Virus record (IMG/VR): IMGVR_UViG_3300029992_000008
Location: 1-45,820 of that record
Direction: 5' to 3' (one strand)
Length of the DNA stretch: 45,820 nucleotides
Source: a virus
Below the pieces are notes generated by a model. That model saw nothing but the letters and a program-made list of their open reading frames with translations, was not told the origin of the DNA and made no database searches. Below are positions 1 to 45,820 of the stretch, piece after piece (positions within the stretch are counted from its first letter, which is position 1; each line of letters begins with the position of its first letter). Position numbers and translations under genes: made by a program.

Positions 1-1
1 C

Positions 2-1357
2 GACTATTTCCCGGATCAGATCAGGACATTTCTTCAGCGCAACCCGCAGGGCAACTACCGCGCTCAGCCGTTCGAGACCGAGCTGCGGGCCATGGGCGTC
101 AAGGTCAACGTCAACGAGATGAAGTCCGAGACGATGAAGTACGAGATGATCACTTGGCACGGCGCGGTGTCGGGTGAGTATCTGCGTCTCGCGGGCTGCG
201 ACGTCCCGGACGACAAACTGGCGGACGATCTCGACGCCGAGATCGGGATGCTGGACGGCAACGTGATCCGGGCGACGATCAACCCGTGGAGGATGCTCGA
301 CGCCGACGTCAAGACCACCCACGTATTCCTGTTCGATGAGGATGACACCTCGCCCATCGGCTTCGGGTTGCCCAACGCCATCCGTGACAGCCAGATGGCG
401 ATCAGCGCCGCGACGCGCATGCTGCTCGACAACGCGTCGGTCGTCTGCGGACCCCAGCTGGAGTTGAACACGGACCTTCTGCGGCAGGATCAAGACCTGA
501 CATCCACGTCCGCGTACAAGGTGTGGTATCGCGAGGGCAGCGACGCGACGGCCCAGTTCCCCGCCGTGCGCAATGTCGGGATCGACAGCCATCTACCGGA
601 GCTAACCAAGATCATTGAGCTGTTCATGAAGTTCGCGGACGCGGAGACGTTCGTGGGGCCGATGACGGGCGGCGACATGGCCAACAGCCCGAGCGAGCCC
701 ATGCGCACGGCGGCCGGCGCGTCAATGTTGCGCGGCGACGCGGCGCTGCCGTTCAAGGACATCGTGCGTGCGTTCGACGCATTCACGCAGTCGGTCATTG
801 AGAGCGTCGTCCAGTTCAACAAGAAGCTGAACGTGGCCCAGACGCCCGAGGGCGACTACGACGTGATCGCGCGCGGGGCGACGTCACTGATCGCCAAGGA
901 GATGCGCTGCATCCAGGCGGATCAGCTCACGGCCACGCTCAAGCCCGAGGAAATGATCCATATCGACGCGCGCAAACTCATTGAGGTGCGGATCAAATCT
1001 CGCGACATGGGGGATGTCCTGGTCAGCAAGGAAGAGGCTGTTCGGCGGCAGGCCCAGCAGGATCAGCAGGCCCAGCAGCAGCAGGATCAGCGGCAGCAGG
1101 TTCAGGAGGCGACGGTGCGCAAGCTCCTGTCCGACGCCTTCAAGAACATTTCGCAGGGGCAGAAAAACACGGCCACGGCGGACGCCGCGACCGTCAAGGC
1201 GGTGCTCGACCTACTCGAAAAGGGACTGAACAATGTCAATCTCAACCCGCAAGGACAGGTCGGAGCTGATCCGGCAGCTCCAACTGCACAAGCAAACAAC
1301 GGAGGTGGGATGGGTAGTCCAGCTCCTGGGGATATGCCTGGAGGACAGCAAGGCTGA
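2..1357 (+). CDS. Portal protein, C-terminal part (5' end outside window)
   Basis: The frame is open from base 2 and continues left of the window, so the gene is partial and its first visible ATG (92) is probably not the start. The protein resembles podovirus-type portal proteins of the P22/N4/F116 kind. It has a mixed alpha/beta core followed by a Gln-rich stretch (about 1055-1110) and a low-complexity Gly/Pro/Ala tail, as is usual at portal C-termini. Portals form the dodecameric DNA gate at the head vertex. The downstream order (small gene, acidic scaffold-like gene, capsid) fits a head module, and the terminase should lie upstream. The last 125 bases overlap the next gene in another frame. 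The family assignment is from memory, not a search. Confidence 0.75.
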   Translation, partial: DYFPDQIRTFLQRNPQGNYRAQPFETELRAMGVKVNVNEMKSETMKYEMITWHGAVSGEYLRLAGCDVPDDKLADDLDAEIGMLDGNVIRATINPWRMLDADVKTTHVFLFDEDDTSPIGFGLPNAIRDSQMAISAATRMLLDNASVVCGPQLELNTDLLRQDQDLTSTSAYKVWYREGSDATAQFPAVRNVGIDSHLPELTKIIELFMKFADAETFVGPMTGGDMANSPSEPMRTAAGASMLRGDAALPFKDIVRAFDAFTQSVIESVVQFNKKLNVAQTPEGDYDVIARGATSLIAKEMRCIQADQLTATLKPEEMIHIDARKLIEVRIKSRDMGDVLVSKEEAVRRQAQQDQQAQQQQDQRQQVQEATVRKLLSDAFKNISQGQKNTATADAATVKAVLDLLEKGLNNVNLNPQGQVGADPAAPTAQANNGGGMGSPAPGDMPGGQQG

Positions 1358-1469
1358 GCTGGTGACAGTGCCACAGGAAGGCTTTATGAAGAAGCAGGGG
1401 GAGGCAGCCGCGTACGCGAACCTCCTGAGACTGATCACCCGGCCCATAGCCGGAACCATGGTGGAGTAG
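1233..1469 (+). CDS. 78-aa conserved-type phage protein overlapping the portal 3' end
   Basis: The ATG follows an AAGGGA Shine-Dalgarno at about 8 bases. The frame uses the gap between the portal stop (1357) and the next start (1474). The product is a short helical protein with the pattern 'SELIRQL...KAELVTV...GEAAAYANLLRLI', typical of small helical phage proteins encoded between portal and scaffold. It overlaps the portal gene by 125 bases in another frame. No function is recognised; a head-assembly role is inferred only from position. Confidence 0.72.
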   Translation: MSISTRKDRSELIRQLQLHKQTTEVGWVVQLLGICLEDSKAELVTVPQEGFMKKQGEAAAYANLLRLITRPIAGTMVE

Positions 1470-1473
1470 GTAA

Positions 1474-2406
1474 ATGGCGACCGCGCAAGAGACCAAGGAA
1501 AGCATGGACGACTTCGGAGCGGCCTTCGAGCAACTGGCGGCGTTGGGCGACAAGCCCATTCCGCTGGAGGGACTGACGATCCCCGTGGCTGCGGCTGCAA
1601 CCAAGCCGGTTGAGAAGGTGGCCACGGCGCAGGAGGCCGCGCCGGCCGCGACGGTCCCCGAGGAAACGGGTCTCGAAGACCTGACGCCCGAGGAAAAGGC
1701 GGCGGCCGAGGCTGCGGAGACCGAGACCGAGACCGAGACCGAAGCGTCGGTCACTGACCGTGAAGCGGATTTGCTGGCCAAGTTTGCGAAGGCCGTGCGG
1801 GGTGATGAGAAGACAGCGCCTACGCCCACGGCGCAGGAAGCCGCGACCGAGCCGGTTGCGCCTACGCCGCTATTCACCTCGGACGAAGTGACGTTCCTCA
1901 CCAAGTTCCAGGAAGACTGGCCCGATGTCATGCGCGCCGCGCAGGTGATGCTGCGCGTTCAGGCGCGTCAGGTCACCGACCATGTCTTCGCGGAGATCGC
2001 CAAGTCCGTGGGGCCTCGGTTCGCGATGCTGGAGAGCATGGCCGATGATCGGCATGAGACTGCGCTCCACACCACCATCCCTGACTACGATGATGTACGG
2101 GATAAGGTGATTGAGTGGGCTGGCAAGCAACCTGCCTATTTACAGCCAGCGTACAACCGTGTTATTTCGGACGGAACAGTTGACGAGATCGCAGACCTTG
2201 TCAATCGGTATCGCAAGGATAGCGGCGTCGGGGCTCCTACTGCCAAGGTCGCCACACCTGCAAAGACGGAAAGTGAGCTGTCCCCAGCTGCCAAGAAAGC
2301 GGCAGCTGCGTTGGCCCCAGTCAATTCCAAACGGACGGCGGTCGTCCAGCAAGCTTCGCCCGAGGATTTCGACGCGGCGTTTGTAGCGTTCGCCAACGCA
2401 GTTTGA
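1474..2406 (+). CDS. Putative capsid scaffolding protein
   Basis: A 310-aa acidic, Ala/Glu/Pro-rich protein directly upstream of the capsid gene. The N-terminal half is low complexity with a Thr-Glu repeat. The middle (about residues 135-250) looks folded and helical, including an 'FLTKFQEDWPDVMRAAQVML' stretch. The C-terminus is Ala/Lys-rich. Its composition, length and position immediately before the N4-gp56-type capsid gene are those of a scaffolding protein, which templates procapsid assembly and is then lost. No protease signature is visible in it. The function is inferred from position and composition; the sequence itself is not a recognised family. Confidence 0.6.
   Translation: MATAQETKESMDDFGAAFEQLAALGDKPIPLEGLTIPVAAAATKPVEKVATAQEAAPAATVPEETGLEDLTPEEKAAAEAAETETETETEASVTDREADLLAKFAKAVRGDEKTAPTPTAQEAATEPVAPTPLFTSDEVTFLTKFQEDWPDVMRAAQVMLRVQARQVTDHVFAEIAKSVGPRFAMLESMADDRHETALHTTIPDYDDVRDKVIEWAGKQPAYLQPAYNRVISDGTVDEIADLVNRYRKDSGVGAPTAKVATPAKTESELSPAAKKAAAALAPVNSKRTAVVQQASPEDFDAAFVAFANAV
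1717..1740 (+). repeat. Tandem 6-bp repeat (GAGACC x4)
   Basis: Four exact copies of GAGACC lie inside the scaffold-like gene and encode an alternating Glu-Thr run. It is probably a flexible acidic linker and a candidate for copy-number slippage between relatives. Confidence 0.85.
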
Positions 2407-2424
2407 TCTTAACTGGAGGCCATC

Positions 2425-3492
2425 ATGGTCGCGATCACTTCTTATGGCGATATCTCCCCCGCCGTTGCCGCCTACTCTGTCGTGCGTATGCTTAAGCGGG
2501 CCATGCCTTACCTCCACCTGGAGAAGTTCGGCCAGACCTATCCGCTGCCCACGAACAGCACGCAGACCGCCAAGTTTCGGCGCTATTTTCTGAGCGGCGC
2601 GGCCGGCGCGGCCGGTCCCGACAATGGCGCGGGCACCAACGGCAACGGCTCGGCTTTCTACATCCCGCTCGCGACCACGCCGCTGGTCGAAGGCGTGACG
2701 CCGTCCGGTTCGCTGCTGGCGAACCAGGACTACACCGTGACGCTCGCTCAGTATGGCGACTTCGTCACGATCACCGACGTCATCGAAGACACCCACACCG
2801 ACCCCATCCTCCAGCAGACCACGGATATTCTCGGCGAGCAGGCGGCGGTTACCGTCGAGACGCTGCGCTTCAACGTGCTCAAGGCCGGCACCAACGTCTG
2901 GTACGGTGGCAACGTCTCGGGGCGCACCAGCATCGTCACGGCGATCACGCTCACCGATCAGCGCCGGGTCACCACCGGCCTCAATCGCCAGAACGCCAAG
3001 AAGATCACGCAGGTCGTTGCGTCCAACCCGGACTTCAACACCAAGTCGGTCGAGGCGGCCTACATGGCGGTGTGTCACCCCGACCTGGAAAGCGACGTCC
3101 GTGGCATGACCGGGTTCGTCCCCGTTGCGTCCTACGGCCCGCACACCAGCCCCTTCGAGGGCGAGATCGGCGCGGTCGAGCAGGTTCGGTATCTGACCAG
3201 CACGGTCATCGCGCCCTTCACGGACGCGGGCGGCGCGGTCGGTTCGACCGGCTTGCGGTCCACCTCGGGCACCAGCATCGACGTCTACCCGGTCCTGATC
3301 TTCGGCCGCGACGCATACGGCATCGTCCCGCTGAAGGGCAAGTCATCCATGACCCCGATGGTCGTCAACCCGAAGCCCGCGCCCGGCGACCCGCTGGGCC
3401 AGCGCGGCACGGTTGGCTGGAAGTTGTGGACGTCCACCGTCATCCTCCAGGACGCCTACATGGCTCGTCTTGAAGAGGGCTGCACCGCCTAA
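2425..3492 (+). CDS. Major capsid protein, N4-gp56 family
   Basis: A 355-aa protein with strong GGAG Shine-Dalgarno spacing before the ATG. The segment from about residue 88 to 150 (LVEGVTPSG..., then YTVTLAQYGDFVTITDVIED, then VTVETLRFNVLKAGTNV) has the pattern of N4-gp56-family HK97-fold capsid proteins: a plea-like Glu-Gly-Val-Thr-Pro motif, an 'AQYGDF' strand and the long spine-like helix. Length is normal for the family. It is expected to form the icosahedral shell. It is followed by a strong inverted repeat (3514-3538) and a probable decoration gene, a usual arrangement. Confidence 0.88.
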   Translation: MVAITSYGDISPAVAAYSVVRMLKRAMPYLHLEKFGQTYPLPTNSTQTAKFRRYFLSGAAGAAGPDNGAGTNGNGSAFYIPLATTPLVEGVTPSGSLLANQDYTVTLAQYGDFVTITDVIEDTHTDPILQQTTDILGEQAAVTVETLRFNVLKAGTNVWYGGNVSGRTSIVTAITLTDQRRVTTGLNRQNAKKITQVVASNPDFNTKSVEAAYMAVCHPDLESDVRGMTGFVPVASYGPHTSPFEGEIGAVEQVRYLTSTVIAPFTDAGGAVGSTGLRSTSGTSIDVYPVLIFGRDAYGIVPLKGKSSMTPMVVNPKPAPGDPLGQRGTVGWKLWTSTVILQDAYMARLEEGCTA

Positions 3493-3513
3493 TAGCCCGT
3501 AGGCGTCATAGTC

Positions 3514-3538
3514 ACTGAGTGGGAGGCACCCACTCAGT
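3514..3538 (+). terminator. Strong stem-loop after capsid gene (possible partial terminator)
   Basis: A perfect 10-bp stem ACTGAGTGGG / CCCACTCAGT with a 5-base AGGCA loop lies 21 bases after the capsid stop and 22 bases before the next start. There is no real T-tract after it, so it may attenuate, stabilise the capsid mRNA 3' end, or be a processing site rather than a full terminator. Confidence 0.5.
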
Positions 3539-3559
3539 TACCTCTCCAGGAGAACATCC

Positions 3560-3964
3560 ATGACCACCAGCATCATCGATCCATCCATTCATGGCGCGGC
3601 GTTCCCCGCGACGTACACCGGCCCCGGCACGCTCATCGGCAACTGTCGTCAGGCGGGCGGCATCGAAGAGGACGTGTCGGGCTATTTCACCTCGGCCGGC
3701 AACGCGGTCCAGGTCAATGTCGGCTTCCGGCCGCTGCATATCAGGGTGGTGAACGTCACCGACGTCATCATCTGGGAGTGGTTCTACGGCTTCCCCGCGA
3801 CGAACGCGCTGAAGGTCGTGACGGCCGGCACCATCACCGTGGACACGGGCAGCGCCATTGTCCCCAGCGAAAGTTCGCAGAACCAGAGCGGCAACTGGAT
3901 CGTGACGCTCAGCGCGGCGGCGGTCGGCACCAGCAAGCTGATCACGTTCATCATCGAAGGTTAA
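3560..3964 (+). CDS. Putative capsid decoration or head structural protein
   Basis: A 134-aa protein with an AGGAGA Shine-Dalgarno. It is predicted to be almost all beta-strand (runs such as 'AVQVNVGFRPLHIRVVNVTD' and 'NWIVTLSAAAVGTSKLITFI') with a small Trp/Tyr-rich core. It sits between two hairpins directly after the major capsid gene, so it may form its own transcript segment. Small beta-rich proteins at this position are often capsid cement or decoration proteins. That role is inferred from position; no family is recognised. Confidence 0.6.
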   Translation: MTTSIIDPSIHGAAFPATYTGPGTLIGNCRQAGGIEEDVSGYFTSAGNAVQVNVGFRPLHIRVVNVTDVIIWEWFYGFPATNALKVVTAGTITVDTGSAIVPSESSQNQSGNWIVTLSAAAVGTSKLITFIIEG

Positions 3965-3993
3965 TTCCGGCTGCCCCACAGCAGATCGGCTTG

Positions 3994-4018
3994 GGGGTCG
4001 CTCTTATCAGGCGACCCC
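3994..4018 (+). terminator. Probable intrinsic terminator after the decoration-like gene
   Basis: An 8-bp perfect stem GGGGTCGC / GCGACCCC with a 9-base loop, followed by TCATTTAT. The U-tract is short, so termination may be partial. It separates the abundant capsid/decoration message from the connector genes that start at 4041. Confidence 0.6.
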
Positions 4019-4040
4019 TCATTTATGTAGGACTGATCGC

Positions 4041-4313
4041 ATGGGCAACTGCATCCGCATCGAGCGCCTGGAGAATGGCTTTACGGTCGAGATGGACGAC
4101 CCGAAGATCATTGAGGCCAACAACAAGCGCGACAACAGCTCAAATAAGGGGCCGTATGTCCCCTGGAAAGACCCGAGCAGGAAGTTCACGTTCGGCACCA
4201 ACAAGGCGGTCGTGGCGTTCATCACCAAGAACATTGACAAGATCATCCCGAAGCCCAAGGATGATTTTGTCAGTAGCTTTGAAATTGCAGCGAAGGATAG
4301 CGACGATGGCTGA
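4041..4313 (+). CDS. 90-aa phage protein of unknown function
   Basis: The ATG is preceded by an AGGA Shine-Dalgarno within the short gap after the 3994-4018 terminator. The protein is charged, with a 'TFGTNKAVVAFITKNIDKI' segment and no membrane segment or known motif. It overlaps the start of the next gene by 8 bases, so the two are probably translationally coupled. It lies between capsid and connector genes, so a head-associated role is possible. I do not recognise the family. Confidence 0.65.
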   Translation: MGNCIRIERLENGFTVEMDDPKIIEANNKRDNSSNKGPYVPWKDPSRKFTFGTNKAVVAFITKNIDKIIPKPKDDFVSSFEIAAKDSDDG

Positions 4314-4599
4314 GCAGATCACGGTACAGAAGGCCAAGGGCATGCCGAGGACGATGCGGATTATCCTCGAAGAGCATGAGGACATCCCGCCCGTTGGTCA
4401 GTTCTTCGGTGTCAATGGCCGTGGGTACATGCTGCGACCCGGCGAGGAAGCGGACGTGCCCATGGGGATTATCGAGGTGCTCAACAACGCGACCATGCTG
4501 ACCCCCGTCAAGGACATGCAGACGTTGCGGGTTGTTGGCTATCGCCCCAAACTGCGCTATCCGTATCGCGTGGTGCAGGACGCCACGAAGGCGGCCTGA
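4306..4599 (+). CDS. 97-aa phage structural-region protein, unknown function
   Basis: The start ATG lies inside the 3' end of the preceding gene, with AAGGA upstream. The product is a small beta-rich protein with motifs such as 'RIILEEHEDIPPVGQFFGVN' and 'GYMLRPGEEADVPMGIIEVL'. The same frame is open far upstream to about 3778, but that part reads as a shadow of the decoration gene, so the short form is preferred. Proteins of this type appear next to capsid genes in phages with N4-gp56 capsids. The function is unknown. Confidence 0.68.
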   Translation: MAEQITVQKAKGMPRTMRIILEEHEDIPPVGQFFGVNGRGYMLRPGEEADVPMGIIEVLNNATMLTPVKDMQTLRVVGYRPKLRYPYRVVQDATKAA

Positions 4600-4614
4600 T
4601 CCACGGAGAGCGTC

Positions 4615-5397
4615 ATGAACCTGGGAGACCTGTTGGAAGAGCTGCGGGATAACATCCTGCATGACAAGTCCGATCAGGTCTCCGGGGCCTCGGATTATTA
4701 TTGGTCCGACGCGACCCTGATCCGCTACATCAATGAGGCGCAGCGGCGCTTCGCGCGTCGATCACTGATCCTGCGGGATCGTACGACGGCCCAGTGCTGC
4801 CAGTTCGTCACGGTCTCCAATCAGGCGTATTACCAGCTCGACCCGTCCGTGCTGGCGGTACTGTCCGTGCGCATTCAAGGGGATCAGGCGGACATCGCGC
4901 GCGCGGGGCACTCGGCGTTCGACACCTACCGCACACCCGACAATTACTATTTCGACCCATCGCAGCTCTCCAACATGCCTCCTGGAAAGCCCGTGGCCTA
5001 CGACACGGACGAGGGCATCGGCGCGGACGATCTTGGGTCAATGACCGCGATCACCATGCGGCTCTATCCCCCGCCGATTGCGCCATATGTTGGGCTCACC
5101 GTGAGCATGCGGGTGATCCGGCTGCCGCTGGTGCGGTTTGACCCGAAGAACCCCGACCTCACGGCGGTGCCGGAAATCCCCGAGGATCATCACCTCAACA
5201 TGCTGGACTGGGCCGGCTATCTGGCGTTACGGTCTCCAGACCTGGACGTGGCGGGGGATAACGGCCTAGAACGTGCCGAGAAGCTGGCGGCGTCTTTCGA
5301 GCAGCACGTCCTGGACGCCAAGCACGAGGCTGAGAAGAAACAGTTCGTGCCCATGCTCTGGGGCTTCGGACGCAACGGATTTTCTTGGGAGACCTGA
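4615..5397 (+). CDS. Probable head-tail adaptor/connector protein
   Basis: A 260-aa protein with the N-terminal pattern 'LGDLLEELRDNIL....YYWSDATLIRYINEAQRRFARRS', which is typical of phage adaptor proteins that dock under the portal (compare gp6-like and DUF6682-type proteins). A beta-rich middle and a helical C-terminus (about residues 190-250) follow. It sits between the head genes and the large ejection protein, as expected for a connector. The exact family is from memory. Confidence 0.65.
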   Translation: MNLGDLLEELRDNILHDKSDQVSGASDYYWSDATLIRYINEAQRRFARRSLILRDRTTAQCCQFVTVSNQAYYQLDPSVLAVLSVRIQGDQADIARAGHSAFDTYRTPDNYYFDPSQLSNMPPGKPVAYDTDEGIGADDLGSMTAITMRLYPPPIAPYVGLTVSMRVIRLPLVRFDPKNPDLTAVPEIPEDHHLNMLDWAGYLALRSPDLDVAGDNGLERAEKLAASFEQHVLDAKHEAEKKQFVPMLWGFGRNGFSWET

Positions 5398-5399
5398 TC

Positions 5400-6347
5400 A
5401 TGGCCGGGATGAAGCCCAGGCGCTACATGGACGGCGCGGATTACGTGGCTCCAGGGTTCGCCTCGGGGCCGACGCCCGGCTATATGGGCGGGACCACCAG
5501 TGTGGCGGCGGTGCCTCCGAAGGTGCGGAAGTTCGCGGCGGGCACTGCGGCGGTGCCAGGGAACTTCGCGTCGCAGGCGGGCACGGGGCTGCTCGATCCG
5601 TACATCTCGGGCCGGATGGGGCCTCTCGCGGTCGGCGCGGCAGCGGCTCCGCAGCCACCGATGGCCCCGTTCATGCCGCAGCCCGGCGCGGGAACGCAGA
5701 TGTCGTCGCCCCCGGCGACGCGACAACCCCCTGTGACGCCGCCCACGTTCGGCCAGGAACTGTCGAACCTGTTCCCCGCGCCGCCCGCGCCGCCCCCGAA
5801 CCCGATGACCGGGCACCCGGTTGGTCGCAACGCGGGGTCCGCGAAGCCTGCGGCGTCGTCGCCCGGCATGGCGGCTTTCCTAGGGGGTGCTCCCACGCCC
5901 CCGTCTCCGGCTGCGGTGACACCGAACCCGAGCCCGAACGGTAAGGTCTCGGGGCAGCCGCAGACGGACGCGGCCATCGCGAGGCTGGTGGGTGGGACGC
6001 CCGAGCAGGTGAACGCGTTCACGGAACCCCACAACTACACGCCGCAGGAGCACGCGCAGGCCGTGGCCGGCATACCGCTGGCGGTGGCCGAGCGCCTCTG
6101 GGGCATGCAGCACTATCTGACGCCGGAGCAGCAACTCATGCCACGGCTGATGAACAGTTTGGCGGGTACTGCGGACGCCTCCACGAAGGCATACCAGGAC
6201 GCGGCGGCGCAAGGTGCGAAGTTCCCCGCGAATGAGCTGGAGAAACTGCGGCTTCAGGCGAACGCCGACCGTGAGCAGGTGACCAGTTTTGGGACGCGGG
6301 CCATGTTCAACAATCCCTGGATGCAGCCGCAACAGCAAGGTCAGTGA
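5400..6347 (+). CDS. 315-aa Ala/Pro/Gly-rich virion-region protein
   Basis: ATG at 5400 has GGGAG at a good distance and is preferred to an upstream in-frame codon at 5385 inside the previous gene. The N-terminal two thirds are low-complexity Pro/Ala/Gly. The last third is helical ('YTPQEHAQAVAGIPLAVAERLW...', 'LEKLRLQANADREQV'). It lies directly before the 2,332-aa protein with only 6 bases between them. It may be a small internal virion or ejection protein partnering the giant protein, which is inferred from position only. Confidence 0.65.
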   Translation: MAGMKPRRYMDGADYVAPGFASGPTPGYMGGTTSVAAVPPKVRKFAAGTAAVPGNFASQAGTGLLDPYISGRMGPLAVGAAAAPQPPMAPFMPQPGAGTQMSSPPATRQPPVTPPTFGQELSNLFPAPPAPPPNPMTGHPVGRNAGSAKPAASSPGMAAFLGGAPTPPSPAAVTPNPSPNGKVSGQPQTDAAIARLVGGTPEQVNAFTEPHNYTPQEHAQAVAGIPLAVAERLWGMQHYLTPEQQLMPRLMNSLAGTADASTKAYQDAAAQGAKFPANELEKLRLQANADREQVTSFGTRAMFNNPWMQPQQQGQ

Positions 6348-6353
6348 TCCGCG

Positions 6354-9300
6354 ATGGCCGACTTTCTCTCGGGTTCGACACCGGCGCTGCCGAGCTTCTC
6401 GAACTACGCGCCCATCCCCGCGCCTGCGGCTCCCACGGACCAGAGTAACTGGCTCACGGCGGGTCTGGGCGCGGGCGCGTATGGTGCGCTCAGTGACGTG
6501 GGCAGCGCGGGTGAAGCGGCCGGCAAGTTGCTTGGCGCGCAGGGTTTCGCGGACAAGGCCAGGGCGTTCGCGGATCAGCAGCGCGCCACGGCGGCGACGT
6601 ATGCCCGGCCTGATCTGGAAGGCTCATGGTCGCCAACGGGGTGGGCTTACGGTGCGGCCAAGGCGCTGCCATCCTTGGCGGGTTTCATCGGCGCGGGCAT
6701 GCTCACGGGCGGCGGCGCGGACCTGCTGGGCGCGGGTGCCGGCGCGGCGCGGCTTGCGAGCATGGCCGGCGCGGGCGCGGTGGCGCTGCCCCAGGCGGTC
6801 GGCCAGAACGTCCAGACCAACGAGGATTACACCGGAGCACCGATCACCTCGGCGGATGCCGCCAAGGCCGTGGCGTTGGGTATCCCCGAGGCGGCGCTCC
6901 AGTCCATCGTCCCCGGTAAGTTGGAGGCGCTGCTCAATAAGGGTGTCAGCGCGGGCATGCTGTCCGGCGCGCTCCACATGGGCGGCTATCAGGCTGCCGT
7001 GGGCGCGGCGACCACGGGCCTGACCCAGCTCATGGGCGACCCCGCGCGGGGCTTCGCGAGCCGGGCCAACGAGATCATGCAGTCCGCGATCTCGGGCGGC
7101 ATCGGCGGCGCGCTGTTCGGCGGCGCAATCGGACATCTTGCCAAGACCCCCGTACCAGAGCTGCTGAACAACCCGGATGCGCTGGAGGCCGCCACCTCCG
7201 CGCCGCTGGGTCTGCCCGCACCCGCAGCGCCGAAGTTGCTCACGGATCAGTCGGTCATCTCCATGGGGGATCAGTCGCAGCCGCCCGTGGACCCGATTAC
7301 GCAGCTCAAGCCCCAGGACTTGATGCGCGAGTTCATGAACCTGCGCAAAGACCCGACACAAGACCCGGATCGGTTCCAGGCGCTGGGTGAAGAGATCGCG
7401 CGGCGTAATGGTGAGCAGCAGAAGGCGACGCCCGACGTGGTGTCCTCGGGCTCGACGCAGATGGTGCCCGTGGAGACGGGCCGGGAGGTTGAGCCCTTCG
7501 AGGCCCCGAATACGGCGCTCACTGACCCTCGGTCTACCCCACCCGCGCCGCCCTCGAACGCGCTTGAGGGACCGAACATCGCGGGTGCGCTGCCGCCACC
7601 GGAGGCACCCGACCTGCGACCGTTCGCGGATGCGGAGCAGTACCCGAGCCTGCACCTGAATGCCATGCGACGGGTGCATTCCCAGGAGGGTGGAGACCCG
7701 CGTCTGGCGGCGCTGGCTAACCAAGAACTGGAGCTGCGCGCGCAGGAGCAGAACGCGGCGACCCCGCGACTGACCGACGCGAACACGATCTATGGCCCGG
7801 ACGGCACGCCCCAGCCGACGCCCGAGCCTGTGAAGGCGACGGGGCAGCCTGTCGTCACCCCGGACGTCATCAAGGCAGGGCCGCCATCGGACATCCCATC
7901 GGCCCCGTTTGACCGCGAGAGCGATGTCGGCGTCATCAAGGCTCGCAGCGCGCTGGCTGGCGATGAGCGTGAGCCGCTGGTTCAGCAGGAGATGGGCCGG
8001 CGCGTCACCGATGCGACACGGAGCCAAGCCGACACCGAGGCCCAGGTTCGCGCGGTCGCGCAGACCGGAAAAGCGCTGCCCAAATTCCTCCAGGGCCAGA
8101 AAGTTGTGGATAACCTCGACGTTCGCATGGCCGTGGCGAAGGAGATCGCGGCGCGGCAGGCGGCGAATAAGCCCATTGGTGTGCAGATCGAGCGCCTTGA
8201 CGAGCACTTCGGCGCGACGGACGCGATGGGCAAGCCGCTCCCTGAGTTGCTGGGTGATAAGGGCGCGATACAGGCCGCCACGTCGGATGAACCCCCGATC
8301 AAGCGGGTCGCCCCGCAGAAGGGTGACATTCCCAAGGCATACCAGCCCAAGTTCACCGCGCTGGAGAAGCTCCGAACGGCGCTGGCCAGCCAGGACATGG
8401 ATGAAACGACCCGCATGGGGCTGCTGGATCGTGTGGATCAGGCGCAGAGCCTGCTGCGGGTGCCCTCGGGTGTGAACGTGCGCGAGGCTAACCGGCTGAC
8501 CGAGGCGGTCAAGACGGAGGCGGCCGCCGCGCCGGTCAAGGCTGAGCGGGAGGCCACCCAGGCACCTCCGGCGAGCAAGGTCGCGCCCGCCACGGGCGAC
8601 ACGCCGTCTCCCATGGCGGCTGAGCAGATCAAGAAGTTCACTGACCTAGACCGCGCGCCCCCGCAGGCGGCGAAAGTGGCCCCTCCGAAGACCCAGGCCG
8701 AGGCCAAATCGCGGGCCGACGTGGACGTAGGCAAGCTGACCCGCGCCACGGCGGGGGGCGACTTTACGCAGGCCGCGCCTGGGGCGTCTACGCCTGAACA
8801 GCGCGCTGCGCGACAGGCGAAGATCGCCGCGCAGGAGGCGGCCGTCCAGAAGTTGGCGGCGACGCCTCAGAAAGGCGAAATCGACTTCAGCAAGCCGGCG
8901 ACGCCGGAGGAACGTGCGCGACAGGCTGCCCGTGATGCTAAATTGCGGGCCGGCGTGGACGTAAGCAAGCTGACCCGCGCTACGGACGGAGGGGGCTTCA
9001 CGAAATCTGGCACGAAAGCGGACGCCAATGCGCCAGCGCCCCGGTTTGCGAGCAAAGCGACCACCGCAGCTGTCGGTGACGCCGAGGCGCGGGGTCGCGA
9101 CCTGCAAGACGCACTCAGTGAGCGGTCGAAAACGCCAGATCGGAAGTCGCAAGAGTTCGCGGCGTATAAGGAGACGGCCACCCGGAAGGCCGTGGCGCGC
9201 AATACGGCCCCGGCGAGCGACGCAGACCTGTATGAGAGCTTCCGCACGCCACGTGACAAGACCGAAATGGTCCTCGCGAGGGGTGCTGCGATGCAGAAAG

Positions 9301-12300
9301 CGCGGCTGGAGGTTGTCACCAAGGCCCTGGAGGCAGCCGAAAAGGGTGACATGCGGCCGCTCCGGGCGGTCAAGGACGAGCACTTCGCGGACAGCCCCCT
9401 GGATGACCCCCGGTTCGAGCAGGACAAGGGCCTCTGGAGCAAGATCGCGGCTCAGCAGGAGGCGGAAGAGCGCCTTATGGATGTTGTCAGGCGCACTCGT
9501 GGCGAGACGCCGCGTGTCGGCGCGTCCGGGGTGGTCACTCAGGACGACGTGGACCACGCCAACATCGTCAATCAGACGAACAAGCTCTCCGAGAGCCTGC
9601 GGCATATCGTCCAGAACGGCTCATCGTCCGAGCGGCGACAGTTGGCGGCCACCATGCTGGAGCATGGTGTGGATGCGCACGTCCGGTTCTCGCCGATTGA
9701 GGGCCTGCGGATGGACAATGACCGCGCGTTGGACCCTGGCGCGGTGGTCAAGGGCTCCTACAACCCGGCGCTTGGTCGCGTGAACCTCTATGACGGTTCG
9801 GACCTGGAGACCACTATCCTCCATGAGGCCGTGCATGCAGCCACGCAGAAGGCCATCGAAGGCAACACGCCTGCGGGACGTGAGATCAAGGCGATCTATG
9901 ACCGGCTCAAGGCCCGCTCGCCGGGTAACGCGGCGTACGGTCTGTCGAACCCCAAGGAGATGGTGGCCGAGGCCCTCACGAACCCCGCGTTCAGGGATTT
10001 TCTGAAGGGCGAGCGCGCGACCACGGGCAGCAAAGTGCTCGATATGTGGCAGCGGTTTAAGAACGCGGTGTTCACGGCGCTCGGTGCGGGCGGACGGGTG
10101 CGCTCGGCGTTCGATCAGATCATGGACACGGCCCATCGGGCCATGGGGGAGAATAGCGGCAAGGGCTTCGATAGCGAGAGCCCGCGCGTTGTCAGTGAGA
10201 TGCTCACCCAGGCGTCCGCGCAGGCGCGGAAGACCTATGACAACTTCCGTGGGCTGCTCGGGATGGAACGGCTGCACGGCATCAATATCAACCTGAAGTC
10301 CGCCGCGCGACAGGTGATCCTTGGCTGGAACACCTCCGACCATATCGCGCAGGACTATGGCGACAAGGTGCAGGGCATCCGTGATCTGCTGACCCAGCAG
10401 GGGCGTGGATCGGTGCTGGCGGATAGCATTGCCAAGCCGCTCAAGTCCGCGTCCATCGCGGTGCATGCGCTGGAGCACAAGGTCCGGGACAAAGTCAACA
10501 AGGCGATGCAGCACACGATCCTGGGGATCGACATCTTCAAGCCCTGGGAGGAGAACAGGCAGGCGCACGCTCCCGAGGGCGCGAAGGGTCGTGGGCTGGA
10601 GCAGGCCGCGCGCCTGAAGAAAGCCTGGATGGATGCGCAGCCTCTGGCCAACGCGATCCGGCGCGATCCTGCCGCGATGGGCGCGTACACCAAGATGCAC
10701 GACGCCAACGACTTCAACGCGCTGGCTAAACTCGTCTACCACGCCGACGATCTCGTGAAGCGCGACTATGCCAAGTATGGCCTGAAGGGCTTCGAGAACA
10801 GCCCGTTCGACGACTATCACCTCAACCCGGCGCTGCACGATGACCCTACGGTGGCGAAGGCGTTCATGCAGCGTGAGCTGAACCAGCGCCTGAAATCCTT
10901 GGATGAGTTCTCCACCAAGCTGAAGACCCAGCTGGATGATGGCAACGCGAAGGGCGACGACAAGGTGAAGCTGGGCGAGCTGGCGCGGTTGCGCTCGCCG
11001 GTCAGTTCCCTGGTGGCCAGCTCCCAGCGCATGCTCAAGCAGATGACGGACAGCCCCTACTTCCACCTGGGTCGTGAGGGCACGCACTTTGCTGCCGGCG
11101 AGATCAAGCTGGATGAGACTAAGCTCCCGGATCAGGCGGCGGTTGGCAAGCTCCAGGCGGCGCTCGAAGCGAAGGGCTTCGGTGACGCCACGGTCATGCA
11201 CAACGCGGAGAACAATCAGGTCTACGTCAAGCTCCGCGATCCAGCGGAGGCCGAGCGGGCGCGGGCAGTGTTCGAGGACATGCAGCGGCAGGGGGTCTTC
11301 ACCAGCCCGGTCTCCGTGGGGCGTGGTGACGACCTCAACATCTACAAGCAGGTTAGCCCTGTGTGGATGAAGCGCGCTATCGAGGCGATCCAGTCCGCCG
11401 AGCCCGACATGCCCGAGGGCCTGGATGACGTGACTGCCAAACGGCTCCAGACTGCGTTCGACCAGCAGAAGCGTGACGCTCGGCAGGCGCTCATGGACAT
11501 GATCCCTGACAACTCACTGACCAAGATTTACCAGCGCCGCGAGGGTGTGCAGGGCTTCAACGCGGACATGATCCACTCGTTCGACACCAGCTCGCTCTCG
11601 AACGCGCGCGGGCTGGCGGGCATGGTGGTCTCGCGAGATACCGGCAAGGCGGCAGCGGCGATCAAGGATCAGATCAAGGCGATCAACAGAGACCCGAGCT
11701 TGAACCAGGACCAGCGCGAGGCGTACACCCAGGCGGCCCACGAGATGATCCTGCGTGAAGCTTCGCGCATGACCAACACGCCGTCTCCGGGGATCGATAC
11801 GGTGCGCAAACTGGCCCACGCGGTGCAGATTGGCATGTCGCCCGCCTACTTCGTCACCCTGATGACACAGATACCGTCCCTGTCGCTCCCGCGCCTGGGC
11901 AGCACGCACGGCTATCTCAACTCGGCCAGGGAACTGGCGCGCGCCACTCCGATGACGATGAAGATTGTCAGCGCGATGATCCACACCAAGGAGTGGTCCA
12001 GCTTCGCGCTGCGGCAGAAGTATCTGGAGGACGCCAGCATCCCGAAGGGGACCGTGGATTTCATCATGCGTCAGGCGGCGAACGGCGACTTCAACCAGGG
12101 GGCGTTCACAAACAGCATCATGGGCCACGATGTCACTGGGCTCGGGCATATCACCCACGCCCTGCACGCCGCCAGCACGCTCGGCCTCTACGCGGAGATG
12201 ATCCCGCGCGTCATGACGGCGCTGGCGGCCAAGGCGTTGCATCGGCCCGAGCAGGACGGCGACCTGCACAGCTTCGTCAGTGACAAGGTGAAGCAGTCCC

Positions 12301-13352
12301 AGATGGACTGGAGCCCGTTCGGCAATCCGCGTCAGGCTGGCAAACAAGGCACATTCGGCCCGGCAGGCCCGCTTGTGAACCAGTTCATGGGTTTCCAAAT
12401 TCGCATGACCGAGATGCTCTACCGCGAGGCGGACAAGGCGTTCAAGGGCGACCCGGCCGCGCGCAGTTTCATGCTCGGGCATCTGGCGGCCACCACGGCG
12501 CTGGCGGGCACCCTCGGGCTACCCTTCGTGGGTGTCGCGGCGAGCGTCTATGACCGGCTGGCGGACTGGACCACGGGCCAGGATGACCACGACATCCAGG
12601 CGTCGTTCCGCAACTATCTGGCGGACACGTTCGGCAAGGACGCCGGAGAGATCATCGCGCGGGGTGTTCCGCGCGCGGGCGGCATCGATCTGTCGCGTGC
12701 GGGTGAGAGCACCATCATGCCGGGGTCCACGACCATCATGATGCTCACTGAGAAGCGTAAACTGGAGGACGCGGAGAAGGACTGGCTCAAGTCGATGAGT
12801 GGGTCGGCCGTGGGCGTGGGGCTCAGCTATGCACAGGCGATCCGGGACTTCACCAACGGCGACGTCATGAACGGCATGATCCGCGTCGCCCCGGAAGGTC
12901 TGAAGAACGTCGCGGAGGCGGTGCAACTTGGCACGCGCGGATTTGTCAGCAAAGACGGGACGCCGTTGCCGATTACCGCGAGCGCCGAGGACATCGCGCT
13001 GAAGGTGCTGGGTCTCGAAGGGTCCAAGGAGCAGGAATACAACGAGGCCAAGCGTGTCGAGAGTGGCGAGCGGAACCTCTCGGAAATCCGTTCGCAGAAC
13101 ATCACGCAGCATCTGCTGGTGGCAGAGCAGCGTGGAGATCAGGGCATGTTCCAGCGCTGGGAGCGCGCGAGCCAGGACTTCCAGCGAGATCATCCAGGGC
13201 AGCTGCCGCCCATCGCGGGGTTCGGACAGGCCATGCAGGAGCAGATGATGAACGCCGCGATGGCGCGCGCTCTGAACACACCCCTCGGAGTTGCCCCGCG
13301 TAATCTCGCGGCTCGGGGCATGACGACGTTTGGAAACTTCCGTGACCAGTGA
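6354..13352 (+). CDS. Giant polyvalent virion protein with HExxH metallopeptidase-like domain
   Basis: A single 2,332-codon frame. The first 250 residues are Ala/Gly-rich with hydrophobic stretches. Residues about 300-1000 are disordered, charged and Pro-rich, with an internal repeat (VDV.KLTRAT near residues 788 and 866). A zinc-peptidase-like motif HEAVH is at residues 1157-1161, preceded by a strand and followed by 'NPKEMVAEALT', a plausible third-ligand region. Long helical segments follow. Near residue 2000 a 'GPLVNQFMGFQIRM' segment followed by hydrophobic helices resembles the PLxRFG region of phage polyvalent proteins. Such proteins are packed in podovirus heads and ejected with the DNA. 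I see no lytic transglycosylase motif. Which host or virion target the peptidase acts on is unknown. Confidence 0.7.
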   Translation: MADFLSGSTPALPSFSNYAPIPAPAAPTDQSNWLTAGLGAGAYGALSDVGSAGEAAGKLLGAQGFADKARAFADQQRATAATYARPDLEGSWSPTGWAYGAAKALPSLAGFIGAGMLTGGGADLLGAGAGAARLASMAGAGAVALPQAVGQNVQTNEDYTGAPITSADAAKAVALGIPEAALQSIVPGKLEALLNKGVSAGMLSGALHMGGYQAAVGAATTGLTQLMGDPARGFASRANEIMQSAISGGIGGALFGGAIGHLAKTPVPELLNNPDALEAATSAPLGLPAPAAPKLLTDQSVISMGDQSQPPVDPITQLKPQDLMREFMNLRKDPTQDPDRFQALGEEIARRNGEQQKATPDVVSSGSTQMVPVETGREVEPFEAPNTALTDPRSTPPAPPSNALEGPNIAGALPPPEAPDLRPFADAEQYPSLHLNAMRRVHSQEGGDPRLAALANQELELRAQEQNAATPRLTDANTIYGPDGTPQPTPEPVKATGQPVVTPDVIKAGPPSDIPSAPFDRESDVGVIKARSALAGDEREPLVQQEMGRRVTDATRSQADTEAQVRAVAQTGKALPKFLQGQKVVDNLDVRMAVAKEIAARQAANKPIGVQIERLDEHFGATDAMGKPLPELLGDKGAIQAATSDEPPIKRVAPQKGDIPKAYQPKFTALEKLRTALASQDMDETTRMGLLDRVDQAQSLLRVPSGVNVREANRLTEAVKTEAAAAPVKAEREATQAPPASKVAPATGDTPSPMAAEQIKKFTDLDRAPPQAAKVAPPKTQAEAKSRADVDVGKLTRATAGGDFTQAAPGASTPEQRAARQAKIAAQEAAVQKLAATPQKGEIDFSKPATPEERARQAARDAKLRAGVDVSKLTRATDGGGFTKSGTKADANAPAPRFASKATTAAVGDAEARGRDLQDALSERSKTPDRKSQEFAAYKETATRKAVARNTAPASDADLYESFRTPRDKTEMVLARGAAMQKARLEVVTKALEAAEKGDMRPLRAVKDEHFADSPLDDPRFEQDKGLWSKIAAQQEAEERLMDVVRRTRGETPRVGASGVVTQDDVDHANIVNQTNKLSESLRHIVQNGSSSERRQLAATMLEHGVDAHVRFSPIEGLRMDNDRALDPGAVVKGSYNPALGRVNLYDGSDLETTILHEAVHAATQKAIEGNTPAGREIKAIYDRLKARSPGNAAYGLSNPKEMVAEALTNPAFRDFLKGERATTGSKVLDMWQRFKNAVFTALGAGGRVRSAFDQIMDTAHRAMGENSGKGFDSESPRVVSEMLTQASAQARKTYDNFRGLLGMERLHGININLKSAARQVILGWNTSDHIAQDYGDKVQGIRDLLTQQGRGSVLADSIAKPLKSASIAVHALEHKVRDKVNKAMQHTILGIDIFKPWEENRQAHAPEGAKGRGLEQAARLKKAWMDAQPLANAIRRDPAAMGAYTKMHDANDFNALAKLVYHADDLVKRDYAKYGLKGFENSPFDDYHLNPALHDDPTVAKAFMQRELNQRLKSLDEFSTKLKTQLDDGNAKGDDKVKLGELARLRSPVSSLVASSQRMLKQMTDSPYFHLGREGTHFAAGEIKLDETKLPDQAAVGKLQAALEAKGFGDATVMHNAENNQVYVKLRDPAEAERARAVFEDMQRQGVFTSPVSVGRGDDLNIYKQVSPVWMKRAIEAIQSAEPDMPEGLDDVTAKRLQTAFDQQKRDARQALMDMIPDNSLTKIYQRREGVQGFNADMIHSFDTSSLSNARGLAGMVVSRDTGKAAAAIKDQIKAINRDPSLNQDQREAYTQAAHEMILREASRMTNTPSPGIDTVRKLAHAVQIGMSPAYFVTLMTQIPSLSLPRLGSTHGYLNSARELARATPMTMKIVSAMIHTKEWSSFALRQKYLEDASIPKGTVDFIMRQAANGDFNQGAFTNSIMGHDVTGLGHITHALHAASTLGLYAEMIPRVMTALAAKALHRPEQDGDLHSFVSDKVKQSQMDWSPFGNPRQAGKQGTFGPAGPLVNQFMGFQIRMTEMLYREADKAFKGDPAARSFMLGHLAATTALAGTLGLPFVGVAASVYDRLADWTTGQDDHDIQASFRNYLADTFGKDAGEIIARGVPRAGGIDLSRAGESTIMPGSTTIMMLTEKRKLEDAEKDWLKSMSGSAVGVGLSYAQAIRDFTNGDVMNGMIRVAPEGLKNVAEAVQLGTRGFVSKDGTPLPITASAEDIALKVLGLEGSKEQEYNEAKRVESGERNLSEIRSQNITQHLLVAEQRGDQGMFQRWERASQDFQRDHPGQLPPIAGFGQAMQEQMMNAAMARALNTPLGVAPRNLAARGMTTFGNFRDQ
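8711..9001 (+). repeat. Imperfect direct repeat inside the giant protein gene
   Basis: About 57 bp at 8711-8767 recurs at 8945-9001 with a few substitutions. Both copies encode a VDV(G/S)KLTRAT-type segment. It looks like an internal duplication in the disordered linker region, or a repeated short binding motif. Confidence 0.75.
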
Positions 13353-13383
13353 TACGCTGGCGTAGGAGCACAGGAGCAGGGAT

Positions 13384-13812
13384 ATGGGCAAGGGCGCGAC
13401 GTTCGACAACGATCTACTCAAACTGATCTTCAACGCGGTCAACATCGCCAACATCGCGGATAATACCGCGACGTCGCCGCTGACGAACCTCTATCTGTCT
13501 CTGCACACAGCGGACCCGACTGCGGCGGGTAACCAGTCGTCCAGCGAGGCGTCGTACACGAGCTATGCGCGTGTCGCGGTCGCCAGGACGACTGGTGGAT
13601 TTACCGTCACGGCCAACAGTGTCTCTCCAGCAGGGACGGTCTCGTTCCCCGCCTGCACGGGCGGCACCAACACGATCACGAACTTCGCGATTGGTACGGC
13701 GTCGAGCGGCACGGGCAAGATACTCTATACCGGCACCGTGACCCCGAACATCTCGGTGGCTAGCGGCGTGACGCCACAACTGACAACCGCGAGCACAGTG
13801 ACCGAGAGTTGA
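13384..13812 (+). CDS. Small phage structural protein (tail/fibre region)
   Basis: A 142-aa protein with the pattern 'NDLLKLIFNAVNIANIADN', 'LTNLYLSLHTADP', 'SYARVAVART' and 'GTASSGTGKILYTG', which I recognise as a common small beta-rich virion protein of many siphovirus- and podovirus-type phages. Its exact role is unsettled; it is often found in tail or fibre gene clusters. It opens the lysis/adsorption block, 31 bases after the giant protein. Confidence 0.72.
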   Translation: MGKGATFDNDLLKLIFNAVNIANIADNTATSPLTNLYLSLHTADPTAAGNQSSSEASYTSYARVAVARTTGGFTVTANSVSPAGTVSFPACTGGTNTITNFAIGTASSGTGKILYTGTVTPNISVASGVTPQLTTASTVTES

Positions 13813-13827
13813 GTAGGGAGTACACTG

Positions 13828-14742
13828 ATGGACACGAATTTCCAACGCGCCCTTGCCCGCGTCCTCGTCTATGAGGGAGGCAAAGTCAACAACCCGAACG
13901 ATCCGGGCGGCAAGACGAACCAGGGCGTCACGCAGCGCACCTACAACGCGTGGCTGCGCGCCCAGGGCAAGATGCCGCTCGACGTCTACAACATTCCCGA
14001 CGTGGACCGCGACACTATTTACCGCACGCAGTACTGGGACACGATCCAGGGTGACAAGCTGCCCAGCGGCGTCGATCTGGCGGTGTTCGACGCGGCGGTC
14101 AACTCAGGGCCGTCGCAGGCGGTCAAGTGGCTCCAGGCCGCGCTCAACGACCCAGGTGTCACCGCCGATGGCGTGCTGGGCGTCAAGACCATGGACGTTA
14201 TCGCGGCGGTTGGCACCGAGCATGATCTCGACACGCTGATCGAGAATATCTGCTCGCATCGGCTTGCGACGCTTCAGCGGCTCTCGACGTGGAAATATTT
14301 CGGCCCTGGCTGGCACGCACGCGTCGCCAATGTCCAGAAGACGGCGCTATCCTGGGAGGACGCCGCGCCCGTGCCCATGGCCCCTGACCTGTCGGGACTT
14401 AACGGCTCGGCTAAGGCGAACGTCGCCAACATCAAGCCGCCCGTGGTCAGCCAGATCGCGGCGCATATGACCACGGCGGCTACGGGCGCAGGCACGGTGG
14501 CCTCACAGGCTGCGTCACAGGTGCAGGGTCTCCAGGACACCTTCTCATGGGTCAAGTACGTGTTCGGCGGCCTGACCTTGCTCGGCGTCGCGGCGGGCGT
14601 CATCGCGATGGTCGCCACCAAGGCGCAGGCGGCGGCGCTCGCGGGCACGTCCACGGCGACGGTTGATCTTCAGGCGGACGCGGCGCTCCCGGCGCTCCCG
14701 GACGTCAAAGTGGCCGCGCCGGCTTCAGTGAAGGGGACGTGA
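13828..14742 (+). CDS. Endolysin: GH108 muramidase with C-terminal membrane segment
   Basis: A 304-aa protein. Residues 1-60 carry the GH108 signature 'VLVYEGGKVNNPNDPGGKTN' with the likely catalytic Glu16 in the EGG motif. Residues about 70-150 match the peptidoglycan-binding type 3 domain common to these lysins ('FDAAVNSGPSQAVKWLQAAL...GVLGVKT'). Together they cleave the glycan backbone. Unusually, after a 75-residue Ala-rich linker there is a single strong hydrophobic segment at about 243-263 ('VFGGLTLLGVAAGVIAMVA'). There is no N-terminal signal. The tail could anchor the enzyme in the membrane, in the manner of signal-anchor lysins but at the opposite end. Spanin genes follow at once. 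Confidence 0.88.
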   Translation: MDTNFQRALARVLVYEGGKVNNPNDPGGKTNQGVTQRTYNAWLRAQGKMPLDVYNIPDVDRDTIYRTQYWDTIQGDKLPSGVDLAVFDAAVNSGPSQAVKWLQAALNDPGVTADGVLGVKTMDVIAAVGTEHDLDTLIENICSHRLATLQRLSTWKYFGPGWHARVANVQKTALSWEDAAPVPMAPDLSGLNGSAKANVANIKPPVVSQIAAHMTTAATGAGTVASQAASQVQGLQDTFSWVKYVFGGLTLLGVAAGVIAMVATKAQAAALAGTSTATVDLQADAALPALPDVKVAAPASVKGT

Positions 14743-14743
14743 C

Positions 14744-15013
14744 ATGCCGTTCGCGCTTCTAGGATTGGTCCCCTGGCGGGTGTGGCTCTACGCCGGGGTG
14801 ATCGCAGCGGTCGGGGCTGTCGGCCTGTACGAGTGGCACAGGGTGTACCAGGAGGGTGTCAATGCTGAAATCCAGAAAATTAACGATGCGAACGCCATTG
14901 AGCAGGGTCGGGCAGACGCTGCGCAAACGACCGTGGATGGTTGTTTCAACAGTGGCGGCGCTTGGGATCGCGCTTCAGGGAAGTGCCTGCGAGATCAACC
15001 AGCCGGTCAGTAA
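14744..15013 (+). CDS. Inner-membrane spanin (Rz-like)
   Basis: An 89-aa protein with one N-terminal transmembrane segment (about residues 11-28, 'VWLYAGVIAAVGAVGLYEWH') followed by a helical periplasmic part and two Cys near the C-terminus. It starts one base after the endolysin stop. A second gene is embedded out of frame in its 3' half, which is the classic Rz/Rz1 arrangement. i-Spanins work with an outer-membrane lipoprotein to disrupt the outer membrane at lysis, which indicates a Gram-negative host. A holin is a less likely alternative. Confidence 0.72.
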   Translation: MPFALLGLVPWRVWLYAGVIAAVGAVGLYEWHRVYQEGVNAEIQKINDANAIEQGRADAAQTTVDGCFNSGGAWDRASGKCLRDQPAGQ

Positions 15014-15140
15014 ACCCTGCGGCGTGATCATCGACAGTCTCAAGACGGTCAATGCGACAACTCGCGACGGTCAGCGTCGGCTCGCGGATCATTTCCAGCG
15101 CGGCCTCGCGGCAGGATGCTGGACGATTACCGCGAATTAA
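14862..15140 (+). CDS. Outer-membrane spanin lipoprotein (Rz1-like), embedded gene
   Basis: ATG at 14862 follows a near-perfect AGGAGGG by 5 bases, so translation is well supported although it starts inside the i-spanin gene in another frame. The 92-aa product has a Lys/Arg-rich N-terminus, a hydrophobic segment (about residues 25-42) and a Cys directly after 'LQGSA', which reads as a somewhat atypical lipobox. The mature part is short. With the i-spanin it would form the periplasm-spanning complex. The non-ideal lipobox keeps the confidence moderate. Confidence 0.65.
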   Translation: MLKSRKLTMRTPLSRVGQTLRKRPWMVVSTVAALGIALQGSACEINQPVSKPCGVIIDSLKTVNATTRDGQRRLADHFQRGLAAGCWTITAN

Positions 15141-15152
15141 GAGGTTGGTCGG

Positions 15153-16799
15153 ATGTCGTTCAAACTTCTTGACCGTGCGGTCATGTCGGTCTCGGGCACG
15201 CCTGGGACCGGCACGATCACGTTAGGGTCCGCCGCGACAGGGTTCCAGTCGTTCGCATCCGCTGGGCTGGGCAACGCCGACACGACGGCATACGTGCTCA
15301 CTGACGGGTCGGCCTGGGAGATTGGTGTCGGCACCTACAACACCACGGGTCCGACCTTCGCGCGCACCACGATCACGGCCAGCTCGAACTCCGGGTCGGC
15401 GATCACGGCAAGTTCGGCGGCGGTTGTCACCGCGACGATGCGCGCCGAGGACGTGAACTTGGTTGACCTGCTGTCCATGAGCAAGCCTGCGGGGACATCG
15501 GATTACGCGAAGGGGGAATACATCCCGATTGCGAATGGCGCGACCGTGACGCTCTTCGATTACATGGGCGTGGGCTATATGTCGGCGTTATCCATAGCGG
15601 TCGCTGGGGGCTCTGGTACGGTGGCCGACACGGCGACGATCAATTTCTATTTTGACGGCGCGTCCACACCGAATATCTCGATGCCGCTGAGCACGTTCTT
15701 CAACGCGAAGTACATGGGCAACAACGGGCGGTACTTCTCCAATAGGTTCTTCGGGGCTAATTCCGCTAGCGGCGCGGCCTTCGGGGCGTATTGCAAGCTT
15801 CCGATGCCGTTCGGAACAGAGATCAAATGCACGATATACAACGGCTCCGGCAATGGCGGGACGATCTGGTTCCAAGCCAACTTCAACATCGGCGTGCCGA
15901 ACACATGGCCCAGTACACGGCGACTGTACGCCGACTATCAGGCGATCACGTCTCCGACAAAAAACGCCACCGTGACGCTCGTCAACAAGGCGGGCGTATC
16001 GGGACGACTGGTCGGGGTGTTCATGCTCGCGGACGAATACCCTGGCAGCGAACAGAACTACAACGCTGAGCTGGAAGGCAACTTCCGGTTCTGGCTGGAT
16101 AAAGTCGCGACGACCTGGGTGGCGTCCACGAGTTACAGTCTTGGTGCGACGATAATCGACAGCCAGGGCAACGAGCAGACTGTCACGACTGCGGGCACGT
16201 CGGGGTCCAGCGCGCCCTCTTGGGCCGTGGCCGGCGCGGCGACCACGACAGACGGTTCGGTGACCTGGACGTGCGCTCCCGGCGATCCCCCCAACGCACT
16301 TACAGGGCTCATCGCCGGAGGGTCGCAGACGCCGTTCGTTGGATTTGTGTTCACTGACCCCAACGGCAATGCACAGCGATGCACCTCTAGCGGCGCGGTC
16401 TCGGTGTCGAACATCGCAGGGACGACCTGGGCGACAGGTACAGGTTCGTCCACGACATGCGGGGGTGCGACGTTCGTTTGCGACGGGCCGCCGCTCAAAT
16501 CGAGTTTCCAGACGTCCGGCACCGAGGATTACTTCCTCATGGGCTTCTACGGATATGGTGCGCTCTCTGGTGGGGCGTCCGGGAACGGCGAAACCGGGAC
16601 GGCGATGAACTCCACTAGCTCAGGGTCGTCGCTCGGGAGTAACACGACCACGATCTCGTTTTACCGCTACCACGTGTCCGATCCGATGGTCTTCAAAAAT
16701 TCTCTCGTCGCGACGTGGCAGGCTGGGGACACTTCCGAGAAGGACTGGGGTACAGGGAACCCGGAATTGTGGTTCGTGACGTACTATTACACGGAGTAA
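15153..16799 (+). CDS. Tail protein with DUF2961/GH172-like glycosidase domain
   Basis: A 548-aa protein. Residues 1-105 are the small beta domain often found at the N-terminus of phage minor tail proteins. From about residue 140 the pattern fits DUF2961 (now GH172): 'INFYFDGASTPNISMPLSTFF' (163-183), 'KLPMPF' (225-230), an acidic 'ELEGNFRFWLD' site (306-316), 'SGTEDYF' (455-461) and 'FYRYHVSDP' (503-511). The two acidic sites correspond to the expected catalytic glutamates. Residues about 320-450 are an insertion made of two small tail-type repeat modules ('TSYSLG...TAGTSGSSAPSW...DGSVTWTC'). GH172 enzymes act on alpha-fructofuranosides or D-arabinofuranosides, so this may be a capsule- or glycan-degrading receptor-binding protein. 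Family call by eye. Confidence 0.7.
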   Translation: MSFKLLDRAVMSVSGTPGTGTITLGSAATGFQSFASAGLGNADTTAYVLTDGSAWEIGVGTYNTTGPTFARTTITASSNSGSAITASSAAVVTATMRAEDVNLVDLLSMSKPAGTSDYAKGEYIPIANGATVTLFDYMGVGYMSALSIAVAGGSGTVADTATINFYFDGASTPNISMPLSTFFNAKYMGNNGRYFSNRFFGANSASGAAFGAYCKLPMPFGTEIKCTIYNGSGNGGTIWFQANFNIGVPNTWPSTRRLYADYQAITSPTKNATVTLVNKAGVSGRLVGVFMLADEYPGSEQNYNAELEGNFRFWLDKVATTWVASTSYSLGATIIDSQGNEQTVTTAGTSGSSAPSWAVAGAATTTDGSVTWTCAPGDPPNALTGLIAGGSQTPFVGFVFTDPNGNAQRCTSSGAVSVSNIAGTTWATGTGSSTTCGGATFVCDGPPLKSSFQTSGTEDYFLMGFYGYGALSGGASGNGETGTAMNSTSSGSSLGSNTTTISFYRYHVSDPMVFKNSLVATWQAGDTSEKDWGTGNPELWFVTYYYTE

Positions 16800-16803
16800 T
16801 TAG

Positions 16804-18213
16804 GTGACGTCGTCCAGCGCGCTCGCGTCAAACCCTGTCGCCGCTGGACCCATCGCTGGAAGTCTCAGCAGCGGCGGCAGTGTCGCGTCGGCTGCGGGAA
16901 CTTCAACCGTCCACGGGTACGCACCCGCTCCAGCCGTGGGCAGCGCGGCCGGGGTGGCGACGGCCCAGGCGTTCACGCCCGCAGGTGCTGCGTCCGCCGC
17001 AGGCGTCGCCACTGTCACGGCTATCGCGGCGACACACAGGCCCGGCATCGCGATAGCTACGGCGAGCGCGACCGCGAACGCGGCGTCAGGGTTTGTTGCG
17101 CGCGCCGCAGGTACAGCGAGCGCGGGTGCAGCCGGGCATGCGGTGAACGCCAGTGTCGCTACGGCGGCCGGCACAAGCTCAGTGACCGGCGCGAAAGATT
17201 ACTCGTGGCAGGGTGTCGCGTCGAGCGTGGGCAGCGCGGCGGTCTCGGGCGTGGGTCTCGGGCCGGTGATCGCGGCGGCTAGCGCGGAGGGGGCGGCTAC
17301 CGCGTTGGCGTCGAGCGCGGCCCACGCCGCCAGCATCGCGGGTGCGACCGGCGTCGCAAGCGTGGCGGGTCGTGTGCGCGGGGCGTTCCCAGGGTCCGCG
17401 ACGGCGTATGGCGTGGCGGCCGTGACAGCGATCAGCAGCGCACGGGTGGCCGAGGCGTTCACGGCGGCTGGTGTGGCGGTTGTCACAGGACACGGGTGGA
17501 CCGCCGTCGCCGCAGTAGCGACAGCAGCCGGCGTGGGCTCGATGTCCGGCGCGGCGCGCGCGACGGCGCGGGCCATTGCGAGTGCGCGCGGCATGGCGTC
17601 CACGGCCGGCGTCGGTCACGCGCTCAGGATGGCGGCGTTCCGTGCATGGGGTGTCGGGGCCGCGTTAGCGATGTCCACGCACAAATCCGGCGTTGTCGGA
17701 CAGGCGGCAGGGACATCTACTATAGCGGGTGTCAGCGCGGCGCATAAGCGCAGCGTGGGCGCGGCGGCGGGCGCGGCGGCGGGCGCGGCGGTGAGCAGGT
17801 GGATCGCCAAGAGTGTGGCGTCCGCCACGGGGGGCGCCACAGCCGCAGGTGTGATCCATGCGCGGAAGTTGATCATCGGCGTCGCGACGGGGCACGCCAC
17901 GGTCGCCGGGCACAGCGCCCAAAATACCCAGGCCGTCGCGAGGGCCATGGGGTCGGCGTCTGCCACAGGTCTCTGGACCAGCATCGGATCGATGGTTGCG
18001 AGCGCGCATGGCGGGGCCAGCGTGTTCGGCTACCCGAACCCCGAACTTGAGGTCTGGCAAGCTGCCACAGTCGTGGTATCATGGGCTACGCAGGGGGTCG
18101 TCGGTGCTGAGATCACGAACCAAGCGGAGCTGGTCGCCACAGTGGAGCCTCAAGCGACAATAGTCGCGAGTGTTGTTCCACAGGGCGTGGTGTCGGTAGG
18201 GTTTAGCCTGTAG
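16804..18213 (+). CDS. Ala/Gly-repeat fibre-like protein
   Basis: The start is GTG with GGAG about 9 bases upstream. The 469-aa product is built almost entirely of irregular 17-25-residue repeats of the type '(S/A)AxGxAxVxGxA', with Gly and Ala alternating and few charges. A short non-repetitive C-terminal domain (about residues 405-469) is beta-rich. I do not recognise the family. The repeat style is what one expects of a phage fibre shaft, either beta-solenoid or polyglycine-type packed helices. It lies between the GH172-like tail protein and the nozzle protein, so it is probably part of the adsorption apparatus. Confidence 0.6.
   Translation: MTSSSALASNPVAAGPIAGSLSSGGSVASAAGTSTVHGYAPAPAVGSAAGVATAQAFTPAGAASAAGVATVTAIAATHRPGIAIATASATANAASGFVARAAGTASAGAAGHAVNASVATAAGTSSVTGAKDYSWQGVASSVGSAAVSGVGLGPVIAAASAEGAATALASSAAHAASIAGATGVASVAGRVRGAFPGSATAYGVAAVTAISSARVAEAFTAAGVAVVTGHGWTAVAAVATAAGVGSMSGAARATARAIASARGMASTAGVGHALRMAAFRAWGVGAALAMSTHKSGVVGQAAGTSTIAGVSAAHKRSVGAAAGAAAGAAVSRWIAKSVASATGGATAAGVIHARKLIIGVATGHATVAGHSAQNTQAVARAMGSASATGLWTSIGSMVASAHGGASVFGYPNPELEVWQAATVVVSWATQGVVGAEITNQAELVATVEPQATIVASVVPQGVVSVGFSL
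17757..17792 (+). repeat. Tandem 12-bp repeat (three copies)
   Basis: Three copies of GGGCGCGGCGGC (last base changed in copy three) encode a Gly-Ala-Ala-Ala run inside the Ala/Gly-repeat fibre gene. Confidence 0.85.
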
Positions 18214-18223
18214 GAGCACTAAG

Positions 18224-18526
18224 ATGCCGGCCTTTGTCCGCAAGAATTTGCTGGTTGCCACCGCTGCGTTTACCGCCGCAGATGGGTCGAGCACGCAGCC
18301 ATCGAGTGCCGACATGGTCGTGAAGTACAACGATATCTCAGGTGTCAGCCGGCTCACTACGGTGGGGCTGACCTTCAACAGCTCGACCAATACCTGGGTC
18401 GGCACATGGGACAGCTCGGCGGCGCAGGGTGGCGCTGTTGAGTGGATGGTGTATGGAGTGGGGTCATTACAGGCTGCGGTGCAGGGGTCGTTCCTGCTCC
18501 AGGCCAACTCCGCGAACGTGGTGTGA
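18224..18526 (+). CDS. 100-aa beta-rich tail-region protein
   Basis: ATG with AGGAG upstream. The protein is short and predicted all-beta ('DMVVKYNDISGVSRLTTVGLTF', then 'NTWVGTWDSSAAQGGAVEWMV'), like an immunoglobulin-like or small fibre domain. It is adjacent to fibre genes, 10 bases after the repeat protein. I do not recognise it beyond a likely virion component. Confidence 0.6.
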   Translation: MPAFVRKNLLVATAAFTAADGSSTQPSSADMVVKYNDISGVSRLTTVGLTFNSSTNTWVGTWDSSAAQGGAVEWMVYGVGSLQAAVQGSFLLQANSANVV

Positions 18527-18530
18527 CCAG

Positions 18531-18887
18531 ATGGCTGACGACTGGGGCTGGATCAAAGACTACAGCGCGGTGTTGACCGGCCTCGGTGGCGGCCTGATCG
18601 GGTTCGTGGGGTCAGTGATCTCGAACCGTTCGCGCGAGCGGTCGGAGGGAGCCCGGCGCAATCTGGACCATGAGACGGTCCAGCTCACATATGACCAGAA
18701 CCAGATGAACGTCATCACCGCACGGTTCCAGGCGCTCTTGGATGGGTACGAGCGTCGGATCAATGACCTGATCCGCGAGGTCGCGGACGTCCGGTCAGAG
18801 CTGAAAGAGGTGCGGATACAGCTGCGCGAAGCCCAGGCATACAGTAAAGGACAGAGCAGTGCCGGCACCTCCGCCTCCGCCTCCTGA
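18531..18887 (+). CDS. Membrane protein with coiled coil (holin or spanin-like candidate)
   Basis: A 118-aa protein starting four bases after the preceding stop. One hydrophobic segment (about residues 13-31, Gly-rich) is followed by a long charged helical region (about 35-108) with heptad-like spacing ('INDLIREVADVRSELKEVRIQL'). This topology fits a holin or an i-spanin-like protein, but it lies 3.5 kb from the endolysin. No other good holin candidate is visible in the window, so this is the best guess. The last 29 bases overlap the next gene. Confidence 0.55.
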   Translation: MADDWGWIKDYSAVLTGLGGGLIGFVGSVISNRSRERSEGARRNLDHETVQLTYDQNQMNVITARFQALLDGYERRINDLIREVADVRSELKEVRIQLREAQAYSKGQSSAGTSASAS

Positions 18888-19989
18888 TGAAGTCCCGCCC
18901 ATCGTAGTCGGCCAGTTCGACGGTCTCAAGAACACCGTCGATCTGGAGCGACTTGGGCCGAAGGACTTGTTCAGGGCCACGAATATTGATTTGGACGATG
19001 ACGGTCAGCCGCATCGCCGTCGCGGGACCACGCTCATGGTCTCGGGCAACTACCATAGTCTGTTCACCTCAGAAAATGGAGTGGTCTATGTGGTCAGAGA
19101 CGGGTCTCTGGGTGTCCTCAACCCTGATTATTCTTTCGTATCACTGGCAAACAACATCGGCAGTGACCCTGGAGCGGGGGGGCTCGGTCTTGCGTACACG
19201 CAAGTGGGGACGAACCTTTACTATACCAGCGCATCGAATGCTGGCATCGTTGATACCGTTGCGCTCACAGTGGGGCCATGGGGACCGTCTCAGGACATCT
19301 GGTTCTCACCTGTCGTCAATCCTACGGCGACCTTGCCGGCGATTAGGGGACGGTTGCTTGGATCGCCTCCGCTCGCGACAACGCTTGCGTATTTCAATGG
19401 TCGGCTCTACCTAGGCAATGGTCGCACGGTCTGGTGTACCGAGCTTTTCGCCTACGGGCTTGTGGACAAGACCAAGAATTATTTTCAGTTCGAGGGTGAT
19501 GTCACCATGCTTGCGGAGGTCACTGACGGAATTTACGTCGGGACCACCGAGGGCCTCTGGTTCCTGTCCGGGCCGAACTCCCCGCTACGACGCGATCGCG
19601 TCATGGACAGCCCCGTGATCCCTGGCTCCTTGGCCTATGTGCCAGGAGAGCTGGCGAACCCGCCGCAGGTGGGTCTCCAGGCGGACACGACAGCAGAAGT
19701 GTCCGCGATGTTCATGACCACGCGGGGCGTCTGTGTCGCGATGGATGGTGGGAAGGCGTACAATCTCACTGAGGGTAAGTTCTTCTTCCCGGTCGCCAAA
19801 CGCAGTGCTGCGTTTTTCCGCCGCCAGGATGGCATGAACCAGTATATCGTGGTAAGCGACAGTGCGGGGCAGCCGGTCAACGGCGCTCGTGTGGGTGATT
19901 TCGTAGACGCCGAGATCGTGCGCGGGAATGCAATCTGGGTGGACGTCACGGAAAGCGCCGTGGCGCTAGACACCATAGGAGCTGGCTGA
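18859..19989 (+). CDS. Tail nozzle/tubular protein B-like structural protein
   Basis: The start is GTG at 18859, 7 bases after an AAAGGA Shine-Dalgarno and inside the previous gene; the first ATG would cut off the conserved beginning. The 376-aa protein opens with a poly-Pro stretch, then 'FDGLKNTVD...FRATNIDLDDDGQPHRRRG', the hallmark opening of podovirus nozzle or tail-tubular proteins. Repeated propeller-like blades follow ('VYVVRDGSLGVL', 'TTLAYFNGRLYLGNG', 'GIYVGTTEGLWFLSG'). In T7-like phages this protein forms the distal end of the short tail and contacts fibres, which supports a podovirus morphology. Confidence 0.68.
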   Translation: MPAPPPPPPDEVPPIVVGQFDGLKNTVDLERLGPKDLFRATNIDLDDDGQPHRRRGTTLMVSGNYHSLFTSENGVVYVVRDGSLGVLNPDYSFVSLANNIGSDPGAGGLGLAYTQVGTNLYYTSASNAGIVDTVALTVGPWGPSQDIWFSPVVNPTATLPAIRGRLLGSPPLATTLAYFNGRLYLGNGRTVWCTELFAYGLVDKTKNYFQFEGDVTMLAEVTDGIYVGTTEGLWFLSGPNSPLRRDRVMDSPVIPGSLAYVPGELANPPQVGLQADTTAEVSAMFMTTRGVCVAMDGGKAYNLTEGKFFFPVAKRSAAFFRRQDGMNQYIVVSDSAGQPVNGARVGDFVDAEIVRGNAIWVDVTESAVALDTIGAG

Positions 19990-20582
19990 TGACCAACAAG
20001 ATTTTCCCGCTGAAGGATCGGTACGGGAACACGATCAACACAGTGTACATCGATAATGGCGACGGCACCTACACGCTCGCGACATCGAGCAGTGGTGGCG
20101 GTGGTGGCGCGGTCACGGTTGCTGACGGCGCGGACGTCACGCAGGGCGCGAAGGCGGACAGCGCGGCGAACAACAGCACGTCGAGCTGGTCAGCCATCGC
20201 GCTTCTCAAGGGGCTATACGCGGCACTTGTCGCGCCCCTTCCAGCGGGCACGAACGCCATCGGCTCCGTGACGGCCAACCCTTACGCCGGGACGATCACG
20301 GCGACGGTCGTCACTCTCACGGCGGCGACGTCGGCGACGCTCATCGCGTCCAACTCGACGCGCAAGGGGCTCCGCTGGCAGAACATCGGAGCCAACCCGG
20401 CGACGGTGGTTCCGGGCGGTAGCGCGGCGGTCGTTGGTAACGGCCCCAACTACAACGGACCCCCGCAAGGAACCGGCTTCCAGGGCGGCGGCGAGAGCTT
20501 CGAGGGCGCGGCGGTCCCGACCAACGCCTTTCAGGCAATCTCGACGGGCGGGACAACTATCATCGTCTGGGAGCAGACCTAA
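19989..20582 (+). CDS. 197-aa virion protein, unknown
   Basis: The start ATG overlaps the preceding stop (TGATG). A short N-terminal domain ('KDRYGNTINTVYIDNGDGTYTL') leads to a Gly run and a beta-rich C-terminal domain ending 'GGTTIIVWEQT'. This C-terminal layout, with 'RKGLRWQNIGANPATV' after a 'SATLIASN' strand, is common in small phage tail proteins that carry receptor-proximal beta domains. It is translationally coupled to the glycine-rich fibre gene by TAATG. The function is inferred from the cluster only. Confidence 0.62.
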   Translation: MTNKIFPLKDRYGNTINTVYIDNGDGTYTLATSSSGGGGGAVTVADGADVTQGAKADSAANNSTSSWSAIALLKGLYAALVAPLPAGTNAIGSVTANPYAGTITATVVTLTAATSATLIASNSTRKGLRWQNIGANPATVVPGGSAAVVGNGPNYNGPPQGTGFQGGGESFEGAAVPTNAFQAISTGGTTIIVWEQT

Positions 20583-21535
20583 TGGCCGCCACGTTCCCGC
20601 CTCCGAAGCCGCAAACCAACATCATCACGTTCACTTCGTCGATGACATACGTCCCCACGCCGGGCATGGTCGCGGTTGACGTCTACCCCGTCGGTGGCGG
20701 TGGCGGCGGTGGCGGTGGCGCGCGCATCGTATCGGCCACGGCCGGCTCGGGCGGCTCGGGCGGTGGCGGCGCGTCGCGCGGCGCGCCCAAGTTCACATTC
20801 ACGGCGGCGCAGGTCGGCGCGTCCCAGGTTGTCACCATCGGCGGCGGCGGCTCGGCGGGCGTGGCCGCCACGACCAACTCGACGGCGGGCGGTGTCGGCG
20901 GCGGCGGCGGCATTACGAGCTTCGGCGCGCTCTGCCAGTCCAACGGCGGCGGCGGCGGCGCGGGTGGCCAACTCGTGTCCGCCTCGGGCGGCGGCGGCGG
21001 CGGGTACAACGGCGGCACGGGGAATGCGGGGTCGGGCGCGACGGCGGGAGCCGCCGCGCAGGGCTCGGGCTCGGGCGGCTCGGGCGCGGTCGGCGGCTCG
21101 ATCTACGGTTCGTCGCTAGGCTCGGGCGCGGGTGGAGCGGGCGGCGTCAATGCCGGCGCGGGGCTACAGGGAGGCTTTACAAGCTCGGGCGGCGGCGGCT
21201 CGGGCGGCGGCTCGGGCGGCGGGATAAGCGCCGGCAACGCTGTGTTCTCGGGCGGCCAAGGCGGCAATACCTACGCGGTGGGCATTCTTCAATCAGGCGG
21301 CGCGCCGGGCGCGGCGGGGAACACGGGAAACCAACCGGCCAACGTAAACCCCATACAAGGCGCGGGCGCGGGCGGCGGTGGTGGTGGCTCGTCTCTGACG
21401 GCGGCGGGCGGTGGCGGCCAAGGCGGTCTCTACGGCGGCGGCGGCGGTGGCGGGGGAACCGTGGACAACGGCGGCACGGCTGGCGCGGGTGGCGTTGGCG
21501 GCGGTGGTGCTTGCGTGATCGTCGAATACTTCTGA
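20582..21535 (+). CDS. Glycine-rich tail fibre/adhesin
   Basis: A 317-aa protein. A short N-terminal beta domain ('TNIITFTSSMTYVPTPGMVAVDVYPV') leads into about 280 residues with very long poly-Gly runs and interspersed Ser/Ala, ending with 'GGGACVIVEYF'. This is the phage glycine-rich domain. In T4-like phage S16 the gp38 adhesin with such Gly-rich motifs forms a bundle of polyglycine type II helices that carries receptor-binding loops; that comparison is family knowledge, not shown here. The gene itself is a mass of GGC repeats. It is likely a host-range determinant. Confidence 0.72.
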   Translation: MAATFPPPKPQTNIITFTSSMTYVPTPGMVAVDVYPVGGGGGGGGGARIVSATAGSGGSGGGGASRGAPKFTFTAAQVGASQVVTIGGGGSAGVAATTNSTAGGVGGGGGITSFGALCQSNGGGGGAGGQLVSASGGGGGGYNGGTGNAGSGATAGAAAQGSGSGGSGAVGGSIYGSSLGSGAGGAGGVNAGAGLQGGFTSSGGGGSGGGSGGGISAGNAVFSGGQGGNTYAVGILQSGGAPGAAGNTGNQPANVNPIQGAGAGGGGGGSSLTAAGGGGQGGLYGGGGGGGGTVDNGGTAGAGGVGGGGACVIVEYF

Positions 21536-21544
21536 GGTAAGTTC

Positions 21545-21955
21545 ATGGGCCAAGTCTATGCGCAGATCGAGAACGGCGTCGTCGTCAACATGATCTTGTG
21601 GGACGGGGTGTCGCCGTGCGGCAATCAGGACGCGTTCGTGCTGGCGTCAACGCTTCCCGCAGGCGTGGGCATTGGCTGGTCCGACCTTACGGGGTCGTGG
21701 GTAGCGCCCGCGCCGCCGCCGCCGCCCACGGTGGTGACATTTTTACAGTTCATGGCGCTGTTTACATCGGCTGAGCAGGAGGCGATTATCGGCTCGACGG
21801 ACATTAATGTCCGCGTGTTCGTGGTCATGGCGAGCGGCGCGAACTTCCTCGACCTGACGCTCGCCGAGGTCGTGAATGGCGTGGAATATCTCGCGAGCGT
21901 CAACCTGATCGCGGCCACACGGGTGGCCGCGATCCTGAGCAACACAGCACCGTAG
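21545..21955 (+). CDS. Tail fibre-associated/assembly-like protein
   Basis: A 136-aa protein with an N-terminal 'MGQVYAQIENGVVVNMILWDG' beta-hairpin module, a Trp-containing linker with a Pro run (about residues 55-62), and a helical C-terminal part ('FLQFMALFTSAEQEAIIGS....LTLAEVVNGVEYLAS'). This two-part design is typical of small proteins encoded just after phage fibres that act as fibre chaperones or caps. It follows the glycine-rich adhesin at 9 bases. The assignment rests on pattern and position. Confidence 0.6.
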   Translation: MGQVYAQIENGVVVNMILWDGVSPCGNQDAFVLASTLPAGVGIGWSDLTGSWVAPAPPPPPTVVTFLQFMALFTSAEQEAIIGSTDINVRVFVVMASGANFLDLTLAEVVNGVEYLASVNLIAATRVAAILSNTAP

Positions 21956-21962
21956 GAGATGC

Positions 21963-22499
21963 ATGATGAACGTTGAGAAGACTAAATCCGGGCTGTTGGT
22001 CCCCACGTCTAAGGGTCTGGGAATGGGTCGCTACCACGCGGAGCATTTCCGCGCTGGCAGGCTCATTGACGAGTGGGATTTCGACAATATCGCGGTCAAC
22101 GAGGGTCTCAATTACCTCTTGAACGCGGGACTGGCGGCTGGGTCGCAGATCACCACGTGGTATCTCGGCCTATTCTCGGGCAACTACACGCCTGTCGCGA
22201 CGGACGCCGCCGCGACCATCGCAGCCAACTCCACGGAGACGTCGGCTTACACGGCCGGGGCGAGACAGCAGTTTGTACCCGTGTCCGCGTCGGGGCAGCA
22301 GGTGACCAACTCGGCTAGCCGGGCGAGCTTCACGTTCAACGCGGGCACCACGATCTACGGCGCATTCCTTGTGTCGTCGTCCACGATCAACGGCACCACG
22401 GGCACGCTGATCTCGGCGGCGCAGTTCGGCTCGGCCAAGTCGGTCAGCAACACCGACCAAATCTTGCTGACCTACACCTTCTCGTTGGCCAGCGCGTAA
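21963..22499 (+). CDS. 178-aa phage structural protein
   Basis: AGGAG lies just upstream of two consecutive ATGs; either could be used. The protein pattern 'NIAVNEGLNYLLNAGLAAGSQITTWYLGLFSGNYTP' followed by Thr/Ser-rich strands and 'LLTYTFSLASA' is one I recognise from many tail-fibre neighbourhoods. Its fold is probably a beta-sandwich. It is coupled to the next gene by TAATG. The function is not established. Confidence 0.65.
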   Translation: MMNVEKTKSGLLVPTSKGLGMGRYHAEHFRAGRLIDEWDFDNIAVNEGLNYLLNAGLAAGSQITTWYLGLFSGNYTPVATDAAATIAANSTETSAYTAGARQQFVPVSASGQQVTNSASRASFTFNAGTTIYGAFLVSSSTINGTTGTLISAAQFGSAKSVSNTDQILLTYTFSLASA

Positions 22500-23713
22500 T
22501 GAGCGTGTATGCCGAGAGCGTCACCAGTGGCGCGATCCTCACGGGCACGCCCGTGGGGACATACAGTCTGACGCTCGTGGCGCAGGCGATCCTCAACTCG
22601 ACGCTCACGGGGACCACGACATATTTGCCGGGCATGTCCGAGACCGCCAAGGGTCTGGCGGCGTTCCTGACCACCTTTGGGTTCACCCATACCGATGGCG
22701 CGACCCTCGGTACGGCCACGTCCATCCACTGGGCGGCAGGTGCGCTGGTCGCGGAGGTGATCAAGGCCAGGGACACATATCACACAGGTCTTGTATTCAG
22801 CACGTCCATCGCCGAGATGGCGAAGATCGGCGACACGCTCCAGGCGTTGCTCGTCATGGCCATCGCGGAAGGCGCGACTGTCACGGACCTTCTGAACAGC
22901 GTGGCCAGTGTGCTCATGCTCCAGCGGGCCGTCGCCAGGGGAGTACCCGGCAGCACCGCCGCGTTCGGCATGCTGGCGCACGAGGCCGTGGGGGCGCTCG
23001 ACGCCTATCTGGCGCTTGCGAACATCAACGTCGGAGAGGGCGCGACGCTCTCGGCCGCGATAATCCAGCACTTCATCGGGTCGGTGCAGGTCGTTCAGAA
23101 CCTAGCGATCCACGGCGAAACCAGCGCCTCGCTGCTGCTCAACCCGATCATGCTGGAGGACTGTACGCTCACTGACACGGAGTTGCTGACCACGATCTTC
23201 CAGGGCGACCCGATCCTGGAGACCGCGTACGCCACGGTGTCCTATTGCAGCCCGGATAGCAACTCCACCACATGGGTGATGAACACGCGCACCAATGTGG
23301 TCACTGAATATGTCAACTGGGTCTTTAACAGCTTCGCCAGCTTCGGCCGTAAGTACATCGGGGCCAACGGGCAGGGCATCTGGGAGCTGAACGGCGAGCG
23401 AGACGGGACCACGAATATCGTGGCGGACATGGCTGGCGGCTACATCCAGTTCAACGGTTCGCGGTTGAACGGTCTCATGGGTGTTTACATCGGCATGCGT
23501 GGCCAGGGTGAGTTCTATCTCAAGCTGTCCGCAGGGGATGGCCGGGATTATCTCTACCAGTTCAACTCCCAGCCAGGGTTAATGACCACCAAGGTCAACA
23601 TCGGCAAGGGTCTGCGCTCGCGGTATTTCCAGTGGGAACTGATCTCGACCGGGCCGGATTTCGATCTGGACAGCATTGAGTTTGTGCCGATGGTGGGTAA
23701 GCGGAGGGTATGA
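22499..23713 (+). CDS. 404-aa tail-region structural protein
   Basis: The N-terminal half (to about residue 220) is helical with recurring 'TSxAEMAKIGDTLQALLVMAIAEGATVTD'-like units. The C-terminal half is beta-rich, with Tyr/Trp/Gly patterns ('VNWVFNSFASFGRKYIGANG', 'GYIQFNGSRLNG', 'RYFQWELIS'), which suggests a fibre with a binding head. It ends four bases before the TTG-initiated SPRY-like gene. I do not recognise the family; the cluster makes a virion role likely. Confidence 0.6.
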   Translation: MSVYAESVTSGAILTGTPVGTYSLTLVAQAILNSTLTGTTTYLPGMSETAKGLAAFLTTFGFTHTDGATLGTATSIHWAAGALVAEVIKARDTYHTGLVFSTSIAEMAKIGDTLQALLVMAIAEGATVTDLLNSVASVLMLQRAVARGVPGSTAAFGMLAHEAVGALDAYLALANINVGEGATLSAAIIQHFIGSVQVVQNLAIHGETSASLLLNPIMLEDCTLTDTELLTTIFQGDPILETAYATVSYCSPDSNSTTWVMNTRTNVVTEYVNWVFNSFASFGRKYIGANGQGIWELNGERDGTTNIVADMAGGYIQFNGSRLNGLMGVYIGMRGQGEFYLKLSAGDGRDYLYQFNSQPGLMTTKVNIGKGLRSRYFQWELISTGPDFDLDSIEFVPMVGKRRV

Positions 23714-23716
23714 ACC

Positions 23717-25732
23717 TTGTTCGCTCCCGACTACCGAGTGCCGCTGGACGGCCGGCAGGCCCGGCGAACCCCCCCACAGGTGCGGATCACGATCACGCCT
23801 ACAGCGGACGGCTGGAGCGATGCGACCAGCGAGGCCCGCGCCCAGGCGGTAGAGGCGATCATTACGGCCCAGGCCGGCGTGCTGCACTCGTTCATCCAGG
23901 GACAGCGCCAGCAGGTGGATCAGAACCAGGATACGTTCTGGGCGAAGCGCATCGTCCTGGACCAGCTCACGATCTCGTACACAAACAGCAGTGGCCAGGA
24001 GATCATCGAGATTGACGTCAAGCCCACAAACGCGCCGACGTCGGGCGGCTCGCTGGACATCAGCGGCGTGTTCGTGGTGGACGTGCCATTCACGGTGTTC
24101 CCCATAAAGCTTCCGCCACCCGCGCCACCGTCGTGGGGGGCCTACGCATGGGACGCGGATGACGCCGCAGGTGACGCCCAGGCCGACGCCGTGGGTGCAT
24201 CGGGCATCTGCATCGCACCGATCAGCGGGCAGGTGTATTTCGAGGTGGAGATCGACGTCATCCCCAGGGGCTCCGCGCCAGCGACCATCGTCACGACACC
24301 TGGGGACGCGGACGGTTCGACGCTGTCCACTGACCTATACAACATCTCTCCGGCGTCGATATCGTACCTCTTTCCGAACGATCTTGACACGTTCCTCACA
24401 CCTGTGATCGGTGTGGTGCCCGACTACTATGTCGATAAATCCTGGAAGAAAAACACTGTCGCGTATGGGCGCGTCATCGGCTGCGACTGGCAAGATGCGC
24501 CCATGGCCCCGAGATCAATCGGGCTCGTGCCAGCGAAGAATAGGTACACGAACTATAACGCCAGCGTATGGACCAACGGTCGATACGTGATGAAGAACAC
24601 CGTGTACTCCACGGACTTCCGGGACACTTACTCGCTCTACAGCAGCTCCTGGGCGAGTTCTGTAGGGAGCCAAATTCTCGACACCAGTCCCGATGGCATC
24701 TCAACGCTGGTCTCGGGCCTGACGACGTACCAGTGCCTCAACCCACAATCCAGGACCGACGCGGATAAGACCGTGCAACTGCCGGTGGGCGGCCATTATT
24801 GGATCGTGGGCATCCAGGGCGCGGGTGTGATGCTGTCCGGCCCTCGGGAAAACCCCTACGCCTACATCTTCGCGGACGAGACGACATTCCCGCTCGGCGC
24901 GCTCCAGACGCTCCAGGCGGCGCACACGAGCATCTTTTTTGACCCCAAGGGGGCGTATTACGCGTTCGACAACGGGCTCCCGAACTACCCGCCCGGCGCT
25001 CAGGAGATCAACGGCGGCTACGACGTCGATAATGTGTGGCCACTGAACGCCGAGACCGAGGGTCCGCTCGGGACGATGACAGATGTCAGCTACAACTGGG
25101 GCTACGCCGGCCAGTTCTATAATAGTGTTCGTGTCTATGCCGCATGGGGCATGATCACGTTCATTCCTGGCAGCACCAAGAACAGCACCACGGCGAACTA
25201 CAACCTTATCGGAGATGTATTTCAGGGACCGGATTTCACCTACGACGATTACTGCGCGGAGGGAGGCCCGGATTATAAGATGCCCTCCGGGATCAATCAG
25301 CTTGGCGAGCACGCTTGGGTGATCAAGGGCCGGGGGGACAAACTCGCGAGCACACTCTTCTCGTCCAATGACGTGGCCATCGGCAACACGGTGAACGGCG
25401 TTCTCCGCAACGGCTGCTGGACAGGCATGGACATGGGGTCGATCAGCCGGGGGGACATTTATATGATCGCCGTGGACACGGCCACCCGCAAGGTGTGGTT
25501 CGGCCGCAACGGCAAGTGGTGGGAAAACTCCGCGCCCACGGATAAGACGCCGGGGACGAAGCTCGCGCCGGTCACTTACCTCGACGGCACGGCAAAGGAC
25601 ACGAAATATTACCCGGCGTGCTCGGCACGCTTTGGGCACACTCGGATGAAGGTGCGCTACGCCAAGACGACCAAGTACACGCCGCCGCCTGGATTTAGCC
25701 CCTACGACGTGGTAACGATCCCCACACCTTGA
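23717..25732 (+). CDS. 671-aa tail protein with SPRY/lectin-like C-terminal domain (TTG start)
   Basis: The long frame has no ATG or GTG near its beginning. TTG at 23717 with GGAGG about 10 bases upstream is the best start; an ATG at 23710 opens another frame and is rejected. Residues about 20-130 form a mixed domain ('VRITITPTADGWSDAT', 'LDQLTISYTNSSGQEI'). Near residue 150 and again at about 550-640 the sequence has SPRY-like strands, with 'RGDIYMIAVDTATRKVWFGR' followed by NGKWW, as in tail-associated SPRY domains that bind ligands. It is probably a peripheral tail or receptor-interacting protein. Confidence 0.62.
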   Translation: MFAPDYRVPLDGRQARRTPPQVRITITPTADGWSDATSEARAQAVEAIITAQAGVLHSFIQGQRQQVDQNQDTFWAKRIVLDQLTISYTNSSGQEIIEIDVKPTNAPTSGGSLDISGVFVVDVPFTVFPIKLPPPAPPSWGAYAWDADDAAGDAQADAVGASGICIAPISGQVYFEVEIDVIPRGSAPATIVTTPGDADGSTLSTDLYNISPASISYLFPNDLDTFLTPVIGVVPDYYVDKSWKKNTVAYGRVIGCDWQDAPMAPRSIGLVPAKNRYTNYNASVWTNGRYVMKNTVYSTDFRDTYSLYSSSWASSVGSQILDTSPDGISTLVSGLTTYQCLNPQSRTDADKTVQLPVGGHYWIVGIQGAGVMLSGPRENPYAYIFADETTFPLGALQTLQAAHTSIFFDPKGAYYAFDNGLPNYPPGAQEINGGYDVDNVWPLNAETEGPLGTMTDVSYNWGYAGQFYNSVRVYAAWGMITFIPGSTKNSTTANYNLIGDVFQGPDFTYDDYCAEGGPDYKMPSGINQLGEHAWVIKGRGDKLASTLFSSNDVAIGNTVNGVLRNGCWTGMDMGSISRGDIYMIAVDTATRKVWFGRNGKWWENSAPTDKTPGTKLAPVTYLDGTAKDTKYYPACSARFGHTRMKVRYAKTTKYTPPPGFSPYDVVTIPTP

Positions 25733-25742
25733 GGGCGAGATT

Positions 25743-27593
25743 ATGACGGCACTTGGTGGCATCCCGACATGGGGAAACGTTGGCGACGCGACGGCCATCG
25801 CTGGCCAGATGATGAGCCTCGTCCAGTCGTACGCGGTGGACCTGGAGCAGGCCGCCGCGAACATCGTGCCACCTTCGATTAGCCCGACGTTCCCGACGAT
25901 CCCCTCTCCACCCACGGAGCACAAGGTCGGCGCTCCGGCGCTGCAACAGGTGACCTGGGGCGTTCCGCTACAACCCGCGCCGTTCAGTGGGTCACTGAAT
26001 ATCACGCAATATCTGCCGGGGCCGTTCACGGGGATCGCGCCCACGCTCAACTTCGGTGCCGCGCCACAGTCGTTCAGCGGGCAGACGCCGCCCGCGCCGC
26101 CCATCAATTTCAATTATGAATATCCGACCGTGGCGATCAATCTGCCGGACGTTCCGGCGCTGCTGTCGATCAAAGACCTGCAATTCACGCCCATTGACAT
26201 CCCGACATTCGAGGGCGTGATCCCGCCGTTCACGCTACTCGCGCCGTCCATCGTCGCGTACAATGAGAAGGCGTTCTACACCAGCACGGAGCTATCGCTC
26301 GTGCAGGCCGAGATCGCCAGTGCGCTCACTGACGATACCGATATCGGTCTCAGCGCCAGCGTCCAGCAGGCCATGTGGGACGCCGCGCGAGAGCGTGAGT
26401 TGCGCGCCCAGGCTGACGCCATCGCAGCGCTGGAGCGCGACATCGAGACCTTGGGTTACGCACTGCCGCCCGGTGCGTTCATCGACAGCAGGCTCAAGAT
26501 TTACAATGAGACCCAGTACACGACCGCTGGGCTGTCGCGCGACATCATGGTCAAGCAGGCAGAGCTGCGACTGGAGAACGTGACCAAGTCTCGTGAGCTG
26601 GCGGTGCAGCTCGAAGGCCAGCTGATCACTTACTACAACGCGATCTGCCAGCGGCAGTTCGACGCCGCCAAGTATGTCACTGACGCACAGGTCGCGATCT
26701 ACAACGGTCAGGTGCAGGCTTACGCCGCGCAGATCGAGGGCTATAAGGCGAGCATCGAGGCGTTCAACGCGGCGATCCGGGGGCTGGAGCTTTACATCGA
26801 GCAGCTCAAGGCCGAGGTGTCGTTCGAGCAGACCAAGGCCGAGATCAACACCGCCATCGTGACCCAGTACAAGACCGAGGTGGAGGCGGCCGAGGCCCAG
26901 CTCGAAGTCTACAAGACCCAGGTCGAGATCATCCAGGTCCAGGCGCAGGTCGAAAAGTTGAAGGTCGATACCTTCGCGGCTCAAATCCAGGCGTTCGTGA
27001 GCACAGTGAACGCCTACACCGCCGAGGTGGAAGGCTACAAGGCTGGCGTGGAGGCGCAGACCGCCATTGAGCAGGCATATAAGACGCAGGTGGACGCCTA
27101 CGCCGCCCAGGTGCAGGCGGGGATCGGCGCGGCCAACGCCCTGGTGGCCCAGTTCGAGGGAGAGATCAAGGCTTACGAGGCCCAGCTCGACGGCTACAAG
27201 GCGGCGCTAGGCGCGATGGTGGAGCAGGCCCGCGCCGCGTCGGAGTTCAATCAATCCGCCGTGGCCGAGTATGGCGCGGAGGTGCAGGCCGTCACGTCCT
27301 TCAATCAGGTGCTGACGAACCAGTGGGAAGCCGTGGTGCGTGAGCAGGAGGCGATCACCGAGGTGGCGGTCAAGGCGGCCGAGGCGAACGGCCAGCTCTA
27401 CATCGCGGCCAAGAACCTCGTGATCGAGGCCAACAAGGCGGGCATCCAGACGGCGGCTCAACTTGGCGCGGCGGCGTTGAACGCGGTACACTGGTCCAAC
27501 AACTCGAACTGGTCGCTGTCCGAGAGCGACGTGCTCTCCACCAGCACCAGCAGCAGCACGAGCACCAACACGAACTATAATTCTAGCGTCTAA
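25743..27593 (+). CDS. 616-aa coiled-coil virion protein
   Basis: Residues 1-170 are Pro-rich and extended. Residues about 175-570 are almost continuous helix with Ala/Glu/Gln/Lys heptads and tyrosines recurring about every 14-15 residues ('AQIEGYKASIEAF', 'AQLEVYKTQVEII', 'AEVEGYKAGVEAQ', 'AQLDGYKAALGAM'). The C-terminus is Ser/Thr/Asn-rich. A long rod of this type near the end of a podovirus structural block could be a tail needle, a fibre-base rod or an ejected internal protein. The regular Tyr-containing repeat suggests a helical bundle that packs around a pore. Function inferred. Confidence 0.6.
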   Translation: MTALGGIPTWGNVGDATAIAGQMMSLVQSYAVDLEQAAANIVPPSISPTFPTIPSPPTEHKVGAPALQQVTWGVPLQPAPFSGSLNITQYLPGPFTGIAPTLNFGAAPQSFSGQTPPAPPINFNYEYPTVAINLPDVPALLSIKDLQFTPIDIPTFEGVIPPFTLLAPSIVAYNEKAFYTSTELSLVQAEIASALTDDTDIGLSASVQQAMWDAARERELRAQADAIAALERDIETLGYALPPGAFIDSRLKIYNETQYTTAGLSRDIMVKQAELRLENVTKSRELAVQLEGQLITYYNAICQRQFDAAKYVTDAQVAIYNGQVQAYAAQIEGYKASIEAFNAAIRGLELYIEQLKAEVSFEQTKAEINTAIVTQYKTEVEAAEAQLEVYKTQVEIIQVQAQVEKLKVDTFAAQIQAFVSTVNAYTAEVEGYKAGVEAQTAIEQAYKTQVDAYAAQVQAGIGAANALVAQFEGEIKAYEAQLDGYKAALGAMVEQARAASEFNQSAVAEYGAEVQAVTSFNQVLTNQWEAVVREQEAITEVAVKAAEANGQLYIAAKNLVIEANKAGIQTAAQLGAAALNAVHWSNNSNWSLSESDVLSTSTSSSTSTNTNYNSSV

Positions 27594-27603
27594 GGAGATT
27601 GAT

Positions 27604-28521
27604 ATGCCCGGTGCAGGTTTCGAGGGGTTCCTCCAGCAGAAATACGACATCATGCGCCAGGAGGCCAACGCGCGTGGCAACCTGGAGACCGCCCAGGCCA
27701 ACGCGATCCCCAGTTCCACGGCAAGCGAGAACGCTCTGCGCACCGCGAGCGCCAACGAGACCAACGTCCGCGCCGGCACGCTCGACCCGTTGGCCCAGGC
27801 GTCGATCCAGGCGAGCGGCGCGGGGGCGCGGGAGAGTGGCGCGCGTGCCGGCCTCTACGGCACCGAGAGCGGCATCCAGGCCCTTGGGTTCACCAACGTC
27901 TTTGGAGACGCCAACACAGGGTACTCCACGAACCCTGGCGGCCCTGCGGCGTCGAGCACGGGTGGGGACACGCTGCACCCTGCGACGGCGGCGCTCATGC
28001 ACCATATCATGACAGGTGGCGGCAACGTGAACGGGCAGCAGCTCGGCGCGGGATCGTTCGGACCAGCGGGCTCGGGCATCCAGCTTCTCGGTGGTCAGGG
28101 CGGTGGCGGGCAGCTGCCCGGCGCTGGGTCACTGGGTGATGGGTTCGCCGATCCCAAACAGCCCGGCTTTTACGCCAAGGGCACCCCGATGGTTCCCGGC
28201 AAGGCTCCCGCGAAGGGCGACACGGACACGGTGCCGGCGATGCTCACACCCGGAGAGGCGGTGCTCAACACGCACGCCGCCGAACTGATGGGTCGCGACA
28301 AGATCGCCAAGGCCAACGCCGTGGGCAACGCCATGAAGAAGGGCGGCATGTCGCCGCAGAAGCTCGCCAAGGGCACCGCCAAGGTGGCAGGGAAGCCACC
28401 GCCCAAAGGTCTCGCGCAAGCGCTGGCGGCGATGCAGACGCTTCAGGGCGGCGCGCAGCCTGGGGCGCTACCCGGTGCGCCGAGCCCGATGGGTGTCGCG
28501 CCCGGCATGGGGATGCGGTAA
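27604..28521 (+). CDS. 305-aa virion protein with 'VPAMLTPGEAVL' domain
   Basis: This is the last rightward gene. The N-terminal part is helical. The middle is Gly-rich. At about residues 195-240 the segment 'KGDTDTVPAMLTPGEAVLN' followed by a helical 'AAELMGRDKIAKANAVG' is a well-known module of phage tail or virion proteins. The C-terminal tail is Pro/Gly/Ala-rich. It ends 30 bases before the terminator that closes the operon. The exact role is unknown. Confidence 0.62.
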   Translation: MPGAGFEGFLQQKYDIMRQEANARGNLETAQANAIPSSTASENALRTASANETNVRAGTLDPLAQASIQASGAGARESGARAGLYGTESGIQALGFTNVFGDANTGYSTNPGGPAASSTGGDTLHPATAALMHHIMTGGGNVNGQQLGAGSFGPAGSGIQLLGGQGGGGQLPGAGSLGDGFADPKQPGFYAKGTPMVPGKAPAKGDTDTVPAMLTPGEAVLNTHAAELMGRDKIAKANAVGNAMKKGGMSPQKLAKGTAKVAGKPPPKGLAQALAAMQTLQGGAQPGALPGAPSPMGVAPGMGMR

Positions 28522-28522
28522 A

Positions 28523-28547
28523 TCTGGCGACGGTGATGTCTGCCAGA
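28523..28547 (-). terminator. Weak hairpin, candidate leftward terminator
   Basis: TCTGGC / GCCAGA (6 bp) with a 13-base loop, followed on the minus strand by TTTACC. It lies between the ends of the two convergent operons. The stem is short and the U-tract poor, so it is tentative. Confidence 0.3.
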
Positions 28548-28550
28548 CTG

Positions 28551-28580
28551 GGCCGTCCTTCACGGGGCGGCCTTCTTCTT
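28551..28580 (+). terminator. Intrinsic terminator of the rightward structural operon
   Basis: The stem GGCCGTCC / GGGCGGCC (one G.U, further G.U possible) with a 4-6-base loop is followed by TTCTTCTT. It lies 30 bases after the last structural stop. Its right half is also the last codons of the leftward primase gene, so the convergent operons share it. Confidence 0.75.
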
Positions 28581-31580
28581 GTGACCGATTGTCACAACAT
28601 TGTGCGCGGACGGCGCACTGGCCGGGGCGGTCACGGCCTGCGCGATACCGGACATGCGGCTGTCGGTGATGTCTATCGCGAAACACGTCGTCCGCGCCTT
28701 GGCGAGGGGCGTGCCCCGTCCGAGCACATACTTGACGTTGGGCCGTGTCACGATCTTCTGCGCCACCAGCGCGTTGAGCACACTGAGTGGGTTCCGGCTA
28801 TCCCTGATGCACCAGCTCCTGAACGCGTCCTTGCGCACGTAGATCATGCCGGCCTCGATCTCCAGGTGCGCCTTCAGCTCGCGCAGCGGCGTGTGCTCCG
28901 CGAACGCGGTGTTGCCCACGGCGCTCTTATGGCTGACCCGGATGATATCGCCGTTGATATGCTCCAGGTAGTTGGCGATCACGCCAATCGGCTCGGACTG
29001 ATCCACCTCTTCGGTGATGATGCCCCGCATATGGGGCAGCTGCACGTTGACGATCCAGTCCAGGAGCTTCGTCATGTCGAACGCCAGCAGGCCGCTACGC
29101 ACGGCGATCCGGCCGGCGATCACCACGGCGGCGATCACGGCGGACCAGAACCTCTCGGACCCGGCGATGTTGTACTTCAGGTCGAACTTCGCCCGGAAGT
29201 TTCGGACGGCCTGAGCGACGGCCGGCATGGAGGTGATGATGCCCCGCAGGAAGGTCTCACCGATCCAGCCGCAGTTCTCGTTGATCGCGGAGATAAACGC
29301 GTCGGCCTGGGGCTTCTGTGTGCGATCAACCAGGGGCATCATGATCTCAAACACACGCATCGATCCCGCGACGCCCGCCGTGTTGTTGATCGACAGCATC
29401 TGGTACAGTGACATGTTCGTACTGACCACGGCGATCAGGGATTTGTCCTCGGAGCGTGACGGCCGGATCGTGGCGTCCGACTTCATGCGCGTCTTCTCGC
29501 GGAACTGACTGATGTGCAGCGCGAAATCCTTGGCGGTCTCGGGCGTCATCGTCGTCATCTCGTCGTGAAACACGGGCAGGTTGGCGAGCGTGGTGACCTG
29601 ATCGTTGCGCGCGTTGACCGTCGAGCCGTCCTGTGTCGCGTCCAGCACGTACTGGGTGGGCGGACCCCATAGCGACGCGCCGGCATAGAGCGTCGAGGAC
29701 TTCGAGCCGCCGCTATCGCCGTAGAGGCTGACGATCACGCCGCCCAGGTCGGTGTAGCAAAATAGCACACTCGCGAGCGAGCAGAGTACAGCGAACTGCG
29801 ACGGGAAATATTCGTCCGAGGCGTAGAACTTCATCGCCTGGACCTGCGCCGCGATATTGCCGCGCTGCTTGATCCATTGCTCGGCGGGTTTCGCGATGGC
29901 GCTAAGCACGGCGGGCTGCTCGGTGCCGTCCGTCGATAGAACTTTCTTGGGCAACACGAACTTGCTGCGATCCTGGGTCCATCCAAGGTGATCGAATTGC
30001 TGGTTGGAGCGCTGGGTCTCTTGCAGCGCGCGGATGTAGGCGACCATGAAATTCCTCACTTCAGGTAAGTTACGCGGGTCGATATGCACACCGTGATCCG
30101 CCAGCTCGGCGGCAAGCTGACGCTGGTCGATGACCCCCTTGGCCGTGATGTCGAATATCATCTGCCCTTCATGGGGCAGGCCGACGACCCATGTGGAGAA
30201 CGCCGGCTCTATCTTGGTGCGCTTGAATGCAGCGATCGGAAACATGTCGTACGGGACGATGACCGTGTCCTCGGACACCTTGGGGCCGCTGCCCGATGGG
30301 TTGTCTTTCCACTTGGTGACGATGATCGTGCTTTTCTTCGTCCGGGTGTAGGGCTTGGGCGGGTCAATGAGGCTAGCCGCAGGCACGGCCTGAGAGACCG
30401 CCAACGAGATCGTGGGCGGTGCGGTGGCCGGCGAGGACTTGCTCACCTGCTGGGTGATGATCAGCGGGTTAGCGCCCCGGCCCGCGACGGGGCATCGCGC
30501 GCAAGCGCCACCGCCGCACTTCGCGTCCATCGTCGCGCAGGTTGGCGGCCCGTCCGAGTTGGCGTTGTATTGCGCCAGCTTGGCGTCCGTGGACGCGGGG
30601 CTATAGCCGGTGTGCCCCCGGCTCAGCCGGTGAACGTAGGCTGGCCCGTCCTTGACGAATTGTATCAGTCCGATGGTGGAGTACCACGCGGGCTCAGTGA
30701 CGTTGCCGCGCGCCGTGACGTAATCGCGCACGTGCTCGCAGGCGTCGTAAAGCTCCCGCATGGTCGAGACCTTGCCGGAGTAGGCTACTCGCGTGTTGTT
30801 GGGGATGACCACGCCTGGATGCGGTCCAGTAAGTGCTGGACGGGGCTGCGCAACGTTGTCAGTGACGTTGTGCCGAGCAGCCAGTACCTTAACTCGCTCG
30901 ATGAACGCTGCATTTGCTGTCTCCACTCCCTGGTGCAGAACCTCAACGGGACGTCGAGTATCTGTCTTGAGGTTGTACGTGCCGGCGATCCGCAGCACGC
31001 TCGACTGGTCCGTCGTGCGCATGGGATCGTGGCGCATCCCGCAGTGGCGAGCCAGACCGTGCAGCCGCGCGGCAGTGACTTTCCAGGTCAGTGAGTCAAG
31101 CGCGTCCGCGATGCGCCAGTAGACATGGAAGCCGCCGCCCGAGGATGTCACCAAGGGATCAGGGAGACCTGTCAGGAACAGGAAGCGCGCGAGATCACTG
31201 AGCGCGTCCTCGCGCGTCGCATACTTGGTGGTCTGGTCCGTGGTCCGACCCACGTCCAGGTCGAAGAAGAATGCGCGCGCAGCCTTCATGTTGGCGTGCG
31301 TGCGCACCTCATATGCGCCGGTTTCTCCGGTCTTGCGGTTCTTCTTGGCGGGGTTCCAGACTTTCGCGTGGCGCAATGTGTGGATCGCGAAGAAGAGATT
31401 AGTGGTCTCGCGTTTGCCTCGTGCGAACTTGACCGCGTCGTTGATGGTCTCAGTGACATGATGGGCGTAGGTGACCGTCTCGGTCCCTGGGATTGTGTAC
31501 GGTGTGGCGATGCAGTACGGCCCCTCGTCAGGCCATACCGCCGTCAGAAATTCGCGCATGTTCATCAAGAGCGCCCTCAC
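28560..31580 (-). CDS. Primase-polymerase / DUF927-type helicase fusion
   Basis: 1,006 aa. The start is GTG at 31580, overlapping the upstream stop (GTGA); ATGs at 31565 and 31559 are alternatives. Residues about 100-205 are an AEP primase core: 'FFFDLDV' (metal-binding Asp107/Asp109), 'SSGGGFHVYW' (147-155) and 'HDPMRTTDQSSVLRIAGTYN' (184-203). Cys348, 355, 360 and 363 form a likely zinc knuckle. The C-terminal half is an AAA+ helicase of DUF927 style with Walker A 'GDSGGSKSS' (621-629) and Walker B 'LPVFHDE' (668-674). It should prime and unwind at the phage fork, with the polymerase, SSB and SNF2-type helicase encoded upstream in the same operon. Confidence 0.85.
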   Translation of the reverse strand: MRALLMNMREFLTAVWPDEGPYCIATPYTIPGTETVTYAHHVTETINDAVKFARGKRETTNLFFAIHTLRHAKVWNPAKKNRKTGETGAYEVRTHANMKAARAFFFDLDVGRTTDQTTKYATREDALSDLARFLFLTGLPDPLVTSSGGGFHVYWRIADALDSLTWKVTAARLHGLARHCGMRHDPMRTTDQSSVLRIAGTYNLKTDTRRPVEVLHQGVETANAAFIERVKVLAARHNVTDNVAQPRPALTGPHPGVVIPNNTRVAYSGKVSTMRELYDACEHVRDYVTARGNVTEPAWYSTIGLIQFVKDGPAYVHRLSRGHTGYSPASTDAKLAQYNANSDGPPTCATMDAKCGGGACARCPVAGRGANPLIITQQVSKSSPATAPPTISLAVSQAVPAASLIDPPKPYTRTKKSTIIVTKWKDNPSGSGPKVSEDTVIVPYDMFPIAAFKRTKIEPAFSTWVVGLPHEGQMIFDITAKGVIDQRQLAAELADHGVHIDPRNLPEVRNFMVAYIRALQETQRSNQQFDHLGWTQDRSKFVLPKKVLSTDGTEQPAVLSAIAKPAEQWIKQRGNIAAQVQAMKFYASDEYFPSQFAVLCSLASVLFCYTDLGGVIVSLYGDSGGSKSSTLYAGASLWGPPTQYVLDATQDGSTVNARNDQVTTLANLPVFHDEMTTMTPETAKDFALHISQFREKTRMKSDATIRPSRSEDKSLIAVVSTNMSLYQMLSINNTAGVAGSMRVFEIMMPLVDRTQKPQADAFISAINENCGWIGETFLRGIITSMPAVAQAVRNFRAKFDLKYNIAGSERFWSAVIAAVVIAGRIAVRSGLLAFDMTKLLDWIVNVQLPHMRGIITEEVDQSEPIGVIANYLEHINGDIIRVSHKSAVGNTAFAEHTPLRELKAHLEIEAGMIYVRKDAFRSWCIRDSRNPLSVLNALVAQKIVTRPNVKYVLGRGTPLAKARTTCFAIDITDSRMSGIAQAVTAPASAPSAHNVVTIGHKKKAAP
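28580..28596. promoter_or_regulatory. Palindromic operator-like site A (TGTGAC-N5-GTCACA)
   Basis: An exact inverted repeat with a 5-base spacer, identical in half-sites to sites at 37622 and 42482. Here it lies in the last codons of the primase-helicase gene, beside the shared terminator. It is either a regulatory site at the operon junction or a by-product of coding; the exact match to the two others argues for function. Confidence 0.5.
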
Positions 31581-31921
31581 CCGTTGTCGCGCTGACGCTC
31601 AATCAACATACACTTGAACAAGATCAGGTACACAATCATATCGTCGCAGCGACCCTCTAGGGGTTCAAGCCGCGAGCGGGTCTTACCGTTCTGGATGTCC
31701 AGAATGTATTGGCAGATCGCGTCCCAGTGCTTGGCGATATAGACGCGCCAGACCGTCTCCATGGGTAGACCCATGTCGCGAGCGTTGCGGCGAAAATTGG
31801 CGAGGCGATCCAGGTCGCCCGCGTATTCGCCGCCCTTGAGTGTCCCCAGCTGCCGCAGCTGCGCCACAGTCTCGTTGACGACTACGTCGTATGCGGCGTG
31901 CGGAAAGATGACGTCCGGCAT
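31577..31921 (-). CDS. DUF1599/Nmad1-like small protein
   Basis: 114 aa with AGGAGGG before the ATG. The pattern 'GGEYAGDLDRLANFRRNA', 'VWRVYIAKHWDAICQYI' and 'LEGRCDDMIVYLILFKCML' looks like DUF1599 (nucleotide-modification-associated domain 1), an all-helical fold with conserved Lys-His and Arg-x-x-Asp positions. Such proteins occur in phage nucleotide metabolism and DNA hypermodification clusters, but their chemistry is not settled. It is coupled to the primase gene by GTGA. A stem-loop separates it from the SSB gene. The family call is by eye. Confidence 0.5.
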   Translation of the reverse strand: MPDVIFPHAAYDVVVNETVAQLRQLGTLKGGEYAGDLDRLANFRRNARDMGLPMETVWRVYIAKHWDAICQYILDIQNGKTRSRLEPLEGRCDDMIVYLILFKCMLIERQRDNG

Positions 31922-31939
31922 GTTACCCTCCTGAGAAGA

Positions 31940-31967
31940 CTGCGCCCCAGCCGAGGCCAGGGCGCAG
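31940..31967 (-). terminator. Stem-loop between SSB and DUF1599-like genes
   Basis: The 8-bp stem CTGCGCCC / GGGCGCAG with a 12-base loop is followed on the minus strand by TCTTCTC. It may be a partial terminator that lowers expression of the downstream genes relative to the abundant SSB-like protein. A second palindrome, CCGAGCGCTCGG (31991-32002), sits right after the SSB stop. Confidence 0.45.
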
Positions 31968-32004
31968 AGACTAGAACGACCCTTGGGCGACCGAGCGCTC
32001 GGGC

Positions 32005-33246
32005 CTATTCGTCGCCCCAGTCGTTCAGCAGGTCTTCGACACCCTTCGGCACCGCCGTGGGCGCGGGGGCCGGAGCGGCGGCCTTGGCCTTCCCAGGCTT
32101 GGCCGGAGCGGGAGGGGCTTCGTCCTCGTCATCCGCATCGGCGGCAAGCCGCTCAGCTTCAGCCGCAGCCTTAGCAGCCGCCTCGGCCGCAGCCTTAGCA
32201 GCGGCTGCCGCCGCAGCGCGCTTCGGGTTCGCGGTGGCGGCCGATGCGTTGACCGGCTTGGCCGCGTCCGCCTTGGGTGACGGCTTGGACGGCGGGATCA
32301 CGTCCTGGTCGGCATCATCGTCATCGTCGGAGGGCGCGGCCGGGGCCTTGGCAACGGGCTTGGCCTTCCCGGTCTTAGCGGGAGCCGGGGCCGGCGCGGG
32401 GCCGTCCTGGTCGTCCTCGTCAGGCGGCAACGCCTTCGCGGTCTCGGTGGCCTTGCCGTCCGCGCCGGCCGGCGTCCAGGAGCCAGTGAGCAGCTTTTGG
32501 GTCTCGTCCTCCTTGGCAAGCTCCACCGCCCGCACCAGGGCCTCGGGGGTGTTCCAGCCGGCCACGCTGAAGAGCAGCTTGGGGTAGGTCTCACTGTTGT
32601 CGAACTTGATCTTGGTGATCACGGCGGCGGTATTGCTGATGCCGCGCGAGCGCAGGTAATCCAGGTATTGCCGGAACGCATACCAGCCTTGGGCTTGCTC
32701 TTCCTTGTTGTCCTTGTCCCAGTCCGAGGTGATCGCCAGCTTCAGCCGGAGCGCCGGGAGGACGTCGAGCTTGTTGGCGATGGCGACCGCGACCATGCGG
32801 TGCTGCGCGCAGGCCGTGACGGCCTTGTTCTGATCGGTCACCCTAGACCCCTTGACCGACTTCGGGCAGCCATCACACGTCTTGTGCTGCGGCTCTTCCA
32901 CGGAGGCGTGGGGCTTCTTGCCGTCGTCCGACCAGCACAATGGCGCGGACACCTTGGCCGGGTCGTAGGTGCCCTCGTAATAGGCTCTGCCACGGTCCTT
33001 GGCATAGTCGAGAATGATGGCTCGGACGAGCGTCACGTTGACGTCGTCGCCGTCCTCGTTCTTGCGGGTGAGCACGGTCTTCTCGCCGTTCAACGCGATT
33101 ACCCACGTGCCTTTGCCGGACGTGGTGAGGGTCGGAACTGATCCACGGTCCACGATGTTGTTGTTTTGCTTATCGTCCAGGAACGCGGCGATATGTGCCG
33201 GCATCGCTCCGGGATCGAATGCTGCGACTGCTGTACCCTTGGCCAT
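32005..33246 (-). CDS. Single-stranded DNA-binding-type protein
   Basis: A 413-aa protein. The N-terminal 280 residues are folded and include a CDGC pair near residue 124 and several strands ('TWVIALNGEKTVLTRKNE', 'AVITKIKFDN'). The last 130 residues are Ala/Pro/Lys/Asp-rich and end with acidic '...VEDLLNDWGDE'. A disordered linker ending in an acidic hydrophobic tip is the hallmark of SSBs, which use it to recruit replication proteins. A large SSB is expected next to a helicase and primase. Low-complexity Ala repeats at 32150-32220 are part of the linker. The OB fold is not provable by eye. Confidence 0.7.
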   Translation of the reverse strand: MAKGTAVAAFDPGAMPAHIAAFLDDKQNNNIVDRGSVPTLTTSGKGTWVIALNGEKTVLTRKNEDGDDVNVTLVRAIILDYAKDRGRAYYEGTYDPAKVSAPLCWSDDGKKPHASVEEPQHKTCDGCPKSVKGSRVTDQNKAVTACAQHRMVAVAIANKLDVLPALRLKLAITSDWDKDNKEEQAQGWYAFRQYLDYLRSRGISNTAAVITKIKFDNSETYPKLLFSVAGWNTPEALVRAVELAKEDETQKLLTGSWTPAGADGKATETAKALPPDEDDQDGPAPAPAPAKTGKAKPVAKAPAAPSDDDDDADQDVIPPSKPSPKADAAKPVNASAATANPKRAAAAAAAKAAAEAAAKAAAEAERLAADADDEDEAPPAPAKPGKAKAAAPAPAPTAVPKGVEDLLNDWGDE

Positions 33247-33261
33247 TATAAACTCCTGCGC

Positions 33262-33651
33262 TTAGTTCTTGCGAACGCCAACCTTGTATTGCCGAAACAC
33301 AGACACGCCGGGCGGCAAAGCGTTGTCGTGGTCTGCCATGTATTGCGTGATGAACGTCGCCTTGATGCGCCGCTCCAGCGCGTCGAAGGCGTCGTTCTCT
33401 GCGACCCATCTATAGAACGCTCCCCAGTCCGCGCCCGTGGGCACGAGCTTCTCGGAGCGATAGAATGTACCTGCGGCGGTCTTGACGCTATCCATGTTGC
33501 TCTCGTTGAGAGCCGACAGCATGAAGTTTGTGATCTCTTCTAGCTTACCCTTCAGCTTGGCCTCCGTGTCCTCCCATTTACGCTGCTCTTCCGACAACTC
33601 CGCTTTGATCCTGTTGTGAACGCGGACGATCTTCTCCCAGTCTACGGCCAT
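33262..33651 (-). CDS. 129-aa replication-region protein, coiled coil
   Basis: The N-terminal third is a charged helix ('VRVHNRIKAELSEEQRKWED') that could be a coiled coil. The rest is compact with 'AGTFYRSEKLVP' followed by 'DWGAFYRWVAENDAFDALE'. This protein type recurs beside SSB and helicase genes in phages, but its function is unknown to me. It lies 9 bases downstream of the SNF2-like gene and 15 bases before the SSB gene, so it belongs to the replication operon. Confidence 0.65.
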   Translation of the reverse strand: MAVDWEKIVRVHNRIKAELSEEQRKWEDTEAKLKGKLEEITNFMLSALNESNMDSVKTAAGTFYRSEKLVPTGADWGAFYRWVAENDAFDALERRIKATFITQYMADHDNALPPGVSVFRQYKVGVRKN

Positions 33652-33660
33652 GGCAGCGCC

Positions 33661-35220
33661 TCAGTGAGTGATAGTCGCGTACAGGTCCAGTATGGACTTC
33701 TGTGTCAACCTTTTGTTATCAACCATCCGATAAATTTCCCACTCCAACGGGTCAGCCGCCAACCTTAGTATCGTCATCTTCCGGGTTTGTCCAGCCCGGT
33801 TGAACCGCTCGACGACCTGCTCGTACTCATCGTTCGAGTAGATCGGCGCGTAGAAGATCGTGGTGTCCGCGACGGTCAGGTTCAGCCCATGCGACATGAC
33901 CTTGGGGTGGCAGAGCAGCACCGTGGGGTTGGCCTCATGCTTGAACTGCCCGATAGTGTGGTCCCTGACCCTGGGTGATACGTCGCCGTTAAGAACCCCG
34001 ACCGTGTACCCATCCTGCGTCAGCTCCTTCGCGAGGGCCTGGATAATACCTTTGAACGGCACGATGACAATCACCTTAGCGTTGGCTTCGTCGATTGCGG
34101 CCTCCAGCTCGCGCAGGCGCGGGCCATGATCCAACAAGATGTAGGTGCCAGACGCCGCATCCTTGACCGATCCACACAAAATCTGGCGCAGCTTATTTAT
34201 TTTGTCGGCGGCATTGACGGCGTCAATAGTGCCCACGCCGGCCGACATGGCCATCTCGTTCTTCATCTCCTTGAACTTGGTGCGTTGCTCGGCGGTCAGT
34301 GATGTCTGACGGTTCTCCACAACCACGGGCGGCAGCGTGAGGCAGTCCTTCTTCAGGAAGCGCACGGCGGGCTTCATGGCGTCGTAGGCCATCTCACTGG
34401 CCCCGGCGCGCGGCACCCACTTGTGCTCACTGACAGCGACCATCGTCTTGCGCTGGAACGACCCGAACCATTTCGGCACCCTGGCTGGATCCACGAGCCG
34501 TGCAAGAGCCCATGCGTCTGTCGGCGCGTTCGGACATGGCGTGCCGGTGATGCACCAGAGCCGCCTCTTCCGCTCCATAACCCACTGGAGCATTTTGTAT
34601 TTATCGATCTTCGAGTTGCGGAACATCGAGACTTCGTCCACGATGATCAGATCGATATCCTTGCGCTTACGCACCAGTCGCGCCACGTCGGGCAGTGCGA
34701 TCCCGTCGTGGTTGACGACGTAGAAATCCAGGTCGGTGTTCAGGACTTCCAGTCGTCGTTTCATCGTGCCGTGGGCGATCCCACATGTCCGGTGCATGAG
34801 CAGATCGAAGATGTCCTGTTTCCAGACGGTGTCCATGGTTGACATAGGCGTGATGATCGCCACGCGCTTGATGGCTCCGACCGCCATGAGATAGTCCGCC
34901 GCCCAGAGAGCTGCGTAGGTCTTGCCCACACCCATCTCACTTAGGTTGAAGCCCTTGGTGATCGTGGTCAGGAAGTCCGCCATGACCCGCTGGTGGGCGA
35001 ACGGCGTGTACTTCCCTGGCCAGTCGTATTGACTGATGATCGGGCTGGGGACATCGAGCCCGATGTTCCGCAAGAGCCGGGTCGTCTCCAGCGTGTGCCT
35101 GACCGTAACGTTGCAGTCGGGGTGGTTGATGAGCCTGCTATGACCGGGCAGCAGCGAGCGGATCAGGAACGGGTCCGCCGCCTTGAGCACGACCGACTTG
35201 GTTGGGGCATGCAGGTACAT
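33661..35220 (-). CDS. SNF2-family DNA helicase/ATPase
   Basis: 519 aa. Two RecA-like lobes are visible: Q-motif-like 'YTPFAHQRVMADFL' (71-84), Walker A 'MGVGKT' (96-101), 'IIVDEVSMFRN' (DExx box, Asp195-Glu196), 'CITGTPCPN' (motif III) and, in lobe 2, 'HGLNLTVADTTIFY' and 'EQVVERFNRAGQTR' (motif VI). This is the phage SNF2/SF2 type that likely translocates on DNA during replication or recombination. No nuclease or zinc domain is fused. It is followed after 9 bases by the 129-aa gene. Confidence 0.9.
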   Translation of the reverse strand: MYLHAPTKSVVLKAADPFLIRSLLPGHSRLINHPDCNVTVRHTLETTRLLRNIGLDVPSPIISQYDWPGKYTPFAHQRVMADFLTTITKGFNLSEMGVGKTYAALWAADYLMAVGAIKRVAIITPMSTMDTVWKQDIFDLLMHRTCGIAHGTMKRRLEVLNTDLDFYVVNHDGIALPDVARLVRKRKDIDLIIVDEVSMFRNSKIDKYKMLQWVMERKRRLWCITGTPCPNAPTDAWALARLVDPARVPKWFGSFQRKTMVAVSEHKWVPRAGASEMAYDAMKPAVRFLKKDCLTLPPVVVENRQTSLTAEQRTKFKEMKNEMAMSAGVGTIDAVNAADKINKLRQILCGSVKDAASGTYILLDHGPRLRELEAAIDEANAKVIVIVPFKGIIQALAKELTQDGYTVGVLNGDVSPRVRDHTIGQFKHEANPTVLLCHPKVMSHGLNLTVADTTIFYAPIYSNDEYEQVVERFNRAGQTRKMTILRLAADPLEWEIYRMVDNKRLTQKSILDLYATITH

Positions 35221-35223
35221 GAA

Positions 35224-35712
35224 TTATCGCCGATCCCAGATGTTGCGCACGTCCCGAGCGACCTGGGTGTATGACCCAGGGTGGAAGTTGGTCGTCGTGC
35301 ATCCGCCTTTACACGCATAGCTGATCGGGTACGCGCCATATTGGACTGCCGCGACTTCGACGTGCGCCCGAGCCGAATTGATCGGTGCCGGCAAGATCAC
35401 GACGATGACGCGGGTTCTGACCTGCGCAAGGATCAGGCGCACGCAGCGCCCAGGGGCGTCGTTGATCCCTGCCGAGATCACGACATGCTCGAACTGTCGG
35501 CGAGGCATGTGCGCCAGCACCCAGCAGCTGCTCGCGCCTACTCGTGCGAAGGTATGCACATGGAGCGCGCGCCCCGTGCCGAGCGCGATGCTGTCGCCGA
35601 TGGCGGCGTCTTCGGCGTGAGCCTTGTCGAATTTGCCAACGAGGAATAGCCCGAGCATGATAAGCGCCGCGATCCCCAGCGCCTGGGCAAATCGTGTCAA
35701 CATGACCTCCAT
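35224..35712 (-). CDS. Exported SGNH/GDSL-type hydrolase
   Basis: 162 aa with AGGAGG before the ATG. Residues 1-33 are a signal peptide with a plausible cleavage after 'AHA'. The mature part starts with block I 'IGDSIALG' (Gly39-Asp40-Ser41, Ser nucleophile). Gly59 follows (block II), then 'ISAGINDAP' (block III, Asn84) and 'NFHPGSY' (His144, block V). The usual Asp three residues before the His is Thr141, so the triad may be incomplete. Members are esterases of lipids, acetylated sugars or peptidoglycan. An exported hydrolase inside a DNA-replication operon is unusual; early modification of the host envelope (exclusion) or lysis help is possible. Confidence 0.72.
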   Translation of the reverse strand: MEVMLTRFAQALGIAALIMLGLFLVGKFDKAHAEDAAIGDSIALGTGRALHVHTFARVGASSCWVLAHMPRRQFEHVVISAGINDAPGRCVRLILAQVRTRVIVVILPAPINSARAHVEVAAVQYGAYPISYACKGGCTTTNFHPGSYTQVARDVRNIWDRR

Positions 35713-35721
35713 ATCAACCTC

Positions 35722-36135
35722 CTAGTATTTCCGCGTCATTGCGCGAATGCAGTCGAGCATCATCGCGCCGTCCTCGGGCGTGGGCTGCTGGCTCTTGCGC
35801 TGCGCTGCCGTGGCACGATCCAACGCCCCCAGGAACTGTTCGAGACAATGCAGATTGTCGCCGTCCACGACGAACGCGAAGTGATCGTGTGAGGCGATGG
35901 TGGCCAGGAAGCCCTTCTGCGCCACAGTCGGATGGTGCTTGTCGCTGCGCTTGGCTTCGATGACCATGAACATGCCGGTCTTGACCGCGTGGATGTCGCT
36001 GATCCCGGCAGCGGCGTACGCGTTCATGGGGACGTTCCACCAGAACCAGTCGTGCTGTTCGAGCAGCTTCTTGATTTTGTCCTTGACCCCGCTCTCCAGG
36101 GGCGTCTCACGTTTGCGTTTGGGCATCGGGCTCAT
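35722..36135 (-). CDS. VRR-NUC-type nuclease
   Basis: 137 aa from ATG 36135, chosen because AAGG precedes it and because the longer upstream frame reads as a shadow of the RecB-like gene. Residues 14-62 carry the PD-(D/E)xK core: Glu14, then 'AAAGISDIHAVKTGMFMVIEAK' split as Asp47 and Glu60-x-Lys62, followed by a basic 'RSDKHHPTVAQKGFL' helix. VRR-NUC enzymes are structure-specific nucleases, often acting as phage Holliday-junction resolvases. It lies between the SGNH gene and the RecB-like nuclease. Confidence 0.75.
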   Translation of the reverse strand: MSPMPKRKRETPLESGVKDKIKKLLEQHDWFWWNVPMNAYAAAGISDIHAVKTGMFMVIEAKRSDKHHPTVAQKGFLATIASHDHFAFVVDGDNLHCLEQFLGALDRATAAQRKSQQPTPEDGAMMLDCIRAMTRKY

Positions 36136-36172
36136 CGGTGTGTAACCTTCATGGGTTTTGGGAAGTTCAGGC

Positions 36173-36850
36173 TCATTTCGCCCTCTTGGGTCTCCAGAAC
36201 GAGCAATCAGTTGACAGGCACCAACCGTTGCAGAGACCTGACGGACGGGGCTGCCAGACGTCGGACTTGAATGCCTCGGCATATTGCCGCAGGTCGCCTA
36301 TGAACGGCGCCCACAGCATGGGCACTTCATCGCGCGCCCAGACCTTCCGGCTCTCGGTCTGATCCACGGTCCAGTAAAACCGCGCATCGATCAGCTTGAT
36401 GTTCGGGAAGTTGGTGAACATGTGGATAGCGTTTATCATCAGCTGCTCCCACTTCTCCTTCTTCTTCCCGGTCTTATAGTCAACCAGCCGTCCGAGACCG
36501 CTCTCCTTGTCGATCTTCTGATAGTCAGTGACGCCGCGATACCAGGCGTCCGCCGCGAAGTAATGGCACGGCCTTGCGCGGCGGTCGAGCGCGATCTTCG
36601 TCTCAGTGAACGAGATGCCGGGCCACTTCTCCATCTTCAGCATATACTTCTCGTGGACTTGTAGGTCGAGCGGCAGCGGCGTGCGCGTCGCCTGCCGATC
36701 CTCGAACGCCTTGTGGACGTTGCTGCCCCACAACTGCTCTTCACTCTTGACGTCCGGGAAGCGCTTGGTGACCCGCTTGTCGTGGTAGGCCCTCGGGCAG
36801 TTCTTGAAATCTTCGAGCGCGCTATGGCTCCATGGCAGTGGCGTCGTCAC
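36173..36850 (-). CDS. RecB/Cas4-like PD-(D/E)xK exonuclease with Fe-S-type cysteines
   Basis: 225 aa. The start is GTG at 36850, overlapping the XRE stop (GTGA). The N-terminal 'SHSALEDFKNCPRAYH' is the PDDEXK_1 entry motif. His46 ('GSNVHKAF'), Glu83, Asp109 ('GVTDY') and 'LVDYKTGKKKE' (Asp124-Tyr-Lys126) form the nuclease core. Cys18 plus Cys207, Cys211 and Cys216 at the C-terminus match the four-Cys iron-sulfur arrangement of Cas4 and AddB nucleases. Phage homologues work in recombination and end resection. No CRISPR genes are near, so it is a replication/recombination exonuclease, not an adaptation Cas4. Confidence 0.82.
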   Translation of the reverse strand: MTTPLPWSHSALEDFKNCPRAYHDKRVTKRFPDVKSEEQLWGSNVHKAFEDRQATRTPLPLDLQVHEKYMLKMEKWPGISFTETKIALDRRARPCHYFAADAWYRGVTDYQKIDKESGLGRLVDYKTGKKKEKWEQLMINAIHMFTNFPNIKLIDARFYWTVDQTESRKVWARDEVPMLWAPFIGDLRQYAEAFKSDVWQPRPSGLCNGWCLSTDCSFWRPKRAK

Positions 36851-37092
36851 TTTTTGCGTCTCCGCTTAACGAGCATAACGTCGTATCCCAGGGCGTTGGC
36901 CCAGGCTTCAAAGTTGAGAATGGTAGGAGTGTTACGGTGACACTCCCACCTGGAGATCGTGCTGTCCGTGACACCAATCAGCGCGCCAAGCGCCAAGTGA
37001 CTCACTCTCGCCTCGATCCGAATATCCCGCATCCTGCGGAGCAGCCGGATGTTATGCCGGACGGGTTTATCGACACCAATAATCGCCGGCAT
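36847..37092 (-). CDS. XRE-family HTH regulator
   Basis: 81 aa. The helix-turn-helix spans about residues 27-56 ('RVSHLALGALIGVTDSTISR', then WE). The C-terminus is very basic. It overlaps the nuclease start by four bases. The promoter-like element 37102-37113 lies just upstream and the palindromic site B lies 530 bases upstream in the same operon. It is a candidate reader of the TGTGAC-N5-GTCACA sites and a possible early gene repressor or autoregulator; that link is inferred. Confidence 0.82.
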   Translation of the reverse strand: MPAIIGVDKPVRHNIRLLRRMRDIRIEARVSHLALGALIGVTDSTISRWECHRNTPTILNFEAWANALGYDVMLVKRRRKK

Positions 37093-37101
37093 AACTAGCT
37101 C

Positions 37102-37113
37102 CCAGTATAGTAG
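37102..37113 (-). promoter_or_regulatory. Repeated promoter-like element CTACTATACTGG, copy 1
   Basis: This 12-base element on the minus strand also occurs at 42501-42512. It directly follows a stop codon in one of the few real gaps of a tightly packed operon. It contains TATACT (a -10-like hexamer), but no good -35 is visible. Here GGGAG overlaps its end and the XRE ATG follows, so a transcript from it would be almost leaderless. Confidence 0.4.
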
Positions 37114-37114
37114 G

Positions 37115-37603
37115 TCAGTCGCTCAGGACAGCCACTTCGATGGTCTGGAGCTTCTTGATCAGCGTGCGGTTGCGAACTTCGAGCACCGTGTTCAGATCGC
37201 GCACCGCGTCACGCTGATTGATCGCCTCGGCGCGGGACTTGTACGCGCTATGCATCTCAGCGCGCGCCTCATCCAACCTAGCTTGAAGATCAGAGATCAC
37301 ACACCGCGCAGTCTGCCCCAGCGGGTTGTCTCGTGACGGGGGTGCGTAGACGTCCCAAGGATGTTCAGGCTTCTTGGCCTCGGCCTCCGGCCAGCCCTTG
37401 TTCGCCGCCGCCTCGCTCCTGGGTTGAGGCGACGCCTGGGGCGCGTTCGTGACCGGGGCATCCGTGAACCGCACGATGGTGTGCGGCTGTTCAGGCTTGG
37501 CTTCCTGGGTGCGGACGTCATGTTGTATGATCATGTCGTGCAAGGCGTTCCGCTCTTCAAGTGCCTTCTCGAACGCCCAGTTTACAATCTCCATGGTATT
37601 CAT
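37115..37603 (-). CDS. 162-aa phage protein with C-terminal coiled coil
   Basis: ATG with GGAGAG upstream. An N-terminal helix ('MEIVNWAFEKALEERNALHDMI') is followed by a Pro/Ala-rich spacer (about 35-85) and a C-terminal coiled coil (about 100-158, 'LQARLDEARAEMHSAYKSRA'). It resembles small phage proteins that multimerise, but no family is recognised. It is the first gene after the operator-containing gap 37604-37666, so it and the XRE gene are probably controlled there. Confidence 0.62.
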   Translation of the reverse strand: MNTMEIVNWAFEKALEERNALHDMIIQHDVRTQEAKPEQPHTIVRFTDAPVTNAPQASPQPRSEAAANKGWPEAEAKKPEHPWDVYAPPSRDNPLGQTARCVISDLQARLDEARAEMHSAYKSRAEAINQRDAVRDLNTVLEVRNRTLIKKLQTIEVAVLSD

Positions 37604-37614
37604 TTACGCTCTCC

Positions 37615-37644
37615 AGTATTCTGTGACGGAATGTCACAAGTCAA
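37615..37644 (-). promoter_or_regulatory. Promoter with operator in its spacer (leftward)
   Basis: On the minus strand TTGACT, 18 bases, AATACT. The palindromic site B (37622-37638) fills the spacer, as in many repressor-controlled promoters. The -10 lies only 11 bases before the ATG, so the transcript would be nearly leaderless or the real -10 is elsewhere. Confidence 0.4.
37622..37638. promoter_or_regulatory. Palindromic operator-like site B (TGTGAC-N5-GTCACA)
   Basis: An exact inverted repeat with spacer GGAAT, in the largest non-coding gap of the middle of the leftward operon. It shares flanking C and AAG with site C. Likely bound by a dimeric regulator; the nearby XRE protein is the best candidate. 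Confidence 0.68.
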
Positions 37645-37666
37645 TGGACTGGCACAAGGCGTGCCG

Positions 37667-38209
37667 TTACAAGGCCACGTTCAGGTGCGCGGCGATCTCC
37701 AGCAACCACAGTGTCTGGTGCCGTGCATCGTCTAGCGCATCGTGTACGACGCCCGCGCGCTTGGGTTCGAGGTTCCTTGGCGCGAGGCTCTTTAGCGTGC
37801 GGAAGTCCCGGTCGCTCCCCCAGTGCCAGGGCTGCTCAAGACCGACCGCCTTGAGCGCGGAGCCCAGGATGACGTTGTCGAACGACACGCCGTTGCCCCA
37901 AACGCAGTGCGGCTCGCTGCCGACCCACTGACAGAACCCATCGAGCGCGGAGACGAGATCAACCTTCTCCAACGCCGTCCACTTGGCGAACGCCTCGGCG
38001 CGATCCGGGTTCAGCCACCAGAGCACTGTGTCCGCATCGAAAGTGCGCTTGAAGGTCGTCTGAACATGTGGGTGGATGCCCACGTGGAACTCGTCATAGA
38101 TCGGAGTGGATGCGTCTAGGTTCAGGTCGAACTTGACTGCGCCGATGGATATGATGACGCCATCCGGCGCTTGGCCCATCGTCTCCAGGTCTATCATGAT
38201 ATGCTTCAT
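37667..38209 (-). CDS. DEDDh 3'-5' exonuclease (DexA / Rv2179c-like)
   Basis: 180 aa. Motif I is 'MIDLETMG' (Asp7, Glu9), motif II is 'NGVSFDNVIL' (Asp111), and motif III is 'HDALDDA' (His156, Asp161). The whole chain is the nuclease fold, without other domains. It resembles phage T4 exonuclease A and the Rv2179c-like family. It could trim ssDNA or RNA ends during replication and recombination. The last gene before the operator gap, it overlaps the start of the preceding small gene's stop region by four bases. Confidence 0.85.
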   Translation of the reverse strand: MKHIMIDLETMGQAPDGVIISIGAVKFDLNLDASTPIYDEFHVGIHPHVQTTFKRTFDADTVLWWLNPDRAEAFAKWTALEKVDLVSALDGFCQWVGSEPHCVWGNGVSFDNVILGSALKAVGLEQPWHWGSDRDFRTLKSLAPRNLEPKRAGVVHDALDDARHQTLWLLEIAAHLNVAL

Positions 38210-38466
38210 TTGCGTGGTGTCCTTTGGTCGTGCAGTGAGTTGATCGCGGTGGCGATGTCCCTGGCCAAGAGTGCGACATGGTTCTTGTCCTCTGCTCGCG
38301 TCGCGAACAGATACGCCACAGCCGTGATCACCATCCCCATGGTCACGGTGTTCCTGGGCTTGGTGAGGATCAGATAATCGATCTCTTTCCCAAGCGCGAT
38401 ACCCTTGTCAACAATCGCCTGAAGTTCATCGAGCGTGTAACTGAACATGTCCTGATCGCGGGTCAT
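38206..38466 (-). CDS. 86-aa phage protein
   Basis: Start ATG 38466 overlaps the upstream stop (ATGA), which is preferred to an earlier in-frame codon. The protein is helical, 'YTLDELQAIVDKGIALGKEIDYLILTKPRNTVTMGMVITAVAYLF', with one mildly hydrophobic segment that may be an amphipathic or membrane helix. Family unknown. It overlaps the DEDDh exonuclease gene by four bases, so the two are translated together. Confidence 0.6.
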   Translation of the reverse strand: MTRDQDMFSYTLDELQAIVDKGIALGKEIDYLILTKPRNTVTMGMVITAVAYLFATRAEDKNHVALLARDIATAINSLHDQRTPRK

Positions 38467-39080
38467 TTGCACGCCTTCTTCAACGTTTCCACGTTCTCGT
38501 CCGCGTAGTTCATGGCTTCCTGCTCGGTCGGGCAGTCCTTGCCGAAGCACTTCTTGTCATGGGCGTCACTGACCACCACACCGAAGACGCGGCGCCTGTT
38601 CTTAAACACAGTGAACCGATGCAGCCCATGGGTCATGGTCTGGTTACCGTTCTTGCTGGTCACCCACGACGTGCGCCGGACGGTCGCCGGCTCGACGCCG
38701 GTAAGGCTGTTCTTGGCGCGGGTCAACGCCTCACTGTCAGTGAACGCGTCCCAGTCCACGTCGTCGTGCAGATACAACATGTCCATGGGGCTGGCCAGGA
38801 ATGTGGTGCCCAGGTGCGGCTGCTTCCACGCGAAGCCGTGAGTGAGCCCATCGAACTTGGGGATCGTGATGACGTGTACCTCGCCCAGCACTTCGCCGTT
38901 CCATCCTACCTGTTTCGCCGTCCACGTGGCGGTCACCAGATCGAGACCGATCCGTTTGACCAGCCGGGTGTTCTTGGCCTCCTGCATCGGGCGGTCCATG
39001 ATCCGCTGGTAATAGACTTTTATCGGAGTGGCGAGCGCCCAGCCGGTGAACTGACCAGGAAGTCTATAGACATACCACAC
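38463..39080 (-). CDS. 205-aa phage protein of unknown function
   Basis: The start is GTG at 39080 with GGAGG 6 bases upstream. Mixed alpha/beta composition with recurring Trp/Tyr. A basic central region and a C-terminal part with 'FGVVVSDAHDKKCFGKDCPT' and 'QEAMNYADENVETLKKACK' have the look of a small zinc- or disulfide-containing domain (two Cys six residues apart). No match comes to mind. It sits between HNH and the 86-aa gene in the operon. Confidence 0.6.
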   Translation of the reverse strand: MWYVYRLPGQFTGWALATPIKVYYQRIMDRPMQEAKNTRLVKRIGLDLVTATWTAKQVGWNGEVLGEVHVITIPKFDGLTHGFAWKQPHLGTTFLASPMDMLYLHDDVDWDAFTDSEALTRAKNSLTGVEPATVRRTSWVTSKNGNQTMTHGLHRFTVFKNRRRVFGVVVSDAHDKKCFGKDCPTEQEAMNYADENVETLKKACK

Positions 39081-39092
39081 GTGAGCCTCCGG

Positions 39093-39377
39093 TCATTTCA
39101 TCCCCGCTCCAGGCGTTCGTGGATAAGATCGGTTCGCGTGCTGGGTTCGAGGCCGCAGGTTGGACAAGTCCGTGGCGGCCCCGCCCTTCACCAGCGGCTT
39201 CTTGTGATCGATGTCGAGCTTCGAGCCCGGCTTGATCATGCCCTTCTTGATCGCCAGCCGACGCGCGCGTGCGCGGATAGCCTCGCCACTGTCATGCCCG
39301 GTGCCCTGCTCACCCCGAGCCTTGGCCGTCTTGGCCTCTTCCTTATAGTTCCGCTCGTACCCCGGACTGCTCGGCAT
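39093..39377 (-). CDS. HNH endonuclease-like protein
   Basis: 94 aa. Lys/Arg-rich N-terminus, then the core 'LDIDHKKPLVKGGA' (Asp57-His58) and 'LSNLRPRTQHANRSYPR' (Asn73, Asn82), the HNH beta-beta-alpha-metal pattern. The CxxC zinc ribbon of many HNH enzymes is absent. It overlaps the 3' end of the DfrB-like gene by 35 bases. Standalone small HNH genes are often homing endonucleases or packaging-associated nickases. Here, within a replication operon, either is possible. Confidence 0.75.
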   Translation of the reverse strand: MPSSPGYERNYKEEAKTAKARGEQGTGHDSGEAIRARARRLAIKKGMIKPGSKLDIDHKKPLVKGGAATDLSNLRPRTQHANRSYPRTPGAGMK

Positions 39378-39591
39378 CTGGTCTCTCCATGGACACGAGC
39401 GCGCTTGCAGGGAACACCTGCACCGCGTTCCGTTCGTAGATGCTTCTCACCGCGTACCCCACCTCGGTCAGGTCGGTACGATACCACCCGCAGATGACGC
39501 CGTGCCAGTCCGCGCCGCTCTTTTTCTTCACGCATTCGCCGTATTTGCGCGGGAGCCACGCCGGCCAGGGGATGAGATCAGGCTCACTCAT
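39343..39591 (-). CDS. R67-type (DfrB-like, type II) dihydrofolate reductase homologue
   Basis: 82 aa (plasmid R67 enzyme: 78). ATG 39591 lies inside the preceding gene's end. Residues 18-65 align without gaps to R67 DHFR as I remember it, about half identical: 'VKKKSGADWHG' (Lys23 = R67 Lys32, Trp29 = Trp38), 'GWYRTDLTEVGYAVRS' and 'AVQVFPASAL' (Gln58 = Gln67). The R67 active-site Ile68 and Tyr69 are Val59 and Phe60 here. R67 is a homotetramer of SH3-like barrels unrelated to FolA-type DHFR and is insensitive to trimethoprim. This phage form may supply tetrahydrofolate for dTMP synthesis, though a non-enzymatic SH3-like role cannot be excluded. Confidence 0.8.
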   Translation of the reverse strand: MSEPDLIPWPAWLPRKYGECVKKKSGADWHGVICGWYRTDLTEVGYAVRSIYERNAVQVFPASALVSMERPDAEQSGVRAEL

Positions 39592-39787
39592 CGGCGTCAG
39601 CCTTCGCTTCCTCGGGCGCTTCGAGCCTGACCAGCTTGTAGCCCAGCTCCCGGAACCGCGCCTTGGAGTACGCCTCAGTGAACGTGCCGTACTCACTCTT
39701 CATGGTGATCGTATTGTCAGCGTTCTGACTGAGCACCTCGAACCTCGTGCCCGTCGCGATATTCTCGAAGTACAGTTTGATCGCCAT
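39584..39787 (-). CDS. 67-aa phage protein
   Basis: ATG 39787 with GAGGA upstream is preferred to the codon at 39814, which would lie inside the polymerase gene. Sequence starts 'MAIKLYFENIATGTRFEVLS', a small beta-rich fold with an acidic C-terminus ('EAPEEAKADADE'). Its stop overlaps the start of the DfrB-like gene by eight bases, so the two are co-translated. The function is unknown. Confidence 0.6.
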   Translation of the reverse strand: MAIKLYFENIATGTRFEVLSQNADNTITMKSEYGTFTEAYSKARFRELGYKLVRLEAPEEAKADADE

Positions 39788-39797
39788 TGATTTGTCC

Positions 39798-41690
39798 TCA
39801 CTTCTCGAAGTCATAGTCCCTCAGTCCGCCCCACGTCGGACCAATCTTGCAGTCCCATGGCATGGGTATCGGCAGATCAATGCCCCATGCCTTCTTGTAT
39901 GGGAGGTTGTCGAGCATGTGCTTGATCGTCACAGCCGCCTCCTTCGTCTTGGTCTTGGGCACCTGTAAGTAGATGCCGTCATGCAAGTCCCATTTAAACC
40001 TCGCGCCGATGGACCAGACGTAGTCCTTGATCACCATCAAGGCCAGATACTTCTGATCCGCGCCGGTCCCCTGCACCGGGTAATTGATCATCGTCGAGCC
40101 CATACTCCAGCCCATGGCGCCCCAGTCACCCATGACCTTGACGCGCCGACCCGCTAGTGTCTCGGCATAGCCGAGTTTCTTCCCGAGTGCGATCTGGGCT
40201 TGCCAATATTTCGGAACCTCCCGGTACGTGCGTTGATACACCACATGTATGAGCTTAGCTTGTGGCAGCTGCATTGGCAAGTTATATTGTACCCGAGCTA
40301 CCGTGCGCAACTTAGGTGCGGATGTTCGGTATTGGAGTGACAGGTTGGCGACCTTACCCAGATATCTGTCCCACCACGCCTTGCTCTCCTTGACTTTAGC
40401 CGCGACCATGAGGGGCTTATAGTCCTGGTCAGTGACCCTTGCCGCCATGAACGCGTGCGCGTCCTCGCCGGGCATGCACAGCTGCATCATGACCGTGTCG
40501 CCGGTCTTGACCGCCATCCAGCGGAACTCCTGGCCGGCAGCGTCGAACTCCATGAGATCGTACTCCGGGGGCACCGTGACGATCTTGCGGAACTTGGCCT
40601 CACGCTTCTCCTGGTGCAGCGCGAACCCGATCTGGCGTTCGTCCTTGTTCTTGCCCTGCTTCGAGCTGTATGTCAGCCGGCCCGAGTATGTGCCGAACAC
40701 GCGAGCCAGGGGGTGCGCCCGGCCGTCGCCGTTGTATGCCACGCTCGCCAACGGGGCGTCCGCGAACTTGGTGCGGTTGTTGAGCGCCTCGCGGTAGATG
40801 CGCAGCGTCCTCACCTTTGGGTCGATGAACGACAGTTCGTGCAGCACTTCCTTATCCGTGGACCGGGATACCATGCCGCTCTTTTTGCCCGTGTTGTGCT
40901 TGAGCACGGGTAGCTGCCACTGGTCAAACATCAAGGCTGCCAGTTTCTTAGGTGACCGGATAACTTCCTCGGTGACCCCAAACCACTGGAGCTTGATCAG
41001 CGCGTCGTCTGCCTCCTTGCTAAGGTCCAGCACCAAGTTCTGGCAGGCTAGGGTGTCGATCAGCAGCCCGTCCAGATTTGCCAGGGCCGCCAGAGGCAAG
41101 CATTCGGCCTCGATCAGCGCCGACTTGAGCTGACGCGGCGTCAGCAGCGGCCAGAGCTTCTTGGTGATCCGCAGCGTGAAGATGTTGTCACGGACGTTGT
41201 ATTCGTGCAGCTTGGCGCGCGCCGTGGGCGACGGGTCGTGATAATCGATGTCTTCCTCGTAGCCGGCTTGGTCAGGGATGAACGTCGCCACGGCGGGCTT
41301 GAGCCCGAACGAGCGCTTGTTCGCGCGGGTCATCTCGTACTCCGGCTCGACCTCCAGGTGCCGGTAGATCAGCATGCCATCGAGCCAGCGCAGCCCCATG
41401 ATCTCGTCCTCGAACCCGTAGGCGGCCAGGACGCTCAGATCGAACACGGTGTTCCACCCCACGCCGCGCCGCGCCTGGGACTTCAGGAAGGCCAGGAACC
41501 GCGCCATCATGGGTCGGTCAGGGTTGAGGCCGCCGTCCACATGGAGCTCGCCGCCCTCGGGCCAGACCCACACCAGGGACGTCGCCCAGAAGTCGCCAGA
41601 CTTGAGCCGCCACGGCTGGAGCGCATACTCCGGGATCGTGCCTGATGTCTCAAAGTCAAACGCGCAGACTTTGTCGTCATCCCAGATCAT
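39798..41690 (-). CDS. Family A DNA polymerase with 3'-5' exonuclease domain
   Basis: 630 aa. Exonuclease motifs: 'FDFETSG' (Asp12, Glu14), 'GWNTVFD' (Asn80, Asp84) and 'YNVRD' (Tyr164, Asp168). Polymerase motif A is 'EFDAAGQEFR' (Asp383, Glu388, Arg390). Motif B is 'RYLGKVANLSLQYR' (Arg442, Lys446, Leu450, Tyr454). 'NYPVQGTGADQ' follows (536-546), and motif C is 'LHDG' (His570, Asp571). The residue equivalent to E. coli Phe762 is Leu450, and the motif C Glu is Gly572. No 5'-3' exonuclease domain, as usual for phage enzymes. It is the replicative polymerase of this phage. Confidence 0.95.
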   Translation of the reverse strand: MIWDDDKVCAFDFETSGTIPEYALQPWRLKSGDFWATSLVWVWPEGGELHVDGGLNPDRPMMARFLAFLKSQARRGVGWNTVFDLSVLAAYGFEDEIMGLRWLDGMLIYRHLEVEPEYEMTRANKRSFGLKPAVATFIPDQAGYEEDIDYHDPSPTARAKLHEYNVRDNIFTLRITKKLWPLLTPRQLKSALIEAECLPLAALANLDGLLIDTLACQNLVLDLSKEADDALIKLQWFGVTEEVIRSPKKLAALMFDQWQLPVLKHNTGKKSGMVSRSTDKEVLHELSFIDPKVRTLRIYREALNNRTKFADAPLASVAYNGDGRAHPLARVFGTYSGRLTYSSKQGKNKDERQIGFALHQEKREAKFRKIVTVPPEYDLMEFDAAGQEFRWMAVKTGDTVMMQLCMPGEDAHAFMAARVTDQDYKPLMVAAKVKESKAWWDRYLGKVANLSLQYRTSAPKLRTVARVQYNLPMQLPQAKLIHVVYQRTYREVPKYWQAQIALGKKLGYAETLAGRRVKVMGDWGAMGWSMGSTMINYPVQGTGADQKYLALMVIKDYVWSIGARFKWDLHDGIYLQVPKTKTKEAAVTIKHMLDNLPYKKAWGIDLPIPMPWDCKIGPTWGGLRDYDFEK

Positions 41691-41805
41691 GTGGTGTACC
41701 TAGGGTGTGCCAGTGGCACCGCTGCCGTAATTCGTAAGACCGCTGGATACGCCCGATGAATTGCCAGCCGCCATAGTGCCAGATATACACACGTCCATCA
41801 GTCAT
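41677..41805 (-). CDS. Short 42-aa aromatic-rich ORF
   Basis: The gap between the polymerase and the 93-aa gene contains a frame from ATG 41805 that ends 14 bases inside the polymerase gene. The product reads 'MTDGRVYIWHYGGWQFIGRI' followed by a basic Tyr/Arg/His/Trp-rich part. The density of Trp/Tyr and the fit to the gap favour a real gene. No good Shine-Dalgarno is visible (only weak AGAGAC), so it remains a candidate. Confidence 0.42.
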   Translation of the reverse strand: MTDGRVYIWHYGGWQFIGRIQRSYELRQRCHWHTLGTPHDLG

Positions 41806-41825
41806 CAGTCTAAGTCTCTGCTGCG

Positions 41826-42107
41826 TCACTTAATCCTCCAGACCCCGATACCTTGCACCGCGCCAGGGTACTTTGGTGTACTGTTACGCCAGCCGTCTGA
41901 TGTCTTCAGCATCCAGCAAAGCTTGGTCGTGAACTTCCACCCGAGGTTGCGGCCCTCGGTAGACGCTGCTGTCATGAGGTTATTCTTCGCGCGGTCGGGG
42001 ACAAAGAAGCTGTCGCCTACCTCCAGTTCGCGAAAAGGATACATGCGCTTCGGCTGGTCGGGCCGAAACGTCTTGGGTATGGGGACACCCCTTTGAACTT
42101 CATACAT
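41826..42107 (-). CDS. Conserved-type phage protein with SD-sequestering leader (93 aa)
   Basis: 93 aa. The pattern 'GVPIPKTFRPDQPKRMYPFRELEVGDSFFVP' and 'GWKFTTK', ending 'GIGVWRIK', is one I know as a widespread small phage protein of unknown function. Its Shine-Dalgarno GGAGG lies inside an 11-bp hairpin that ends at the ATG, and an extended -10 promoter is present within it, so expression is probably tightly timed. It belongs to the replication operon upstream of the polymerase. Confidence 0.72.
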   Translation of the reverse strand: MYEVQRGVPIPKTFRPDQPKRMYPFRELEVGDSFFVPDRAKNNLMTAASTEGRNLGWKFTTKLCWMLKTSDGWRNSTPKYPGAVQGIGVWRIK

Positions 42108-42132
42108 GCTATAACCTCCGAGAGATTATAGC
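42108..42132 (-). promoter_or_regulatory. Shine-Dalgarno-sequestering hairpin next to start codon
   Basis: The minus-strand RNA reads GCUAUAAUCUC, UCG loop, GAGGUUAUAGC, then AUG at once. The stem has 11 pairs with one U.G. GGAGG is fully within the 3' arm and its loop edge. Read-through RNA would have a blocked ribosome site; RNA started within the hairpin would not. Confidence 0.68.
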
Positions 42133-42133
42133 A
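42125..42133 (-). promoter_or_regulatory. Extended -10 promoter (TGCTATAAT) inside the hairpin
   Basis: TGC followed by a perfect TATAAT on the minus strand. There is no consensus -35 at 17 bases (a TTGAAC is 21 upstream), but extended -10 promoters often lack one. Transcription would begin near 42117-42119, so the RNA would keep GGAGG but lose the left arm of the hairpin. Confidence 0.55.
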
Positions 42134-42153
42134 TAGCATTATGGTCCAGAAGT

Positions 42154-42405
42154 TCAAGCGTGCCGGTGGTCGGGCTGCCCCATGGGGTCATCGCACGGGT
42201 CACTGAACAGTTCGGCTTGTCCGGGCGCTGGCGGACTTGCGCCCCGGTCGCGCGCCATGCCGAAGAGCATGGCCATGCCATCAACTTTGCCACGAGTGTA
42301 AGCTTCCGTCTGGGCTTGCGCGATGATCACTTCCAGACTGCCTTGTGTGCGGAGAAGCTTGTTCCTCGTGAGAAACTCGCGCGCGAAATCCAAAGGTGTG
42401 CGCAT
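42154..42405 (-). CDS. 83-aa phage protein
   Basis: ATG 42405 with GGGAG 7 bases upstream. The protein is helical at the N-terminus ('MRTPLDFAREFLTRNKLLRT') and has 'LEVIIAQAQTEAYTRGKVDGMAMLFG' followed by a disordered acidic tail. Similar short proteins recur in phage early regions; no function recognised. It is the first gene behind the site C regulatory region, with a leader of about 90 bases. Confidence 0.6.
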   Translation of the reverse strand: MRTPLDFAREFLTRNKLLRTQGSLEVIIAQAQTEAYTRGKVDGMAMLFGMARDRGASPPAPGQAELFSDPCDDPMGQPDHRHA

Positions 42406-42481
42406 CAATCACTCCCATTCCAATTAACTCGCGAACCTTACCGCCGAACGCGCGGACCCACAAGGAGCTTGACGCGCGCTC

Positions 42482-42498
42482 TGTGACTGACTGTCACA
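42482..42498. promoter_or_regulatory. Palindromic operator-like site C (TGTGAC-N5-GTCACA)
   Basis: An exact inverted repeat with spacer TGACT in the 108-base gap 42406-42513. The neighbouring element 42501-42512 has TATACT on the minus strand, which would put the transcription start inside this palindrome, a usual repressor position. Confidence 0.68.
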
Positions 42499-42500
42499 AG

Positions 42501-42512
42501 CCAGTATAGTAG
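42501..42512 (-). promoter_or_regulatory. Repeated promoter-like element CTACTATACTGG, copy 2
   Basis: Identical to 37102-37113 and, like it, placed right after a stop codon at one of the few gaps. TATACT would act as -10 for the 83-aa gene downstream; no consensus -35. Confidence 0.45.
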
Positions 42513-42513
42513 A

Positions 42514-42786
42514 TCACCGCAAGTAGACCAGCGCGACGCGCTCGCCGTCGCGCGTGATCACCACGCCGTGGTTGCGGTTCCAGTCATGCGGCACCACGTC
42601 CAGGCAGTCTCGCAGCGAGACGTCCAGCGTGGGCGCGACGATCTCCCCATCGCGCCACTCCGGCCGCTGCGCCTGAGTGTCGATACCTTGCGCCTCGATG
42701 TACCGAGTGAGACGCGTCTCCACCCTGCGCATCCGGTCTCGTATCTCGACCACGGGGTCGCCGTCGTATGGAACTTGCTTGCCCAT
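42514..42786 (-). CDS. 90-aa phage protein
   Basis: The sequence has a charged N-terminal helix ('VVEIRDRMRRVETRLTRYIEAQG') and a C-terminal beta-hairpin with 'RNHGVVITRDGERVALVYLR'. It looks like a small conserved phage protein but no function is recognised. A 34-base gap separates it from the upstream 293-aa gene. The regulatory gap with site C follows its stop. Confidence 0.65.
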   Translation of the reverse strand: MGKQVPYDGDPVVEIRDRMRRVETRLTRYIEAQGIDTQAQRPEWRDGEIVAPTLDVSLRDCLDVVPHDWNRNHGVVITRDGERVALVYLR

Positions 42787-42820
42787 CGTAGCCTCGCTGA
42801 ACCGTTACAGTGGGTATAGC

Positions 42821-43702
42821 TCATTCGGCCGCGTCGGCCACCCCAAAGGCGGTCATGAACCCCCGCATCTGTTCGATAATCTCGTCCGCCTGGGTCGCGG
42901 CCTGCTCCTTCAAGACCTTGCCGACCTTGGGGTCGCGCAGCATCTTGACGTCGTAGCCTGCCAGCCGCGCCTTGATCTCCTTGCCAAGCTTGGCAAGGTT
43001 CGGGTCATTGAGGATGTTCAGCCCTGGCAGGATATCGCAGAGATCGATCAGGTTGTCCCTGACACTGTCGTAGAGCCGGCCGTCCGCGCGCATGCGTTCG
43101 GCGTAGTGCTCCAGCGCCTTGGATAGCTGGCCCCACACCTTGTTCATGACCTCGCCGACACGCGTGTTGAGGTTCGCCTCGATCTGCGCTTGGATGCGCT
43201 GGCTCTGCTCGGCATCGACCTTGACGCGGAAGTCCGACGCCTCGGTGACCGCGTCGATCTCCATGCGCGCATAGAACTTGGCGCGCACCTCGGTCGGGTC
43301 TGGGTAGTCATTGACCCTGAAGAGCCCGGCCATGCGGAACTGCGCCTGGGCGCGATACCCAGGATAGACCGTGAAAGCGAAGTTGTCGGCCTCGGCGTTG
43401 AGCAAATGCACCAGCCCTTCATGCTCCGCGATGAACTTCATGTAGACCTTGCGGCTCAGCAGCCGGTCGCCGTTGTCCTTCCACGGCAGGGTGTGCAGGA
43501 TATAGTGGTTGTAGACCGCGCCACTCGCGGCGTTGACCTTGGACATCGCCTCCTTGGGTATGATCAGTTTGTTGACGTTGACCGCATCGGGGGCCGCGCC
43601 ACTGTCGGCCGCCACCTCGCGGCTCTTCTCCTTATCTAGCTTGCGCGCTTCCCACGCGCCACGATGCAAGTTCACAAGCATACAATCAGTCGCGATAGAC
43701 AT
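42821..43702 (-). CDS. 293-aa DUF3150-like phage protein (VWA partner)
   Basis: A mostly helical protein with 'MSKVNAASGAVYNHYILHTLPWKDNGDRLLSRKVYMKFIAE' near residues 53-93 and a long helical C-terminal half. It belongs to the type often encoded beside VWA/zinc-peptidase-like proteins in phages and bacteria (DUF3150-like, tentatively). The canonical third partner, a MoxR-like AAA+ ATPase, is not seen in the window and could lie beyond 45,820. Likely acts with the VWA protein; the target is unknown. Confidence 0.55.
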   Translation of the reverse strand: MSIATDCMLVNLHRGAWEARKLDKEKSREVAADSGAAPDAVNVNKLIIPKEAMSKVNAASGAVYNHYILHTLPWKDNGDRLLSRKVYMKFIAEHEGLVHLLNAEADNFAFTVYPGYRAQAQFRMAGLFRVNDYPDPTEVRAKFYARMEIDAVTEASDFRVKVDAEQSQRIQAQIEANLNTRVGEVMNKVWGQLSKALEHYAERMRADGRLYDSVRDNLIDLCDILPGLNILNDPNLAKLGKEIKARLAGYDVKMLRDPKVGKVLKEQAATQADEIIEQMRGFMTAFGVADAAE

Positions 43703-43714
43703 ACAGGTTCTCCA

Positions 43715-44104
43715 CTAGGTAACGTCGCGTGCGGTGAAAGCACTGAACGCTTGGTTGAAGTCACGTCTAGATTGGCGTTGTCGCATCGCTCGGAACTCGG
43801 TGTACCCGATCCGCATGGACTGGTCGCTTCGCAGCAACTCCTGACGGTCAGTCGCCGATGCTCGCATCGCCATCGACATAGTCGCGTGGTCTCTGTCCGC
43901 ATAGACCTTGATCGGCGTGAGATACCTGCAAAAGGGCGGACCCATCCCTGTCACAGCCACGGAAAACATGTCGAGTACGCACACCGCCCGCAGCTCGACA
44001 TTCTCCAACAGATTTATCTGCCGCAACTCAACCACGGCCCAGCGGCCGACTGGAAACGTACTCCCGTAGATCATGTCCAACGAGCCCAGCAACGGCAGCT
44101 CCAT
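43715..44104 (-). CDS. 129-aa phage protein, start uncertain
   Basis: The frame is open back to 44242 but only a TTG begins it there, deep in the VWA gene. ATG 44104 (or GTG 44110) is preferred. It starts 'MELPLLGSLDMIYGSTFPVG' and is beta-rich, with a basic C-terminus ('FRAMRQRQSRRDF'). No clear Shine-Dalgarno is visible, so translational coupling to the VWA stop (44155) is possible. Unknown function, located inside the VWA/DUF3150-like module. Confidence 0.5.
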   Translation of the reverse strand: MELPLLGSLDMIYGSTFPVGRWAVVELRQINLLENVELRAVCVLDMFSVAVTGMGPPFCRYLTPIKVYADRDHATMSMAMRASATDRQELLRSDQSMRIGYTEFRAMRQRQSRRDFNQAFSAFTARDVT

Positions 44105-44154
44105 GTCCACAATCTTGCTGGCCGTATCGACCCACGCGACCAGCGTGAACGATG

Positions 44155-45261
44155 CTAGGTGAGCCTGATCACCCGTCCAATCGGCACCCGCTGGGAGGTA
44201 TTGCACGCGACGATCAGATTGTACGGGACGTTCTTCGGCCAAGGTGTGTATCCATCCGTGATTAAGATGACGATCTCGGGGTCGTATTTCTCGACGTACT
44301 TGAGGGGCTTGCGCATGTCCGTGCCGCCGAGCCCTTTGGGGTGGAGCTTGACTGGCTCGCCGGGCTCGAACTCTTCCTCGTGGGACACCTCCGTGTCATC
44401 GGCCCAGACCACGCGGGTCAGTGACGGTTTGACCTGCTCCAGCACATAGTTCACCTCGGCCTCGATCTGCGCGAAGTATCCCGACATCGAGCCCGAGCTG
44501 TCGCCGATGATCACCAACTCCCCCATGCCCTCGCTATGCCGCGTGGGTAGTATCACGTCCTCGAAGCGCCGGTTGCGCCGCGCCCAGGTCTCATCCAGTT
44601 TCATGACCTGGGTCATATACTCCTGGAGTAGTTGCTGCCAGGGCGCGGGCGGGTTGAGCACACCGTTCACGATGGCATCGAGACCCGCAGGCATTTGGCC
44701 CATCATCTTCGCCGCCGCCGCTGCCTGGGCCACCTGTTGCTGGATGGCGCGCTCGATCTGCGCCACCGCCGCTGGGTCACCTAGGTCTTCGGGATCGCGC
44801 AGGTCGCCGCCGAAGCCGCCGTCAATCGGGATGTCGCCCTCGTTGCCCTTCTGCTTCTCGTCGTCGTCGATGATCATGTAGATTTGTTCCGCGCTCATGC
44901 CCTCGAACTTGTGGTCATGATAACAGCTCGGCCACAGTTTGAAGCCGCCCTTCTCCATGATCAGATTGATCGCGTGGTCGCAGGCGATGTTCCACATGTG
45001 TGGCTTGCGACCGCCGCGCCGCAGGCCGTGCTTGAACATCTTATGCATCACCTCGTGGACGAGGACGAACATCACCGTGTCGGTATCCAGGCTGGCGATG
45101 AACTTCTCATTGTAGAAGATGCTCTTCATGTCAGTCGCCGCCGTGGGGAGCGTGTTGTCCACAATGAACGGCGTGTTGAGCACCAGCGTCGCGTAGAACA
45201 CATGCTTGATCAGCAGTTGTCCACGCGCTTTGCTCATAGGTGTCATTACGGTACTGGTCAT
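44155..45261 (-). CDS. VWA protein with N-terminal zinc metallopeptidase-like domain (DUF2201-like)
   Basis: 368 aa. ATG 45261 shares a base with the preceding stop (TGATG), with GGGAG upstream. Residues about 15-110 are a metallopeptidase-like domain: 'FVLVHEVMHKMFKHG' (HEVMH near 69-73) and 'NIACDHAIN' (third ligand candidate). The C-terminal half is a von Willebrand A domain with MIDAS 'DSSGSMS' near 254-260, 'GLGGTDMRKP' and 'ILITDGYT'. This is the DUF2201-like architecture that works with MoxR-type AAA+ ATPases. In phages the role is unknown; metal-dependent protein remodelling is plausible. Confidence 0.82.
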   Translation of the reverse strand: MTSTVMTPMSKARGQLLIKHVFYATLVLNTPFIVDNTLPTAATDMKSIFYNEKFIASLDTDTVMFVLVHEVMHKMFKHGLRRGGRKPHMWNIACDHAINLIMEKGGFKLWPSCYHDHKFEGMSAEQIYMIIDDDEKQKGNEGDIPIDGGFGGDLRDPEDLGDPAAVAQIERAIQQQVAQAAAAAKMMGQMPAGLDAIVNGVLNPPAPWQQLLQEYMTQVMKLDETWARRNRRFEDVILPTRHSEGMGELVIIGDSSGSMSGYFAQIEAEVNYVLEQVKPSLTRVVWADDTEVSHEEEFEPGEPVKLHPKGLGGTDMRKPLKYVEKYDPEIVILITDGYTPWPKNVPYNLIVACNTSQRVPIGRVIRLT

Positions 45262-45530
45262 CACTCTTCTCCCTCGTCAATCGCTCGTGAACCACGCACC
45301 AATCTGCGAGGCATCTTGTTCATGTCTCTTGCGGCCCAGCCTGGGGGATACGCAAGCACGTTGGCGGCGAGCAGCGCCCTGATCTCGCGGTCTATACTCT
45401 GTTCCCCGCGCCGCCACCCAAGTTCTCGCATGTACCCATCCTCGCTTGGGACAGGACCGTAGGTCAAGCCCCCCATGAGCGCCGTGACAAACGCCACGGA
45501 CTCATCGTCAGTCAGTTGATATTTCGCCAT
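45261..45530 (-). CDS. 89-aa phage protein, paralogue of the next upstream small gene
   Basis: Begins 'MAKYQLTDDESVAFVTALMGG'. The N-terminus closely resembles that of the 47-aa product just upstream ('IHLTDEELKVLMAALMGH'), so the two probably arose by duplication. The remainder is basic. No function is recognised. It is overlapped at its start by the end of the 47-aa gene, by 23 bases, and at its end by the VWA start. Confidence 0.62.
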   Translation of the reverse strand: MAKYQLTDDESVAFVTALMGGLTYGPVPSEDGYMRELGWRRGEQSIDREIRALLAANVLAYPPGWAARDMNKMPRRLVRGSRAIDEGEE

Positions 45531-45651
45531 AGTGGTCTCCTACCACAAATATTTCCAGGGGCACACTGCCGTCAATGATTTTGACCGTGACGTGACCCAT
45601 GAGCGCGGCCATGAGCACCTTAAGTTCTTCGTCGGTCAGATGGATTTGCAT
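45508..45651 (-). CDS. 47-aa small protein (LTDEE type)
   Basis: ATG 45651 follows GGAGG by about 9 bases on the minus strand, strong for so short a gene. The product 'MQIHLTDEELKVLMAALMGH' continues with a beta-strand rich half and ends 'YGEISTD'. It overlaps the winged-helix gene by 16 bases and the 89-aa gene by 23. The N-terminal resemblance to the 89-aa protein supports that both are real. Confidence 0.65.
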   Translation of the reverse strand: MQIHLTDEELKVLMAALMGHVTVKIIDGSVPLEIFVVGDHYGEISTD

Positions 45652-45818
45652 AGTTCCAGCCTCCAGCGCCCTAGCCCGTCTCGGGTTTGTCTGAGCAGCT
45701 TATGCGTCTGTAGACGTCGGACAATGCCTGTCACATTGCGATCACCCAACCACCACTGCGAGTGGCGTAGCAGGTGTGTGGTTCTTCTATGTGTCACCTG
45801 ACCGAGACCGATAGCCAT
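45636..45818 (-). CDS. Small winged-helix DNA-binding-like protein (possibly partial)
   Basis: 60 aa from ATG 45818, two bases inside the window edge; the true start may lie outside. 'GDRNVTGIVRRLQTHKLLRQ' is a recognition-helix pattern, and 'TRDGLGRWRL' fits the wing. It is basic overall. It may be an early regulator upstream of the VWA module, but the evidence is limited to the helix pattern. Confidence 0.5.
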   Translation of the reverse strand: MAIGLGQVTHRRTTHLLRHSQWWLGDRNVTGIVRRLQTHKLLRQTRDGLGRWRLELCKSI

Positions 45819-45820
45819 GA

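Follow-up and report, generated by a model that had tools for sequence, protein, structure and literature searches.

A diverged member of the R67 dihydrofolate reductase superfamily inserted in the DNA-replication gene run of a phage

Results

The R67-like gene and its neighbors

The window analyzed here is the whole stretch of 45,820 nucleotides of the IMG/VR virus record IMGVR_UViG_3300029992_000008. A short gene with similarity to the type II dihydrofolate reductase (DHFR) R67 is located on its minus strand, in a run of genes that encode a family A DNA polymerase, two exonucleases, and an endonuclease. The features of this run are as follows:

35722-36282, minus strand: endonuclease or Holliday-junction-resolvase-like protein (matches below the Pfam cut-offs)
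36173-36850, minus strand: PD-(D/E)XK (PDDEXK_1) exonuclease
37667-38209, minus strand: Rv2179c-like 3'-5' exonuclease
39093-39377, minus strand: HNH-like gene downstream of the R67-like gene, product of 94 aa (HNH match below the Pfam cut-off; phrog_4590; conserved in relatives)
39343-39591, minus strand: R67-like gene, product P0001, 82 aa, with an SH3-like core at about residues 17-66
39584-39814, minus strand: p76 gene, encoding a small, conserved beta protein; the product has 76 aa, or 67 aa if translation starts at the ATG at 39787
39798-41690, minus strand: family A DNA polymerase of 630 aa, the query with which relatives of the window phage were sought

On the plus strand of 39343-39591, the second codon is a stop; the open reading frame is on the minus strand, and a simple codon-based gene caller reproduced its start and stop. 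The gene overlaps the upstream p76 gene by 8 nt and the downstream HNH gene by 35 nt, and the disordered C-terminal tail of P0001 is read out of frame from the start of the HNH gene. Its codon use resembles that of the neighbors (GC3 of 0.76 versus 0.77-0.83). The setting in a replication operon, with overlaps on both sides, had been proposed in a preliminary description of this DNA and was confirmed.

The p76 gene directly follows the DNA polymerase gene in the group to which the window phage belongs. Its product carries the consensus stretch GxFTEPYxKERFKxLGY, and its predicted fold has five strands and one helix. Neither Pfam nor PHROG returned a match for p76, and the fold search gave no convincing one; the idea that p76 is another R67-like protein or a known SH3 protein was rejected on this basis.

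Homology and predicted fold

P0001 matched the Pfam family DHFR_2 (PF06442, the R67 family) with an E-value of 4.9e-14 and 52.4 bits, above the gathering cut-off of 25. A phmmer search aligned it to R67 from the PDB over residues 17-66 without gaps (E 6.9e-12), and BLASTP against DfrB1 gave an ungapped match with 27 of 57 residues identical. Over residues 17-66, the ungapped identity to DfrB1 is 26 of 50; this core identity of 52% ties with the lowest value among the viral cores. The E-values exclude a chance match to R67.

An AlphaFold2 model of the P0001 monomer was built with 46 relatives, and the core of this monomer has a pLDDT above 90. In Foldseek, the predicted monomer matched seven R67 entries with an rmsd of 0.5-0.8 A and E-values of about 3e-6, compared with 0.036 for the next match; the structure Z was 11.2-11.8 for R67 versus 7.4 for the next fold. 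The predicted monomer has the SH3-like fold of the R67 protomer. R67 was the top match in both the profile and the fold searches, and the other SH3, KOW, and Tudor matches were far below it; a general SH3-like family in place of R67 was rejected, and the outcome named as refuting in the preliminary description, a match to such a family only, did not occur.

P0001 is a diverged member of the R67 (DHFR_2) superfamily, and at the superfamily level the earlier claim of a gap-free R67 homolog with about half of its residues identical was borne out. The narrower DfrB label stood in part: the R67-superfamily profile and the fold agree with it, but the NCBIfam model for DfrB (NF000331) gave 57.1 bits, short of the curated cut-off of 137, and P0001 does not contain the VQIY motif. 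We did not file P0001 as a DfrB resistance enzyme because it fell below the NCBI cut-off, its motif and the Glu58 position have diverged, and it sits on a long branch.

Active-site residues

The following codons were located through the alignment to R67:

39412-39423, minus strand: pore motif Val57-Gln58-Val59-Phe60 (VQVF), equivalent to VQIY 66-69 of R67 and preceded by Ala56 in place of Ser65
39445-39447, minus strand: Arg49, which is Glu58 in relatives
39505-39507, minus strand: Trp29, equivalent to Trp38 (dimer-dimer interface in R67)
39523-39525, minus strand: Lys23, equivalent to Lys32, which in R67 binds the ligands at their negative charges

Lys23 thus supplies the lysine that DfrB proteins require for ligand binding, and Trp29 and Trp36 (Trp38 and Trp45 in R67) supply the tryptophans required for assembly. 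Val57 and Gln58 correspond to Val66 and Gln67, so that the equivalents of Lys32, Trp38, and Gln67 listed in the preliminary description are all in place; Pro70 has an equivalent as well. The required VQIY tetrad (66-69) is replaced by VQVF, with Val59 for Ile68 and Phe60 for Tyr69. P0001 further differs from R67/DfrB1 in Ala for Ser65, Arg for Glu58, Glu for His62, and in its N- and C-terminal tails.

P0001 was compared to 165 distinct cores, 119 of them viral and 46 bacterial or from plasmids. Positions 65-70 are SVQIYP in 113 of the viral cores, PVQIYP and SVQLYP in two each, and SVQVWP and SMQIYP in one each, which suggests that the pore is strongly constrained. The equivalents of Lys32 and Trp38 are K and W in 118 of the 118 viral cores (for Lys32, those with that column filled), and Gln67 is present in every viral core compared. 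Glu58 is kept in 98% of the viral cores and in all bacterial ones. The motif statistics are biased, in that the scan patterns and rankings draw partly on VQIY; SVQIYP was still found in 54 of 58 viral cores that matched a pattern away from the motif. The pattern used on bacterial genomes demanded VQIYP, and the bacterial motif counts are therefore uninformative.

AVQVFP is absent from all 165 other distinct cores compared, and a scan ranked on similarity to P0001 found no second VQVF relative. The replacement of VQIY by VQVF had been noted before; it proved to be unique among the relatives compared and to be accompanied by the loss of Glu58. The predicted pore motif of P0001, taken together with the exchange of Glu58 for Arg, is unlike that of any of the 119 viral cores. 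In a tree of 98 cores (61 columns), the end branch of P0001 is the longest, at 1.1 versus a median of 0.18. Naming the origin of P0001 from this tree was dropped, given only 61 columns and a long branch with no firm placement.

Distribution among related phages

The DNA polymerase alone as scan query returned one relative, whereas a two-sequence alignment retrieved 31 IMG/VR contigs. Several of these keep the gene order polymerase, p76, HNH, exonucleases. The R67-like gene is absent, both at the locus and in the whole record, from all 31 polymerase-related contigs; the same search detected the window itself as a positive control. It is present in one of 32 phages with a related polymerase, that of the window. 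In the closest relative, L097, whose polymerase is 62% identical, the p76 stop codon and the HNH start codon (ATG) overlap, which constitutes an empty site, and in the window the R67-like gene fills exactly this junction. The R67-like gene is a lineage-specific insert, for which a single gain is the simplest reading and repeated loss the alternative. A resident metabolic role, as argued earlier from the position of the gene, is not supported; the absence of the gene from all 31 related phages and from the exact junction in the closest one contradicts it.

In several relatives (L107, L110, L118, and L119), the polymerase match is split in two near query residues 445-470. The pieces are about 740-1000 bp apart, a spacing that would fit an inserted intron, intein, or homing endonuclease gene.

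R67 relatives in phages

Phage-borne DfrB is already published and not new here. Four freshwater viral contigs with DfrB homologs (PMC7265639) and eight lytic-phage DfrB candidates (PMC12466917) have been listed, and the phage homologs DfrB-H3 and DfrB-H4 were assayed in 2023: trimethoprim resistance was seen with DfrB-H4 but not with DfrB-H3, for which no expression was visible (PMC9835603). We found R67 relatives in 25 INPHARED records, several of them annotated as R67 or dihydrofolate reductase, and in IMG/VR 272 relatives by one query and 152 by another, in overlapping sets. The earlier suggestion that phages are a reservoir of the family agrees with these counts. Since an exact-peptide scan of IMG/VR with P0001 returned zero relatives, no close ortholog is present in this database; a scan ranked by similarity to P0001 found relatives of at most 58% identity. 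Among 84,980 bacterial and archaeal genomes, one per species, a pattern requiring VQIYP gave 47 loci; viral and bacterial loci were counted with different patterns, and the numbers do not compare rates.

In about half of 80 viral loci, the domain stands alone in a protein of at most 90 aa; in the others it lies within longer, otherwise unrelated accessory proteins. One of these (L073:522-1193) is fused to DUF3850/ASCH, and another single protein (L049:2045-2725) combines a sub-threshold Lar restriction-alleviation match with the DfrB domain. The direct neighbors of other DfrB genes are mixed and include two Lar proteins, one Acb1, DNA methyltransferases, and HNH proteins; these families were counted without a background of random phage genes and are a lead only. 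In Rhizobium phage N38 (L012:2905-3228), the R67-like open reading frame is unannotated, and an HTH protein in a different frame is annotated over part of it.

Among known systems, DfrB-H3 (Pseudomonas phage) and DfrB-H4 (Vibrio phage) are, like P0001, phage DfrB domains with no obvious resistance context; they retain VQIY and form part of longer proteins, whereas P0001 is free-standing with VQVF (PMC9835603). The R67 gene of Podoviridae sp. ctOsX528 (MW202697) is also small and free-standing and adjoins the DNA polymerase gene downstream. In contrast to the window's gene, it keeps GSVQIYP and has no p76 or HNH neighbors, and a class II ribonucleotide reductase is annotated in its phage.

Folate genes in phages that carry DfrB

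FolA-type phage DHFR (PF00186, as in T4 frd), which is paired with ThyA, has an unrelated fold but would carry out the same reaction. We searched for it together with the thymidylate synthases ThyA and ThyX. None of the three was found in the window contig, which is linear and may be incomplete, or in 13 relatives. Support of dTMP synthesis during replication, as the preliminary description had it, is thus unproven for this genome.

Across 51 DfrB-carrying phage records, the window included, ThyX and FolA were found in none, and a ThyA-family match was found in eight, two of which were partial and low-scoring. Eight further DfrB records contained ThyA in three cases and FolA in none. A recognizable ThyA is therefore missing from 48 of the 59 records tested, and none of the 11 phages with both ThyA and DfrB has FolA. 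ThyA phages that do not carry DfrB have FolA in 9 of 12 INPHARED records, a set hand-picked for diversity, and in 14 of 37 IMG/VR records (23 of 49 together). Fisher's test gave p values of 0.004 (pooled, 0 of 11 versus 23 of 49), 0.02 (IMG/VR comparison set only), and 0.08 (IMG/VR on both sides), with small numbers, related phages counted apart, and contigs that are possibly fragments. Within the Pootjesviridae, thyA adjoins folA in P10VF (L268), which has no DfrB, and phiM9 (L007) has ThyA and DfrB in separate places, with no FolA found; the two phages thus appear to rely on DHFRs that are unrelated to each other. These observations suggest that DfrB can replace FolA in ThyA-carrying phages, and a DHFR role of DfrB is plausible in some phages.

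Discussion

R67/DfrB1 is a type II DHFR, familiar from hospitals as a trimethoprim-resistance enzyme of plasmids and integrons. The origin and native role of DfrB are open, and it has no relatives among characterized proteins (PMC9835603, PMC9774602). Our survey suggests that many members of the family reside in phages. No ThyA phage was found to combine DfrB with FolA, which makes the native role accessible to experiment, and P0001 offers a natural test of how far the R67 pore can drift.

Our preferred reading, to which we give an even chance, is that P0001 may be an accessory reductase that depends on NADPH and works as a homotetramer, probably a DHFR of weakened activity. The accessory gene would have entered a DNA-replication operon at the junction of two conserved genes. 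By analogy to R67, the diverged protomers would assemble into a D2 homotetramer with one central pore, which would take up NADPH and dihydrofolate, held by Lys23 and the Val57-Phe60 strand. Hydride transfer by proximity would then regenerate tetrahydrofolate in the infected cell, working with a host thymidylate synthase; the host enzyme would be needed because none was found in the contig. In R67 itself, the hydride moves by proximity with no catalytic acid (PMC9835603). With Phe in place of Tyr69, Val in place of Ile68, and Ala in place of Ser65, the VQVF pore is probably a weaker binder of both ligands than R67, an expectation that follows from the exchange of Tyr69 for Phe, and the activity would therefore be reduced, not abolished. 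In a 2001 study by Strader et al., the Y69F change in R67 reportedly raises the Km about 8-fold for dihydrofolate and about 20-fold for NADPH; our literature search did not find these kinetics.

P0001 is likely to be catalytically active. Of five DfrB homologs tested in E. coli, four, including one encoded by a Vibrio phage, made the cells resistant to trimethoprim, dihydrofolate reduction kinetics were shown for a distant bacterial homolog, and engineered DfrB1 with three or four VQIY residues changed is cited as functional (PMC9835603). Counting against an active P0001, the Y69L change in DfrB1 abolished resistance and cut activity (PMC9835603). A role as DHFR is also at odds with the lack of ThyA, ThyX, and FolA in the contig, the altered motif and Glu58 position, the longest branch in the tree, and, for the family, the 48 of 59 DfrB records in which ThyA is missing and the 51 of 51 in which ThyX is.

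The missing synthases would also fit a pore that serves another ligand during infection, such as a nucleotide, a pterin, an NAD-like molecule, or possibly a defense signal. Reduction would then be a by-product of NADPH and folate being bound side by side, and phage accessory proteins would use the domain as a general module for binding small molecules. DfrB reductase activity has been termed possibly adventitious (PMC9835603), about half of the 80 loci embed the domain in longer accessory proteins, and its neighbors include Lar, Acb1, methyltransferase, and HNH proteins. However, the neighbor families have no background comparison, and the absence of FolA from phages with both ThyA and DfrB points to folate. 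To our knowledge, folate and NADPH are the only known ligands. We regard this explanation as rather doubtful. An improbable extension of it would place a phage pore protein for nucleotide- or folate-like molecules, for example a defense signal, at the root of the R67 fold; the DHFR by-product would later have been selected by trimethoprim, and VQVF would be a retuned pore.

Alternatively, P0001 may have lost or changed its catalysis. It would then be a passenger, in decay or put to another use, with the SH3-like fold retained and without useful reductase activity. Its private motif, the change of Glu58 to Arg, the longest end branch, and its status as a lineage-specific insert would fit, as would the loss of resistance in VQIL variants of DfrB1 and DfrB-H5 (PMC9835603). 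On the other hand, the reading frame is intact with neighbor-like codon use, the equivalents of Lys32, Trp38, Trp45, Val66, and Gln67 and glycines 27, 35, 40, 44, and 54 are retained, and Tyr69 to Phe is the mildest possible change; we consider this outcome unlikely. Homology to DfrB1-type genes would also be expected if antibiotic selection had led the phage to take up a trimethoprim-resistance gene from a plasmid or integron. This is highly improbable, given a core identity to DfrB1 of 52%, 57 of the 137 bits at the NCBI cut-off, numerous phage relatives, and no integron, transposase, or other resistance gene noticed alongside.

Other features of the window

A search for RNA elements gave zero matches at the gathering threshold. 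A tRNA-Pro(cgg) of 95 nt was predicted at 27462-27556 on the minus strand, in the structural-gene region; it is antisense to a 616-aa open reading frame and probably a false positive. In the same early gene run as the R67-like gene, 44155-45264 on the minus strand encodes a DUF2201 metallopeptidase-like and VWA-like protein, for which the PHROGs family name, HNH endonuclease, is at odds with the Pfam match.
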